A DNA stretch of 37,286 nt from a virus, in IMG/VR virus record IMGVR_UViG_3300008110_000167, positions 1-37,286 of that record; one strand, written 5' to 3'. The notes under the pieces are model-generated. The model worked only from the letters and a program-made list of their open reading frames with translations, made no database searches and was not told the origin of the DNA. Positions 1 to 37,286 of the stretch are shown piece after piece (positions within the stretch are counted from its first letter, which is position 1; the number at the start of each line of letters is the position of its first letter). The translations under genes and the position numbers were made by a program.

Positions 1-97
1 TACAATGTATATATTACCTTACTAGTATTTATATAGTACATTGCATATTAATTACTATTACTTACTATATATAATATATAGAGTATATAGATATATA

Positions 98-117
98 CAA
101 TTAACTTACGTTAATTG
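98..117. promoter_or_regulatory. Perfect inverted repeat, operator candidate
   Basis: CAATTAAC, a TTAC spacer, then GTTAATTG form a perfect 8-bp-arm palindrome in an AT-rich region. It lies 26 bp upstream of the -35 of the first rightward promoter, a usual position for an activator or repressor site. Which protein binds it is unknown; the HTH proteins at 8359 and 9310 are the only obvious regulators in the rightward arm. Confidence 0.5.
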
Positions 118-143
118 ATTAAAATATATTACATGCATACTGC

Positions 144-171
144 TTGCAATAATAACCTGAGCATATATAAT
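144..171 (+). promoter_or_regulatory. Sigma70-type promoter of the rightward arm
   Basis: TTGCAA (144-149), a 16-bp spacer and a perfect TATAAT (166-171) give a good sigma70 promoter, predicted start near 178, about 36 bases before the first gene at 214. The flanking sequence is very AT-rich, so other -10-like boxes occur (for example TATAAT at 70-75), but this pair has the best -35 match and spacing. Confidence 0.6.
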
Positions 172-213
172 AGTACTCAGCAGCACAGATAAACCTTAAC
201 GGGAGATTAGAAA

Positions 214-327
214 ATGAAAGCACTGGAAATCATCGCAGGAGTAACACTGGCAGCCGGAGCGGTTTACGTGATTGGTGTTATTGCTCTTGCGTTCTGCTAC
301 CACACTCTCAAAGCGTTAGGTATGTAA
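214..327 (+). CDS. Small single-span membrane protein, 37 aa
   Basis: I do not recognise a family. The ATG follows GGGAGATTAG with good Shine-Dalgarno spacing, and the frame runs to TAA at 325-327. The product is almost entirely one hydrophobic helix (about residues 5-29) with a short polar end that reads HTLKALGM. It is the first gene after the promoter at 144-171 and is followed at once by a terminator-like hairpin, so it may be made in excess over downstream genes. Tiny early membrane proteins of phages often interfere with host envelope functions or exclude other phages, but nothing here shows which. Confidence 0.55.
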   Translation: MKALEIIAGVTLAAGAVYVIGVIALAFCYHTLKALGM

Positions 328-334
328 TCATATC

Positions 335-360
335 AAGCCGGTCTAACCGGCTTTCCTTCC
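335..360 (+). terminator. Hairpin terminator or attenuator after the first gene
   Basis: AAGCCGGT (335-342) pairs perfectly with ACCGGCTT (346-353) across a 3-base loop and is followed by a pyrimidine tract (TTCCTTCC). The T run is interrupted, so partial termination is more likely than a full stop. It sits between the 37-aa gene and ardC. Confidence 0.55.
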
Positions 361-380
361 TATTCTCAGGAGATTAGACA

Positions 381-1256
381 ATGACTATATATCAAGAAAT
401 AACAGATTCAATCATCGCTGAGCTTGAAAAGGGTGCAGCGCCCTGGGTTAAGCCCTGGGCATGCGAAGCCGGTGCAGACAAGAATATCCTTACCCAAAAG
501 CCCTATCGCGGCATCAATCGTCTACTGCTGGCAATGGTTAGCGGCATCAAAGGCTATAACGTACCAGTCTGGGGAACGTATCAGCAGTGGCAACAACTAG
601 GCGGACAAGTTCGTAAGGGCGAGAAAGCCGCAAAGATCATCTACTGGAATCAGGCCAAGGATAAGAAAGCGGAATCAGCTGGCGAAGATAAGTTTTACCA
701 ATTTGCAAAAGCTTATTTCATCTTCAATGCTTCGCAGGTTGACGGTATCGAGATTAAACCTGCTGAGATAACCGCTGAATCAAAGCTTGCAAAGATTGAA
801 GCTTGTGAAAAGCGTATTGCTGATACCGGAGCTAAGTACAGTATCGGCGGGGATGTTGCCTGCTATATCCCTTCGATTGATTCAATCAGGATGCCAGCAT
901 TAGATACATTCACCAGTGCCGAGCATTACTACGCTACCTTTTTCCATGAATTAACACATTGGACAAGCGATAAATCACGCTGCGACAGGGATTTAAGCAA
1001 GGGAAGATTCGGCAATGCTGACTATGCTTTCGAGGAGCTTGTTGCCGAACTGGGTGCAGCATTTCTCTGCAATAGCCATGCAATAGCCGGTGATCTTCGC
1101 CATGCCGGATACATTCAATCATGGCTGAAATGCCTTAAAAACGATTCTAAAGCGATTTTCAAAGCTTCAGCACTTGCTCAACAAGCTTCAGACTTTATCC
1201 TTGCCAGTGGGCAGGAAAAGCCGGTTCTCGAAGATTCAGAACTGTTAGCTGCATGA
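381..1256 (+). CDS. ArdC-like antirestriction protein with zincin metallopeptidase domain
   Basis: This 291-aa protein has the ArdC layout. The N-terminal part (about 1-130, starting TIYQEITDSIIAELEKG and including PYRGIN and a GYNVPVWGTYQQW-type segment) is the single-strand DNA-binding ArdC_N/DUF1738 domain. The C-terminal part carries a zincin motif HELTH at 189-193, with Glu residues in EELVAELGAAFL (about 218-229) as the likely third metal ligand. ArdC proteins are carried by plasmids and phages and protect incoming DNA against type I and some type II restriction enzymes. Early position, straight after the first promoter, fits a role on entry. The start has a GGAGATTAGACA leader. A hairpin follows the stop, so it may be a near-monocistronic unit. 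The family call is firm; the antirestriction role here is inferred. Confidence 0.88.
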   Translation: MTIYQEITDSIIAELEKGAAPWVKPWACEAGADKNILTQKPYRGINRLLLAMVSGIKGYNVPVWGTYQQWQQLGGQVRKGEKAAKIIYWNQAKDKKAESAGEDKFYQFAKAYFIFNASQVDGIEIKPAEITAESKLAKIEACEKRIADTGAKYSIGGDVACYIPSIDSIRMPALDTFTSAEHYYATFFHELTHWTSDKSRCDRDLSKGRFGNADYAFEELVAELGAAFLCNSHAIAGDLRHAGYIQSWLKCLKNDSKAIFKASALAQQASDFILASGQEKPVLEDSELLAA

Positions 1257-1262
1257 AACAAG

Positions 1263-1289
1263 GCAGGGGGTTTTCCCCTGCTTACTTAC
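1263..1289 (+). terminator. Hairpin after ardC
   Basis: GCAGGGG (1263-1269) and CCCCTGC (1275-1281) form a 7-bp GC-rich stem with a 5-base loop, followed by TTACTTACC. It looks like a weak intrinsic terminator or a 3'-end stabilising hairpin. Confidence 0.45.
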
Positions 1290-1307
1290 CTTCAAAGGGG
1301 ATTAGAC

Positions 1308-1496
1308 ATGTCAATACTTTGTGCTCCGGAATACATTAACCAATTATGTGATTCATACGATATTTACGAATATCGGATTCTCATTCTCGTTACATTTCCA
1401 GATGGCAAGCAAATAATTACCGAAAGCGCTGAAATAGCCAATGCCATGCAAGCAAACGGCGCTGAGACTCGTCATATCACTGAATTGGGAGAATGA
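1308..1496 (+). CDS. Hypothetical early protein, 62 aa
   Basis: No family recognised. The start has the strong leader GGGGATTAGAC directly upstream (1297-1307). The product is small, acidic and soluble, with a likely beta-hairpin (EYRILILVTFPDGKQIITE) in the middle and an Ala-rich helix after it. The stop is followed after one base by the start of a 27-aa membrane peptide, so the two are probably co-translated. Confidence rests on the ribosome-binding site and on coding-like composition. Confidence 0.6.
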   Translation: MSILCAPEYINQLCDSYDIYEYRILILVTFPDGKQIITESAEIANAMQANGAETRHITELGE

Positions 1497-1497
1497 C

Positions 1498-1581
1498 ATG
1501 CAGACCATCCTTGAAATGCTGGCAGGGGCTTTTGGTTTCCTGATCTTATGGGCTTTTCTTTACGTTTTGTTATCTTTTTAA
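1498..1581 (+). CDS. Tiny membrane peptide, 27 aa
   Basis: The ATG lies one base after the TGA of the previous gene, which suggests translational coupling (its own upstream GGGAGAATGAC serves as ribosome-binding site). The product is one hydrophobic helix: MQTILEMLAG, then FGFLILWAFLYVLLSF to the end. No family recognised. It may be a membrane partner of the preceding 62-aa protein; this is inference from the spacing only. Confidence 0.45.
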   Translation: MQTILEMLAGAFGFLILWAFLYVLLSF

Positions 1582-1582
1582 A

Positions 1583-1603
1583 TAAGACGTTTTAAGACGT
1601 TTT
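1583..1603 (+). repeat. Two tandem copies of TAAGACGTTTT
   Basis: TAAGACGTTTT occurs at 1583-1593 and, sharing one T, at 1593-1603. A third perfect copy is at 2215-2225. The copies bracket the two-gene unit at 1683-2217. Possible remnant of a recombination event or a protein-binding site. Confidence 0.5.
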
Positions 1604-1610
1604 ATCACTT

Positions 1611-1640
1611 AGGGTTGTCAGGGTATCGGCAACCCTATTT
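1611..1640 (+). terminator. Hairpin, possible terminator
   Basis: AGGGTTG (1611-1617) pairs with CAACCCT (1630-1636) across a 12-base loop and is followed by ATTTCAT. The T tract is poor, so this may be an attenuator or mRNA-end structure rather than a strong terminator. Confidence 0.4.
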
Positions 1641-1682
1641 CATGGCCTTGTACGGGCTTTAAATCAATTTATAGGGGATATT

Positions 1683-1985
1683 ATGGGCAAGCACACACCG
1701 GGGCCTTGGTGGTTCGCGGAAGATATTGACGATACATACACAATCGGGCAGGGGGATGTTTATTTTTGTACTGTCCACGAAAACCAATTAAAACCCTATA
1801 CAAAATTGGGCATCTTCGATAGTGGTGATAAAAAAGATAATGCACGTTTAATTGCTTGCTCTCCCGAATTGCTTGAAGCATTGGAAAACCTTGTCAGGGG
1901 CGTACCAGATACGTGGCCCGCAGCAATTGAAGCAAAAAAGATTATTTCAAAAGCAAAAGGGGAGGCAAATAATGGGCAAGTTTAA
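1683..1985 (+). CDS. Conserved phage protein with HTPGPW and NARLIA motifs
   Basis: This 100-aa protein belongs to a widespread phage family of unknown function recognisable by an N-terminal HTPGPW (residues 4-9) and a central NARLIACSPELLEALE (about 53-68) followed by a C-terminal helix rich in Ala and Lys. Start ATG follows TATAGGGGATATT with good spacing. The stop overlaps the next gene by 14 bases, so the two are translationally coupled. The function is not known for the family; it is typically found in early or accessory regions of phages of Gram-negative bacteria. Confidence 0.75.
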   Translation: MGKHTPGPWWFAEDIDDTYTIGQGDVYFCTVHENQLKPYTKLGIFDSGDKKDNARLIACSPELLEALENLVRGVPDTWPAAIEAKKIISKAKGEANNGQV

Positions 1986-2217
1986 AGATTCACTTATCAG
2001 ACATCAGGAAATCTGCGATAGACCATTGGCTGCAAAGGGTCTGACAAGTTACCGATACCGTGGCCGTTATGGCTGGATAATGATCGGTGCGCTAAATGCA
2101 GCAGACGCAGTACGAGAAGCGCAACGAAGTACGCATGGAGATATTGACCTTAACAATCTTGAAATATGGCAGGAAGGGAAGTATCAAAAGATCAACTATG
2201 AAGTAATAGCGATATAA
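1972..2217 (+). CDS. Conserved hypothetical phage protein, 81 aa
   Basis: The start at 1972 is chosen because AGGGGAGG lies 9 bases upstream; an open frame continues further 5' but inside the previous gene. The product contains SYRYRGRYGWIMIGA followed by a DAVREA helix and ends in a short strand (NLEIW), an arrangement I have seen in small phage proteins of unknown function. It is co-transcribed with the 100-aa gene it overlaps. The TAA stop is part of a TAAGACGTTTT repeat. Confidence 0.65.
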   Translation: MGKFKDSLIRHQEICDRPLAAKGLTSYRYRGRYGWIMIGALNAADAVREAQRSTHGDIDLNNLEIWQEGKYQKINYEVIAI

Positions 2218-2225
2218 GACGTTTT
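2215..2225 (+). repeat. Third copy of TAAGACGTTTT
   Basis: Exact copy of the 11-bp repeat at 1583-1603. Its first three bases are the stop codon of the 81-aa gene. Confidence 0.5.
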
Positions 2226-2235
2226 CCTGCTGGAT

Positions 2236-2265
2236 GGTATCCTACCCTACGGGATACCCGATTTT
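2236..2265 (+). terminator. Hairpin terminator candidate
   Basis: GGTATCC (2236-2242) and GGATACC (2252-2258) form a 7-bp stem with a 9-base loop, followed by CGATTTT. A second possible hairpin follows at once (GCCCCTA 2267-2273 with TAGGGGC 2293-2299, 19-base loop). Confidence 0.5.
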
Positions 2266-2317
2266 CGCCCCTACGCGCCCGTATAAAGGTTCTAGGGGCA
2301 TTTAATTTGGAGGTTCT

Positions 2318-2521
2318 ATGTCACGCCCTAAGTTACGCGCAGTCACTCCGCTGGCACACCCGGCCAAGCAGCCGGATGCGAGACCCAAAAGAGTTGAGCA
2401 AGAAAAGATCACTTCGATTCTCGATCAGAGATTCAAGTACACAAGCTCAGCAGCCACTGACCTACGCGCTAAGTTCAAAGCACTCGGGTTCAAACCCACA
2501 AAACCCAAACGAGTAAAGTAA
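2318..2521 (+). CDS. Small basic hypothetical protein, 67 aa
   Basis: The start is fixed by TTGGAGG seven bases upstream. The product is strongly basic (Lys/Arg-rich, ending KPTKPKRVK) with a predicted helical core (EQEKITSILDQRF, then TDLRAKFKALGF). A nucleic-acid-binding role is plausible from charge alone. It is the last gene before the origin-like region and is followed by the strongest terminator of this arm. No family recognised. Confidence 0.65.
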   Translation: MSRPKLRAVTPLAHPAKQPDARPKRVEQEKITSILDQRFKYTSSAATDLRAKFKALGFKPTKPKRVK

Positions 2522-2550
2522 CTGCCTAAAAAATAGGCAGTCCTTTATAT
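2521..2550 (+). terminator. Intrinsic terminator
   Basis: ACTGCCTA (2521-2528) and TAGGCAGT (2534-2541) form a perfect 8-bp stem with a loop of five A, followed by TCCTTTATAT. It ends the first rightward transcription unit just before the origin-like region. Confidence 0.7.
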
Positions 2551-2838
2551 AATTATGTATATGTAAGAGATAGAATAATAGTCGATAGTACTTACGAAGT
2601 AAGGACTAAGGTAGTTTGTAATGTAGTAGTACTAATGTAGTACCGTACTATATTCTATATAACCAAGAATCATGCCAGCTAAGTTATTCACAGGTTGTCC
2701 ACAGAGTTATCCACAGACATTTTGATAACTATTGATTCTTGATAACTAGTAGATATTATTCATTGGCAATAGAATAGTGTATTGAACTACATTGTTTACG
2801 TGCAACTTCGCACAGATTAGACTTAAAGGGGATTAGAA
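2542..2838. other. Gene-free region with DnaA boxes: origin candidate
   Basis: About 300 bases without a gene. Three DnaA-box-like 9-mers lie in the same orientation: TTATTCACA (2684-2692), TTGTCCACA (2695-2703) and TTATCCACA (2707-2715), the last being the Escherichia coli consensus. Their starts are 11 and 12 bases apart, close to one helical turn. TTGATAACTA occurs twice just downstream (2722-2731 and 2739-2748) in AT-rich sequence that could unwind. Upstream, TAATGTAGTA is repeated at 2619-2628 and 2633-2642, and CTTAC-GAA-GTAAG is an inverted repeat. This is the architecture of a DnaA-dependent origin. No replication initiator, helicase or polymerase is seen in the window, which fits use of the host replisome. 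Confidence 0.6.
2732..2759 (+). promoter_or_regulatory. Candidate promoter in the origin region
   Basis: TTGATT (2732-2737), a 16-bp spacer and TATTAT (2754-2759) resemble a sigma70 promoter that would read into the operon starting at 2839, since the previous unit is closed by a terminator. It overlaps the TTGATAACTA repeats. Confidence 0.35.
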
Positions 2839-3102
2839 ATGACTTATCTTAAAGACATAAAAGTATGTGTTGATTGCACCTTTTATGGCACTCCGCATGG
2901 GCAGCGTGATCGTTGCATCCATCCTACTATGACCAAAATAGACTTGGTTACTGGCAAAGAAGAATACCCATATTGCTACGCGCAACGTCAAATAGACCAT
3001 CAGGATTACTGCGGTCATAACGCTCGTTTCTTTGTGCTAAACGAAGAAGCCGCCCAACGCCGCAAGGAATTCGAGGAGGTCTGCCGTGACTCACCCTTCT
3101 GA
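2839..3102 (+). CDS. Cys-rich, probably zinc-binding small protein, 87 aa
   Basis: The start has a GGGGATTAGAA leader. Residues 10-60 carry five Cys and several His (CVDC at 10-13, CIHP near 26, YCYAQR, YCGHNARFF), a pattern typical of a small zinc-binding domain. Phage proteins with a CVDC...DRCIHP...CYAQR...CG..ARFF layout are common and uncharacterised. It opens the operon that leads to the recombination genes. The C-terminal helix overlaps the start of the next gene by 17 bases. Confidence 0.7.
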   Translation: MTYLKDIKVCVDCTFYGTPHGQRDRCIHPTMTKIDLVTGKEEYPYCYAQRQIDHQDYCGHNARFFVLNEEAAQRRKEFEEVCRDSPF

Positions 3103-3268
3103 TAACCCATCGGTACAAGCCATAGTGCCAGCAGAGCAATATGTTGAGTTGCTTAAGCAGGTACTTGAGATGAACAAAATCATTGTTGAGCAAAACGCAT
3201 CTATTGTCCGTTGCGTGACTATGCCGCCTTTGGTTTATAAGGAGCCAACAATAAATGCACCCTTCTAA
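3086..3268 (+). CDS. Hypothetical protein, 60 aa, GTG start
   Basis: GTG at 3086 is preceded by GAGGAGGT (3073-3080), one of the best ribosome-binding sites in this arm, which supports the GTG. The product is mainly one amphipathic helix (EQYVELLKQVLEMNKIIVEQNASIV) and could form a coiled coil. It overlaps both neighbours. No family recognised. Confidence 0.6.
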   Translation: MTHPSDNPSVQAIVPAEQYVELLKQVLEMNKIIVEQNASIVRCVTMPPLVYKEPTINAPF

Positions 3269-3476
3269 CTTTCCCAGAGGACTAGCCTCACCGACCGACC
3301 TAGAGCGGGTTATCAGCAAGGTCACAGCCATCTATGAGGATGAATTAGGCGATGACTTGGGCGCATGGGGAGCAGTAACTATGGTGCTGCTGACCATCAT
3401 CTGTGACATGGCTGAAGCAGACATTCATCAGGTAGCAGACGCGCTCAAACGAGGCGAGAAAGGAATGATGCAATGA
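3255..3476 (+). CDS. Hypothetical acidic protein, 73 aa
   Basis: The start lies inside the end of the previous gene, with AAGGAG 10 bases upstream. The product has a central hydrophobic helix (GAWGAVTMVLLTIICDMAEADIHQVADALKRG) within an acidic context, more likely a packed soluble helix than a membrane span. The stop overlaps the next start by 4 bases (ATGA). No family recognised. Confidence 0.65.
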   Translation: MHPSNFPRGLASPTDLERVISKVTAIYEDELGDDLGAWGAVTMVLLTIICDMAEADIHQVADALKRGEKGMMQ

Positions 3477-3751
3477 GACAACTTGCACTTATAGCCCTGT
3501 TTTACTGTGCATTTTCTTATGCCGCCGATCAATGGTTCGAGATGCCGAACAATGCCGGAGGGAAAATAATCCTGATGATGAGTTCTTGCGGTAGTTCTGA
3601 GAACGGCAAGCTTGTAATTGCCACGACTCCACAAGGGAAGAACGTACAGGGATGCTGGTACTACTTCGCAAACATGGTTCACATCGCATGGAAGAACGGA
3701 GACAGTAGCAGCTTCGACCCTAAAGACTTCACATTCAAGGAAACCAAATGA
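3473..3751 (+). CDS. Exported small protein with signal peptide, 92 aa
   Basis: Residues 1-18 (MRQLALIALFYCAFSYAA) are a clear Sec signal peptide: Arg, hydrophobic core, then a SYA-A type cleavage site. The mature part of about 74 residues has two Cys (in SSCGSSENG and GCWYYF) that could form a disulphide in the periplasm, and a C-terminal WKNGDSSSFDPKDFTF segment with the look of a small beta-rich domain. Overlaps its neighbours by 4 bases on each side. Exported phage proteins made early often act in the envelope, for example in superinfection exclusion, but no such activity can be read here. Confidence 0.7.
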   Translation: MRQLALIALFYCAFSYAADQWFEMPNNAGGKIILMMSSCGSSENGKLVIATTPQGKNVQGCWYYFANMVHIAWKNGDSSSFDPKDFTFKETK

Positions 3752-4278
3752 CCATCACACTAACCCGCGAGGAAGCGCAGCAGGTGCTGGAACACTTGGA
3801 CGATTTGGTAGATGCCCAGCAATGGGAGATCGATATGCACTCAACGCAGTACGGTGAGGGCTACAAACCGCAGCGTATGAAGCACATGAAAGAGCAACTA
3901 GCCAATACGAACAAAACAATCGAACTACTCCGCGCCCGACTTGCGCAGCCTGAACCGGAGCCGGTGGCGTGGTTTACTGAGGATCACAGGGAAGATAAAT
4001 CAGCGACTACTTACAGTAAGAAAATGGCAGAGCGTTGGTTAGAAAAAGGTTGGCCTGTAACGCCACTCTACACCGCCCCACCACAGCGTAATTCAGTTAT
4101 TGATAAAACAATGGCAAAGAGAATTGCTACTCAATTAGGCTGGCAGCCTAAACGCGAATGGGTAGGGCTGACGGATGAGGAAATACGCAACGAAGCCAAC
4201 CATCATGTATTTGATGAGTCGTTCTTTAATGGCGCAATATGGGCGCGTGGACAAATAATGGGGAAAAACAATGGATGA
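3748..4278 (+). CDS. Accessory phage protein with EPVAW...PPQR...WVGLTDEEI module
   Basis: The 176-aa product has an N-terminal helical part (LTREEAQQVLEHLDDLVDAQQWEIDMHST, then a coil up to about residue 67) joined by a Pro/Glu linker to a module found in many phage accessory proteins: EPVAWF near 72, a variable middle, PLYTAPPQR near 110, and WVGLTDEEI near 138. The module is often annotated with DUF551-type proteins; its biochemical role is unknown. The next gene encodes a second copy of the module, so the pair probably arose by duplication. The stop overlaps the next start by 8 bases. Confidence 0.7.
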   Translation: MTITLTREEAQQVLEHLDDLVDAQQWEIDMHSTQYGEGYKPQRMKHMKEQLANTNKTIELLRARLAQPEPEPVAWFTEDHREDKSATTYSKKMAERWLEKGWPVTPLYTAPPQRNSVIDKTMAKRIATQLGWQPKREWVGLTDEEIRNEANHHVFDESFFNGAIWARGQIMGKNNG

Positions 4279-4753
4279 GAACAAGCCAGAAGTAAGATCG
4301 GACATTGACCAGATATATTCGGCAGTTATGGCAGACACCGAAGCGTTAGAAGATGCCAAGATGACTTTGGAAGTCATCAAGAAAACTGACCCCGGCGTTT
4401 ACGACGAGATGATTGACGACACGCTTTCTTTAATTCGCAGGGCGCTTAGCAAATCTATTCTCGGCGCTATTGATATGCTTGTAGATCCAGAGGAGCCAGT
4501 CGCGTGGGTAGTTTATGACAGTGAGAATAACGATATTGTCTGGACTGAAGCGGGTAAGAAATTAAAACAAAACACGCGGCTTTACACTTACCCACCACAG
4601 CGCGAATGGCAGGGGCTAGAAGATGACGAAGAAAGCCAAGAACTTTGGCTAAAAGTCATGGCAGACACAAAAAACAAAAGATACTTGCCTGTTTTTGAAT
4701 TTGCCCGCGCCATCGAAGCCAAGCTAAAGGAGAAGAATTATGACAAGTCCTAA
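4271..4753 (+). CDS. Second EPVAW/PPQR module protein, 160 aa
   Basis: Paralogue of the preceding protein in its C-terminal half: EPVAWVVYDS near 74, LYTYPPQREWQGLEDDEE near 104. The N-terminal half differs and is predicted to be helical and acidic (SDIDQIYSAVMADTEALEDAKMTLEVIKK). The C-terminal end (FEFARAIEAKLKEKN) matches the usual close of this family. It overlaps the exonuclease gene by 14 bases. Function unknown; position suggests expression with the recombination genes rather than a shared reaction. Confidence 0.65.
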   Translation: MDENKPEVRSDIDQIYSAVMADTEALEDAKMTLEVIKKTDPGVYDEMIDDTLSLIRRALSKSILGAIDMLVDPEEPVAWVVYDSENNDIVWTEAGKKLKQNTRLYTYPPQREWQGLEDDEESQELWLKVMADTKNKRYLPVFEFARAIEAKLKEKNYDKS

Positions 4754-5645
4754 TCAACAAGATTTCGAACCAGAAGTACGTAACGCCGCATGGTGGTCTA
4801 GCGACTCACGCATGGCTGTTAATGGCAGAGCAGCGCAAGCCATCCTGATTAAGCAGGGCAAGATGGAGCCGCCTGATCTGTCTGATATTGAAGAAGTCCA
4901 GATGGGTAAGGTAATGGAGCCAACCATCGCACGGCTGTTTCAAGACAAGCACAGGATTGAACTCAAAGACTTGGACTGGATAGGTCAGCACAGCAAAGAA
5001 ACATGGCTGAAAGCGCATGGCGACTATATCTCCGCTGATGGCAAGACATTGGTGGAGTGCAAGAACTATAACGCCGCCAGCATCAAGAACTTTGATGAAG
5101 ATGGCAACGTCATACCGCCAGCAGACTTCGTGCAGTTACTCCATGAGGCAGCGTGTTTCAACGTAGAGAACATCTATCTTGCTGTTCTGTTTGGTGGTCA
5201 GAAGTTCAGGACATATCACTTCACCATTGCGCCTGAACAAAAAGACGAGCTTGTGCAGACGATGGCTCAGTACTGGGGCATGGTGCAGTCAGGTGTTGCG
5301 CCAGAACCAGACAGTATTGAGGCTGCAAAGATCGTTTACCCGGTTGCTGATATTGACGCAATTGTGGCTACACAAGCAGCAGAGAAAGCTGTAGCGGTGC
5401 TTAAAGAGTACAAGGCTAGGATTAAGCACCTTGAAGGTGAAGCAGAGAAGGTAGAGCTAGAGCTACGCAAGTACATGGGCACTGCGCCAGCATTGTTGAC
5501 GGTGGATGGTCACACCCTAATAAGCTGGAAGAACGATAAACCGGGAATGAAGTTCGATGCCAAGCTATTCCAAAAAGCCATGCCGGATGTTTACCAGAAG
5601 TTTGTGGTCGAAACGACGGGTGTTAGACGCTTCCTACTTAAATGA
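4740..5645 (+). CDS. YqaJ-type (lambda exonuclease-like) recombination nuclease
   Basis: The 301-aa protein has the PD-(D/E)XK core of the YqaJ/lambda exonuclease family: GKVMEP near 56-61 (conserved Glu), HGDY near 93-96 (metal-binding Asp 95), and VECKNY near 105-110 (Glu 106, Lys 108 as the ExK motif), followed by QLLHEAACFN (the usual Q-x3-E/H helix). Such enzymes resect double-strand ends 5' to 3' to leave 3' single strands for an annealing protein. The C-terminal third (about 208-245) is a predicted coiled coil, often seen in phage YqaJ proteins. A RecT-like protein is encoded two genes later, giving a complete two-component recombination system. Confidence 0.85.
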   Translation: MTSPNQQDFEPEVRNAAWWSSDSRMAVNGRAAQAILIKQGKMEPPDLSDIEEVQMGKVMEPTIARLFQDKHRIELKDLDWIGQHSKETWLKAHGDYISADGKTLVECKNYNAASIKNFDEDGNVIPPADFVQLLHEAACFNVENIYLAVLFGGQKFRTYHFTIAPEQKDELVQTMAQYWGMVQSGVAPEPDSIEAAKIVYPVADIDAIVATQAAEKAVAVLKEYKARIKHLEGEAEKVELELRKYMGTAPALLTVDGHTLISWKNDKPGMKFDAKLFQKAMPDVYQKFVVETTGVRRFLLK

Positions 5646-5658
5646 GAGTGATAACGAT

Positions 5659-5874
5659 ATGTTACTTAATCAATCCACTAGGCATGTATTTGAAGCACTT
5701 AAATCTATGATTGAAAAGTATGAGGAAGCAGAAGACAAGGAAGAATTCTGCAACCCTGATGCGCCTTTGCTGATTACCATCAACGGTAAAAAAAACTATG
5801 TTTTAAGCGTTGGTGGTGATCCAGATGAAGAAGGCGTTGTTATCGAAGCAAAACCAGAATCCCTATGGAGATGA
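5659..5874 (+). CDS. Hypothetical acidic protein, 71 aa
   Basis: The frame is open further 5' inside the exonuclease gene, but the first Met outside that gene is at 5659, and composition changes there from an out-of-frame look to a normal acidic protein (MLLNQSTRHVFEALKS, then KYEEAEDKEEF). The ribosome-binding site is weak (GAGAGTG), so expression may depend on coupling to the exonuclease stop 14 bases upstream. It lies between exonuclease and RecT, a position often held by small modulators of the pair. No family recognised. Confidence 0.55.
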   Translation: MLLNQSTRHVFEALKSMIEKYEEAEDKEEFCNPDAPLLITINGKKNYVLSVGGDPDEEGVVIEAKPESLWR

Positions 5875-5877
5875 GAA

Positions 5878-6681
5878 ATGAGTAACTTAATACCAGTATC
5901 AGATATTCAAACGATGGCGGTAGCCGTAGCCAAGTCGGGATTGTTCGGAGTCAAGACAGCAGACGAGGCTATGGCCTTGATGCTGATCGCACAGGCAGAG
6001 GGGCAGCACCCTGCTATCGCTGCGCGTGACTACCATGTCATTCAGGGTAGGCCAGCACTGAAAGCAGACGCAATGATGGCTAGGTTCCAGCAAGCAGGTG
6101 GAAAGGTGGAATGGAAGGAGTACACAGATGAGCGAGTTACTGGCGTTTTTAGTCACCCCGCTGGTGGGTCTTTATCTGTCACGTGGACTCTTGAGATGGG
6201 GAAAAGCATCGGGCTGGTTAAACCGGGTTCTGGATGGCAAAAGTATCCACGAGCTATGCTTAGAGCGCGCTGCATCTCAGAAGGTATCAGAGCCGTATAT
6301 CCCGGCTGTGTCGCAGGTGTTTACACGCCAGAGGAAGTTGAGGATTTTGAGCCGAAATCAGCACCAGCGAAAGAAATCGATATGGGTGCAGCAGAGGTGG
6401 TTGAGGATATGAAGAAGCATAAGGAACAAGGTGAGCATTTTTTGCACTTCTTCGTTCCGGGTCAAGAGGAAGCGTACGCCTCGCTGGAGAATTTAGAAAA
6501 TTGGGAGATATGCTTTCATGACATGGTTCACAAGATTAAAGCCAGCCAGAAGCTTGCAGACGCAACCAAGCGCGACAAACTTAAATCTTTGAAAGATGTA
6601 AACAAAGCAGTAATTGATACGCTAGACGCTGTTACCAAGATGCGAGTCATGGCAGCAGCTAATTCATTGGAGGAAGTATGA
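5878..6681 (+). CDS. RecT-like single-strand annealing protein
   Basis: The 267-aa protein resembles the RecT superfamily: an N-terminal helical stretch (TADEAMALMLIAQAEGQHPAIAARDYHVIQGRPALKADAMMARF split over about 27-70), the beta region with GGKVEW and SVTWTLE, and the diagnostic KYPRAMLRARCISEGIRAVYP segment (about 122-142) followed by GVYTPEEV. RecT proteins coat 3' single strands and anneal them to complementary DNA. It is preceded by the exonuclease unit and overlaps a small SSB-like gene by 4 bases, so resection, annealing and strand protection are probably co-expressed. The C-terminal 100 residues are less conserved and mostly helical. Confidence 0.8.
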   Translation: MSNLIPVSDIQTMAVAVAKSGLFGVKTADEAMALMLIAQAEGQHPAIAARDYHVIQGRPALKADAMMARFQQAGGKVEWKEYTDERVTGVFSHPAGGSLSVTWTLEMGKSIGLVKPGSGWQKYPRAMLRARCISEGIRAVYPGCVAGVYTPEEVEDFEPKSAPAKEIDMGAAEVVEDMKKHKEQGEHFLHFFVPGQEEAYASLENLENWEICFHDMVHKIKASQKLADATKRDKLKSLKDVNKAVIDTLDAVTKMRVMAAANSLEEV

Positions 6682-6962
6682 AGTCAACACATGAGCAAGA
6701 GCCGGGGAAAGGCGTTCTGTTTACCAATGATAAGAAGCAGCCGGGTACACGCGCCCCAGACATGAAAGGCGGATTCACTGCCGACCGTGACATTAAACAG
6801 GGCGAGTGGGTAAAGCTTGCAGCTTGGACTAAGCAGACGAGGGTAGGCAGCTTGATTAGCTTGGCACAGGACAATTGGGTTCCTGATCCTAACTATAAGA
6901 AGCCAACAGAAGGCAGCAAGGTTAGGGAGTATACGCCTATGGATGACGAAGTGCCTTTTTAG
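6678..6962 (+). CDS. Small SSB-like protein with acidic DDEVPF tip
   Basis: The 94-aa protein has a middle part (GVLFTNDKKQPGTRAPDMKG..., WVKLAAWTKQTRVGSLISLAQ) with the strand pattern of a small OB-like fold seen in phage single-strand-binding-like proteins. It ends in MDDEVPF, nearly identical to the DDDIPF tip by which bacterial SSB docks its partner proteins. The gene overlaps the RecT gene by 4 bases. I infer a single-strand binding or partner-recruiting role in recombination or replication. The tip is directly visible; the OB fold is a judgement from pattern. Confidence 0.6.
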   Translation: MKSTHEQEPGKGVLFTNDKKQPGTRAPDMKGGFTADRDIKQGEWVKLAAWTKQTRVGSLISLAQDNWVPDPNYKKPTEGSKVREYTPMDDEVPF

Positions 6963-6981
6963 CATTTTGACAACTTGTCTA

Positions 6982-7011
6982 TTGTCATAGTAATGTCTTT
7001 TGCCTTAATAT
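6982..7011 (+). promoter_or_regulatory. Candidate promoter before the first HNH gene
   Basis: TTGTCA (6982-6987), an 18-bp spacer and TAATAT (7006-7011) could drive the HNH gene at 7033. The -35 is also one arm of an inverted repeat, TGACAA (6968-6973) with TTGTCA (6982-6987). This 70-base gap is unusual in an otherwise overlapping operon and probably came with the HNH gene. Confidence 0.35.
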
Positions 7012-7032
7012 TGGAAATCAATAGGAGGCAAT

Positions 7033-7677
7033 ATGAAACTTCGTAGAAATGCAATTGACATTACAGGGCATAGGTTTGGTCGATTGGTGGCAGTAAAACC
7101 AATTGGAAAGCAGGGAGGAAAGATAGTTTGGGAATTTGACTGCGACTGCGGAAATAAAGCCAACTATCTTTCTTTTCTTCCAAGAAAAGGGCACGTTGTT
7201 TCTTGTGGATGCTGGAGAAGGCGAAGAAATGGATTGGCTTCTAGCCGTTCATATCAAATTTGGACAAAGATGATTAAGAGGTGTAATCAAAAAAATGACA
7301 AAGACTACATAAATTATGGAGGGAGAGGAATTAGGGTATGTAAAAGATGGGAAGTTTTTGAAAATTTTTATGCTGATATGGGAGAAGTTCCAGAAGGAAT
7401 GAGTATTGACCGCATAAATAATAACGGTGGATATTCAAAAGAAAACTGCCGATGGGCTTCACAAAAAACTCAGCATAGAAATAAGAGAACTAACCATTAC
7501 ATTTCATTCCAAGGAGAAATAATGACAGTTTCAGATTGGGCTGAAAAACTTAACATTAACTGTTCTACATTATGGAAACGACTGAAAAGGAATCTCCCGC
7601 TAGAAAAAGCCCTAGTACCTCACCTACTCAACGGTCGCTCAAGTATTTACGTGAAAAAGGGTATCACTGTGAAGTAG
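7033..7677 (+). CDS. HNH-type homing-like endonuclease with zinc-binding N-terminus
   Basis: This 214-aa protein has an N-terminal zinc-ribbon-like part (CDCG at 37-40 and CGC at 58-60), a YGGRGIRVCKRW segment (95-106), and an HNH-like core SIDRINNNGGYSKENCRWAS (124-143) followed by QHRNKRTN, a widespread layout of free-standing phage endonucleases. The region from about 160 (ISFQGEIMTVSDWAEKLN) is a small helix-turn-helix used for target recognition. The gene is AT-rich with many AGA/AGG codons, unlike its neighbours, and has its own 70-base upstream gap and AGGAGG site: signs of transfer. The last 18 residues are an out-of-frame reading of the start of the next gene. Confidence 0.8.
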   Translation: MKLRRNAIDITGHRFGRLVAVKPIGKQGGKIVWEFDCDCGNKANYLSFLPRKGHVVSCGCWRRRRNGLASSRSYQIWTKMIKRCNQKNDKDYINYGGRGIRVCKRWEVFENFYADMGEVPEGMSIDRINNNGGYSKENCRWASQKTQHRNKRTNHYISFQGEIMTVSDWAEKLNINCSTLWKRLKRNLPLEKALVPHLLNGRSSIYVKKGITVK

Positions 7678-7925
7678 TCGAACGATGGAATCCTTGGACA
7701 AAACAAAGACGCGATCTTTGGACTTGGTGCGACATTCTGGCTATACGCAAAGACGAAGTTCTGGCAGTACAGGTTACGGCATCTGCTGTTGCTGACCGTA
7801 TAAAGAAGATTCAGGATTCAGAAACGGTAGCAAAGGTAAGAGAGGCCGGTATTCGTATCGAAGTACATGGACACAGAAAGAATTCTAAGGGAAAATACGT
7901 CATGCGTATTGAAGACATCTCTTAG
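7572..7925 (+). CDS. Conserved PD-(D/E)XK-like phage protein flanked by HNH genes
   Basis: From residue 18 on, the 117-aa product matches a conserved phage family that normally begins close to PTQRSL..LR..GY and continues with VVERWNPWTKQRRDLW, CDILAI, then VQVTASAVADRIKKI and a C-terminal WRKN..G.YV.R..D-S type ending; here HGHRKN and YVMRIEDIS. The DILAI strand plus VQVT resembles a PD-(D/E)XK nuclease core in which the ExK motif is replaced by QxT, so catalysis is uncertain. The only upstream start (ATG 7572) lies 106 bases inside the preceding HNH gene and has no clear ribosome-binding site; the first 17 residues look unrelated to the family. The 3' end is duplicated in the next gene (see 8312-8362). 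Confidence 0.7.
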   Translation: METTEKESPARKSPSTSPTQRSLKYLREKGYHCEVVERWNPWTKQRRDLWTWCDILAIRKDEVLAVQVTASAVADRIKKIQDSETVAKVREAGIRIEVHGHRKNSKGKYVMRIEDIS

Positions 7926-7933
7926 GAGCAATT

Positions 7934-8362
7934 ATGGAAATTTGGGTTCCTGTATACGGTTTTCCTAACTATGAAGTTTCTGACATGGGCAGGATTAAAC
8001 GTATCAATCATATAGCGCACCACGCTCGTTATGGAGATAGACATTTGCCGGAAAGGATGTTGAATCCCAGAAAAAACGGTGATGGATATTGGCGTGTAAA
8101 GATTGGCGGGAAGTTGCGTTTTGTTCATGTTTTGGTTTTAGAATCTTTTGTTGAGCCAAGGCCAGATGGTATGCAAGCTTGCCACAACAACGGAAAACCA
8201 GAAGACAACAGGCTTGAAAATCTTAGATGGGATACGCCATCAAACAATGTGGCCGATAGAAAACTTCATGGGACTTATCAATGGGGGAAGAACAATCCTT
8301 ATTGGAAATCTCGCAAGAACGTGAAAGGCCGTTACGTGATTAGAGTGGAGGATATATCGTGA
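7934..8362 (+). CDS. NUMOD4/HNH homing-type endonuclease with captured C-terminal tail
   Basis: The 142-aa protein starts with a NUMOD4-like domain (WVPVYGFPNYEVSDMGRIKRIN, split around residue 22) and continues with an HNH_3 type core: NGDGYWRVKI, FVHVLVLESFVEPRPDGMQ, CHNNGKPEDNRLENLRWDT and NVADRKLHGT. Enzymes of this kind nick or cut DNA and spread their own gene by homing. Family proteins normally end near HGT...; here residues 127-142 (RKNVKGRYVIRVEDIS) are a second copy of the C-terminus of the preceding gene. AGGAGC lies 7 bases before the ATG. The stop overlaps the GTG start of the next gene, a coupling that presumably belonged to the interrupted gene. Confidence 0.82.
   Translation: MEIWVPVYGFPNYEVSDMGRIKRINHIAHHARYGDRHLPERMLNPRKNGDGYWRVKIGGKLRFVHVLVLESFVEPRPDGMQACHNNGKPEDNRLENLRWDTPSNNVADRKLHGTYQWGKNNPYWKSRKNVKGRYVIRVEDIS
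8312..8362 (+). repeat. Recoded duplicate of the upstream gene's 3' end (copy of 7875-7925)
   Basis: Bases 7875-7925 encode RKNSKGKYVMRIEDIS-stop and bases 8312-8362 encode RKNVKGRYVIRVEDIS-stop. Twelve of 16 residues are identical and three more are conservative, but ten of those twelve identical residues use different codons; overall about 28 of 51 bases match. The downstream copy still overlaps the next gene's start (GTGA) and is probably the original end; the upstream copy would be the imported, recoded replacement. Confidence 0.75.
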
Positions 8363-8565
8363 ACGCAGCGCACTTGAGCAAGTCAGACAGGCTACAACGA
8401 GTATTCAATTTGTTATCTAAGGGAGGCGAACACACAACACTAGAAATTATTCAAAAGGCAGGTGTTTGTGCAGTCAATAGCATTATTTCCGAGCTACGGG
8501 CAAACGGCTTTGACATTAGCTGTGAGCGCCGGGCAAACAAGTGGTTTTATAGGATGACAATATGA
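8359..8565 (+). CDS. Winged-helix/HTH-like small protein, 68 aa, GTG start
   Basis: The GTG at 8359 overlaps the preceding stop, with GAGTGGAGG upstream as ribosome-binding site. The product (SKSDRLQRVFNLLSKGGEHTTLEIIQKAGVCAVNSIISELRANGFDISCERRANKWFYRM) has the helix, helix, recognition helix, beta-wing pattern of a winged helix: TLEIIQKAG and VNSIISELRANG as the HTH, CERRANKWFYRM as the wing. Proteins of this kind are common next to phage replication or recombination genes; a DNA-binding role is likely, target unknown. It overlaps the glycosyltransferase gene by 4 bases. Confidence 0.7.
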   Translation: MNAAHLSKSDRLQRVFNLLSKGGEHTTLEIIQKAGVCAVNSIISELRANGFDISCERRANKWFYRMTI

Positions 8566-9299
8566 CCAAGATATTCATAGCCACACCTATGTATGGTGGG
8601 CAAAACTACGGGTTCTATCTACAGTCTTTGCTACAGCTAAACAATCTACTCAGAGACAGCAACATAGAGTCTGTAATGTCTTTTATGTTTAACGAAAGCC
8701 TTATTACTCGTGGCAGGAACGCTCTGGCACACGGATTTCTGAAGACAGATGCAACTCATTTGTTCTTTATTGACGCTGATATTCAGTTTCACGCGCCAGA
8801 TGTTCTGAAGATGATAGAAGCAGACAAGGATGTTATCTGCGGAATTTACCCAAAGAAAGAGATTAACTGGCAGAGCATCAAGAATGCCGTAAATGATGGG
8901 GTAGAGACAGACCATCTTAAATACTTTACTGGTTCATTCGTGGTCAACCTTAAAGGTTATGAAGGCGCAGCAACTGTTCCAGTGGATAAGCCTGTTGAGA
9001 TATGGAACGGCGGCACTGGCTTCATGCTTATCAAGCGCGAAGTGTTTGAAAAGCTAAAGCCCATTGTTCCTGTGTACGTCAATGATGTTCTGGACTTGGC
9101 TGGCAATATTGGTGTTGAGGAAATCAGCCAGTTCTTCACAGAAAGCATAGAGCCGGAGACACGTAGGCTTTTATCTGAAGATTATCACTTCTGCAAAACA
9201 TGGCGTGATAACGGAGGGGAGATATACGCAGCACCATGGGCGGGGCTGACTCATATCGGAACCTACGCATTTGATGGAAAACTTCTACCCGCACCTTGA
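8562..9299 (+). CDS. GT-A-fold glycosyltransferase-like protein
   Basis: The 245-aa protein reads as a nucleotide-sugar glycosyltransferase: an N-terminal strand IFIATPMYGG (4-13), ITRGRNALAHGFL near 47, and FFIDADIQF near 68-76 with the DxD-like DAD that holds the metal and sugar nucleotide. CGIYPKKEI and NGGTGFMLIKREVFE follow, and the close DYHFCKTWRDNGGEIYAAPWAGLTHIG is typical of phage members of this group. The acceptor (virion protein, phage DNA or host surface glycan) cannot be told. It overlaps the HTH gene upstream by 4 bases. A second, unrelated glycosyltransferase is encoded at 35154-35936 in the other arm. Confidence 0.78.
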   Translation: MTKIFIATPMYGGQNYGFYLQSLLQLNNLLRDSNIESVMSFMFNESLITRGRNALAHGFLKTDATHLFFIDADIQFHAPDVLKMIEADKDVICGIYPKKEINWQSIKNAVNDGVETDHLKYFTGSFVVNLKGYEGAATVPVDKPVEIWNGGTGFMLIKREVFEKLKPIVPVYVNDVLDLAGNIGVEEISQFFTESIEPETRRLLSEDYHFCKTWRDNGGEIYAAPWAGLTHIGTYAFDGKLLPAP

Positions 9300-9309
9300 G
9301 GAGATAAAA

Positions 9310-9537
9310 ATGCACGGGCAAAAGATTGAATGCAAGATTCTTGATTTCTTGGCAGAGAAGATTGCGGCAGAACTTGGCGGTAAAGCTAATGATGCTGCTG
9401 TAGCCAAGTATTTTAAGATACAAGCACCAGTTATCAGCAAGATTCGTAATGGCAAGGCAAAGGTCAATTCAGACTTTATCCTATCCATTCACGAAAAGCT
9501 TGGCATCCCCGTAAAAGAAATCAGGGAAATACTTTAA
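9310..9537 (+). CDS. XRE/Cro-like HTH protein, 75 aa
   Basis: The ATG at 9310 is chosen over an earlier in-frame Met at 9271 because GAGGAG (9298-9303) lies just upstream of it and because the earlier start would reach into the glycosyltransferase gene. Residues 28-75 (DAAVAKYFKIQAPVISKIRNGKAKVNSDFILSIHEKLGIPVKEI in two halves around 47) have the helix pattern of an XRE-type HTH with SKIRNGK as the end of the recognition helix. A transcriptional regulator of the phage's own promoters is the natural guess; the palindrome at 98-117 is one candidate site. Confidence 0.68.
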   Translation: MHGQKIECKILDFLAEKIAAELGGKANDAAVAKYFKIQAPVISKIRNGKAKVNSDFILSIHEKLGIPVKEIREIL

Positions 9538-9539
9538 TC

Positions 9540-9641
9540 ATGGAAATATTTTCGGCAATACTCTTTATAGGAGGAATGCTAGTAGGAATTGGTTCTGCCT
9601 TACTTTTAGGGGCAGTCATCACCTACTTCATTTTTTGCTAA
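9540..9641 (+). CDS. Tiny membrane protein, 33 aa
   Basis: Starts two bases after the HTH stop and has AGGGAAA about 14 bases upstream. The product is a single hydrophobic helix with small-residue motifs (FIGGMLVGIGSALLLGAV) and ends FIFC. Last gene of the rightward arm; placed opposite the lysis end of the leftward arm. No family recognised. Confidence 0.45.
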   Translation: MEIFSAILFIGGMLVGIGSALLLGAVITYFIFC

Positions 9642-9650
9642 AATATTTGT

Positions 9651-9716
9651 GGGGCGAAAGCTGTGCTGGTCTTGATTAACCTTGGTCAGTGGTCAATCAA
9701 CACAGTGAGTAGCCCT
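9651..9716. terminator. Long hairpin where the two arms converge
   Basis: Nested pairing: GGGGC (9651-9655) with GCCCT (9712-9716), CTGTG (9661-9665) with CACAG (9701-9705), TTGATT (9672-9677) with AATCAA (9695-9700), ACC (9679-9681) with GGT (9691-9693), with a 6-base bulge CTGGTC on one side and a purine-rich internal loop. Neither strand has a long T tract (the leftward strand continues ACAAATATTTT), so it is either a bidirectional 3'-end structure or a structured RNA. It overlaps the stop of the last leftward gene. Confidence 0.5.
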
Positions 9717-9858
9717 ACCTATTACCGCTACGCTTGGCAGTCTTAGCCGAACGTATAAAGGCTTCTTTGGTTGGATAGCCTTTCTGACCCGGTTTCTTAG
9801 GCGGCAAGCCTTTCTCTCGGCGCTTGTTGATGTTGTAGTACAGTCCTTTTACCGGCAT
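9715..9858 (-). CDS. Small basic phage protein (GLYYNINKRREKG type), 47 aa
   Basis: Read from ATG at 9858, which lies six bases after GAGGAG; another ATG at 9864 touches that site and is less likely. The product contains GLYYNINKRREKGLPPKKPG, KGYPTKEAFIRSAKTAKRS: very basic and Gly/Pro-rich. Proteins with a GLY.NI..KR..I..G motif followed by a P(T)...F..SAKTAK tail recur in phages near structural or lysis genes; function unknown. Last gene of the leftward arm; its start overlaps the previous gene by 10 bases. Confidence 0.6.
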   Translation of the reverse strand: MPVKGLYYNINKRREKGLPPKKPGQKGYPTKEAFIRSAKTAKRSGNR

Positions 9859-10112
9859 TTCCATCTCCTCATAGAAGCTTTAGCGCGTTCAGAGTTCTTG
9901 GACTTGCGTACCACGCCAGCCATACGCGCACAGAATGACTTGCGCCGTGCAGACTCACCCTTAGTAGGATTACTAGAAGTCACTGGCGCACGTAGATTAC
10001 TGCCTGTCTCACGGTTGTATTTGGCTCTACCCTTGGCAGTTAAGCCAGCACCTTGACTAGCTGGTAGTTTCTCGCCTCTGCCTATAGATAGGCTTACACC
10101 TTTCTTAGCCAT
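9849..10112 (-). CDS. DUF6321-like small basic protein, 87 aa
   Basis: The product carries AGLTAKGRAKYNRETGSNLRAPVT, a stretch NPTKGESARRKSFCARMAGV, and ends RAKASMRRWKCR. This is the pattern of a conserved phage protein family of unknown function (DUF6321). It is strongly basic and may bind nucleic acid. It follows the endolysin gene directly (stop and start abut). Confidence 0.75.
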   Translation of the reverse strand: MAKKGVSLSIGRGEKLPASQGAGLTAKGRAKYNRETGSNLRAPVTSSNPTKGESARRKSFCARMAGVVRKSKNSERAKASMRRWKCR

Positions 10113-10775
10113 TTAGCCTCCGTTAATAGATGCCATGATTGCCTTGTACAAGGCTAGGCGTTTGTCGTAACCAATCAAACCGCCGTTAATTTTCTTTGTC
10201 ATGCCTTGCAAGTCTTCCTTGTCGGCAAACTCTGAAAGCTTATTTGTCTTCCAAAACCATCCGGCAGACCTAGCCGCTGGCAAAGGCTCAAGCAATAGGT
10301 CAGGATTAGCTACTAGATCAAGCCCTAAGGCTTCCCCGCAGCGTTTGTAATTATCCTTGCCTGTGAGTTGCTTGGCTCCCCTTCCCCGGTACATCCACCC
10401 CTGACCAGACTGAGGAGGCCCATTGCCCATTCTGGAGCTATAAACCATGTTGGCGATTAGCTCAGGCTTCCCGGCTATTGAGTGAGCTACCTTCGTTGGG
10501 ATTAATGCGCCCTTTGCATCACGCTTAGGCTTCTTATTTGGCCCCATCTCAGCAAACCTATTAGGCCAGCAAGCAGCAAGTGTTGCCGCTTTATATTTTA
10601 GATTTTCTTCCAGCATAGTGTAGCCAGCAGATTCATGCGAAGTCTGAGCAAGGAAAGCAGCTACACGTTTTTCAGTATTAATTTCAAACTCTACGCAAGT
10701 TTCAATAATAGGCTGCAACCATTTGTCATGGTCTTTTATTTTGGCTGCAACTAGCAATGGACTGCTAGGTGTCAT
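10113..10775 (-). CDS. Glycoside hydrolase family 19 endolysin
   Basis: The 220-aa protein is a single GH19 domain. AQTSHESAGYTMLEENLKY (about 43-61) holds the catalytic Glu of HES (48) and the second acid (Glu 56 or 57). MYRGRGAKQLTGKDNY corresponds to the family's GRGPIQLTGRYNY segment, and AARSAGWFWKTNKLSEFAD and KKINGG match conserved later motifs. In phages GH19 enzymes cut the glycan strands of peptidoglycan at the end of infection. No signal peptide is present, so release needs the holin encoded just upstream, with which it overlaps by 4 bases. Confidence 0.93.
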   Translation of the reverse strand: MTPSSPLLVAAKIKDHDKWLQPIIETCVEFEINTEKRVAAFLAQTSHESAGYTMLEENLKYKAATLAACWPNRFAEMGPNKKPKRDAKGALIPTKVAHSIAGKPELIANMVYSSRMGNGPPQSGQGWMYRGRGAKQLTGKDNYKRCGEALGLDLVANPDLLLEPLPAARSAGWFWKTNKLSEFADKEDLQGMTKKINGGLIGYDKRLALYKAIMASINGG

Positions 10776-11269
10776 TTATCAATCTCCTTCATCTTCTTGT
10801 CCGTATCTTCCTGTGACTTGTTAGATGAGCCATACCAGAAACGGATTAGAGAGTTGACAGCCGTACCAATCAAAAAACCTAAGATGATGTTGATAAAATC
10901 GCGGTTCTTGTTTTCTATAGGAGCAAAAGATACGGCAAAGAAATAAATAAAAGATGTGATAGTAATAAACCAACCGTAAAAATAAACATGACGCCTCACT
11001 ACTGGATCACTTGAACTCATAGCTGCCATTTGCATATCTGTAGCTCGCTGAGTTGATTTCTCATCAAGCTCTGCCATGAACTCAGCATGTCGGTTCGCTT
11101 CTTCTTGCAGTTTGGCATTGTATTCTGGAGTTGCTTCGCCTTCAGGTTTTAGCTCCATACCTAGCTTTTCCTGAACAGCGTCAACTCCTTTTTCAATTAC
11201 TTGATCTGCAACTTTGTGCATTCCATTATTAATAAGGTTTGCAACAATGCCAGCTACAATAGGCAACAT
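10772..11269 (-). CDS. Holin-like membrane protein (GTA_holin_3TM type)
   Basis: The 165-aa protein has a weakly hydrophobic amphipathic N-terminus (MLPIVAGIVANLINNG), a soluble helical middle with many charged residues, and two membrane spans near the C-terminus (YFYGWFITITSFIYFFAVSF, about 95-114; FINIILGFLIGTAVNSLIRFW, about 125-145) followed by GSSNKSQ and a charged tail. This matches the GTA_holin_3TM kind of holin, with its ending of the GFLLGT...F.FGSS type. GGGAG precedes the ATG. The gene lies directly before the endolysin with a 4-base overlap, the usual lysis order. Confidence 0.78.
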   Translation of the reverse strand: MLPIVAGIVANLINNGMHKVADQVIEKGVDAVQEKLGMELKPEGEATPEYNAKLQEEANRHAEFMAELDEKSTQRATDMQMAAMSSSDPVVRRHVYFYGWFITITSFIYFFAVSFAPIENKNRDFINIILGFLIGTAVNSLIRFWYGSSNKSQEDTDKKMKEIDK

Positions 11270-11270
11270 C

Positions 11271-11564
11271 TTATTCTCCCTGCATAATCATTAACATTTT
11301 TGCTCTAAGCTCTCGCATCTTGCGTATTTCTTCAACTGCAATGTTAGTGGCGTTGTGCATATCCATATAAGCCATACCAAGTAAAGGAATCGCAACAACA
11401 AAAGTTAATGCCATTATTGCTATGCAGAGAACAATAACAATTGGTACGTCTTGCTCGTCCTTATTAGAATTAGAACGCCCCACATCCATGCCATTACGAA
11501 CAGAATTGCCCCAATCCATGTTGCCAGCGCCTTTAGCTGGTTTACCGCCCTTCTGCGTCGCCAT
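11271..11564 (-). CDS. Single-span membrane protein overlapping the gene upstream, 97 aa
   Basis: The product has a polar, Gly-rich N-terminal half (KGGKPAKGAGNMDWGNSVRNG), one membrane span at about 42-66 (PIVIVLCIAIMALTFVVAIPLL) and a short charged C-terminal helix. The first 48 codons overlap the end of the previous gene in another frame by 145 bases, much more than elsewhere in this genome. The pair sits just before holin and endolysin, so a spanin-like or other lysis role is conceivable, but there is no lipobox and no long periplasmic coiled coil. No family named. Confidence 0.62.
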   Translation of the reverse strand: MATQKGGKPAKGAGNMDWGNSVRNGMDVGRSNSNKDEQDVPIVIVLCIAIMALTFVVAIPLLGMAYMDMHNATNIAVEEIRKMRELRAKMLMIMQGE

Positions 11565-12118
11565 ATCACTACCTGCGTCTTTCGCATTTCATCGGCTAGA
11601 GCTTCATTTTGCTCAACAACAATTTGTTTCCACATTTTCTCCCACCGAGTATATACATCTGATAACTCTGCTGGAGTGTTATAAACCATTGTCTCTCTTA
11701 CTTCTGCAAGCATGGCATCTAGTTGCGTTCTAATCTGTATCCTACGCAATGCGCGTCTAGCCAGTGACTCATCCCCTTTGTAAAGCTTCTTAGCGTTTGC
11801 TTCTTCCTCAATAAATGCTTTTGCAAGTTTGTCGTATTCATCAATGAATGCGCCAAGATGATCCCAGATGTTATTAAGCGCGTCTTGAGGATGGGTTTTA
11901 GCCACCTCCTGAACGCGCTTAACTTCTTCGTTGTACTGCCTAGTTTGCTCTGGACTAGGGCTTACTAACTTATGGTACTGATCTTTTAAATCCTTAATTA
12001 CATCTGCTACTTCACCGCCTGTTGATTTGATTTCTTTATATAACTTGATCCCCTTTTTCGCCATATCGATAGCCGTGGTTGCGGCTTTGAAAGCGGCGGC
12101 AATGGTGATCGGGTCAAT
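11420..12118 (-). CDS. Membrane-anchored helical protein, probable AUU start
   Basis: From ATG at 12064 the product has 214 aa, but that ATG has no ribosome-binding site. The same frame continues upstream for 18 sensible codons (reading DPITIAAAFKAATTAID) to an ATT at 12116-12118, directly after the TAA of the previous gene and 7 bases after GGGAGGG. I therefore take AUU as the start (232 aa). The body is charged and helical (EVKRVQEVAKTHPQ, WDHLGAFIDEYDKLAKAF) and ends in a membrane span WIGAILFVMAWMWGVLILI. Similar proteins with a DPIT N-terminus occur in phages near lysis genes; their function is unknown. Confidence 0.68.
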   Translation of the reverse strand: MDPITIAAAFKAATTAIDMAKKGIKLYKEIKSTGGEVADVIKDLKDQYHKLVSPSPEQTRQYNEEVKRVQEVAKTHPQDALNNIWDHLGAFIDEYDKLAKAFIEEEANAKKLYKGDESLARRALRRIQIRTQLDAMLAEVRETMVYNTPAELSDVYTRWEKMWKQIVVEQNEALADEMRKTQVVIWRRRRAVNQLKALATWIGAILFVMAWMWGVLILIRTSKTYQLLLFSA

Positions 12119-12466
12119 TTAGAAACCCTCCCCCGGTGTGATATATAGCTTCGCATTGTTATGCGGAGCAATAATCCGCACGTACACAGTTTTTGTCGAA
12201 CTACATTGTGGGCCTGTAAATGACCTAGAACTGTAAGGAGGAATAGTAACTACTGCTGAACTACTTCCATCTGGAATAGTCGCAGTAATGTTTGCCGTTT
12301 CCCCGTAAGCAACAAACACAGCATTGTCTTTATCTGTGTTGCATACAAAATATTGATTGACGGGGCTAACAGCATTGATGGAAACAACATTCCCCTGAGT
12401 GTTTGCCGAGTTAGCTATCGCCACCACGGTATTACCCATAGGCTGAAACGGAATATTGTTAGCCAT
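12119..12466 (-). CDS. Small beta-rich structural-type protein, 115 aa
   Basis: A Ser/Thr/Val-rich beta protein: VVSINAVSPVNQYFVCN, then NITATIPDGSSSAVVTIPPYSSRSFTG, ending AKLYITPGEGF. The end matches that of the protein at 20150-20464 (YVTPGDGL), and both share the layout of an N-terminal strand, a central loop about missing or out-of-range values, and a closing PG-G motif; they are probably paralogues. Such proteins are found among phage minor virion components. It abuts the next gene, whose AUU start follows its stop. Confidence 0.62.
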   Translation of the reverse strand: MANNIPFQPMGNTVVAIANSANTQGNVVSINAVSPVNQYFVCNTDKDNAVFVAYGETANITATIPDGSSSAVVTIPPYSSRSFTGPQCSSTKTVYVRIIAPHNNAKLYITPGEGF

Positions 12467-12672
12467 TACGCTACCTTTTTCTGGACTTTCACCATATCAG
12501 TCGGGCTGTTCTTGCGGTCACTAGAACCGCTAAAGCACCACATGGACTGAAAGCCACCCATAGGTACAGAGCCAGATTTATAGTAAGGATTGCCACCGCC
12601 GGTTACATCAGTCGGCAACTGAGGACGCATGGCAATACCGGCTTGCTGATTATTCGTTTGATACTTTTTCAT
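12466..12672 (-). CDS. Hypothetical Gly/Gln-rich protein, 68 aa
   Basis: The product (KKYQTNNQQAGIAMRPQLPTD, then GGFQSMWCFSGSSDRKNSPTDMVKVQKKVA) is polar and probably unstructured with one short aromatic patch. GGAG precedes the ATG with 8-base spacing. Its stop overlaps the next start by one base (TAATG), and its start overlaps the gene upstream by 23 bases. No family recognised. Confidence 0.55.
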   Translation of the reverse strand: MKKYQTNNQQAGIAMRPQLPTDVTGGGNPYYKSGSVPMGGFQSMWCFSGSSDRKNSPTDMVKVQKKVA

Positions 12673-12865
12673 CTTGAGTGCTCCTGTCTCTACGCAAAAC
12701 CAAATAAGTAAAAATAGAAAAGATGCCTAGAGCTGCCAATCTTTCCCACTGTGGCCCCCACATAGCCCACGAAGTCATCCCGCAAACCATGCCTAACGCC
12801 AAAAACACCAACAACCTGCCAGCCAGTACGTTAAGTGCAATTCTGATAATTTGAGTAGCATCCAT
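12650..12865 (-). CDS. Two-span small membrane protein, 71 aa
   Basis: Two hydrophobic helices (about residues 8-33 and 42-57) joined by a short WGPQWERL loop and followed by a charged tail LRRDRSTQDEKVSNE. Size and topology would allow a second holin or antiholin, but there is no sequence motif to show it and it lies four genes before the likely holin. The ribosome-binding site AAGGGG lies in the loop of a possible hairpin that also touches the start codon. Confidence 0.58.
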   Translation of the reverse strand: MDATQIIRIALNVLAGRLLVFLALGMVCGMTSWAMWGPQWERLAALGIFSIFTYLVLRRDRSTQDEKVSNE

Positions 12866-12894
12866 GAGTATCCCCTTTATAACAATGGTACTCA
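12865..12894 (-). promoter_or_regulatory. Inverted repeat enclosing a ribosome-binding site
   Basis: On the leftward strand TGAGTA and TACTCA bracket 18 bases that contain TTATAAAGGGG, the ribosome-binding site of the 71-aa gene; the ATG begins in the second arm. In mRNA this could expose or hide the start; as DNA it is an operator-like inverted repeat. The stem has only 6 bp. Confidence 0.3.
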
Positions 12895-12901
12895 GATAAT
12901 A

Positions 12902-13105
12902 CTATTCATCTTCATCAGTTGCAAACCCACTACCCCATTCATCATCGGAAATCTTTAGTTTGATAGCCTCCAACTTTAGAGCGCGATCAATCACCTTAGA
13001 CTTGTCCGTAATCGATGCCGTAGAGTCTTGCATGACCTCTTTTAGCATTTTGGAAATAGCTTCTTCGAGTTCAGGATTTATCCCCCTGTCCTTTTTCCTG
13101 CTCAT
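12902..13105 (-). CDS. Hypothetical helical acidic protein, 67 aa
   Basis: Predicted two- to three-helix protein: [16 protein letters not shown], then [26 protein letters not shown], ending in DEDE. The segment ending in a ..DD.WG.GF motif recurs in small phage proteins near structural genes, function unknown. Its ATG overlaps the stop of the gene upstream by 4 bases. Confidence 0.6.
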
Positions 13106-13251
13106 CGCATACGCCCTCTAGCCTCTTTCTTTGCCTTACGAGCAACACTGTAAGCAATAGCCACGGCTTGCTTTTGAGGCTTGCCGCGTTTCATCTCTTT
13201 AGAGATGTTCTTGCTCATGGACTTCTGGCTATAACCTTTAACCATTGGCAT
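13102..13251 (-). CDS. DUF6496-like small basic protein, 49 aa
   Basis: The frame starts at 13251 with GGAG six bases upstream and ends in an ATGA overlap with the next gene. The product contains [24 protein letters not shown], the hallmark of the small basic phage family with a KxxRGKP.KQAVAIA..ARKA motif (DUF6496-like). Function unknown; the high charge suggests nucleic-acid or scaffold contact. Confidence 0.68.
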
Positions 13252-13260
13252 ATCTGTCTC

Positions 13261-13431
13261 CTATCGCTTCATCTTACGGTTGCCCATACGCTGTGGCATA
13301 GAAGGCTTCAGGGTGCGACCGAGTGCCTTCTGGGCATCCAGCGAACCGCGAACCTCATTCTCGCCACCACGGCGGGTGTCTTCTTCCATCTTGCGCATTT
13401 CTGCTTTTGAGTATTCTTTACCGTACATCAT
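13261..13431 (-). CDS. Small charged protein, 56 aa
   Basis: Three ATGs lie in frame (13437, 13431, 13428). GGGAG touches the first, so 13431, six bases after GGGAG, is preferred. The product (MYGKEYSKAEMRKMEEDTRRGGENEV..., ending MPQRMGNRKMKR) is short, charged and Met-rich. No family recognised. It lies between the first large internal-type protein gene and the DUF6496-like gene. Confidence 0.55.
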   Translation of the reverse strand: MMYGKEYSKAEMRKMEEDTRRGGENEVRGSLDAQKALGRTLKPSMPQRMGNRKMKR

Positions 13432-13443
13432 GTTCATCTCCCG

Positions 13444-14826
13444 TTATTCAGACTGCAAAGGTTTTGCTGCGGTTCCTACTGCTGTTGCTTGCGCTGCTCG
13501 TTGTGCTGCTGTCATTGGCCTATCAGTTAGCTGCCTTTGTACTGCCCTAGCACCCCTTGTCTTCAAACCTGCTGACGTTGCAACTTTACCCATTGTTGTT
13601 CCAAGAACATCTCTTAGCGATCCATCTGCACCAGAACGCTGCCACAATGGACGCAACTGTAATTCTTGCCCGATACGGCCTAGCTCGTCTAGCTCACCGC
13701 CAACACGGCGAACCGCTTGCTTTTGAGCGCCAAGCATATTGCCCAATGCCTCAAGACTAATATCTCCACCACGCACACCTTTCTGGCGAATCAAGTCTTC
13801 AAGAACTACGCTGTTACGATACAAAGGACGCAACCTGTTTAGCTGCTCTGCAATCTGCGGATAGTTCCTTGCAATTGATCCGTCAATAGCATCAACCAAC
13901 TCATATAGTCTGTGAGCATCAGAACGATCCGAAGCAGACCTAGCGGCAGCCATCAAGTCATTCCTAATGGTTTGCAATGCATCACCAGATATAGCGAATG
14001 TTTTTGGTTGCGCTCCCTCACGGCCAGCAAGAGAACTAAAGTTTTTAACAATAGTGTCTGCCGTGTTTCTAACGGCTGCTAATTGCTGACTAGGAGGCAA
14101 GTTCGTTTCAAATGTCCTAATAGCATCTAATGCCTGAATTGCTTCAGTATCAACATTAAATATCTTTCCTTTATAAATCTTGTCAAACTCTCCACCAAGA
14201 CTTTTCAGGCGACCACGAACAAACTCAGGAGTTATTTCAGCAACCTCCTGTCCAGTTGCTTTTGATGCAAGCTTGTTTGCTAATGACTGATTTTCTACTG
14301 CAAACCCAGTAGCGCCTTTTTCTGCCACTGGTTCTACACGCCTTACTTGAGACGGACTTAATTTAAATCCAAGACGTTCAGCAGTTTTAGCTGTTGCCTC
14401 TCTAGTTGCTGACGGAACTCCAACGGCAAGCTTTGCACCGCCTTTTAACAAACTTGGTATTGCAGTTCCAAAACCACCAATAATTTCACCGGCAGTTTTA
14501 TATCCGCTAACTTCTTCTCTTGGGGGCTGAATGCCAACCTTTGCTAAACCACGCTCAACTTCTGCTCCAGTTGGGAAAATGGTTTCACGACCCATCATTT
14601 GATCGCGCTGACCTTTTTCCCTAAATCCTAAATATTCAGGGACAGTGTATGCGCCAAATTTCTCTAGCTCACCAAGACCACCAGCCAATCCAACAGCACC
14701 ACCATAAGCTAAAGCACCAGCCTTTTCTCCAAAGGTAGGCTCTTTAGGCATTTGTGAAGGTTTGCTAGCAAAACTAGATTTTTCTTTTTCTAGCTGCAAC
14801 AGTTCGAGTTCTTCATCTTCGGTCAT
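13444..14826 (-). CDS. Large internal or ejection-type virion protein, 460 aa
   Basis: No family recognised with certainty. The N-terminus is acidic (MTEDEELELLQLEKEK) and followed by a Gly/Ala-rich, potentially membrane-active stretch (GEKAGALAYGGAVGLAGGLGE in the first 50 residues), and the rest is helical, Ala/Gln/Arg-rich. Together with the next two genes upstream it forms a set of three or four large proteins placed after the tail fibre genes, where short-tailed phages encode proteins packaged inside the head and ejected with the DNA. The start overlaps the upstream gene by 4 bases. Confidence 0.5.
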   Translation of the reverse strand: MTEDEELELLQLEKEKSSFASKPSQMPKEPTFGEKAGALAYGGAVGLAGGLGELEKFGAYTVPEYLGFREKGQRDQMMGRETIFPTGAEVERGLAKVGIQPPREEVSGYKTAGEIIGGFGTAIPSLLKGGAKLAVGVPSATREATAKTAERLGFKLSPSQVRRVEPVAEKGATGFAVENQSLANKLASKATGQEVAEITPEFVRGRLKSLGGEFDKIYKGKIFNVDTEAIQALDAIRTFETNLPPSQQLAAVRNTADTIVKNFSSLAGREGAQPKTFAISGDALQTIRNDLMAAARSASDRSDAHRLYELVDAIDGSIARNYPQIAEQLNRLRPLYRNSVVLEDLIRQKGVRGGDISLEALGNMLGAQKQAVRRVGGELDELGRIGQELQLRPLWQRSGADGSLRDVLGTTMGKVATSAGLKTRGARAVQRQLTDRPMTAAQRAAQATAVGTAAKPLQSE

Positions 14827-16343
14827 CGTCCTGCCTCCCTAGCTTCTTTCTTTCTTTGTAACTCTTGCAGCCTTCTTTCTTTGTCCTCTGACCAGCTACT
14901 GCCGCTACCAGTAACAACATTGGTTGTTTGTTCGCCAATGGTTTGAGTTCCCGGTTTTCTAGCGGCCTTTATTACTTCAGTTGTCGTAAATGGAATTGCT
15001 TTTTCAATTCGTTTTACAAGGTCTTCTGCTGTTTTTGCCTGTCCCGGAGGCATTAGCCCAGAGTCAATTGCTGGACGAATGTTTTCTGTTGCAATACGTC
15101 TAATGTCAGCAAGCTTAATTGCAACCTTATAAGGATCGTCAACACCAGCATTGATATACAAACCACTTTGCATTTGATTAGCAAGCTGAGTCAAACCAGT
15201 AGCAGCGCCACTTGCTTCAATAGAAGCCAAGTTTCTACCAATACCAGTAAAGACGGTATTCATCATTTCAACTTCAGCAGAAGAAAGCTTTCTGCCAATG
15301 TTGTTTCTCATAAAATTAAGGAAACCATCTTTTGTCTGAAGGTTTGGCAGCATTCCTGTTGTAGTTCCAACCGGAAGCTCAGACAAAGATTCCAAAGCAG
15401 AAGCAACACCACCAAGAGAGTTAACAGCTCGTTGAGCCATCATCTGCTGTTGCGTAACTTTCTGTCCTTGATTCTCAAAACGCATTCTTGCAAGCTCTGC
15501 GGTTTGAGCCATTTGTGCTTGACGTAAACGCTCTTGTTGAGCAAGTTGTTTATCTCTAAACTGGCGTTCTTGCTCTTGTTTGTATTGCTCATTAGACATT
15601 CCAATAAGCTTGTCCACATCCTTGCTTGTTTGTAAAAGCGTATCCAGCATAGCAACGTCGCCATTCTTCTTACGCTTTAGGTCTAGCAAGTCAGCGCCAG
15701 ATTTAGCTAAAGCAATCTCAATAGCCGTTTCACCCGCCTTGAAGTCCTGTTGCTTAAGCTGAATAGCCTCAGTAAGTTCCTGCTGTAGCGTCTGAACCTT
15801 TGTTTGCAGAGCCTTAAGATTCTTATCAAACGACTCTCGTTCACGCTTGTAAACATCTGCGCGGCCTTTCTGGTATCCATCAAGCATACCGTTCATAGCA
15901 GCCATAGCAGCGTAAGCATTCTGCTTTGCGCCACCACCTAACGCCATTCCAACAATGCTAGTCAGACTAAAGATTGTTGCTATATCTTGTGCAGATTCTT
16001 TTGTGGGAACAAATGCCGCATTTGCTAATTCATCACGCGCAGCAGCCAAACGCTCACGCTCAGGCATCTGACGAAGCTCTTGCGCTTGCTGGCCTTGAAG
16101 TTGTTGCTTTTGCTCTAAACCGGCAACCTTTTGTTCCTGTTCCCGCTGAGCAATTTGCATTTCAGTATCAGCAATACTTCCGCGCAAACGCTGCTGTTCG
16201 CCTCGCATTTCTTGCATAGCAGGGAACGCCTCACCAGCCGTAATCTGTTCTGGCTTTTGACGAGTAGCCTTACCCATGATGCCGGACGTAACCGGCAGTG
16301 CTGGCATCTCTGTGGCAAGTGCTGCCGATAGTTGTTCAGCCAT
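14823..16343 (-). CDS. Large Gln-rich coiled-coil protein, probable internal virion protein, 506 aa
   Basis: Long helical protein. About residues 45-110 (REQEQKVAGLEQKQQLQGQ and around) and 165-310 are predicted coiled coil, very rich in Gln, Glu, Lys and Ala. Between them is a Gly/Ala-rich hydrophobic part (SIVGMALGGGAKQNAYAAMAA). This combination is usual for ejection proteins of short-tailed phages, but no domain is diagnostic. It overlaps the downstream gene by 4 bases and lies 2 bases from the gene upstream. Confidence 0.5.
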   Translation of the reverse strand: MAEQLSAALATEMPALPVTSGIMGKATRQKPEQITAGEAFPAMQEMRGEQQRLRGSIADTEMQIAQREQEQKVAGLEQKQQLQGQQAQELRQMPERERLAAARDELANAAFVPTKESAQDIATIFSLTSIVGMALGGGAKQNAYAAMAAMNGMLDGYQKGRADVYKRERESFDKNLKALQTKVQTLQQELTEAIQLKQQDFKAGETAIEIALAKSGADLLDLKRKKNGDVAMLDTLLQTSKDVDKLIGMSNEQYKQEQERQFRDKQLAQQERLRQAQMAQTAELARMRFENQGQKVTQQQMMAQRAVNSLGGVASALESLSELPVGTTTGMLPNLQTKDGFLNFMRNNIGRKLSSAEVEMMNTVFTGIGRNLASIEASGAATGLTQLANQMQSGLYINAGVDDPYKVAIKLADIRRIATENIRPAIDSGLMPPGQAKTAEDLVKRIEKAIPFTTTEVIKAARKPGTQTIGEQTTNVVTGSGSSWSEDKERRLQELQRKKEAREAGR

Positions 16344-16345
16344 GT

Positions 16346-17461
16346 TTACTGACCTCCAGCGCGTTCAACTCCAGAAGGAATACCAGCAGCAATCCTAGCC
16401 ATATTAGTAAAATATGTATTAGAAAGATTAGCTGCATAACGGTCAGCCTCCAGCCCGGTACGGATAGCACCCATCATTATCTGATCGCCAATATTGCTGA
16501 TCTTCTGGCCGTAGTCAAATTGATTTTGCAGCAAGTTTTGACGGAAGGCTTCTATCTGTGCCGCAGCCTGTGCAGCGCCAACCCCGCCCCTAGCTTCAGC
16601 GCCTTGTGCCAACCTAGCACGTAGGGCTTGCAGAGACTGCTGGCCTTGTGGGGTAAGCTCACCACGTTGCGCCTGAGCAATAAGCTCTTGACCGCGTTCT
16701 TGATACGGGCGACCAATAGCCTCTGTCTCTCGCCGTGCCTGTTGCCCTTGTGCCGCTGCTTCCCTAGCAGCAACCACACCTTGAATAGTGCCTAGTCCTG
16801 CCAATCCAAGACGGGCTAATGCTTCACGAGATAAGCCAGTAGACTTTGATAGCTGATCTATACCACCGCTAATTGTTCCTCTTTGGTCTGTTACCGGAGG
16901 CGGCGCAACTTCCCTTGTTGGCACAGTTAGGTCAGGGCGAATCATGTCAGGAGCAAGTGCTGGCATAGGTTCTGCCCTCATGCCGCCCATGCTGTAGCTT
17001 GGCATCTGAGGCAACTCAAAAGCTGGCGCTGGAGCTGCCGCTTGAGGCATACCAAAACTCATAGGCTCTTGCGCTGGCAAGTCAGCCAAGTAGTTATCTA
17101 TGCTTTCTTGGAATCCGGTGTTTTGTCCTACCGGGAACGATTGGCTTCCGTAGTTCATATCTGGCTCAAAACCAGCATCTGCTACCTGTTGGGCACGTTG
17201 ATCTGCCCCGGCATAATCAGCGCCAAACTCAAAACCGTAATCGCTAATCTTGAAGTATTCAGGCAAACCAGTAGCCGGATTAACTGTCTCAGCACCACCC
17301 ATCTTTTTCAGAAGCGCAGCCTCTTTAGGATTGATATGGGCTAGGATACTGTCTCCACGCCGACCTTGAGATTGCAGGAATTGAGCAATAGCTGGCAAGT
17401 CAATATCAGCCATTACGTCAGTCTTTAGCAGTCGTGCAATTTGTTTTGCCATTTTAGCCAC
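16346..17461 (-). CDS. Virion-associated protein with RGGDS-LAHINP-GLPEYF motif, 371 aa
   Basis: Residues 33-70 contain GRRGDSILAHINPKEAALLKK, MGGAETVNPATGLPEYF, a motif found in many phage virion or tail-associated proteins (a (G)GD..LAH..P.E...L...GG...NP.TGLPE.F pattern). Then comes a Pro/Ala/Gln-rich low-complexity middle and, from about 205, a helical Ala/Gln-rich C-terminal part (GQQARRETEAIGRPYQERGQ...). Neighbours point to an internal or tail-associated virion protein. The start overlaps the upstream gene by 8 bases. Confidence 0.5.
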   Translation of the reverse strand: MAKMAKQIARLLKTDVMADIDLPAIAQFLQSQGRRGDSILAHINPKEAALLKKMGGAETVNPATGLPEYFKISDYGFEFGADYAGADQRAQQVADAGFEPDMNYGSQSFPVGQNTGFQESIDNYLADLPAQEPMSFGMPQAAAPAPAFELPQMPSYSMGGMRAEPMPALAPDMIRPDLTVPTREVAPPPVTDQRGTISGGIDQLSKSTGLSREALARLGLAGLGTIQGVVAAREAAAQGQQARRETEAIGRPYQERGQELIAQAQRGELTPQGQQSLQALRARLAQGAEARGGVGAAQAAAQIEAFRQNLLQNQFDYGQKISNIGDQIMMGAIRTGLEADRYAANLSNTYFTNMARIAAGIPSGVERAGGQ

Positions 17462-19565
17462 CTATTTCATCTCTAAGTCTTAACGATTCGACGTTCCAAA
17501 TATTCCTGCGTCTTCCCAACTTTCCGCCAAACAGCGCGTCACCCGGATCACCTATCCGCAAAGCTTGTGTAAGTGTAGCCATGCTTTCAGTTTCAGTGTC
17601 AGTAGGTATGCGCTGACTTCTACGAGTACCGCCGCCAGAGATCAAATCAAGTATTACGGTATCTGGTTCTTTAGAAGTTAATGGGAAACTTTGGCTTGCG
17701 GTTTCTTCTTTCTCTGTTACCGGTTTTGTAGCCTCATCAACTTCCCTTTCAGCAACAACTTCAACAGGCGGCAAAGATGGTTCTTCACGATCAGCAGTAA
17801 CTTCTACCGGAGGTAAAGATGGTTCTTCACGCCTATCTACTACATTAACTGTAGGCAACGATGGTTCTTGTGTAGGCTGCTTTAAAATTCCTGTTAAATC
17901 TATTAACTGTCTTTCTGTTGGAGAAAGTTTTGATGGAGTACCAGAAATCGCAGTAGAAATAGATGGTGTTAATGTTGGGGTAGATATTGCGCCACTAGGC
18001 ATTGGAGTAGATGGAATTCTAGTTGCCGCCTCAATATCAGCAGCAGGAACATCAGCACCGGGAAATCTATCTGCTTGATCCTCAACTGGAATAGGAAGCA
18101 TAACTCCAGCCTCATCTGATCCAGCAGGAAGTCTTATTGTTTCTCTGCCCGGAGTAGTTGCAAGCGTTCCACCTAACTCGGCAGTAGCTTCACCTAACTG
18201 AGTACCCACACCCTGACTCTTACCCTGAGAAAAAGCCTCTATAACTTGTTCTTGTGCAGCAGTTCTTTCTGTTTTATTTTTTCTTGAAACTGATTGAGCA
18301 TAATCTTGAGCAGCAGCCATTCCAGCTTCTAAATCAGACATACCAAGTGCTTTATTTTTTGTGTATTCACCAATAGCTTTTTGTAATGCAGGATCGCCTA
18401 AATCATCAAATAATTCCGCTGCGGTTCCACCTAAAGCACCGGCCATTGCATTAAGAGCAATATCTTGTTCTGTAATTACTGCAAATACTCCTTGTGATGC
18501 AGCGTTTAATGCTCCACTTTGTAATACAGGATTTAAATTTTTAATAATTTGAAATTCTTTTAAAAAATCTGGAACTTGTGCAGCAGTTATAGAACCAGCA
18601 ATAACTCTAGCAACCTCTTCAGGACTTGCTCCACTAGCTAATGCTTGCATAGATTGAGCAGCAAGTAACTGACCTGCTGTCAATCCAAAATTTGGCAGCA
18701 TTGCACTAATAATTGGGCCAAGATCAGTAGCAATTCCCTTTACACCACTAACTAAACCTTCAAAAAAGTTTTCGTCAGATGTATATGCTGGCGCTCTAAA
18801 TGTAGCAGTAGCAACACTTCCATCTGCATTTTTTAATGGTTGCAATACACCATTAGAGTTTTGGTAAAAAGTAGTAGTATGTTTTGCGTTATCAGCAGGA
18901 GTTCCGGGAACACGTTCAGTAACAGAGTAAATGCCAAGTTGGTTTGCTTTGTCATTAATTACTGAGTACAAAGCAGCCTTATCTAAAGCCGTTGTCCTAC
19001 TGCCCATTGCGCCAACAGCAGGCTTCATAAATGGTGCTGTATCTATACCTAACGACTTTGCAGCACCAAGTAAATCTCCAGAATAACTTGTGCTTTTTTG
19101 ACCGCCTAATTGATTTATTGTTTCTGTTTTAATTACTCCAAGTGCAGCAGCACCTTTAGCAACAGAGGCGTTGGTGGATAGCAAGTTGCCTAGCGATGGA
19201 TCAATCTGACCTTTTGACTCAGCAGTTTTAAGCTTATCGCCAGTAACAATATTGGGATCACCCTTATCTATGTTATTAGATAAGATTGTGTCAATAATAT
19301 TAGTATTAATTACACTACCGGGCGCAGCAGAAAACTTAGCAACTTCTGCTGCTTTTCCTGTGTAAGTTGGTGTTGTTGGCGTGACTGCTGGAGTAACGGC
19401 AGGAGTAACTTTTGGTTGTGGTGTAATCGTAGTATTAGTAAATCTTGGCGTAAGACCAAAAGCCATGCCAGTATTCATAATACCCGGCCCTGCCAAAGCA
19501 CTTGTAACTGGCACACCTTTAGGCGTTGAAGGCGTACTTCTAGGTGGAAGTGCTTTAGTTGCCAT
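17454..19565 (-). CDS. Large Pro/Thr/Ala-rich virion-associated protein, 703 aa
   Basis: Largest gene of the window. The N-terminal 70 residues are low-complexity Pro/Thr (TPAVTPAVTPTTPT). The middle (about 150-440) is Ala-rich and mixed helical with a stretch resembling a pore or membrane-active segment (LAAQSMQALASGASPEEVARVIAGSITAAQ in parts). Near residues 560-610 a short unit EPSLPPVEV plus a charged link occurs three times. No known domain. Place and composition suggest a virion protein ejected with the DNA or a tail protein. CGGAG lies upstream of the ATG. Confidence 0.5.
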   Translation of the reverse strand: MATKALPPRSTPSTPKGVPVTSALAGPGIMNTGMAFGLTPRFTNTTITPQPKVTPAVTPAVTPTTPTYTGKAAEVAKFSAAPGSVINTNIIDTILSNNIDKGDPNIVTGDKLKTAESKGQIDPSLGNLLSTNASVAKGAAALGVIKTETINQLGGQKSTSYSGDLLGAAKSLGIDTAPFMKPAVGAMGSRTTALDKAALYSVINDKANQLGIYSVTERVPGTPADNAKHTTTFYQNSNGVLQPLKNADGSVATATFRAPAYTSDENFFEGLVSGVKGIATDLGPIISAMLPNFGLTAGQLLAAQSMQALASGASPEEVARVIAGSITAAQVPDFLKEFQIIKNLNPVLQSGALNAASQGVFAVITEQDIALNAMAGALGGTAAELFDDLGDPALQKAIGEYTKNKALGMSDLEAGMAAAQDYAQSVSRKNKTERTAAQEQVIEAFSQGKSQGVGTQLGEATAELGGTLATTPGRETIRLPAGSDEAGVMLPIPVEDQADRFPGADVPAADIEAATRIPSTPMPSGAISTPTLTPSISTAISGTPSKLSPTERQLIDLTGILKQPTQEPSLPTVNVVDRREEPSLPPVEVTADREEPSLPPVEVVAEREVDEATKPVTEKEETASQSFPLTSKEPDTVILDLISGGGTRRSQRIPTDTETESMATLTQALRIGDPGDALFGGKLGRRRNIWNVESLRLRDEIGG

Positions 19566-19576
19566 GCTTTACTCCG

Positions 19577-19915
19577 TTACAGTTTCAATGCAGCCGCTAT
19601 CTGTGTATGTATGTAGTAGTGGTTAGCTACCCAATCATAAAAAGCTTCTTCATTATTCCAATTAACATCTAACAAGTTAAAAGGATTATTTAAATCTAAA
19701 TAACCAGCAAATGACTGATGCTCTACCTGATGTGCCAACAACCAATCGTCCAAGTTATCAGTATCAGCTTCCATTAACGGAAAGGCAGGAACAAAGTTTC
19801 CTTGATCCATTAATGTTTCACGGAATAACTTATGTTGCACTCCGTTTTCAAACAAAAATTCCTGTAATGAATCAACATCGCCAAACTTCACGATGGATAA
19901 TTGATCCATATTCAT
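19577..19915 (-). CDS. Protein with three W/F-xx-H-xxx-H repeats, 112 aa
   Basis: Three copies of a short helical motif are visible: LQEFLFENGVQHKLFRETL, LDDWLLAHQVEHQSFAGYL and AFYDWVANHYYIHTQIAAAL. Each has a hydrophobic-acid-aromatic start and His at fixed spacing. Small phage proteins with this W..H...H pattern are found near tail genes; function unknown, metal binding possible. The ATG overlaps the stop of the gene upstream (TAATG). Confidence 0.62.
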   Translation of the reverse strand: MNMDQLSIVKFGDVDSLQEFLFENGVQHKLFRETLMDQGNFVPAFPLMEADTDNLDDWLLAHQVEHQSFAGYLDLNNPFNLLDVNWNNEEAFYDWVANHYYIHTQIAAALKL

Positions 19916-20136
19916 TACTTGTCGGCCTTACTATCTAACTTGTCAAAAATCTGTTTAAGTATTTGCTTGATCTCGTTAATATCTTGACGATAATCATCTT
20001 TAGCAACGTACTCTTTAGGCAGTTCTGAAACCTTGTCTTCTAATCTCTGGACTTTGCGTGTCATACCATTCCAGATATAAACCGCTAAAAATCCAGCTAC
20101 AGATACAACAATGTTAAATATTTGCTGATTGTCCAT
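19915..20136 (-). CDS. Membrane-anchored coiled-coil protein, 73 aa
   Basis: An N-terminal membrane span (IFNIVVSVAGFLAVYIWNG, about 6-24) is followed by a charged coiled coil (KVQRLEDKVSEL, then DINEIKQILKQIFDKLDSK). The layout resembles small phage membrane proteins often found near tail or lysis genes; it is shorter than a typical Rz spanin and has no partner lipoprotein in sight. The stop shares a base with the next start (TAATG). Confidence 0.65.
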   Translation of the reverse strand: MDNQQIFNIVVSVAGFLAVYIWNGMTRKVQRLEDKVSELPKEYVAKDDYRQDINEIKQILKQIFDKLDSKADK

Positions 20137-20149
20137 TTCAACACCGTAA

Positions 20150-20464
20150 TTACAGCCCGTCGCCGGGAGTCACATAGCAAACCGCAGTTCCAGAAGATGT
20201 TTTGCCAGTAAAGTAAGAATTAGGTAAAAATGTTAGCACTTGTTGCGTAGTTGGCAAAATAGGTACGCTAGTTACCACATTACCAGCATTAGCAACCGCC
20301 TCTCCGCTAGTAGCGCCAGAACCTATAAATACAGCAACATTACCAGCATTAACAATTCGATACTGATTGCCGCCAACAGAATCTGCTTGTACAGGTGTAG
20401 GCGCAGTGGTATCAGCGGTAAATGTTACAGTATTACCAAATTTAGTAAATGCTTGAATTCCCAT
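20150..20464 (-). CDS. Small beta-rich virion-type protein, 104 aa
   Basis: Ser/Thr/Val/Gly-rich protein: GNTVTFTADTTAPTPVQAD, YRIVNAGNVAVFIGSG, ending AVCYVTPGDGL. It is a likely paralogue of the protein at 12119-12466, which ends in YITPGEGF. It sits directly downstream of the three glycine-rich proteins and has AAGGAG before the ATG. Minor virion or tip protein is the natural guess. Confidence 0.62.
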   Translation of the reverse strand: MGIQAFTKFGNTVTFTADTTAPTPVQADSVGGNQYRIVNAGNVAVFIGSGATSGEAVANAGNVVTSVPILPTTQQVLTFLPNSYFTGKTSSGTAVCYVTPGDGL

Positions 20465-20473
20465 TTTTTCTCC

Positions 20474-21247
20474 TTACCAAGACCAAATAAATACTGCGCC
20501 ATCACCGCCGCGACCGCCTAAACCTGCGAGAACATTACTATTTGCACCGCCACCGCCGCCACAACCAACCCCACCATTACCACCATCACCACCAGCCACG
20601 CCAGTCCCACCACCGCCGCCAGCCCCACCAACGCCGATCATAATTGGTTGAGTAAGAAAAAACCCGTTGCCACCTTTGCCGCCAGTTGTGCCAGCTCCAC
20701 CTGAAATAGTTGGATAACCATAGTTCGGAGTAACACTGCCGCCATTTCCAGCAGTTGTACTTGAGCCGCCAGCCCCACCACTTAAAAATGTCGTTGTTGA
20801 TGCTGTAATTGACGTAGCAGCAGCTGCACCCGCTTGGCCAGCAATTGATTTAAAAATCCCGGCAGCCCCAAAATAATTATTGGTTGAAGCTGTTCCAGCG
20901 GTATTACTTGCAGCGCCGTTTGCCGTTAGTAGCGTATAGCCCGTCCCGTCTTTTGCTTGATAAATAATGGTCGTGTTACCTCCAGCAGAGTTGGATTGGC
21001 CACCAGCACCAATTGAAACGCGCAGTACATCAGGAATAAAAATAGCTGGCCCTATCCATTGTGTAACTGCGCCTGATCCTCCACCTGTTTGCGCCGAACC
21101 GGGCCTACCACCAGCGCCCGCCCCAATCAGCAGCATCCTGACCATGCTTGCGCCTCTTGGTTTTACCCAATCGCGCACAGTGCCGCCGCCGTAGAACTGC
21201 TGGTAGTTCGCGCCTTGCGGTGTAGGAAATCCAAATACGTCTAGCAT
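20474..21247 (-). CDS. Glycine-rich tail-tip-like protein 3, 257 aa
   Basis: Third of three tandem paralogues. N-terminus LDVFGFPTPQGANYQQFYGGGTVRDW in which PQGAN..Q.F is shared by all three; next WVKPRGASMVRMLLIGAGAGG (the W-KP-GAS-V---LIG-GG block), SGAVTQWIGPAIFIPDVLRVSIGAGG, then long Gly/Ala/Ser repeats and the common close GG-GAVFIWSW. Such glycine-rich domains (Gly_rich type) are found at tips of phage tail fibres, where polyglycine helices can form a receptor-binding sandwich. Role inferred from composition and from neighbouring fibre genes. Confidence 0.65.
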   Translation of the reverse strand: MLDVFGFPTPQGANYQQFYGGGTVRDWVKPRGASMVRMLLIGAGAGGRPGSAQTGGGSGAVTQWIGPAIFIPDVLRVSIGAGGQSNSAGGNTTIIYQAKDGTGYTLLTANGAASNTAGTASTNNYFGAAGIFKSIAGQAGAAAATSITASTTTFLSGGAGGSSTTAGNGGSVTPNYGYPTISGGAGTTGGKGGNGFFLTQPIMIGVGGAGGGGGTGVAGGDGGNGGVGCGGGGGANSNVLAGLGGRGGDGAVFIWSW

Positions 21248-21251
21248 TGCG

Positions 21252-21947
21252 TCACCATGTGATTATTACTACGAGGCCGTCGCCGCCAACTGAAACACCT
21301 GATGCATTACCGCCGCAGCCATTACCACCTCTGCCATTTGATGATGACCCTGAACCACCAAGACCAACAATTATTGGTTGCAACATAAAAAACCCATTAT
21401 TGTTTTGGGTGATTGAGTATCCGTAATTTCCAGTAACGCTTCCAGACCCTGAGCCACCTGACAAAAATGTCGTTGCTGACGCGCCTTGCGCACTACCGAT
21501 TGCAACGCCATCTTGTCCGGCAATTGATTGAAAAAATCCCATTGCAGTAAACGCATTTGCTGTCATTGCGGAACCAGCAACACCGCTGGCATTGAACCCA
21601 TTTTTCCCAAAATCAGCAGTCAATAACGTATACCCTGTAGTATTTTTTTGTTGATAAACAATAGATGATGCTGTGGCTTCAATATTCCCTGCATACCTGC
21701 CAGCTCTTCCAACATTAACACGCAACATATCGGGTATTAAAAATGCCGGGCACATGAAATTTGTTACTGCTCCGCTTCCTCCGGAAATTTGATTTCCAAC
21801 ATCTGCGCCCCATCCCCCGCCGCCAATCAGCGTAAACCAAACAAACGATGCGCCTTGTGGTTTGATCCAATCAGACGTAGTGCTACCTTCACTAAACATC
21901 TGAATATTCGCGCCCTGCGGTGTTGGGTAATTTATTGGATAGCTCAT
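21252..21947 (-). CDS. Glycine-rich tail-tip-like protein 2, 231 aa
   Basis: Second paralogue: YPTPQGANIQMFSEGSTTSDW, then WIKPQGASFVWFTLIGGGGWG, SGAVTNFMCPAFLIPDMLRVNVG, a Gly/Ser/Asn-rich body with FLSGGSGSGSV, and a close GDGLVVIITW. Blocks and their order match the two neighbours while the Gly-rich middle differs in length and sequence. Four bases separate it from paralogue 3 and one base from paralogue 1. Confidence 0.65.
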   Translation of the reverse strand: MSYPINYPTPQGANIQMFSEGSTTSDWIKPQGASFVWFTLIGGGGWGADVGNQISGGSGAVTNFMCPAFLIPDMLRVNVGRAGRYAGNIEATASSIVYQQKNTTGYTLLTADFGKNGFNASGVAGSAMTANAFTAMGFFQSIAGQDGVAIGSAQGASATTFLSGGSGSGSVTGNYGYSITQNNNGFFMLQPIIVGLGGSGSSSNGRGGNGCGGNASGVSVGGDGLVVIITW

Positions 21948-21948
21948 G

Positions 21949-22590
21949 TCACCAGCTCGCGATTAGAATCATGCCTTGACCGCCTCTTGCTCCATTCGAC
22001 GACCCGCCACCACATCCGATACCTCCTGCACCATCCCCAATTCCACCCATACCAACAATAATTGGCTGAAGTTGAAAATACCCACTGGCGTGATTAGGTG
22101 TTGGCGTTAATGTGTATCCATATTGACCAGAAATGGAATTTCCCGTCGCCGAGCCGCCTGTCAAAAATGTCGTTGAGCCAGTCGATGAAACTCCGGCAAT
22201 TGACTGAAAAAATCCAGAAGCGGCAAATTGGTTTGCCGTCATAGCAGACCCACCGCCTCCACCAGTTACACCGCCATTTGCATTTAATAAAATAACTCTT
22301 CCACCAGACCCGTAATAATAAACAAAAGTATCGTTTGCAAACCTTGCAGGAGACACTATTAAAGTGTCTGGAACATTAAGTGCTGACCCATACCAGACAG
22401 TTACTGATGCAGAACCACCTGACGATCCATTCCCGCCACCGCCGCCACCAATAAGAAGCATGTATACATTGCTCACTCCCCTTGGTTTTGACCAAGTAAG
22501 CTTTCCAGCGGTATTGGAGACATTTTGATCCCCGTAAAACGTCTGGATGTCGCAACCCTGCGGCTTGGCGATGTTGAACAGGTCAAGCAT
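21949..22590 (-). CDS. Glycine-rich tail-tip-like protein 1, 213 aa
   Basis: First paralogue: LFNIAKPQGCDIQTFYG, then WSKPRGVSNVYMLLIGGGGGG, SASVTVWYGSALNVPDTLIVS, Gly-rich middle, and the close GGQGMILIASW. The shared start, W-KP-G-S-V---LIGGGG block and end show common descent of all three. Its start shares a base with the stop of the gene upstream (TAATG). Receptor-binding or tip role inferred. Confidence 0.65.
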   Translation of the reverse strand: MLDLFNIAKPQGCDIQTFYGDQNVSNTAGKLTWSKPRGVSNVYMLLIGGGGGGNGSSGGSASVTVWYGSALNVPDTLIVSPARFANDTFVYYYGSGGRVILLNANGGVTGGGGGSAMTANQFAASGFFQSIAGVSSTGSTTFLTGGSATGNSISGQYGYTLTPTPNHASGYFQLQPIIVGMGGIGDGAGGIGCGGGSSNGARGGQGMILIASW

Positions 22591-22775
22591 TACTCAGCCC
22601 AAGATGGTTTTGCAGCATTGTCGTTGACGCAGGTGTACTCAACGATCTCATCGCCCACTGGAGTACCGTCAGCGCGATACACACCAATGTAGTTACCGTC
22701 AGCGTCGAGATGCGCATAGCCCTGCGAGCCATCAGAAAACTCTAGCTCGAACCAGCTATCAGTCTCGCGCCACAT
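22590..22775 (-). CDS. Hypothetical acidic protein, 61 aa
   Basis: The product (WRETDSWFELEFSDGSQGYAHLDADGNYIGVYRADGTPV) is a small acidic beta-rich domain with repeated DG turns. It is joined by TAATG overlaps to both neighbours, so it is translated with the glycine-rich and structural proteins. Perhaps a small tail or fibre-assembly protein. No family name given. Confidence 0.6.
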   Translation of the reverse strand: MWRETDSWFELEFSDGSQGYAHLDADGNYIGVYRADGTPVGDEIVEYTCVNDNAAKPSWAE

Positions 22776-23215
22776 TAGTAATCTCCTGCAATAGCAACCA
22801 CTGAATAACCAGTACCAGCAGAACCAGTAGAAGTACCAAACGTCACATACAGCAGATAGCTTGCATTCAAAGCAAAGTTCAGCGGCAACTCAAACACTGA
22901 AGTTGCTGCTGTTTGCGACAGTGTTACTGCTGGCAATGTAATTTCGTCATACAGCCAAGTATTTGTAGCATTAGTCGTAGTACTGCTTGAAATAAAGATA
23001 CGGCATACCGTAGCAGCAGGTGAACCTACAGGACGAAAACGAATCTTTTGTACATAGGAACCGTTCGCTCCAGCGGTAAATAGTTTGTAGATGTTTGCGC
23101 CAGTACCATCTAGCGCAGTATTTGCACTAGGGCCAACAATAAGGCCAGAGTTGTTGCTGGCAACAGATTGAACGTCACCGGCAATAGAATAAATTGGGGA
23201 AGTATTTGCTGGCAT
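22775..23215 (-). CDS. Beta-rich virion protein, 146 aa
   Basis: Thr/Ser/Ala-rich protein with a run of beta strands (IYKLFTAGANGSYVQKIRFRPV, CRIFISSSTTTNATNTWLYDEITLP, ASYLLYVTFGTS). This composition is usual for minor virion or tail-spike-associated proteins of phages. It lies between the repeat fibre gene and the glycine-rich proteins. The start has GAGGTAAC upstream. Confidence 0.6.
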   Translation of the reverse strand: MPANTSPIYSIAGDVQSVASNNSGLIVGPSANTALDGTGANIYKLFTAGANGSYVQKIRFRPVGSPAATVCRIFISSSTTTNATNTWLYDEITLPAVTLSQTAATSVFELPLNFALNASYLLYVTFGTSTGSAGTGYSVVAIAGDY

Positions 23216-23224
23216 TTGTTACCT

Positions 23225-24460
23225 CTACGGAAGAATGCAGTTAATAGAAATAGCCCTAACAAGACCAATAGATGTTGTACTACCGCCACCAGTAGCAGAC
23301 AATGTTCCACCAGTAAATGACAAACCAGTACCAACAGTTACATTAGCAAAACCACCTGATCCACTTCCATAAAGAATAGAAGTTCCTGATGTTGCTGGAG
23401 CATAGTCAGTGCCAGCAGATGCAGCACTAATTGATGTTCCATTTCCTTTAAGAACACCAGTTACAGATGTTGATAATGTAATTGCCGCATTAGTAGTTGA
23501 GTTTGCAACTGTTCCGGCAAATCCATTTGCAGTAACAATGGATACATTGCTTACAGTTCCGCTTCCACCACCACCAGTAGCAGAAAGAGTGCCACCAACA
23601 AAGGTAAGGTTTGTTCCGATAGTTACGTTAGCAAAACCACCAGAACCATCACCATACAATATAGATGTTCCGCTAGTTGCTGGCGCGTAATCAACTCCAG
23701 AAGAAGCAGCAGATAATGCAGTACCATTACCTTTTACCAATCCAGTAACGGTTGTTGAAAGTGTTATTGCGGCATTAGTCGTTGAATTAGCTACAGTGCC
23801 AGCTAATCCGTTAGCTGAAACCACGGACACATTACTAACTGTTCCACCTGTTCCAGTGGCAGATAATGTGCCTCCAGCAAAAGAAACTCCAGAACCAATA
23901 GTGACGCTACTAAATCCACCAGCGCCGTTACCATACAAAATGCTAGTACCAGATGTAGCTGGAGCGTAGTCTGTTCCTGCCGCAGCATTTGCCAAAGCTC
24001 CGCCAGAGTTAGCCTTCAAAATTGCTGTGCCACTAGGAGGCGCAAGATAGTCTGTTCCTGCCGTAGCTGTAGCAATAGAACCAGTTCCGTTACCTTTTAA
24101 CAGCGAACCAGAAGGAATTGTGACAAGTCCAGTGCCACCTTGCGGAACAGTTAAAGTTGTAGAAAGACTTGTAATGTTGGCGTTAGTTAGCGTTAAGTTT
24201 CCAATACTTGTAATCGTGCCGCCAAGCGATACAGACGTATTTCCAATGGTTACTGAGCTATTTGCAAGATAATTGTTTGGAAATGCAGAAGCTACGCTCG
24301 ACAAAGTTACGTTTGCAAACGTCATGTTATTCAGCGTAGTAACCGAGTTACCAAGCTGAACGGCAGTATTGCCAATAGTAATCGGGGTAGCGAAATTATT
24401 ATCTAGGTCAGATAACGCAATCGTTACTGTTGCATTAGCAAAAGTATTTGGCACAGGCAT
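23225..24460 (-). CDS. Repeat-containing tail fibre-like protein, 411 aa
   Basis: Low-complexity Thr/Ser/Gly/Asn/Val protein of fibre type. Residues 1-110 hold short Asn/Thr strands (ITIGNTAVQLG, VTIGNTSVSLG). From about 160 a unit of about 94 residues occurs three times; each begins G(T/V)DYAPATSGTSILYG (162, 255, 350) and contains F.GGTLSATG. Between them lies VSNVS(V/I)V(S/T)ANG(L/F)AGTVANST. Such repeats probably form beta-solenoid or trimeric shaft segments. No C-terminal chaperone or lectin domain is seen, so the receptor-binding part may be the glycine-rich proteins downstream. Confidence 0.7.
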   Translation of the reverse strand: MPVPNTFANATVTIALSDLDNNFATPITIGNTAVQLGNSVTTLNNMTFANVTLSSVASAFPNNYLANSSVTIGNTSVSLGGTITSIGNLTLTNANITSLSTTLTVPQGGTGLVTIPSGSLLKGNGTGSIATATAGTDYLAPPSGTAILKANSGGALANAAAGTDYAPATSGTSILYGNGAGGFSSVTIGSGVSFAGGTLSATGTGGTVSNVSVVSANGLAGTVANSTTNAAITLSTTVTGLVKGNGTALSAASSGVDYAPATSGTSILYGDGSGGFANVTIGTNLTFVGGTLSATGGGGSGTVSNVSIVTANGFAGTVANSTTNAAITLSTSVTGVLKGNGTSISAASAGTDYAPATSGTSILYGSGSGGFANVTVGTGLSFTGGTLSATGGGSTTSIGLVRAISINCILP

Positions 24461-26437
24461 TTAGAACCTCGTCCTTAATTCATGTTCAAACTGGAAGCCG
24501 TTAATAACAATCGGCGTTGAATTGCTATTAATGGTTATTCCTAAGTATTTGCCCCACATCTCAGCATCAGACTTGTATAGATAATAACCAGCGCCCGGAG
24601 ATGTTCCGCTAACCCAACCAACAATATCGCCTAAATTATTAGTCCAATTGACTTCTTGTAACGCATTATTAAGCCAAGCAATTGTGTTGATAAACGTAAT
24701 TTCTGGAGACTGCGCTGACTCAGAGTCAACATAAGCACTCATCTCAGTTGGAATAGAACCTAGAGTTGCCTCAATACCAATCTTCAGTGCTTGTTTATCT
24801 CTAATCGGATCGCCCATCGCATCCAATGCTGTTTCAAGAATAATATCTACTGGAGTGGTTGCGTCAGCATAAAGCTTTACAAGATTGGTTCCGTTAGTTC
24901 CAAACATTTCTAACTTACCAGCAGTAGAAATAGGAACAATCAGTTTTACTTCCGACTGATTAGAAAAGAACCACTTCTTCTCAAAGAAAACGGCCTGAAC
25001 AAAACGATAAGTACCGTTATCGTTGTACCTAATATTAAAGGCTGCACAAAGAATATTGTTTAGCAGAACCTGACCGCCAGTAACTTTGGCGGTTGTAAAG
25101 TCAATATCAGGGAATATCCCATCCAGCGCATCTGAAATCTTAGATGTTGTCGATCCAACCAGCGCGTACACGCCGTACTCGTTCATAAACAGAACAGAAC
25201 GGAAGTACGGGAATATTGCGTATTGCAAACGTGAACCAACAGACGCGCTAATGTTGGTATTTGTAAATAATGTGATGCCGCTAGTGTCTACTCGTACATC
25301 AGAGAAGACGTTAATGCTGTCTTCGCCAAAAATATACAAAAAGTTGTTGGCAGACAGAAGCTGAGTAATGTTGCTTCTTAGTGTTGCATCTGAGATAGTA
25401 AATGTGCCAGAAGACAGGCTTACAAAGTCTGAGTAAGAGCCAGCGGCAGAGTACGAAATAGAGCGACCCTGAGCCACCCAAGTGCGTCCTGAGAACGTCT
25501 GGATGCCAGTTATAGGGTTTGTGTTGATAATCGCCTTAGCGGACGCATTAGACCCGCCACCGCCGGTAATCGTCACCGAGATATTGGCTGAGTTGGTATA
25601 ACCAGTACCCGGATTGGTCATGATTACCTGAGTTACCTGACCACCAGCCAAAATAGCAGTTGCAGCAGCGTTAGAACCGCCACCACCGCTAATAGTCACA
25701 ACCGTATTCGACGAGTTTGTATAGCCTGTGCCGCCGTTAGTAACCAGAACGCTAACCGTTCCAGTTTTAAACGTAGTAATTCCAGCAACAACAGTGGCAT
25801 TAGCGCCTCCACCGCCAGATATGGTCACGGTAGGTGCGCTTGTGTATCCGCTACCAGCCTCAGTGATGATAATGCTGCTGACTACGTTGGCCGTAATAAC
25901 CGCTTCCGCTTCAGCCTGAGTACCACCAGTTTGATCTGGCGCAGAAATAACTACAGAAGGCGTAGTTGCGTAGCCAGTGCCAGCATTCGTTATACCTATA
26001 AACCCAACAGAACCGATAGATATAAGGTTAGTACCATCCCAACTGTAGACACCGTTATCGGGATCACCAATCAGTACGCGCTCATCACGATACTGAGTAA
26101 TGTTGACCCTAGAATTAGAGAAAGTGCCAGCAATGGCAACATTTCCCTTTGTGTTTGTCTCAATATCAACGTATTCAGCACGACCATCTTCCTGAAACGC
26201 CAACAAGTAATCTTTGTTGTTAATGTTTGCAGACAGAATTGATGTTGCTACGTTGCCAAACGTAACTGCTGTGTTGGACTGACCCGGCAAAGTCTTGATG
26301 TTTGCATAGCCAATCGGCATTGCATTCTCAAGCCAAGAAAATTCTCCATCCTCAAGCGCAGTGCGGTTAGCCTTCGTGTTTACGCCACGAAATTGCTTGA
26401 TGACCCTATACGACTTTTTCTGTTCAGCCGCAGCCAT
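24461..26437 (-). CDS. Tail hub or nozzle-like structural protein with GTGY repeats, 658 aa
   Basis: The N-terminus (YRVIKQFRGVNTKANRTAL, EFSWLENAMPIGYANIKTLPG) matches a large phage structural protein group related to tail stabilisation or hub proteins of short-tailed phages; the body has the WD-like beta pattern (YLLAFQEDGRAEYVD, VYSWDG, FLYIFGEDSINVFSDV). At about residues 148-304 four copies of an I.NAGTGY...P.V.ISGGGG.NA.A.A unit are inserted, a beta repeat found in many phage structural proteins. The gene lies between connector and fibre genes, three bases or fewer from each. The exact position in the tail is inferred. Confidence 0.7.
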   Translation of the reverse strand: MAAAEQKKSYRVIKQFRGVNTKANRTALEDGEFSWLENAMPIGYANIKTLPGQSNTAVTFGNVATSILSANINNKDYLLAFQEDGRAEYVDIETNTKGNVAIAGTFSNSRVNITQYRDERVLIGDPDNGVYSWDGTNLISIGSVGFIGITNAGTGYATTPSVVISAPDQTGGTQAEAEAVITANVVSSIIITEAGSGYTSAPTVTISGGGGANATVVAGITTFKTGTVSVLVTNGGTGYTNSSNTVVTISGGGGSNAAATAILAGGQVTQVIMTNPGTGYTNSANISVTITGGGGSNASAKAIINTNPITGIQTFSGRTWVAQGRSISYSAAGSYSDFVSLSSGTFTISDATLRSNITQLLSANNFLYIFGEDSINVFSDVRVDTSGITLFTNTNISASVGSRLQYAIFPYFRSVLFMNEYGVYALVGSTTSKISDALDGIFPDIDFTTAKVTGGQVLLNNILCAAFNIRYNDNGTYRFVQAVFFEKKWFFSNQSEVKLIVPISTAGKLEMFGTNGTNLVKLYADATTPVDIILETALDAMGDPIRDKQALKIGIEATLGSIPTEMSAYVDSESAQSPEITFINTIAWLNNALQEVNWTNNLGDIVGWVSGTSPGAGYYLYKSDAEMWGKYLGITINSNSTPIVINGFQFEHELRTRF

Positions 26438-26439
26438 GA

Positions 26440-27285
26440 TTAGTACGGAGTGCTGTAGGGGTTAGGAATACGCCGTGTCATGGTAGTTGCCAAGACACTA
26501 CGAACTTCTTGTATGTATTGTTGTTTATAAATTTCAGATTCGCCATAGCTTTGCTCTTTAAACTTGGCTTTATGTGCAGCAAAGTATGCAACTGGCGTTG
26601 TATAAGGTTCAATAATGGTATCAACCTCAGCTCCAGCAACCAAATCATCAGGCAATACTACGGTATCCATCTCAATGGTATAGACCTGATCTGGCACTGG
26701 AGAGATAAATGCAGTTTGCTGACCATAAACACTAAAAGCTACCGGCCTACCAACGTAGTTTTGCCAGTAACGCAACTGTGCGTTGAACTGTGTCCACGGC
26801 AAATACTGTAGCGGAACCCGACTATTACCCCAATAAAGGTTGATATTTAGAATATCAATCGTATTTATGCTGTCAGGAAACGCTGCATATGATAGTTTTT
26901 CGCAGTTACCTGCGTATTGCAGAGTTGCCGTGCCGTTAGTAAACGTGGCAGCAGGGGGGTACACATCGTTTGATGCCGGGTAAGGCGGTGCTGTATCTCC
27001 CAAAATGCCAGCAACGGTCACTTTGTAGATAAAGATATTCGAGAAAATGTAATCATCCTGTGCAACCGTAGCACCAGCAGACCAAGCTACTGGATTAGCG
27101 CCACCCGCAACAGGAGACATTGGGGTTTGTGAAACTTGGATTTTGCGAAGGCAACCAGTATCTCTGACTGTTTGCTTACGGCCTTCATTAATGTAGTCCG
27201 TTAGCTCAGAGTCAGAATAGAAGTTTCCGTTAGCATCATGTAGCAGCCGACGGACTTCCGTAATGTAACCGGATAAAGTTGCCAT
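26440..27285 (-). CDS. Head-tail connector or tail-tube-like protein, 281 aa
   Basis: N-terminal helices (LSGYITEVRRLLHDANGNFYSDSELTDYINEGRKQTVRD, about 4-42) resemble the helical start of phage head-completion proteins of the P22 gp4 kind, with the pattern of a first helix, a loop with FY(S)D, then a helix with YIN.A/GR. The rest is beta-rich (PDQVYTIEMDTVVLPDDLV, YTTPVAYFAAHKAKFKEQSYGESEIYKQQY). Between capsid-associated genes and the tail hub this is the expected place of the connector ring. Family match is by pattern only. Confidence 0.62.
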   Translation of the reverse strand: MATLSGYITEVRRLLHDANGNFYSDSELTDYINEGRKQTVRDTGCLRKIQVSQTPMSPVAGGANPVAWSAGATVAQDDYIFSNIFIYKVTVAGILGDTAPPYPASNDVYPPAATFTNGTATLQYAGNCEKLSYAAFPDSINTIDILNINLYWGNSRVPLQYLPWTQFNAQLRYWQNYVGRPVAFSVYGQQTAFISPVPDQVYTIEMDTVVLPDDLVAGAEVDTIIEPYTTPVAYFAAHKAKFKEQSYGESEIYKQQYIQEVRSVLATTMTRRIPNPYSTPY

Positions 27286-27298
27286 TTAGTTGCCATAT

Positions 27299-27637
27299 TT
27301 AAGCGGCTTTTTCGACTTTTCGCCCCGCCCCCCGTAAAGGGATAGGCGGGGGTACTTGGTCAATCGCCGGGGATAAGGAGCGATCCTGTGCTGGCTTAGA
27401 CTCAGTAATGCTAAATTTTGCAAGAATTTCCAATCCAGCAGGAATGTCATTCTTTGTTTTAGCAAAACCAAGCCTAGCCAAAAACGGTTCTTTATCTTCA
27501 GAACCGTAACCGAATATGTGACGGGCGACTTCTACAGGAATCTCTACCGACTCGTTCACAGGGAAAGTGTACGGCTTAAATGCGTATTCGTCGATCAGAG
27601 GTTTATCACTCCGATTGGTCACATAAACAGTTGTCAT
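27299..27637 (-). CDS. Hypothetical head-region protein, 112 aa
   Basis: N-terminal half is beta-like (TVYVTNRSDKPLIDEYAFKPYTFPVNESVEIPVEVARHIFG), C-terminal third is Pro-rich and basic (PAIDQVPPPIPLRGAGRK). Proteins with a YVTN.S...I.D.Y....Y.F.P...V.IP...A.HIFG pattern are common in phage structural operons just after minor head genes; function unknown. Overlaps the upstream gene by 4 bases. Confidence 0.62.
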   Translation of the reverse strand: MTTVYVTNRSDKPLIDEYAFKPYTFPVNESVEIPVEVARHIFGYGSEDKEPFLARLGFAKTKNDIPAGLEILAKFSITESKPAQDRSLSPAIDQVPPPIPLRGAGRKVEKAA

Positions 27638-28044
27638 AGAGCTACTACGTCACCGTAAATAACAATGTCGCAAGTTCCACCAGATACTGCGGCTGGCACG
27701 TTGACGTACAACGAACCAGACGAGTAAACGGTAGTAGCAGCGCCAGCAGCAAGAGTTAAGTCTTGATACGTAGAGGTGCTAGTTACGTTGCTTAGCGTCG
27801 TCAGTGACGCAACCGCATTTGATGTGTTACCGTCATTAGATGTAGTAACAGTCACATTTGCGGTTGCAATCGACTTATTTGCATTAGCTACCGTAATCCT
27901 GCGAACAATGTATGAACTTGCACCGACAATGGGAATTTGGGCTGCTGCATTGGCAACCGAACCGACATTAACGGTTACAGAACGACCAAGTGCAAAGTTA
28001 CCAAAGCCATTGGGGTACAGCGATCCTACATGGTTAGCATTCAT
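27634..28044 (-). CDS. Beta-rich minor head protein, 136 aa
   Basis: Ala/Val/Thr/Ser-rich strands throughout (RSVTVNVGSVANAAAQIPIVGASSYIVRRITVANAN, NVTVTTSNDGNTSNAV, TVYSSGSLYVNVP, CDIVIYGDVVAL). Typical for capsid decoration or minor head proteins. Lies two genes after the capsid gene. Overlaps the downstream gene by 4 bases. Confidence 0.6.
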   Translation of the reverse strand: MNANHVGSLYPNGFGNFALGRSVTVNVGSVANAAAQIPIVGASSYIVRRITVANANKSIATANVTVTTSNDGNTSNAVASLTTLSNVTSTSTYQDLTLAAGAATTVYSSGSLYVNVPAAVSGGTCDIVIYGDVVAL

Positions 28045-28053
28045 GCTGGCTCC

Positions 28054-28377
28054 TTATGCGTAAGTCTCGCTAACTGCCTGACCACTATTCACTTGGAACA
28101 GTGTAATGGTCGGAGTGCCAGAGAGAACATTTGCACGGACGTTAATGCCATCAGAGACAAAGTAGCCGCCAGTGTTATTGGCAACCACAACTGCCCACGA
28201 AGCATTACTGATGTTGCCAGTAGTGTTCGTATTCAGCTCAATGGTGACGTTTGCAGTCGGAGCAATGTAGTAATCGCCAGCAGGAACTGCGGCAGTTGCC
28301 GTTCCAGCAGCATACGCTTGGAAAAAAGCACCGGCAGCGTTAGTTGCTGCACCTGCGACTAGGATTTTGTTAGACAT
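28054..28377 (-). CDS. Candidate capsid decoration protein, 107 aa
   Basis: Small Ala/Thr/Val-rich beta protein (GAGAFFQ-like start AGAATNAAGAFFQAYAAG, then DYYIAPTANVTIELNTN, SWAVVVANNTGGYFVSDG, FQVNSGQAVSETYA). It follows the capsid gene by 12 bases, a place often held by a head-decoration protein. No specific family motif. Start preceded by AAGGAGAAATAGTC. Confidence 0.6.
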   Translation of the reverse strand: MSNKILVAGAATNAAGAFFQAYAAGTATAAVPAGDYYIAPTANVTIELNTNTTGNISNASWAVVVANNTGGYFVSDGINVRANVLSGTPTITLFQVNSGQAVSETYA

Positions 28378-28389
28378 GACTATTTCTCC

Positions 28390-29391
28390 TTACAGTGTTA
28401 GCGAGTTATAGCCCGTCACCTTTGTCATCGACTTAGGCTTGGTGTTCACGAGTTCTGCAATAGTCAGAACTGCGCCAACGTAGCCAATCTGCCAGTTAGG
28501 CAGAGTCGATTCAAAGCCCGTGAACACAAACGAACCCTGCTCATGGATATAGAGCGACAGGTAGTTGCTGTTCAGGAAGTACACAGTACCTTCCGGGCAG
28601 TACGGATCAGGATAGATGGGCACACCGGCAACCATCAGAGCGCGGAAACCAGACTGAGGGCCATTTGTGTCGCCATCAAAACCGGAACCCGGAGTGATAA
28701 CGTACTGCTCTTGACCAACGTAGTCTTGTGCCAGCAGCGTCCAAGTACCAAAGCCGCACACGCCGAACGACGGAACTTCTGCGCCATTCTTAACAGTGCC
28801 GGAGATGTACTGGAGGATGTTCTGACGGGTCGGGTTTACCGAACCAGCAGCGTAGGCTTTCGAACGCCACCAGCTATAGGTCGAACGGTCGATGTTGCCG
28901 TAAGTGCCGGAATCCGACACAGCGGCTGGCAGACCGATAAACTGCTGATTGTTCGTGGTGTTGTTGTACAGCGATGTAGCCATAGCATCCATCATCACGT
29001 TGGTCGCGTCGTTCATACGCGCCTCGATCAGAGGAATAACAGCCGCATCCTGCTGAACTGCACCTTCCATACCGAGGAACGGTACGGGAGCAATCATCAG
29101 CTTCAGGTTAAATTCAGCGTTGTAAGCGCCCTGCTGGACGGAAGGCTGAGCGAACGAGCCGCTGTAGTCCGACCACTGAGCATTTACAAACTGAGAACCC
29201 TGAACTGGAACGGTTACGGAAGACACACCACCAGAAGCAGACTGACTGTTAGCAATCAGTGCCGCCATGAGCGGGGTCGAATTGTAAAGTTGTACGACCA
29301 GCTTCGGGATAAACGCCCTACGAGTAACGTATGTAAGTTCCGTAAATTGCGTACTACCCGTTGCCGGAAGAATGCCGCCACCAATAGGCAT
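28390..29391 (-). CDS. Major capsid protein (HK97-fold type), 333 aa
   Basis: Called from context and pattern: 333 aa, N-terminal RRAFIPKLVVQLYNSTPLMAAL (about 25-45), then VPVQGSQFVNAQWSDYSG, EFNLKLMIAPVPFLGMEGAVQQD, a spine-helix-like stretch IPLIEARMNDATNVMMDAMATSLYN (about 118-142), and a late RALMVAGVPIYPDPYCPEGTVYFLN with LSLYIHEQGSFVF, the usual order of E-loop, spine helix and P/A domains in phages without a capsid protease. A scaffold-like gene precedes it and portal and terminase lie upstream. GGAGAT precedes the ATG. Confidence 0.85.
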   Translation of the reverse strand: MPIGGGILPATGSTQFTELTYVTRRAFIPKLVVQLYNSTPLMAALIANSQSASGGVSSVTVPVQGSQFVNAQWSDYSGSFAQPSVQQGAYNAEFNLKLMIAPVPFLGMEGAVQQDAAVIPLIEARMNDATNVMMDAMATSLYNNTTNNQQFIGLPAAVSDSGTYGNIDRSTYSWWRSKAYAAGSVNPTRQNILQYISGTVKNGAEVPSFGVCGFGTWTLLAQDYVGQEQYVITPGSGFDGDTNGPQSGFRALMVAGVPIYPDPYCPEGTVYFLNSNYLSLYIHEQGSFVFTGFESTLPNWQIGYVGAVLTIAELVNTKPKSMTKVTGYNSLTL

Positions 29392-29427
29392 AATCTATCT
29401 CCGATCTAAAAATATCCCCTGTTTCGA

Positions 29428-29958
29428 TTACAACCCAATAGGTTTAGGGTTGCGTCGTAACTCATTCAAAGCTTTTGCCGCCTCATTCCGAGCGCCCTGT
29501 ACTGGATTCTTCCAATACTGCGATAGATCAAACTTATTAATCGCAGAAGGATTATAGCCAGTTGGTGTAGGTGCTGCGGACTGTTGCATATACTTCCAGT
29601 AGTCAGCGGCAACTTCGTGGTTGGTAATACCTTTTTCCAGCATTACCTTCTCCACTTCTTCAATCTGCTCGTCGCTTTCGACAAGACCTCTTTCTTTCAG
29701 CTTGCTGCGACGCTTGTTCAATTCTTCCAAGGCTTCTTTCTGCTGAAGCTTTGCTTCGAGTTGAGCAACACGGTCATTAGCCTTCTGAACAGCATAATTG
29801 GTCGAATCTTCAATTTCCAGTTCAGGAATCGGCATATCCGGTTTTGCCTTCTTCGTCAGACGAAGGAAGTCTTTACGGGTATTTGGATTCTCGGCTAGTT
29901 GACGGGCCAAAAGAGCCAGTTCATCACGGGCTTCAGGAGTCAGGTCTTCGAGTGACAT
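29428..29958 (-). CDS. Scaffold-like protein, 176 aa
   Basis: Charged, helical protein directly before the capsid gene. It has helices LTPEARDELALLARQLAENP, a linker IPELEIEDST, a coiled coil VQKANDRVAQLEAKLQQKEALEELNKRRSKLKE split around residue 80, then a helical C-terminus ending NEAAKALNELRRNPKPIG with a basic tip, as needed to bind the capsid protein. Place, size and charge fit a scaffolding protein. The start is preceded by AAGGGGATTAACCT, and a terminator hairpin lies just upstream. Confidence 0.72.
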   Translation of the reverse strand: MSLEDLTPEARDELALLARQLAENPNTRKDFLRLTKKAKPDMPIPELEIEDSTNYAVQKANDRVAQLEAKLQQKEALEELNKRRSKLKERGLVESDEQIEEVEKVMLEKGITNHEVAADYWKYMQQSAAPTPTGYNPSAINKFDLSQYWKNPVQGARNEAAKALNELRRNPKPIGL

Positions 29959-29981
29959 AGGTTAATCCCCTTTTAAACAAT

Positions 29982-30006
29982 AAAAAAGCGCATCAGATAA
30001 TGCGCT
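29982..30006 (-). terminator. Intrinsic terminator inside the head operon
   Basis: On the leftward strand AGCGCAT, a 6-base loop and ATGCGCT are followed by TTTTTTATTG: a 7-bp perfect stem and a good T tract. The hairpin overlaps the stop codon of the 60-aa gene and lies 24 bases before the scaffold start. Confidence 0.78.
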
Positions 30007-30175
30007 TACCACCGGGCTTTTCGACATTCATGCGGTTTTTAGTGCCAGCCGAAGCTGCATTCTTCAAACCACCCATTTGCGAAAAACGCGGAGTGTTGAT
30101 GATCTGACCATTCTGCTGAGTGTTGTCAGTCGGGTTACGGGGTGCAGCAGCACCACGGGGCTTAAACAAATCCAT
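29993..30175 (-). CDS. Small basic protein, 60 aa
   Basis: Polar, basic and probably disordered (FKPRGAAAPRNPTDNTQQNGQIINTPRF, then AGTKNRMNVEKPGGKRII). Phage proteins of this sort occur in head operons with no known role. Its stop codon is part of the terminator hairpin, so this gene closes the promoter-proximal unit. GGAGATACC precedes the ATG. Confidence 0.58.
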   Translation of the reverse strand: MDLFKPRGAAAPRNPTDNTQQNGQIINTPRFSQMGGLKNAASAGTKNRMNVEKPGGKRII

Positions 30176-30192
30176 AGTGGTATCTCCAAAAA

Positions 30193-30633
30193 TTACGGCA
30201 TCATGCCGGGAACTGCTGGCGCAGCAGCCATTGCCTTGCCTTCAGGTGTAGCACCCCCTGCTTGCGGCAGAGTCTGCAACATTTGTAAAATCTCTGATTT
30301 CTTCAATTCTTCCATACCATCTGTATTCTTGCCGGTAAGGTCAGAAAGCGTCTTGATAGTGGAAAGAATTTTTTTGCCTTCTTCTGAGTCAGCACCGATA
30401 GCTGGCAGGGCGCGCTTAATCAAATCCATTGCCAGCCCAAGATTAACCATTGCTCCCTCTTTTAAACCCATTTTTGGTTCTGGAGTGGACATGGGCGCTG
30501 CCATCGGGGATGCTGAGTCCTCGGTTTCAACTTCTTCTTCTTCGCCTTCTTCCATTTCAGGCATTTCAGAACCAGCCTTTTTACCGCGCTGTTCTTCCAT
30601 GAGGCGCATAAGTTCTTCAGAGGATACAGCCAT
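30193..30633 (-). CDS. Acidic head-operon protein, 146 aa
   Basis: N-terminal helix MAVSSEELMRLMEEQRG, then an extremely acidic stretch (EMPEMEEGEEEEVETEDS, about 24-41), a Met/Pro/Ala linker and a helical part IKRALPAIGADSEEGKKILSTIKTLSDLTG ending Ala/Pro-rich. Composition is like that of an accessory scaffold or head-assembly factor. A candidate promoter (30661-30689) reads into it. No family recognised. Confidence 0.62.
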   Translation of the reverse strand: MAVSSEELMRLMEEQRGKKAGSEMPEMEEGEEEEVETEDSASPMAAPMSTPEPKMGLKEGAMVNLGLAMDLIKRALPAIGADSEEGKKILSTIKTLSDLTGKNTDGMEELKKSEILQMLQTLPQAGGATPEGKAMAAAPAVPGMMP

Positions 30634-30660
30634 GATGACCTCGTATAAAATTTGGCAATA

Positions 30661-30689
30661 GAAATAAACAAATTAAAAAGCTTTGTCAA
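30661..30689 (-). promoter_or_regulatory. Candidate leftward promoter before the head genes
   Basis: On the leftward strand a perfect TTGACA (30684-30689) is followed after 17 bp by TATTTC (30661-30666). This lies in a rare 63-base gap between genes. The -10 is weak (3 of 6), which may mean activation or another -10. Confidence 0.42.
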
Positions 30690-30696
30690 GGAATAT

Positions 30697-30867
30697 TTAA
30701 CGCTTCATCCGACCGTAAGACTGCCGTGACGCGCTGCGGTCTTGGTAAGTACCAAGTCGCTGCACCCGATACTGCAAATCAGGGCCACGACTTTCTTCCC
30801 GCAAGTTGCTATCTGTCAACCTTGGCTGGTCTGCTTTTGACGTAGTTTCTGCGCCTGTGGGGTTCAT
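30697..30867 (-). CDS. Small charged protein after the portal gene, 56 aa
   Basis: Starts at 30867 in an ATGA overlap with the portal stop, with a strong AGGAGGT upstream. The product (NPTGAETTSKADQPRLTDSN, then RGPDLQYRVQRLGTYQDRSASRQSYGRMKR) is polar and basic at its end. No family recognised. Excellent ribosome-binding site and position support it as a real gene. Confidence 0.62.
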   Translation of the reverse strand: MNPTGAETTSKADQPRLTDSNLREESRGPDLQYRVQRLGTYQDRSASRQSYGRMKR

Positions 30868-32519
30868 GCTACCTCCTGTAACGTAGGTGGAGAGCTAGGA
30901 CGTTGTTGCTGCTGAGACTGTTGTGCTTGTTGCAACATAGCCATTTGCTGCTGTGCTGCCTCGTTTTTCTTCAATTTCTCTTTGAGCAATTGTTTCATTG
31001 GAGGCTCTAGCAGGTCAAGCAGAGATTCTTTGTCGATAGCTCCTGCCTGATGCAGACTGAAGGCAAGGTTACGCAAGTCTTCAGTAAAGATCGGGCTATT
31101 GCTATGGGCATCTACTTTGACAATGTAATCATCGGTAAATTGATCTGGGATGAACTCATTGCCATCATCGTCTTTAAGCTTGATAGGCTGATATTTCTGG
31201 ATGCACTTTAGATAAAGCGTAGCAACTTTCTCAAGTGCGTCCTCAATGATTAGTGCGCGTTTCTTAGCTCTAGAGGAACCAAGTCGTGATAGAGACTCGG
31301 CGTGTGATTTACTTCTAACTCCAGACTCACCTCGTCCAGCCAGCACGGGAGTAATGCCACTGGCCTCTGCAAACATAGAGTCCACTTCTCTGATGACTTC
31401 AAAGAGATCGTTTGGAATGTTTGGCGCAAGACGTTCGACCTTTGCACTTGGCATATCGCTAACAAGCAAACCAGAAGCGCGATTAAGTGCAAAATTTTTC
31501 TCATCCATAATCCCCGTAAAGCCCATCAGTGCAGTGGGCGGGGATACTTGCTTAGATAGCAAATCAAGAATCTCGCCCATACGCTTGTTGCGTAGTTCTT
31601 GCAAGAAAACAAGCCGCTGAACTTCACTCTGTCCCCAATAATAATCGTACTGAGGATTAGGGCAGAACTGGATAAATGGCATTTCTCCGCGCAGGAATAG
31701 CTTCTCGCCCGGACGATCGTAGATAAAAATATCTGGGTCAGCAATAGTGACGCACTGGTAGTCGCCTATCTCATCGTTGTAAACCCATAGCTCGTGCATC
31801 TCTACGGTTTCCTCGGCAACCCGCGCTTTGTAGCGGTTCATGCCGGACAGGTCGAGATTGACGTTACCCATCATGCTCGGGTCAACCTGAGACATGACGA
31901 TACGGTCTATGCCCTCTGGTACATCGCTTGACTGCTCGTGATACGAAGTGCTGACGCGTTTCAAAATGCTGTCACGTTTAGGGTGAGCGTACAGACGGGA
32001 GTACAGGTCAGACTTGGTAATGTAGTACGTGTGAACCAAAGCCTCTTGTCTGTCGGTGTACGGAATATCTTCACGCAAGACACCAATCGCGCCCGGATCG
32101 ACCATGTAGGGATTCAGACTACCGCCGGGGCCAATGACAAGCTTGGTGTACGAGCTGTTATAGCAAAGCGACCACAAGAGTACGTTGCTGCAAACCTGAT
32201 CGGTGTTGGAGCGAAGCCAATCATCATTCAGCAGGTTTTGCATTGGGCGAATTTTTTTCTGCTCACCAATGCTAACGGCTGCGCCAAGATTGATTGTGAA
32301 TCGCGTAGTTTCTGCCGAGTATAGAAAGCTACTAAGCTGATCTATATGCGGATAAATTTTATTGAAGATTGCTGGCGGTTCTTCCGGCGCTGCGCCGAAA
32401 AGAAAGTAAGAACGTAGGGCCGCATAGTCAGCCTTACGTTCTTCTCTGGATACTAAGCACTTTTGTATGAGATCAACATAAAACTGTTCTCTCAGCATTG
32501 GCTCAGAAGGGATTCTCAT
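30864..32519 (-). CDS. Portal protein, 551 aa
   Basis: Length and place (next to terminase, before scaffold and capsid) fit a phage portal. The order of motifs also does: N-terminal helices with LVSREERKADYAALRSYFLFG, LNDDWLRSNTDQVCSNVLLWSLCYNSSYTKLVIGPGG (wing), GRGESGVRSKSHAESLSRLGSSRAKKRALIIEDALEKVATLYLKCIQKY (stem and clip helices, split here around residue 420), and a Gln-rich C-terminal helix (AAQQQMAMLQQAQQSQQQQRPSS). The portal forms the 12-mer ring for DNA entry. Overlaps both neighbours by 4 bases. Confidence 0.85.
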   Translation of the reverse strand: MRIPSEPMLREQFYVDLIQKCLVSREERKADYAALRSYFLFGAAPEEPPAIFNKIYPHIDQLSSFLYSAETTRFTINLGAAVSIGEQKKIRPMQNLLNDDWLRSNTDQVCSNVLLWSLCYNSSYTKLVIGPGGSLNPYMVDPGAIGVLREDIPYTDRQEALVHTYYITKSDLYSRLYAHPKRDSILKRVSTSYHEQSSDVPEGIDRIVMSQVDPSMMGNVNLDLSGMNRYKARVAEETVEMHELWVYNDEIGDYQCVTIADPDIFIYDRPGEKLFLRGEMPFIQFCPNPQYDYYWGQSEVQRLVFLQELRNKRMGEILDLLSKQVSPPTALMGFTGIMDEKNFALNRASGLLVSDMPSAKVERLAPNIPNDLFEVIREVDSMFAEASGITPVLAGRGESGVRSKSHAESLSRLGSSRAKKRALIIEDALEKVATLYLKCIQKYQPIKLKDDDGNEFIPDQFTDDYIVKVDAHSNSPIFTEDLRNLAFSLHQAGAIDKESLLDLLEPPMKQLLKEKLKKNEAAQQQMAMLQQAQQSQQQQRPSSPPTLQEVA

Positions 32520-32995
32520 GACTTATCCAGTGAAAGGTTATCATGGTCAGCCATATAACTCGCCGGACGGGGCGGTGTCAAGTTCCCAACTTGGTTAGGC
32601 ATCACGCTAACTTGCTCTCCAGCAACCGAGCGGAACATATTGCCCTTCAAAATATTGTCCATAGTGAACTTACCACCTGCGCCACCCCAGATTGCAGCGT
32701 CGCCGGGTCGTGCTTCACGCGGAACTGGCGGCAAATCCTTCGGAACTGGCTTGTTATTGCGGGTGTAGAAGCCAGCTTGGCTGTCACCTTCACGGGTTGA
32801 CTTGATATTTGTCATGTTGAAGTCGAGCGCAAGCTGTTTTAGCGTCTTGTCGTTGTGTTTTGTAGTGTCAGAAGTCAATCCAACAGGCTGCAAGAACACC
32901 ATTTGGACGTTTTCCGTGCATCCTTCCGGGCAAACAGGCTCCCAACCCTCAAAAAAGCCGTGTAAATCGCATTTATAATCGTGCATAACCGCCAT
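32516..32995 (-). CDS. Protein with N-terminal zinc-ribbon-like motif, 159 aa
   Basis: Residues 9-25 read CDLHGFFEGWEPVCPEGC: C-x2-H and C-x3-C, a small zinc-binding motif. The rest is polar and Pro/Gly-rich (PVPKDLPPVPREARPGDAAIWGGAGG). Lies between terminase-side gene and portal, with an ATGA overlap with portal. Proteins with a C..HG...........CP..C start are frequent beside phage portal genes; role unknown. Confidence 0.65.
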   Translation of the reverse strand: MAVMHDYKCDLHGFFEGWEPVCPEGCTENVQMVFLQPVGLTSDTTKHNDKTLKQLALDFNMTNIKSTREGDSQAGFYTRNNKPVPKDLPPVPREARPGDAAIWGGAGGKFTMDNILKGNMFRSVAGEQVSVMPNQVGNLTPPRPASYMADHDNLSLDKS

Positions 32996-32997
32996 AA

Positions 32998-33402
32998 TTA
33001 CCTCCCCTTTAAATACTCATCTATACGTGGAATTGAGTAGTCATAACGGTTTTTTGCCCCTATTTTTAGCTTAAAACCGTCATTTCCTAGCTGTAAACCG
33101 TACCCTTTGACCATTCTTGGCTTAGGTTCCTTGCGCCACTCAAGCCATTTCTGTCCAAACCTAATCATTACGGCTACATCGCCATTTTTCCAGTGGTTAT
33201 AGCCCTTGGAAACCCGTCTTTGGACGTTTTCCGTCAATGGTTCGGTCTGATACAGGAAAACATCGCGCAAATGGAAGAAATTTACCCCGCAAAGCTCGGC
33301 AAATAGCTTTATAGGTATGCCGCGCTTCTTATCTTTCATGAATCTGTAGATGATTTCCTTCAATTGTTGCTTTGGAATTACGTCATCAGGATTGATTTCC
33401 AT
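32998..33402 (-). CDS. HTH-like protein between terminase and portal, 134 aa
   Basis: Residues 10-75 (KQQLKEIIYRFMKDKKRGIPIKLFAELCGVNFFHLRDVFLYQTEPLTENVQRRVSKGYN in three parts) show an HTH pattern: IKLFAELCGV as first helix and turn, FFHLRDVFL as recognition helix. The C-terminal half is basic (KGYGLQLGNDGFKLKIGAKNRYDYSI). It could be a small-terminase-like or regulatory DNA-binding protein; it lies after rather than before the large terminase, so I leave it open. Overlaps the terminase gene by 17 bases. Confidence 0.6.
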   Translation of the reverse strand: MEINPDDVIPKQQLKEIIYRFMKDKKRGIPIKLFAELCGVNFFHLRDVFLYQTEPLTENVQRRVSKGYNHWKNGDVAVMIRFGQKWLEWRKEPKPRMVKGYGLQLGNDGFKLKIGAKNRYDYSIPRIDEYLKGR

Positions 33403-35152
33403 ATATTCCTATCCTTTTCAGGTAGTCAGACACGGTTCTACCCACCACAATCTGCTCTGGCGTACTGTCATCCTGCGCCCGGCTCACGTGTTTCGTAATT
33501 TTCTGTGCAATAAGGCGAGGCTGAAGTTGCTCAGCATAAGCAGCACTAGCCAAAGCAGCAGCCATAACGCGATCATCCTTGTTTCTCCCTGACGCAAGGA
33601 TAGCTCCGCCATCCCGGACAATGGTTTTCATCTCGTCTATAAGCTCAGTCGAGTACACATTAAGCATACCGCGCTCAAAGTAATCTTTCATGTAGGAAAG
33701 CATACGCTCTTTACTTGCTGCGGTAGTCAGCCAGCCAATGCTATTGGACAGCCCACCCATCGTATCGTTACGCCGCCAGATGTAGTTGCTCATGGAACCA
33801 AGCACATTCATCAGTCCATGACCTGTTGCGCCACCCATAGCCACAGCCTGACGCTTGAGATTACGTAGCTCGTTGATAACTGCTTGGCCGGGGCCGTTGA
33901 CTTCCAAGTTCAGGGTTGAGTTTTTGTATGCACCAGCAAGGTGGGCGATTACCCACGCAAACTGGTAAGTGTTCATTTCCGGCGTAGCAAATTCTGCAAC
34001 CTGCTCCATACCGTCAGCGTAACAACGGAAGACTTGTATGCAAAAGCGATCAGCCCAATCTGAACTGCCATAAGCGGGATCAGCACCAATAACGTAAAAA
34101 GCCGTATCAATTGGTTCCTCCCATATCTTTAAGGTAGCCAGCCGTTCTGTGGACTTCAGCACTTCTGTATCTTGGAAGTTAGCGCCCATGCTGTAGCGGT
34201 AGAAGTCGCACTTAATCTGTTTGGCGACCTTCATGGCATCTGTGCAACGAGCGTTAGAGAAGAAGCTTGTGCCTGTCATGATGAAGGCATAGTCTTCTGT
34301 TGGCGGGAACTCCTGATACATCAGAGCATCGTCCTTGATACCCTCATACAGTTTCCAGCGCCACCATGCCATCTGACGCGAATTAATCTCCACGTTGTAG
34401 AGTTTCTTAATGTCGCGTGTCCATTCCTTTTCTTCTGGCGTTAGCTTCCCATCCCAATACACTTTGTACAACTGCGAGTCGCCGGGAACGGTGTACAACT
34501 GATTACGCCACCAACCGCAAAAGATAGCGTGTTGCGACCTAGCTCGCTTTGCAGTGACGTACATGTCGTGGAACATATTGAAGCCACGAGCGGTGGACTC
34601 AAAGATATACAGTCGCTTCTCGTTAGTCTCAGCAAGGGAAGCCAGCAGCGAGGCTAATCCTTCTTCATCACCCCACGACGAAGTTTCTGTTCCGTGAAGG
34701 AACGTGATGCCCTTGCCACGACCAAGACTTCCTTTCGCTCTAAGCCCTGCGACCTGATAAAAGATTCGACTTCTGTTCTTGAGTGCAAGCGAGTTTCTAT
34801 TGTGGGAAAGAATGGGTATTTTGTATTCTTTCGGTAAACCGTCCATGTAGGCTGTGAGTGTTCCTTTGAACATGTCCCGGTTTTCTTCAGTATCTGTGAC
34901 CAGTGTTCCATTAAGTCCATTGTTTATGTAGTGCCAGTAAAGGTCTAGGGCTAAGGAGATAGTTGTAATGCCTAACTGTCGGCCTTTCAGAATTACAAAG
35001 AAGTGGATGTTGTTTTCCAGCGCACCTGCTATTTCTTCCATCACGTAGGTTTGCGTACCCAGAAGATTGTCCATCTTCCGCAATCCCTGTTCCTTAGTCT
35101 CAATCTTCAGATTGGCGCAGAACTTGTAAAACTGAGCAAGGTTGAATTTCAT
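33386..35152 (-). CDS. Terminase large subunit, 588 aa
   Basis: ATPase part: variant Walker A ILKGRQLGITT (54-64), Walker B-like strand ITFLHGTETSSW with catalytic Glu near 156, and coupling motif FESTARG (184-190), followed by the conserved FCGWWRN. Nuclease part: VIGADPAYG with Asp 358 as first metal ligand, YQFAWVIAHLAGAY and LEVNGPGQAVINELRN as later motifs, and DDRVMAAALASAAYA near the C-terminus carrying the last Asp. The order is complete for a packaging motor. Start ATG lies three bases after the glycosyltransferase stop region; weak own ribosome-binding site suggests coupling. Confidence 0.93.
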   Translation of the reverse strand: MKFNLAQFYKFCANLKIETKEQGLRKMDNLLGTQTYVMEEIAGALENNIHFFVILKGRQLGITTISLALDLYWHYINNGLNGTLVTDTEENRDMFKGTLTAYMDGLPKEYKIPILSHNRNSLALKNRSRIFYQVAGLRAKGSLGRGKGITFLHGTETSSWGDEEGLASLLASLAETNEKRLYIFESTARGFNMFHDMYVTAKRARSQHAIFCGWWRNQLYTVPGDSQLYKVYWDGKLTPEEKEWTRDIKKLYNVEINSRQMAWWRWKLYEGIKDDALMYQEFPPTEDYAFIMTGTSFFSNARCTDAMKVAKQIKCDFYRYSMGANFQDTEVLKSTERLATLKIWEEPIDTAFYVIGADPAYGSSDWADRFCIQVFRCYADGMEQVAEFATPEMNTYQFAWVIAHLAGAYKNSTLNLEVNGPGQAVINELRNLKRQAVAMGGATGHGLMNVLGSMSNYIWRRNDTMGGLSNSIGWLTTAASKERMLSYMKDYFERGMLNVYSTELIDEMKTIVRDGGAILASGRNKDDRVMAAALASAAYAEQLQPRLIAQKITKHVSRAQDDSTPEQIVVGRTVSDYLKRIGIYGNQS

Positions 35153-35153
35153 A

Positions 35154-35936
35154 TCAGCGGATTATTTGGTAGTTATAGTAGTTTTTAAATAAGTCATGAG
35201 CCATGTCTTCCAAAGGTATAGCTTTTGTCTGCTCAGGCGACAGATGCCATATCATCTTGTTACCACCTAGATACGTCCTATACCGGCTATGGTGTCCAAA
35301 TATCTTTGTCACCATTTCTTCGCTGTGTACGTCAGCGCACAAGTGCTCAAATGAAAACAGCTTGGCTTCTTCATCTGGCGCAAACTTCATCCCAACCTTT
35401 TCCAGCGACCTTCTCATAAAGGCTGTCAGTTGTATATCCTCGTTGTTTAGCATTGGGTCTGGTTGATCCATAGGCATAATGCCGTGGTCTGTAAGCGCAT
35501 TCATAAAACGTTTGCTTCTAAGGCTAAACCCGCCGTTCTGCACAACAATCGTGTTCTCCAGCCCTATCCACTGATAGTTAGTAATTAGCATGTTCTCTAT
35601 CAGGGCGGCATGGGTTAGTCCACCTATATAGTCATACTCCAGCCACTTGTCTTTCCAGTTATCCTTGTTTAACGCCCATCCATCATGCTGGACTATCAAG
35701 GCGTAATCCGTGTCTATAAACTTTCCTAGCGAGTACATACAGAACTTGCTGTAGCCAGCATAGTCAAAAGGCGCGGCTACCAGCCGTTGTGGAATATCTG
35801 TAGGTAAATGCTTGTCTGTAATTAGTAGCTTCTTAGAACCCGGCAAACACTCTGCGGTTTTGTTTATTGACGGTACGGCTTTCAAACCCTCGCCATTGCC
35901 GTAGATGGCAACAACGGTAATATTGTCGTATTTCAC
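35154..35936 (-). CDS. DUF5672-type glycosyltransferase, 260 aa, GTG start
   Basis: The protein carries the DUF5672 hallmarks: N-terminal strand ITVVAIYGN, a middle YALIVQHDGWALNKDNWKD (about 78-96) with the HDGW metal/sugar motif, YDYIGGLTH, NGGFSLRSKRFMNAL (about 133-147), and NNEDIQLTAFMRRSLEKVGMKFAP. These enzymes are GT-A-like glycosyltransferases of glycan biosynthesis clusters and phages. The GTG start overlaps the methyltransferase stop (GTGA). Being just before the terminase gene it is expressed late, which favours modification of virion components or host surface over early DNA modification; that is inference. Confidence 0.8.
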   Translation of the reverse strand: MKYDNITVVAIYGNGEGLKAVPSINKTAECLPGSKKLLITDKHLPTDIPQRLVAAPFDYAGYSKFCMYSLGKFIDTDYALIVQHDGWALNKDNWKDKWLEYDYIGGLTHAALIENMLITNYQWIGLENTIVVQNGGFSLRSKRFMNALTDHGIMPMDQPDPMLNNEDIQLTAFMRRSLEKVGMKFAPDEEAKLFSFEHLCADVHSEEMVTKIFGHHSRYRTYLGGNKMIWHLSPEQTKAIPLEDMAHDLFKNYYNYQIIR

Positions 35937-36445
35937 TTTATCCCCCAGAAGTAAAGATCGTGCGCTTGATCGTTGGTAGAGAACTCATACTCTTTAAACA
36001 CGCTTAGATCGATATTGGCGCGTATATCTTCTTCAGTTAGGTTCTGGTAGTAGTCTCCGCAGAAAGGCGCGTCATAGGGGCTTGTACGCGGTGTTCCATG
36101 CTCTGCCCTGCCAGTAGTGGCACAGGTAAAGAAAACTAGGCTTGCAGAGATACGGATCATGTTCTGCAAGGTTTTTACCCACTCAGGGTTATGCTCAAAA
36201 CATTCACAGCTTGCAACAACGTCAAAGCTATTGTCTTTAAATGCTAGGTCTTCCCCGCGTGCAACAATATCAACATCCTTACCCGGCCCTATATCAATCC
36301 CGATATAAACGCATTGCTGGAAGAATGGCCGTATAGAGCCATTGATATTTAAGCTACCAACTTCTAAAACGGTAGAACGGACAAACAGGCTAGGGAACTT
36401 TGATCTGACTTTCTCTACAAACTCTAGTTGGGCAGGGTGACTCAC
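35933..36445 (-). CDS. SAM-dependent class I methyltransferase, 170 aa
   Basis: Rossmann methyltransferase of the Methyltransf_11 kind: motif I VLEVGSLNINGSI (about 27-39), acidic end of strand 2 GIDIGPGKDVD (49-59), motif near 63-77 GEDLAFKDNSFDVVASC with CECFEHNPEWVKTLQNM (motif IV/post region). Short for the family and without an added recognition domain, typical of glycan or small-molecule methyltransferases. It pairs with the glycosyltransferase by a 4-base overlap and overlaps the gene upstream by 4 bases. Confidence 0.82.
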   Translation of the reverse strand: MSHPAQLEFVEKVRSKFPSLFVRSTVLEVGSLNINGSIRPFFQQCVYIGIDIGPGKDVDIVARGEDLAFKDNSFDVVASCECFEHNPEWVKTLQNMIRISASLVFFTCATTGRAEHGTPRTSPYDAPFCGDYYQNLTEEDIRANIDLSVFKEYEFSTNDQAHDLYFWGIK

Positions 36446-36699
36446 TTCTGTCTTCTCTCTTTATCAAAGTTACCAAGGTTCCAGTTGGCAATCCTGTATC
36501 TTGCTTCTCTGTCTTTAGCTACGCGTAAAAGCTCTCTCACAAGGTCGGGGCTGTAAGTCGCCTTCCAAGTCGCAACCAGCTCTTTCTTCTCTGCCGGGGT
36601 TATTGCCCGTAAAGCCCTACCCATCTCATCTTTTAAGATACGTCTGGAGAGTCTTAACTCATCTTGATAACGTGCCTCTGATGTCGTAGGCTTCTCCAT
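36442..36699 (-). CDS. Hypothetical helical protein, 85 aa
   Basis: Charged helical protein (EARYQDELRLSRRILKDEMGRALRAITPAEKKELVATWKATYSPDLVRELLRVAKDRE in pieces) with basic surplus. Could be a small terminase-like or DNA-binding protein by place (first genes of the late arm) but no HTH pattern is clear. Overlaps the gene upstream by 41 bases and the methyltransferase gene by 4. Confidence 0.58.
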   Translation of the reverse strand: MEKPTTSEARYQDELRLSRRILKDEMGRALRAITPAEKKELVATWKATYSPDLVRELLRVAKDREARYRIANWNLGNFDKERRQK

Positions 36700-36880
36700 C
36701 TATTACCTTCCTCAAATGGGATAACTCTGCCAAACACTCAGCCAGCAGGTTAGCCGACCTAGCCTGTTGCCTACGCAACTCCATAAGCAGTTCAGCATGG
36801 TTCATACGGCGAACACTGTGCCAGTAATCCTCGGCCTCCATGTCCACATAGTCTTCATGCAATTCGATAACATTAGTCAT
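36659..36880 (-). CDS. Hypothetical acidic coiled-coil protein, 73 aa
   Basis: Acidic N-terminus (TNVIELHEDYVDMEAEDYWHSVRRM) and a long helix LMELRRQQARSANLLAECLAEL that may form a coiled coil. The overlap with the following gene is 41 bases, the overlap with the gene before is 4 bases (ATGA). No family recognised. Confidence 0.6.
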   Translation of the reverse strand: MTNVIELHEDYVDMEAEDYWHSVRRMNHAELLMELRRQQARSANLLAECLAELSHLRKVIDGEAYDIRGTLSR

Positions 36881-37092
36881 TCCATCCTCCAGACCCTGAC
36901 TCCACCACCCTCTTTCCTAGCCACATACTTCCTCCCCAACCGCTTACCAGCCCTCCAGTTGGCATTCAACACAACCTGCATCCCAACACCCTCTATGTAA
37001 AAACTGTCACCTACAGACATGTCCTCAAAAGGATACTTTCTCATCACCCTAACATCCGGCATCTTAATACCACTCTCAATACTAATAGACAT
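36877..37092 (-). CDS. Conserved small phage protein with VGDSF and GGVRVWR motifs, 71 aa
   Basis: The ATG at 37092 is preferred, with AGAGGGA upstream; a longer frame up to 37167 would run through the terminator hairpin. The product contains RKYPFEDMSVGDSFYIEG (about 18-35), then NANWRAGKRLGRKYVARKE and GGGVRVWRME at the end. This Y-P-F--M-VGDSF ... R-G-KF--R-----GVRVWR pattern defines a common family of small phage proteins of unknown function (DUF7303-like). First gene of the leftward arm. Confidence 0.72.
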   Translation of the reverse strand: MSISIESGIKMPDVRVMRKYPFEDMSVGDSFYIEGVGMQVVLNANWRAGKRLGRKYVARKEGGGVRVWRME

Positions 37093-37129
37093 ATATCCCT
37101 CTCTATACATCACATCTCTACTGATAATC

Positions 37130-37159
37130 ACTATATCCCAAAAAAAAGCCCCCTGTAAA
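37130..37159 (-). promoter_or_regulatory. Candidate promoter of the leftward arm
   Basis: On the leftward strand TTTACA (37154-37159) and TATAGT (37130-37135) are 18 bp apart, each 5 of 6 to consensus. Predicted start near 37122, about 30 bases before the first ATG. The -35 is the loop of the terminator hairpin at 37148-37165. Confidence 0.42.
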
Positions 37160-37165
37160 GGGGGC
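37140..37165 (-). terminator. Intrinsic terminator at the head of the leftward arm
   Basis: On the leftward strand GCCCCC (37160-37165), a 6-base loop TTTACA and GGGGGC (37148-37153) are followed by eight T (37140-37147): a textbook intrinsic terminator. It stops leftward transcripts entering from the right, 48 bases before the first late gene. Confidence 0.82.
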
Positions 37166-37286
37166 AAACGCCGATGGCTTTTCGACGCACTTCACGCAAA
37201 GAAGAGACTACAGCATACACCAAAAACATGATTTTTCTTTGGGGCGGGAGCTGAATGGGGCACGCTCACGTCGGGGTCAAGTCCCC
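37166..37286. other. Right-end 121 bases without a recognisable gene
   Basis: No convincing gene. A leftward 33-codon frame (ATG near 37232) ends inside the terminator and looks like chance. The last bases, GGGGTCAAGTCCCC, can form a 4-bp hairpin. GGGGCGGGAGCTG near 37240 resembles GGGGCGAAAGCTG at 9651-9663 (11 of 13 bases). The sequence stops here, so nothing more can be said. Confidence 0.4.

Follow-up and report, generated by a model that had tools for sequence, protein, structure and literature searches.

A tandem array of three DnaA boxes lies in non-coding DNA upstream of the recombination genes of the virus studied here, and it may act as a host-DnaA control element. Of the functions considered, the most probable is that of a small DnaA-dependent origin carried in a swappable cis-module, a reading that is put slightly short of an even chance because the array has been lost repeatedly. 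The window, the whole stretch of DNA that was analysed, is the entire IMG/VR virus record of 37,286 bp, in which no end repeats or terminal repeat were found. The preliminary description had proposed that replication starts at the array with host DnaA and the host replisome. The conserved tandem boxes and the lack of replisome families agree with this, but the status of the array as an origin is weakened by promoter control, which fits equally well, by losses and swaps of the array, by similar arrays in T7-like phages and by a skew minimum elsewhere.

The three boxes share the plus strand, with starts 11 and 12 bp apart, exactly where they had been described (Table 1). They form the only tight DnaA-box cluster of the window, and the array stands out because the only two exact matches to TTATNCACA in the whole window, at 2684 and 2707, both lie inside it, while sites with at most one mismatch are rarer genome-wide than expected (25 observed versus 40 in shuffles). 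First-order Markov simulation of 300 sequences as long as the window never placed three TTNTNCACA sites in an equal span, and when 317-bp regions were simulated with matching composition, a box pair no more than 13 bp apart arose in 1e-4 of runs. The array therefore shows the clustering of consensus DnaA boxes that is looked for in an origin. The gap that holds it (2522-2838; 317 bp, 68% AT) separates two co-directional small genes and is the third-longest gene-free stretch of the window, not the largest as first stated, since 1-380 and 13106-13443 are longer. Low-stability DNA is present on both sides of the array, and the least stable place of the window is near position 45, within the stretch 1-120 at the contig start, before the ArdC gene; the least stable spot of several close relatives likewise lies just before ArdC. 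No DnaA-trio or E. coli-type 13-mers were recognised by eye beside the array. Both exact TTGATAACTA copies noted earlier are real; in aligned relatives, however, they are not conserved, the second being window-specific and the first shared with two near relatives only. Without this conservation, and with no Rep_3 or Phage_rep_O match, the region does not resemble an iteron-type origin. The reverse strand at 2664-2678 could be read as sigma54-like, but this was left as speculation because the -12 part varies. The Rfam search gave two matches in the window, both below the gathering score, and nothing at that score in the relatives searched.

Table 1. Features of the array region and of the downstream recombination genes in the window.
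Feature	Position	Strand	Remark
Terminator-like hairpin	2521..2541	+	After the upstream gene
AT-rich (72%) low-stability stretch	2540..2660		Upstream of the array; other modules in its place in some relatives
Conserved motif CAAGAATCATGCCAG	2664..2678		Just upstream of the boxes; ATGCCAG part retained in array-less relatives
DnaA box 1, TTATTCACA	2684..2692	+	Mostly TTAT[CTG]CACA in relatives
DnaA box 2, TTGTCCACA	2695..2703	+	Middle box; variable, often weaker
DnaA box 3, TTATCCACA	2707..2715	+	
Two TTGATAACTA repeats	2722..2748	+	Exact copies start at 2722 and 2739
Candidate sigma70-type promoter TTGATT-16-TATTAT	2732..2759	+	Sequence prediction
Conserved motif TATTATTCATTG (W-ATTAYTCATTG)	2754..2765	+	Kept with or without the array
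Small Cys-rich protein	2839..3102	+	First gene downstream of the array; identifies the corresponding site in relatives
YqaJ/RecE-like exonuclease	4740..5645	+	
RecT-like annealing protein	5878..6681	+	
SSB-like protein	6678..6962	+	Weak match; C-terminus DDEVPF

The array is conserved well beyond the window. RecT, terminase and exonuclease searches collected about 200 loci, dozens of which hold clusters of DnaA boxes; clusters of at least two boxes in relatives numbered 50, versus 0-5 for control patterns. In six near-complete genomes (G001, G003, G005, G006, G007 and G013) the array is bordered by homologues of the two genes that flank it in the window, and each array-bearing near-complete genome carries one array. 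Boxes were present in 43 distinct upstream regions, with two or more boxes in 42 (window included); their spacing is mostly 11/12 or 22-24 bp, and the middle box is often degenerate. The last box stands at one of two distances, about 28 or about 38 bp, from the ATTAYTCATTG motif in 38 of the 43 box-bearing regions, and a -35-like TTG has a single fixed offset from this motif in 23 of the 40 distinct sequences listed, counts that are drawn from related sequences and do not represent independent events. The two distances differ by one helical turn, and the sequence between varies freely among groups. In the clade of the window, 45 of 56 distinct exonuclease rows carry the array. As a real tandem array, conserved and phased in relatives that, like the window, show no replisome or initiator families, it is likely to bind host DnaA.

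The statement that the window encodes no polymerase, primase, helicase or initiator was confirmed by a Pfam scan of its 61 ORFs, which gave no match to these or any other replication family. DnaB_C, DNA_pol_A, IstB/DnaC-type, Rep_3 and Phage_rep_O domains were absent from 18 family genomes (the window and 17 relatives) in a search that detected its positive controls, and ORF calls in twelve relatives gave no large unassigned early gene suited to a helicase or polymerase. A small, highly diverged initiator may be present among the small early proteins. Since neither the window nor its relatives yielded replisome families, the phage, judged by its gene content, probably uses host replication factors. 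An ArdC-type antirestriction gene lies upstream of the array, and the late genes occupy the strand opposite to the early, array-side genes. A small protein at 7572-7925 is conserved in close relatives and appears PD-(D/E)XK nuclease-like by eye, with no PHROG match. The description of the phage as strictly lytic was not borne out: no integrase match was obtained, but an XRE-type HTH ORF was seen by eye. A near DNA search with bases 1-9800 gave no match among phages. No host is claimed because terminase relatives occur in MAGs of different phyla, and 16 genomes from one MAG family that holds such relatives did not contain a three-box pattern. Family contigs L164-L168, binned in MAGs of different phyla, are probably mis-binned phage.

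A role of the array in replication control is favoured since nothing else in the genome is recognisably able to recruit the host replisome. In the DnaA-dependent origin that we propose, the binding array would consist of two or three boxes, often in a strong-weak-strong order with a phasing of about one helical turn, within a swappable non-coding module placed before the recombination operon. Host DnaA would bind this array cooperatively and open the adjacent AT-rich DNA and/or stimulate the adjacent promoter, as at the lambda origin. The host DnaB-DnaG-Pol III machinery would then load, and the phage exonuclease, RecT and SSB-like proteins could continue replication by recombination. By analogy with ori-lambda, replication and transcription roles of the array may be combined.

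The main evidence against a fixed origin is the instability of the array. In an exonuclease tree (n=75) the array label changed 12 times, 10 of these changes being forced by supported branches, and some labels of absence may reflect decayed or shortened sequence (e.g., L018, L037). The flanks and promoter are retained without boxes in G004, G015, L043, L045 and L110, and several more distant family members also carry no array. In G002, L325, L357 and L359 the boxes are replaced by CTATGGCTAT repeats. These iteron-like repeats, at about 1590-1730 of L171 (G002) and about 2751-2825 of L325, comprise direct copies 18 bp apart together with inverted copies, and no matching initiator gene was seen in either. 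L131, L138, L140 and L143 instead have paired boxes in the gap that separates ArdC from the terminase side. No replication gene was seen to have been gained in near-complete relatives in which the array is absent or replaced. The array is thus not kept in all near relatives that equally lack replication genes, as would be expected, though not strictly required, of a sole origin. The broader proposal, that a family of tailed phages devoid of replisome genes uses host DnaA to initiate replication at a mini-oriC with two or three boxes, for which near relatives swap in iteron-like or palindromic cis-elements, is more tentative than the origin reading of the window's array. Other rearrangements were observed near the module: in L003 and L050 other DNA separates the array from the motif, and in these and L358 an opposite-strand endonuclease-like gene, recognised by eye, is apparently inserted between array and promoter motif; the boxes of L050 look decayed. 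GC-rich non-coding DNA upstream of the small Cys-rich gene in L182, L163 and L188 shares GGGGCCATGACCCAGCCC-like blocks that resemble structured RNA.

Strand asymmetry gives limited help in locating an origin. The GC-skew check suggested earlier placed the cumulative minimum at 37226, a divergent gene junction about 2.7 kb from the array, and the maximum at 9691, a convergent junction. The skew mostly follows gene orientation, as transcription alone would give, and whole-genome skew was therefore rejected as proof of an origin. In co-directional early genes, third-position skew was lower to the left than to the right of the array in every array-bearing genome tested (only marginally in G018), and the same difference was present in most array-less genomes. 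In G000, G001, G003, G005 and G013 this skew changes 0.4-1.1 kb downstream of the array, and at fourfold sites the signal was weaker and came mainly from one gene, ArdC. Third-position skew thus weakly favours an origin in the neighbourhood, and not the array itself.

DnaA is known both to activate and to repress transcription, and the strongest competing explanation, which remains the less probable at roughly one chance in three, is that it acts here as a transcription factor: the array would regulate the candidate promoter and tie the exonuclease-RecT operon to host DnaA, while replication starts elsewhere or by recombination. Promoter control fits the geometry equally well, since the last box of the window lies 16 bp upstream of the candidate -35, a spacing whose helical phase is conserved. 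Across relatives the last box lies 5 or 15/16 bp upstream of the -35, spacings one helical turn apart, and the TTG is mostly fixed 16 bp from the -10; the boxes therefore hold the fixed helical phase expected of a DnaA-regulated promoter, the promoter itself being a sequence prediction. Promoter-like matches of equal strength are no commoner in the array region than by chance, so that the candidate rests on its conservation. In some relatives, L171 (near 1305-1480) and L003 among them, the promoter motif is followed by a structured-looking leader of about 170 nt before the next gene starts, as if transcripts began at the motif; Rfam gave no match in those leader-bearing relatives that were searched. 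At ori-lambda, DnaA stimulates transcription and may contact RNA polymerase (PMC8203912). Against regulation of this promoter, array-less L043 keeps a promoter nearly identical to that of L041, the relocated paired boxes sit in the ArdC-terminase gap, and each genome has a single array.

The remaining explanations are weaker. Titration, in which phage copies soak up host DnaA and stop host initiation in a datA-like manner, appears improbable: arrays can occupy different positions and are also present in T7-like phages with their own replisome, but the boxes are few and a sink needs no fixed phase to a promoter-like element. A role in DNA entry, packaging or another structural function is more doubtful still; such a role was proposed for the T5 injection stop signal, which a 2026 paper describes as characterised by repeats and DnaA boxes (PMC13250531), whereas the window array is internal and upstream of an operon. 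Single weaker boxes do arise by chance, but for the array as a whole a chance match or composition artefact carries almost no weight, being already refuted by conservation and by the cluster statistics.

DnaA-box arrays are not confined to this family. At least 120 viral contig stretches carry the two-box tandem pattern, although some IMG/VR contigs may be misclassified plasmid or chromosome. Similarity to the phage family of the window was detected for only 8 of 80 two-box loci among the matches listed. In annotated phages, 375 records match the three-box query at a loose limit, among them T5-like terminal repeats with DnaA-box pairs in the terminal repeat/injection-stop region. In the Autographiviridae P483 (Escherichia phage) and phiEap-1 (Enterobacter phage), dense arrays (L365:3900-4040 and L366:2925-3040) lie in non-coding DNA on the RNA-polymerase side. 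T7-like phages of this group bring their own replisome. Because arrays occur in both T7-like and T5-like phages, finding such an array in a phage is not enough to demonstrate an origin driven by DnaA.

If the DnaA-dependent origin is real, a tailed phage would be under the direct control of the host replication initiator, its growth should be tied to the host cell cycle, and it would be a natural minimal DnaA-origin reporter. Even as a promoter switch, the array would suggest that host DnaA serves phage early genes as a sensor, and the arrays in many other viral contigs extend the question to a wider, little-studied pattern.

Literature searches gave no direct precedent for a DnaA-dependent lytic tailed phage among the papers listed, and the known systems each resemble the array in part. 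With bacterial oriC it shares tandem TTATNCACA boxes, turn-length phasing and adjoining AT-rich DNA, but it has only two or three boxes, no recognised DnaA-trio or 13-mers, and a position beside an early promoter. Like the array, the DnaA boxes of the T5 injection stop signal lie in non-coding sequence of a tailed phage, but that phage is much larger and the boxes are in its terminal repeat. In P483 and phiEap-1, too, several TTATCCACA sites follow one another in tandem within non-coding DNA; unlike the window, these phages have T7-type replication, and their arrays occupy a long gene-free stretch, not one before a recombination operon. In transcriptional activation at ori-lambda, as proposed here, host DnaA would act near a phage promoter and origin, but lambda encodes O and P, whereas no such families were found in the phage of the window.

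Follow-up and report, generated by a model that had tools for sequence, protein, structure and literature searches.

INTRODUCTION

To spare its host gene, a selfish gene within a coding sequence usually depends on an intron or an intein. Some integrative elements, e.g. prophage e14 in icd, restore the 3′ end of their target and displace the old one. Mobile endonuclease ORFs (mORFs) with the same architecture as the locus described here are known from fungal mitochondria, in atp6 of Allomyces and in atp6, atp9, cox2 and nad3 of Glomus sp. (PMC3630166). The free-standing endonucleases of T4-like phages (SegG, MobE and MobA) are presented, in the parts of the account used here, as intronless genes at gene boundaries that are patchily distributed and move with flanking DNA (PMC2988022). 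In the HomeR drive, insertion is made at the 3′ coding end of a needed gene, and a re-coded 3′ end restores that gene (PMC7968924).

Here we describe a locus in a 37,286-nt stretch of viral DNA, IMG/VR virus record IMGVR_UViG_3300008110_000167 (the window, by which we mean the whole of this stretch). An earlier note on this DNA, made from its letters, had seen that two unrelated adjacent genes end alike, and had proposed that the downstream one, an HNH gene, was inserted into the end of the upstream one. Our explanation, to which we give a probability of roughly 0.87, is that positions 7871-8311 form a mobile cassette of a replacement 3′ end and a NUMOD4/HNH gene, which would home by cutting and so act as a natural home-and-rescue element. 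The gene that the putative cassette interrupts is a conserved phage gene, and the interruption falls within its final 18 codons. It would exemplify a third route for selfish genes in phages, in which the missing piece of the gene is brought along, spelled differently.

MATERIALS AND COMPARISON SET

Relatives were collected by scanning IMG/VR with the 117-aa product of the interrupted gene (the target gene), yielding 80 loci. These are mostly metagenomic contigs, many of them short; the loci are grouped as freshwater phages and are denoted by L numbers below. Loci with HNH2 or a related HNH gene at the target gene are called carriers, and those in which the target gene runs straight into its neighbor are called uninterrupted.

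RESULTS

Layout of the locus

Terminase and portal genes on the same contig mark it as a phage contig, and genes that are RecE-like and RecT-like by homology lie just upstream of the target locus. All features below are on the + strand. HNH1 (7033-7677; phrog_374, E=5e-64), which is unrelated to HNH2 and common to the window and L006-L008, lies upstream of the target gene (7572-7925), which encodes the 117-aa Hjc-like protein of PD-(D/E)XK type. The target gene has a replaced 5′ segment tied to HNH1 (7572-7664, the right edge approximate) and a replacement, recoded 3′ end from the HNH2 cassette (7871-7925) that occurs in carriers only. Its stop lies in the sequence TAGGAG (7923-7928), with which the recoded end also supplies the HNH2 ribosome-binding site. 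HNH2 as a whole (7934-8362) comprises a NUMOD4 plus HNH_3 core of a free-standing homing-type endonuclease gene (7934-8311) and an in-frame C-terminal tail (8312-8362) that is the displaced native 3′ end of the target gene. Within this displaced end is the GGAGG ribosome-binding site (8347-8351) of the next gene, a winged-HTH gene with a GTG start (8359-8565; PF14090, E=8e-6) that adjoins the target gene in uninterrupted relatives. The HNH2 stop and this start overlap as GTGA at 8359-8362, so the downstream copy has indeed kept the overlap.

HNH2 is a complete gene with a start, a stop and a ribosome-binding site of its own, and the frame upstream of it ends in a separate stop codon; neither Rfam nor the reading frames of the window revealed an intron or intein around it. 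The window has zero Rfam matches, and neither an RNA element nor a tRNA was found in it. The insert at 7871-8311 lacks an integrase gene, the HNH gene being its sole content. In another carrier, a DNA cytosine methyltransferase-like gene lies between HNH2 and the winged-HTH gene (L013:3757-4653).

Encoded proteins

Pfam finds NUMOD4 (PF07463, E=1.2e-11, 45.0 bits against a cut-off of 23.4) and HNH_3 (PF13392, E=1.2e-7, 31.7 bits against a cut-off of 24.8) in HNH2. The nearest solved structure is 1u3e, I-HmuI (E=1.3e-14, aligned over residues 4-129), and HNH2 retains H84 and N105, the histidine and asparagine of the active site.

No Pfam family scores above cut-off for the target protein. Its AlphaFold2 model (pLDDT 81), for which five rows from the phage collection were left out, has a small alpha/beta nuclease-like fold whose top four PDB fold matches are archaeal Hjc proteins (Holliday-junction resolvases) at probabilities of 0.99-1.00, the matches being modest by E-value (1.2e-3 to 7e-3) and TM score (0.37-0.43 for these four, 0.4-0.5 among the best fold matches). 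Since the expected ExK motif reads Q67-V-T69, nuclease activity of this Hjc-like family is uncertain. The recoded segment covers the last beta strand of the predicted model (residues 109-115), and its loss would therefore probably break the protein.

Two versions of the gene end

The C-terminus encoded by the target gene is RKNSKGKYVMRIEDIS and that encoded by HNH2 is RKNVKGRYVIRVEDIS, each followed directly by a stop. They share 12 of 16 residues and 28 of 51 bases; comparing the 17 codons, stop included, 2 are identical, 11 synonymous and 4 nonsynonymous. Coordinates, frames and both identity counts are as first read. The likeness is not a matter of chance, since the tail is the end of the upstream gene's own family, closing the target gene in dozens of uninterrupted relatives, and it is native to that family as the earlier note had supposed.

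That note had also taken the 3′ end of the target gene to be a synonymous replacement. The gene does have a replaced, differently spelled end, but its start is at 7871, four bases before the stretch that had been listed, and takes in codon 101; nor is it purely synonymous, as it brings 4-5 amino-acid changes that include Trp to His at codon 101, a position otherwise invariant. The replacement end may have been imported from a diverged lineage instead of being recoded in place.

Codon 101 encodes His in 17/17 carriers with the recoded end and Trp in 51 distinct non-carrier sequences; Trp is found in five GenBank relatives too. The change is confined to carriers and sits at the presumed cut site. 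As an exception, L127 (=L074; L074:4001-4728) keeps Trp and a native-like end beside an adjacent HNH gene that is 54% identical, so the link between the HNH gene and the recoded end is not absolute. This locus possibly represents a pre-insertion state, a dead enzyme or an enzyme with a different target.

The uninterrupted site

Near-clade uninterrupted target genes lead directly into the winged-HTH gene, with end DNA such as CGCAAGAACAGTAAAGGCAGATACGTCATTAGAGTGGAGGATATATCGTGA. The last 51 bases of uninterrupted near relatives match the window's HNH2 tail at 41-48 positions and the window's own gene end at 29-33, so that it is the downstream copy, and not the upstream end, that they resemble; the ends of L028-L033 encode the exact tail peptide, with 48/51 bases. 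HNH carriers end their target gene in the nearly invariant AGAAAGAATTCTAAGGGAAAATACGT-ATGCGTATTGA-GACATCTCTTAG. An exact pattern for the start of the recoded end gave eight matches in 2.9 million contigs, all eight in HNH carriers that were already known. The tail is foreign to HNH proteins, as expected: HNH relatives in other contexts are without it, and every tail-bearing HNH relative found adjoins the target gene. Neither of the two observations that the earlier note had named as refuting its proposal was therefore made.

The uninterrupted L029 serves as the empty site. It matches the left flank of the window insert at 111/120 bases and the right flank, the tail, at 48/51, while its match to the current gene end is 29/51, which bears out the proposal that the HNH gene was inserted inside the gene end and that the old end became its tail. 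The two flanks of the window together lack four bases of L029 around its Trp codon (C/G-TGG), and these would be a natural place for the cut. The L029-type uninterrupted junction reads ...CATGGGTGGCGCAAG..., and the recoded junction of the window reads ...CATGGACACAGAAAG....

The left edge of the replacement is sharp, between CATGG and ACACAG (7870/7871 in the window), and near-clade carriers have it at a common base. A comparison of L011, with HNH, and L019, without, illustrates how local the change is: 240/243 bases are identical over the first 243 nt compared, identity falls to 60% in the last 57 nt, and near-identity returns in the next gene after this abrupt divergence. Non-carrier pairs whose bodies are at least 0.95 identical served as a control; their ends stay at 0.88 identity or above, against 0.60 for L011/L019. 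HNH2 is thus an endonuclease ORF near the 3′ end of a conserved gene, which has received a foreign C-terminal segment in frame while its native C-terminus, the version nearest to uninterrupted kin, is displaced.

The replacement end travels with HNH2

The window and L013 have nearly the same HNH DNA (385/386) and recoded end (56/57), with gene bodies that match at only 194/261 positions. The carrier state needs eight changes on the tree of gene bodies, where an AU test rejects the grouping of all carriers in one clade (p=2.7e-6), and one change on the tree built from the last 57 nt. Among carriers, once body divergence is controlled for, divergence of the end tracks that of the HNH gene (partial Mantel r=0.66, p=0.003); with HNH divergence controlled for, the end does not track the body (r=-0.02). 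L015 combines a gene end of the cassette type with a tail, KRANGRYAIRVEDIS, that represents the native end in its lineage (42-44/51 with L046, L059, L061 and L062). HNH2 is accordingly polymorphic in its presence at one site and has moved laterally between genomes. At the level of DNA comparison, these data demonstrate that the cassette moved between diverged phages, and that in both movement and divergence the replacement end follows the HNH gene and not the body of the gene that it completes.

Fate of the displaced end

The displaced tail is in frame with its peptide intact in the window, L013, L015, L051 and L065, is frameshifted and still legible as a fossil in L063, L069 and L056, and is absent from L057, L114 and L126. 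In L011 it is replaced, an example of how secondary transfers can replace the old end completely. Since it is decayed or missing in several carriers, we regard the displaced tail as a relic. Its persistence in the window may be due to the GGAGG site and start overlap of the next gene. In carriers, the longest exact match of the recoded end to the region downstream of it measures 5-10 nt, and runs of this length are too short for efficient recombination.

Other homing genes and gene termini

The final ~35 codons of HNH1 overprint the start of the target gene in another frame, and HNH1 carriers have in common a replaced target-gene 5′ end with the alternative start METTEKES.... Comparing L006, with HNH1, to the HNH1-free L009, the first 60 nt from residue 13 match at 39/60 and the next 195 nt at 184/195; those 60 nt hold nine synonymous and four nonsynonymous codon differences, and L009 matches other HNH1-free relatives there at 57-58/60. 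HNH1 with its recoded 5′ end thus mirrors what is seen with HNH2. A search of viral contigs for relatives of HNH1 yielded two distant loci.

Similar termini occur in other genes. In the prophage-like L138 (L138:1625-2573), the tail of an HNH gene copies, at 35/36 nt, the native ninB terminus of L155 (L155:1501-1869), where ninB is uninterrupted; L138's own ninB end matches L155 at 17/30, and homology on the right flank is 123/150. In L125:102-871 an HNH gene follows a short DUF968-like ORF, assigned by eye, and has the tail MARADGRPEFRDAA, which reproduces how genes of the DUF968-like family natively end (39/45 nt to L158); this is probably the same 3′ architecture in a weaker pattern. An HNH gene also lies at the boundary of the winged-HTH gene and a glycosyltransferase-like gene (L019:4497-5700, L014:4946-5680). 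Between these two loci the first 54 nt of the glycosyltransferase-like gene match at 38/54 and the following 600 nt at 600/600, so perhaps this 5′ end is a further case of resupply; it is only suggestive, since L021 has a similar 5′ allele (47/54) without the HNH insert.

Another HNH family, zinc-finger-like and distinct from these, was seen between the SSB-like and target genes (L009:1800-2273, L017:1978-2412, L035:3522-3995, L067:3560-3982, L114:1227-1673). Several HEG families occur in the stretch from the SSB-like to the glycosyltransferase-like gene, which is a hotspot for them.

In eleven GenBank phages that have related HNH genes (Gsput1, Xavia, SAC, GMA4, Ramsey, LilyPad, SEN22, Bombitas, Cane17, Peregrin and Medea1), the HNH tail did not convincingly repeat, in frame, how the gene upstream ends, so resupply of the end is recurrent and not universal among HNH2-related genes. 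The tail alignment of LilyPad scored just above shuffles and was set aside as low-complexity, lysine-rich sequence. Comparison of Kintu with CUB19 disclosed no 5′ recoding beside Kintu's upstream HNH gene, and an HNH profile search of genome contigs returned only three distant matches.

The cases counted are the Hjc-like gene at its 3′ end (HNH2) and 5′ end (HNH1), ninB at its 3′ end (L138), the DUF968-like gene at its 3′ end (L125) and perhaps the glycosyltransferase-like gene at its 5′ end. On these, the balance tips modestly toward resupply of altered termini being a strategy that intronless homing genes of phages use repeatedly, in several unrelated genes and at 5′ as well as 3′ ends. If it is, phages would harbor natural home-and-rescue drives by which selfish genes inhabit functional coding sequence without introns or inteins.

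DISCUSSION

Mechanism and alternatives

In the mechanism that we propose, the Trp codon (GG-C-TGG-CGC) or its close vicinity would be where HNH2 nicks or cuts an allele that lacks the insert. A genome with the cassette would then be the template for repair, to which RecE/RecT of the phage may contribute; homology would come from the body of the gene on the left and from its displaced end on the right. The changed end would have three effects: it would keep the target protein intact, remove the HNH2 cut site so that re-cutting is avoided, and prevent the two copies from recombining, by which the HNH gene would be lost. Of this account, the sequence comparisons themselves establish that the insertion displaced the old end, that the replacement end is inherited together with HNH2, that the cassette moved between diverged phages and that the displaced end decays.

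The alternative that the earlier note had offered, with a native upstream end and an HNH tail acquired from a related phage by recombination, draws on the real resemblance of the tail to gene ends of related phages. All close uninterrupted relatives, however, have the tail-type end at the target gene itself and no recoded end occurs apart from the HNH gene, while both flanks of the window insert match one uninterrupted relative, L029, far better than the window's own gene end does. We reject this alternative for the window and would allow it very little probability. Ordinary co-conversion from a diverged donor at a gene boundary, in which the differing end has no role in immunity or stability, deserves a little more weight but is still improbable. 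HEGs are known to drag flanking DNA along, according to the portion of the T4 account used here (PMC2988022), the old end of L011 is fully replaced and not displaced, and L021 bears its similar glycosyltransferase-like allele without an insert. Conversion tracts vary, whereas near-clade carriers have the left edge at one base; the Trp-to-His change is limited to carriers; and the window, L013, L015, L051 and L065 have kept the old end as an extra copy, which makes the event an insertion and not a replacement.

The intact frame and peptide of the tail in those same five loci could also be read as the mark of a C-terminal domain that has a function in HNH2, acquired through domain shuffling and used e.g. 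in DNA binding, with the likeness to the upstream gene reflecting such use. The need to retain the next gene's ribosome-binding site and overlapping start also accounts for an intact frame, though, and related HNH genes at the same target have tails that are frameshifted, truncated or unrelated (L011, L056, L057, L063, L069, L114 and L126). Given these decayed and missing tails we reject the functional domain, the least credible of the alternatives. The home-and-rescue cassette remains our explanation of the locus. Sites without the insert, recent insertions, tails in decay and relocated cassettes are all on record for this one element, so that origin, spread and ageing can be read directly. 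For annotation, the terminal 50-60 nt of a gene beside a homing endonuclease can differ in history from the remainder of that gene.

Comparison with known systems

A search of the open-licence literature found no phage report of the replacement-end architecture. The architecture itself is already known from fungal mitochondria, and its HNH form in phages appears new within that literature. The fungal mORFs, like HNH2, lie near the 3′ end of a gene, supply a foreign C-terminal segment in frame and displace the native C-terminus, which matches close relatives better; the inserted and native copies differ strongly in DNA and little in protein (PMC3630166). The mORFs are of LAGLIDADG or GIY-YIG type in mitochondria, whereas HNH2 is of HNH_3/NUMOD4 type in dsDNA phages. 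Unlike theirs, the window locus has compact, overlapping genes, start signals of the next gene within the displaced end, and a mirror-image 5′ version.

With the T4-like free-standing endonucleases HNH2 has in common that it is intronless, patchy and mobile and overlaps the upstream gene, as far as the consulted portion of that account goes (PMC2988022). The T4 endonuclease genes occupy intergenic positions or divide a gene in two (MobA, Aeh1 MobE), and that portion describes no replacement end for them. I-HmuI (1u3e) has the same HNH active-site histidine and asparagine, but is an intron-encoded nicking enzyme of 174 aa with Asp before the histidine, where HNH2, which is shorter and has no intron, has Cys; nor does I-HmuI end in a displaced gene end. 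Elements of the e14 type use site-specific integrases and att sites, while the HNH2 insert holds the HNH gene only.

The HomeR drive and the HNH2 cassette both target the 3′ end of a gene, insert there and supply a re-coded 3′ end (PMC7968924). HomeR is synthetic, Cas9-based and made for Drosophila, whereas the HNH2 cassette is natural, HNH-based with putative cleavage, and resident in phages. It is a natural counterpart of the recoded-rescue gene-drive design, and it comes with a record of whether such designs persist.
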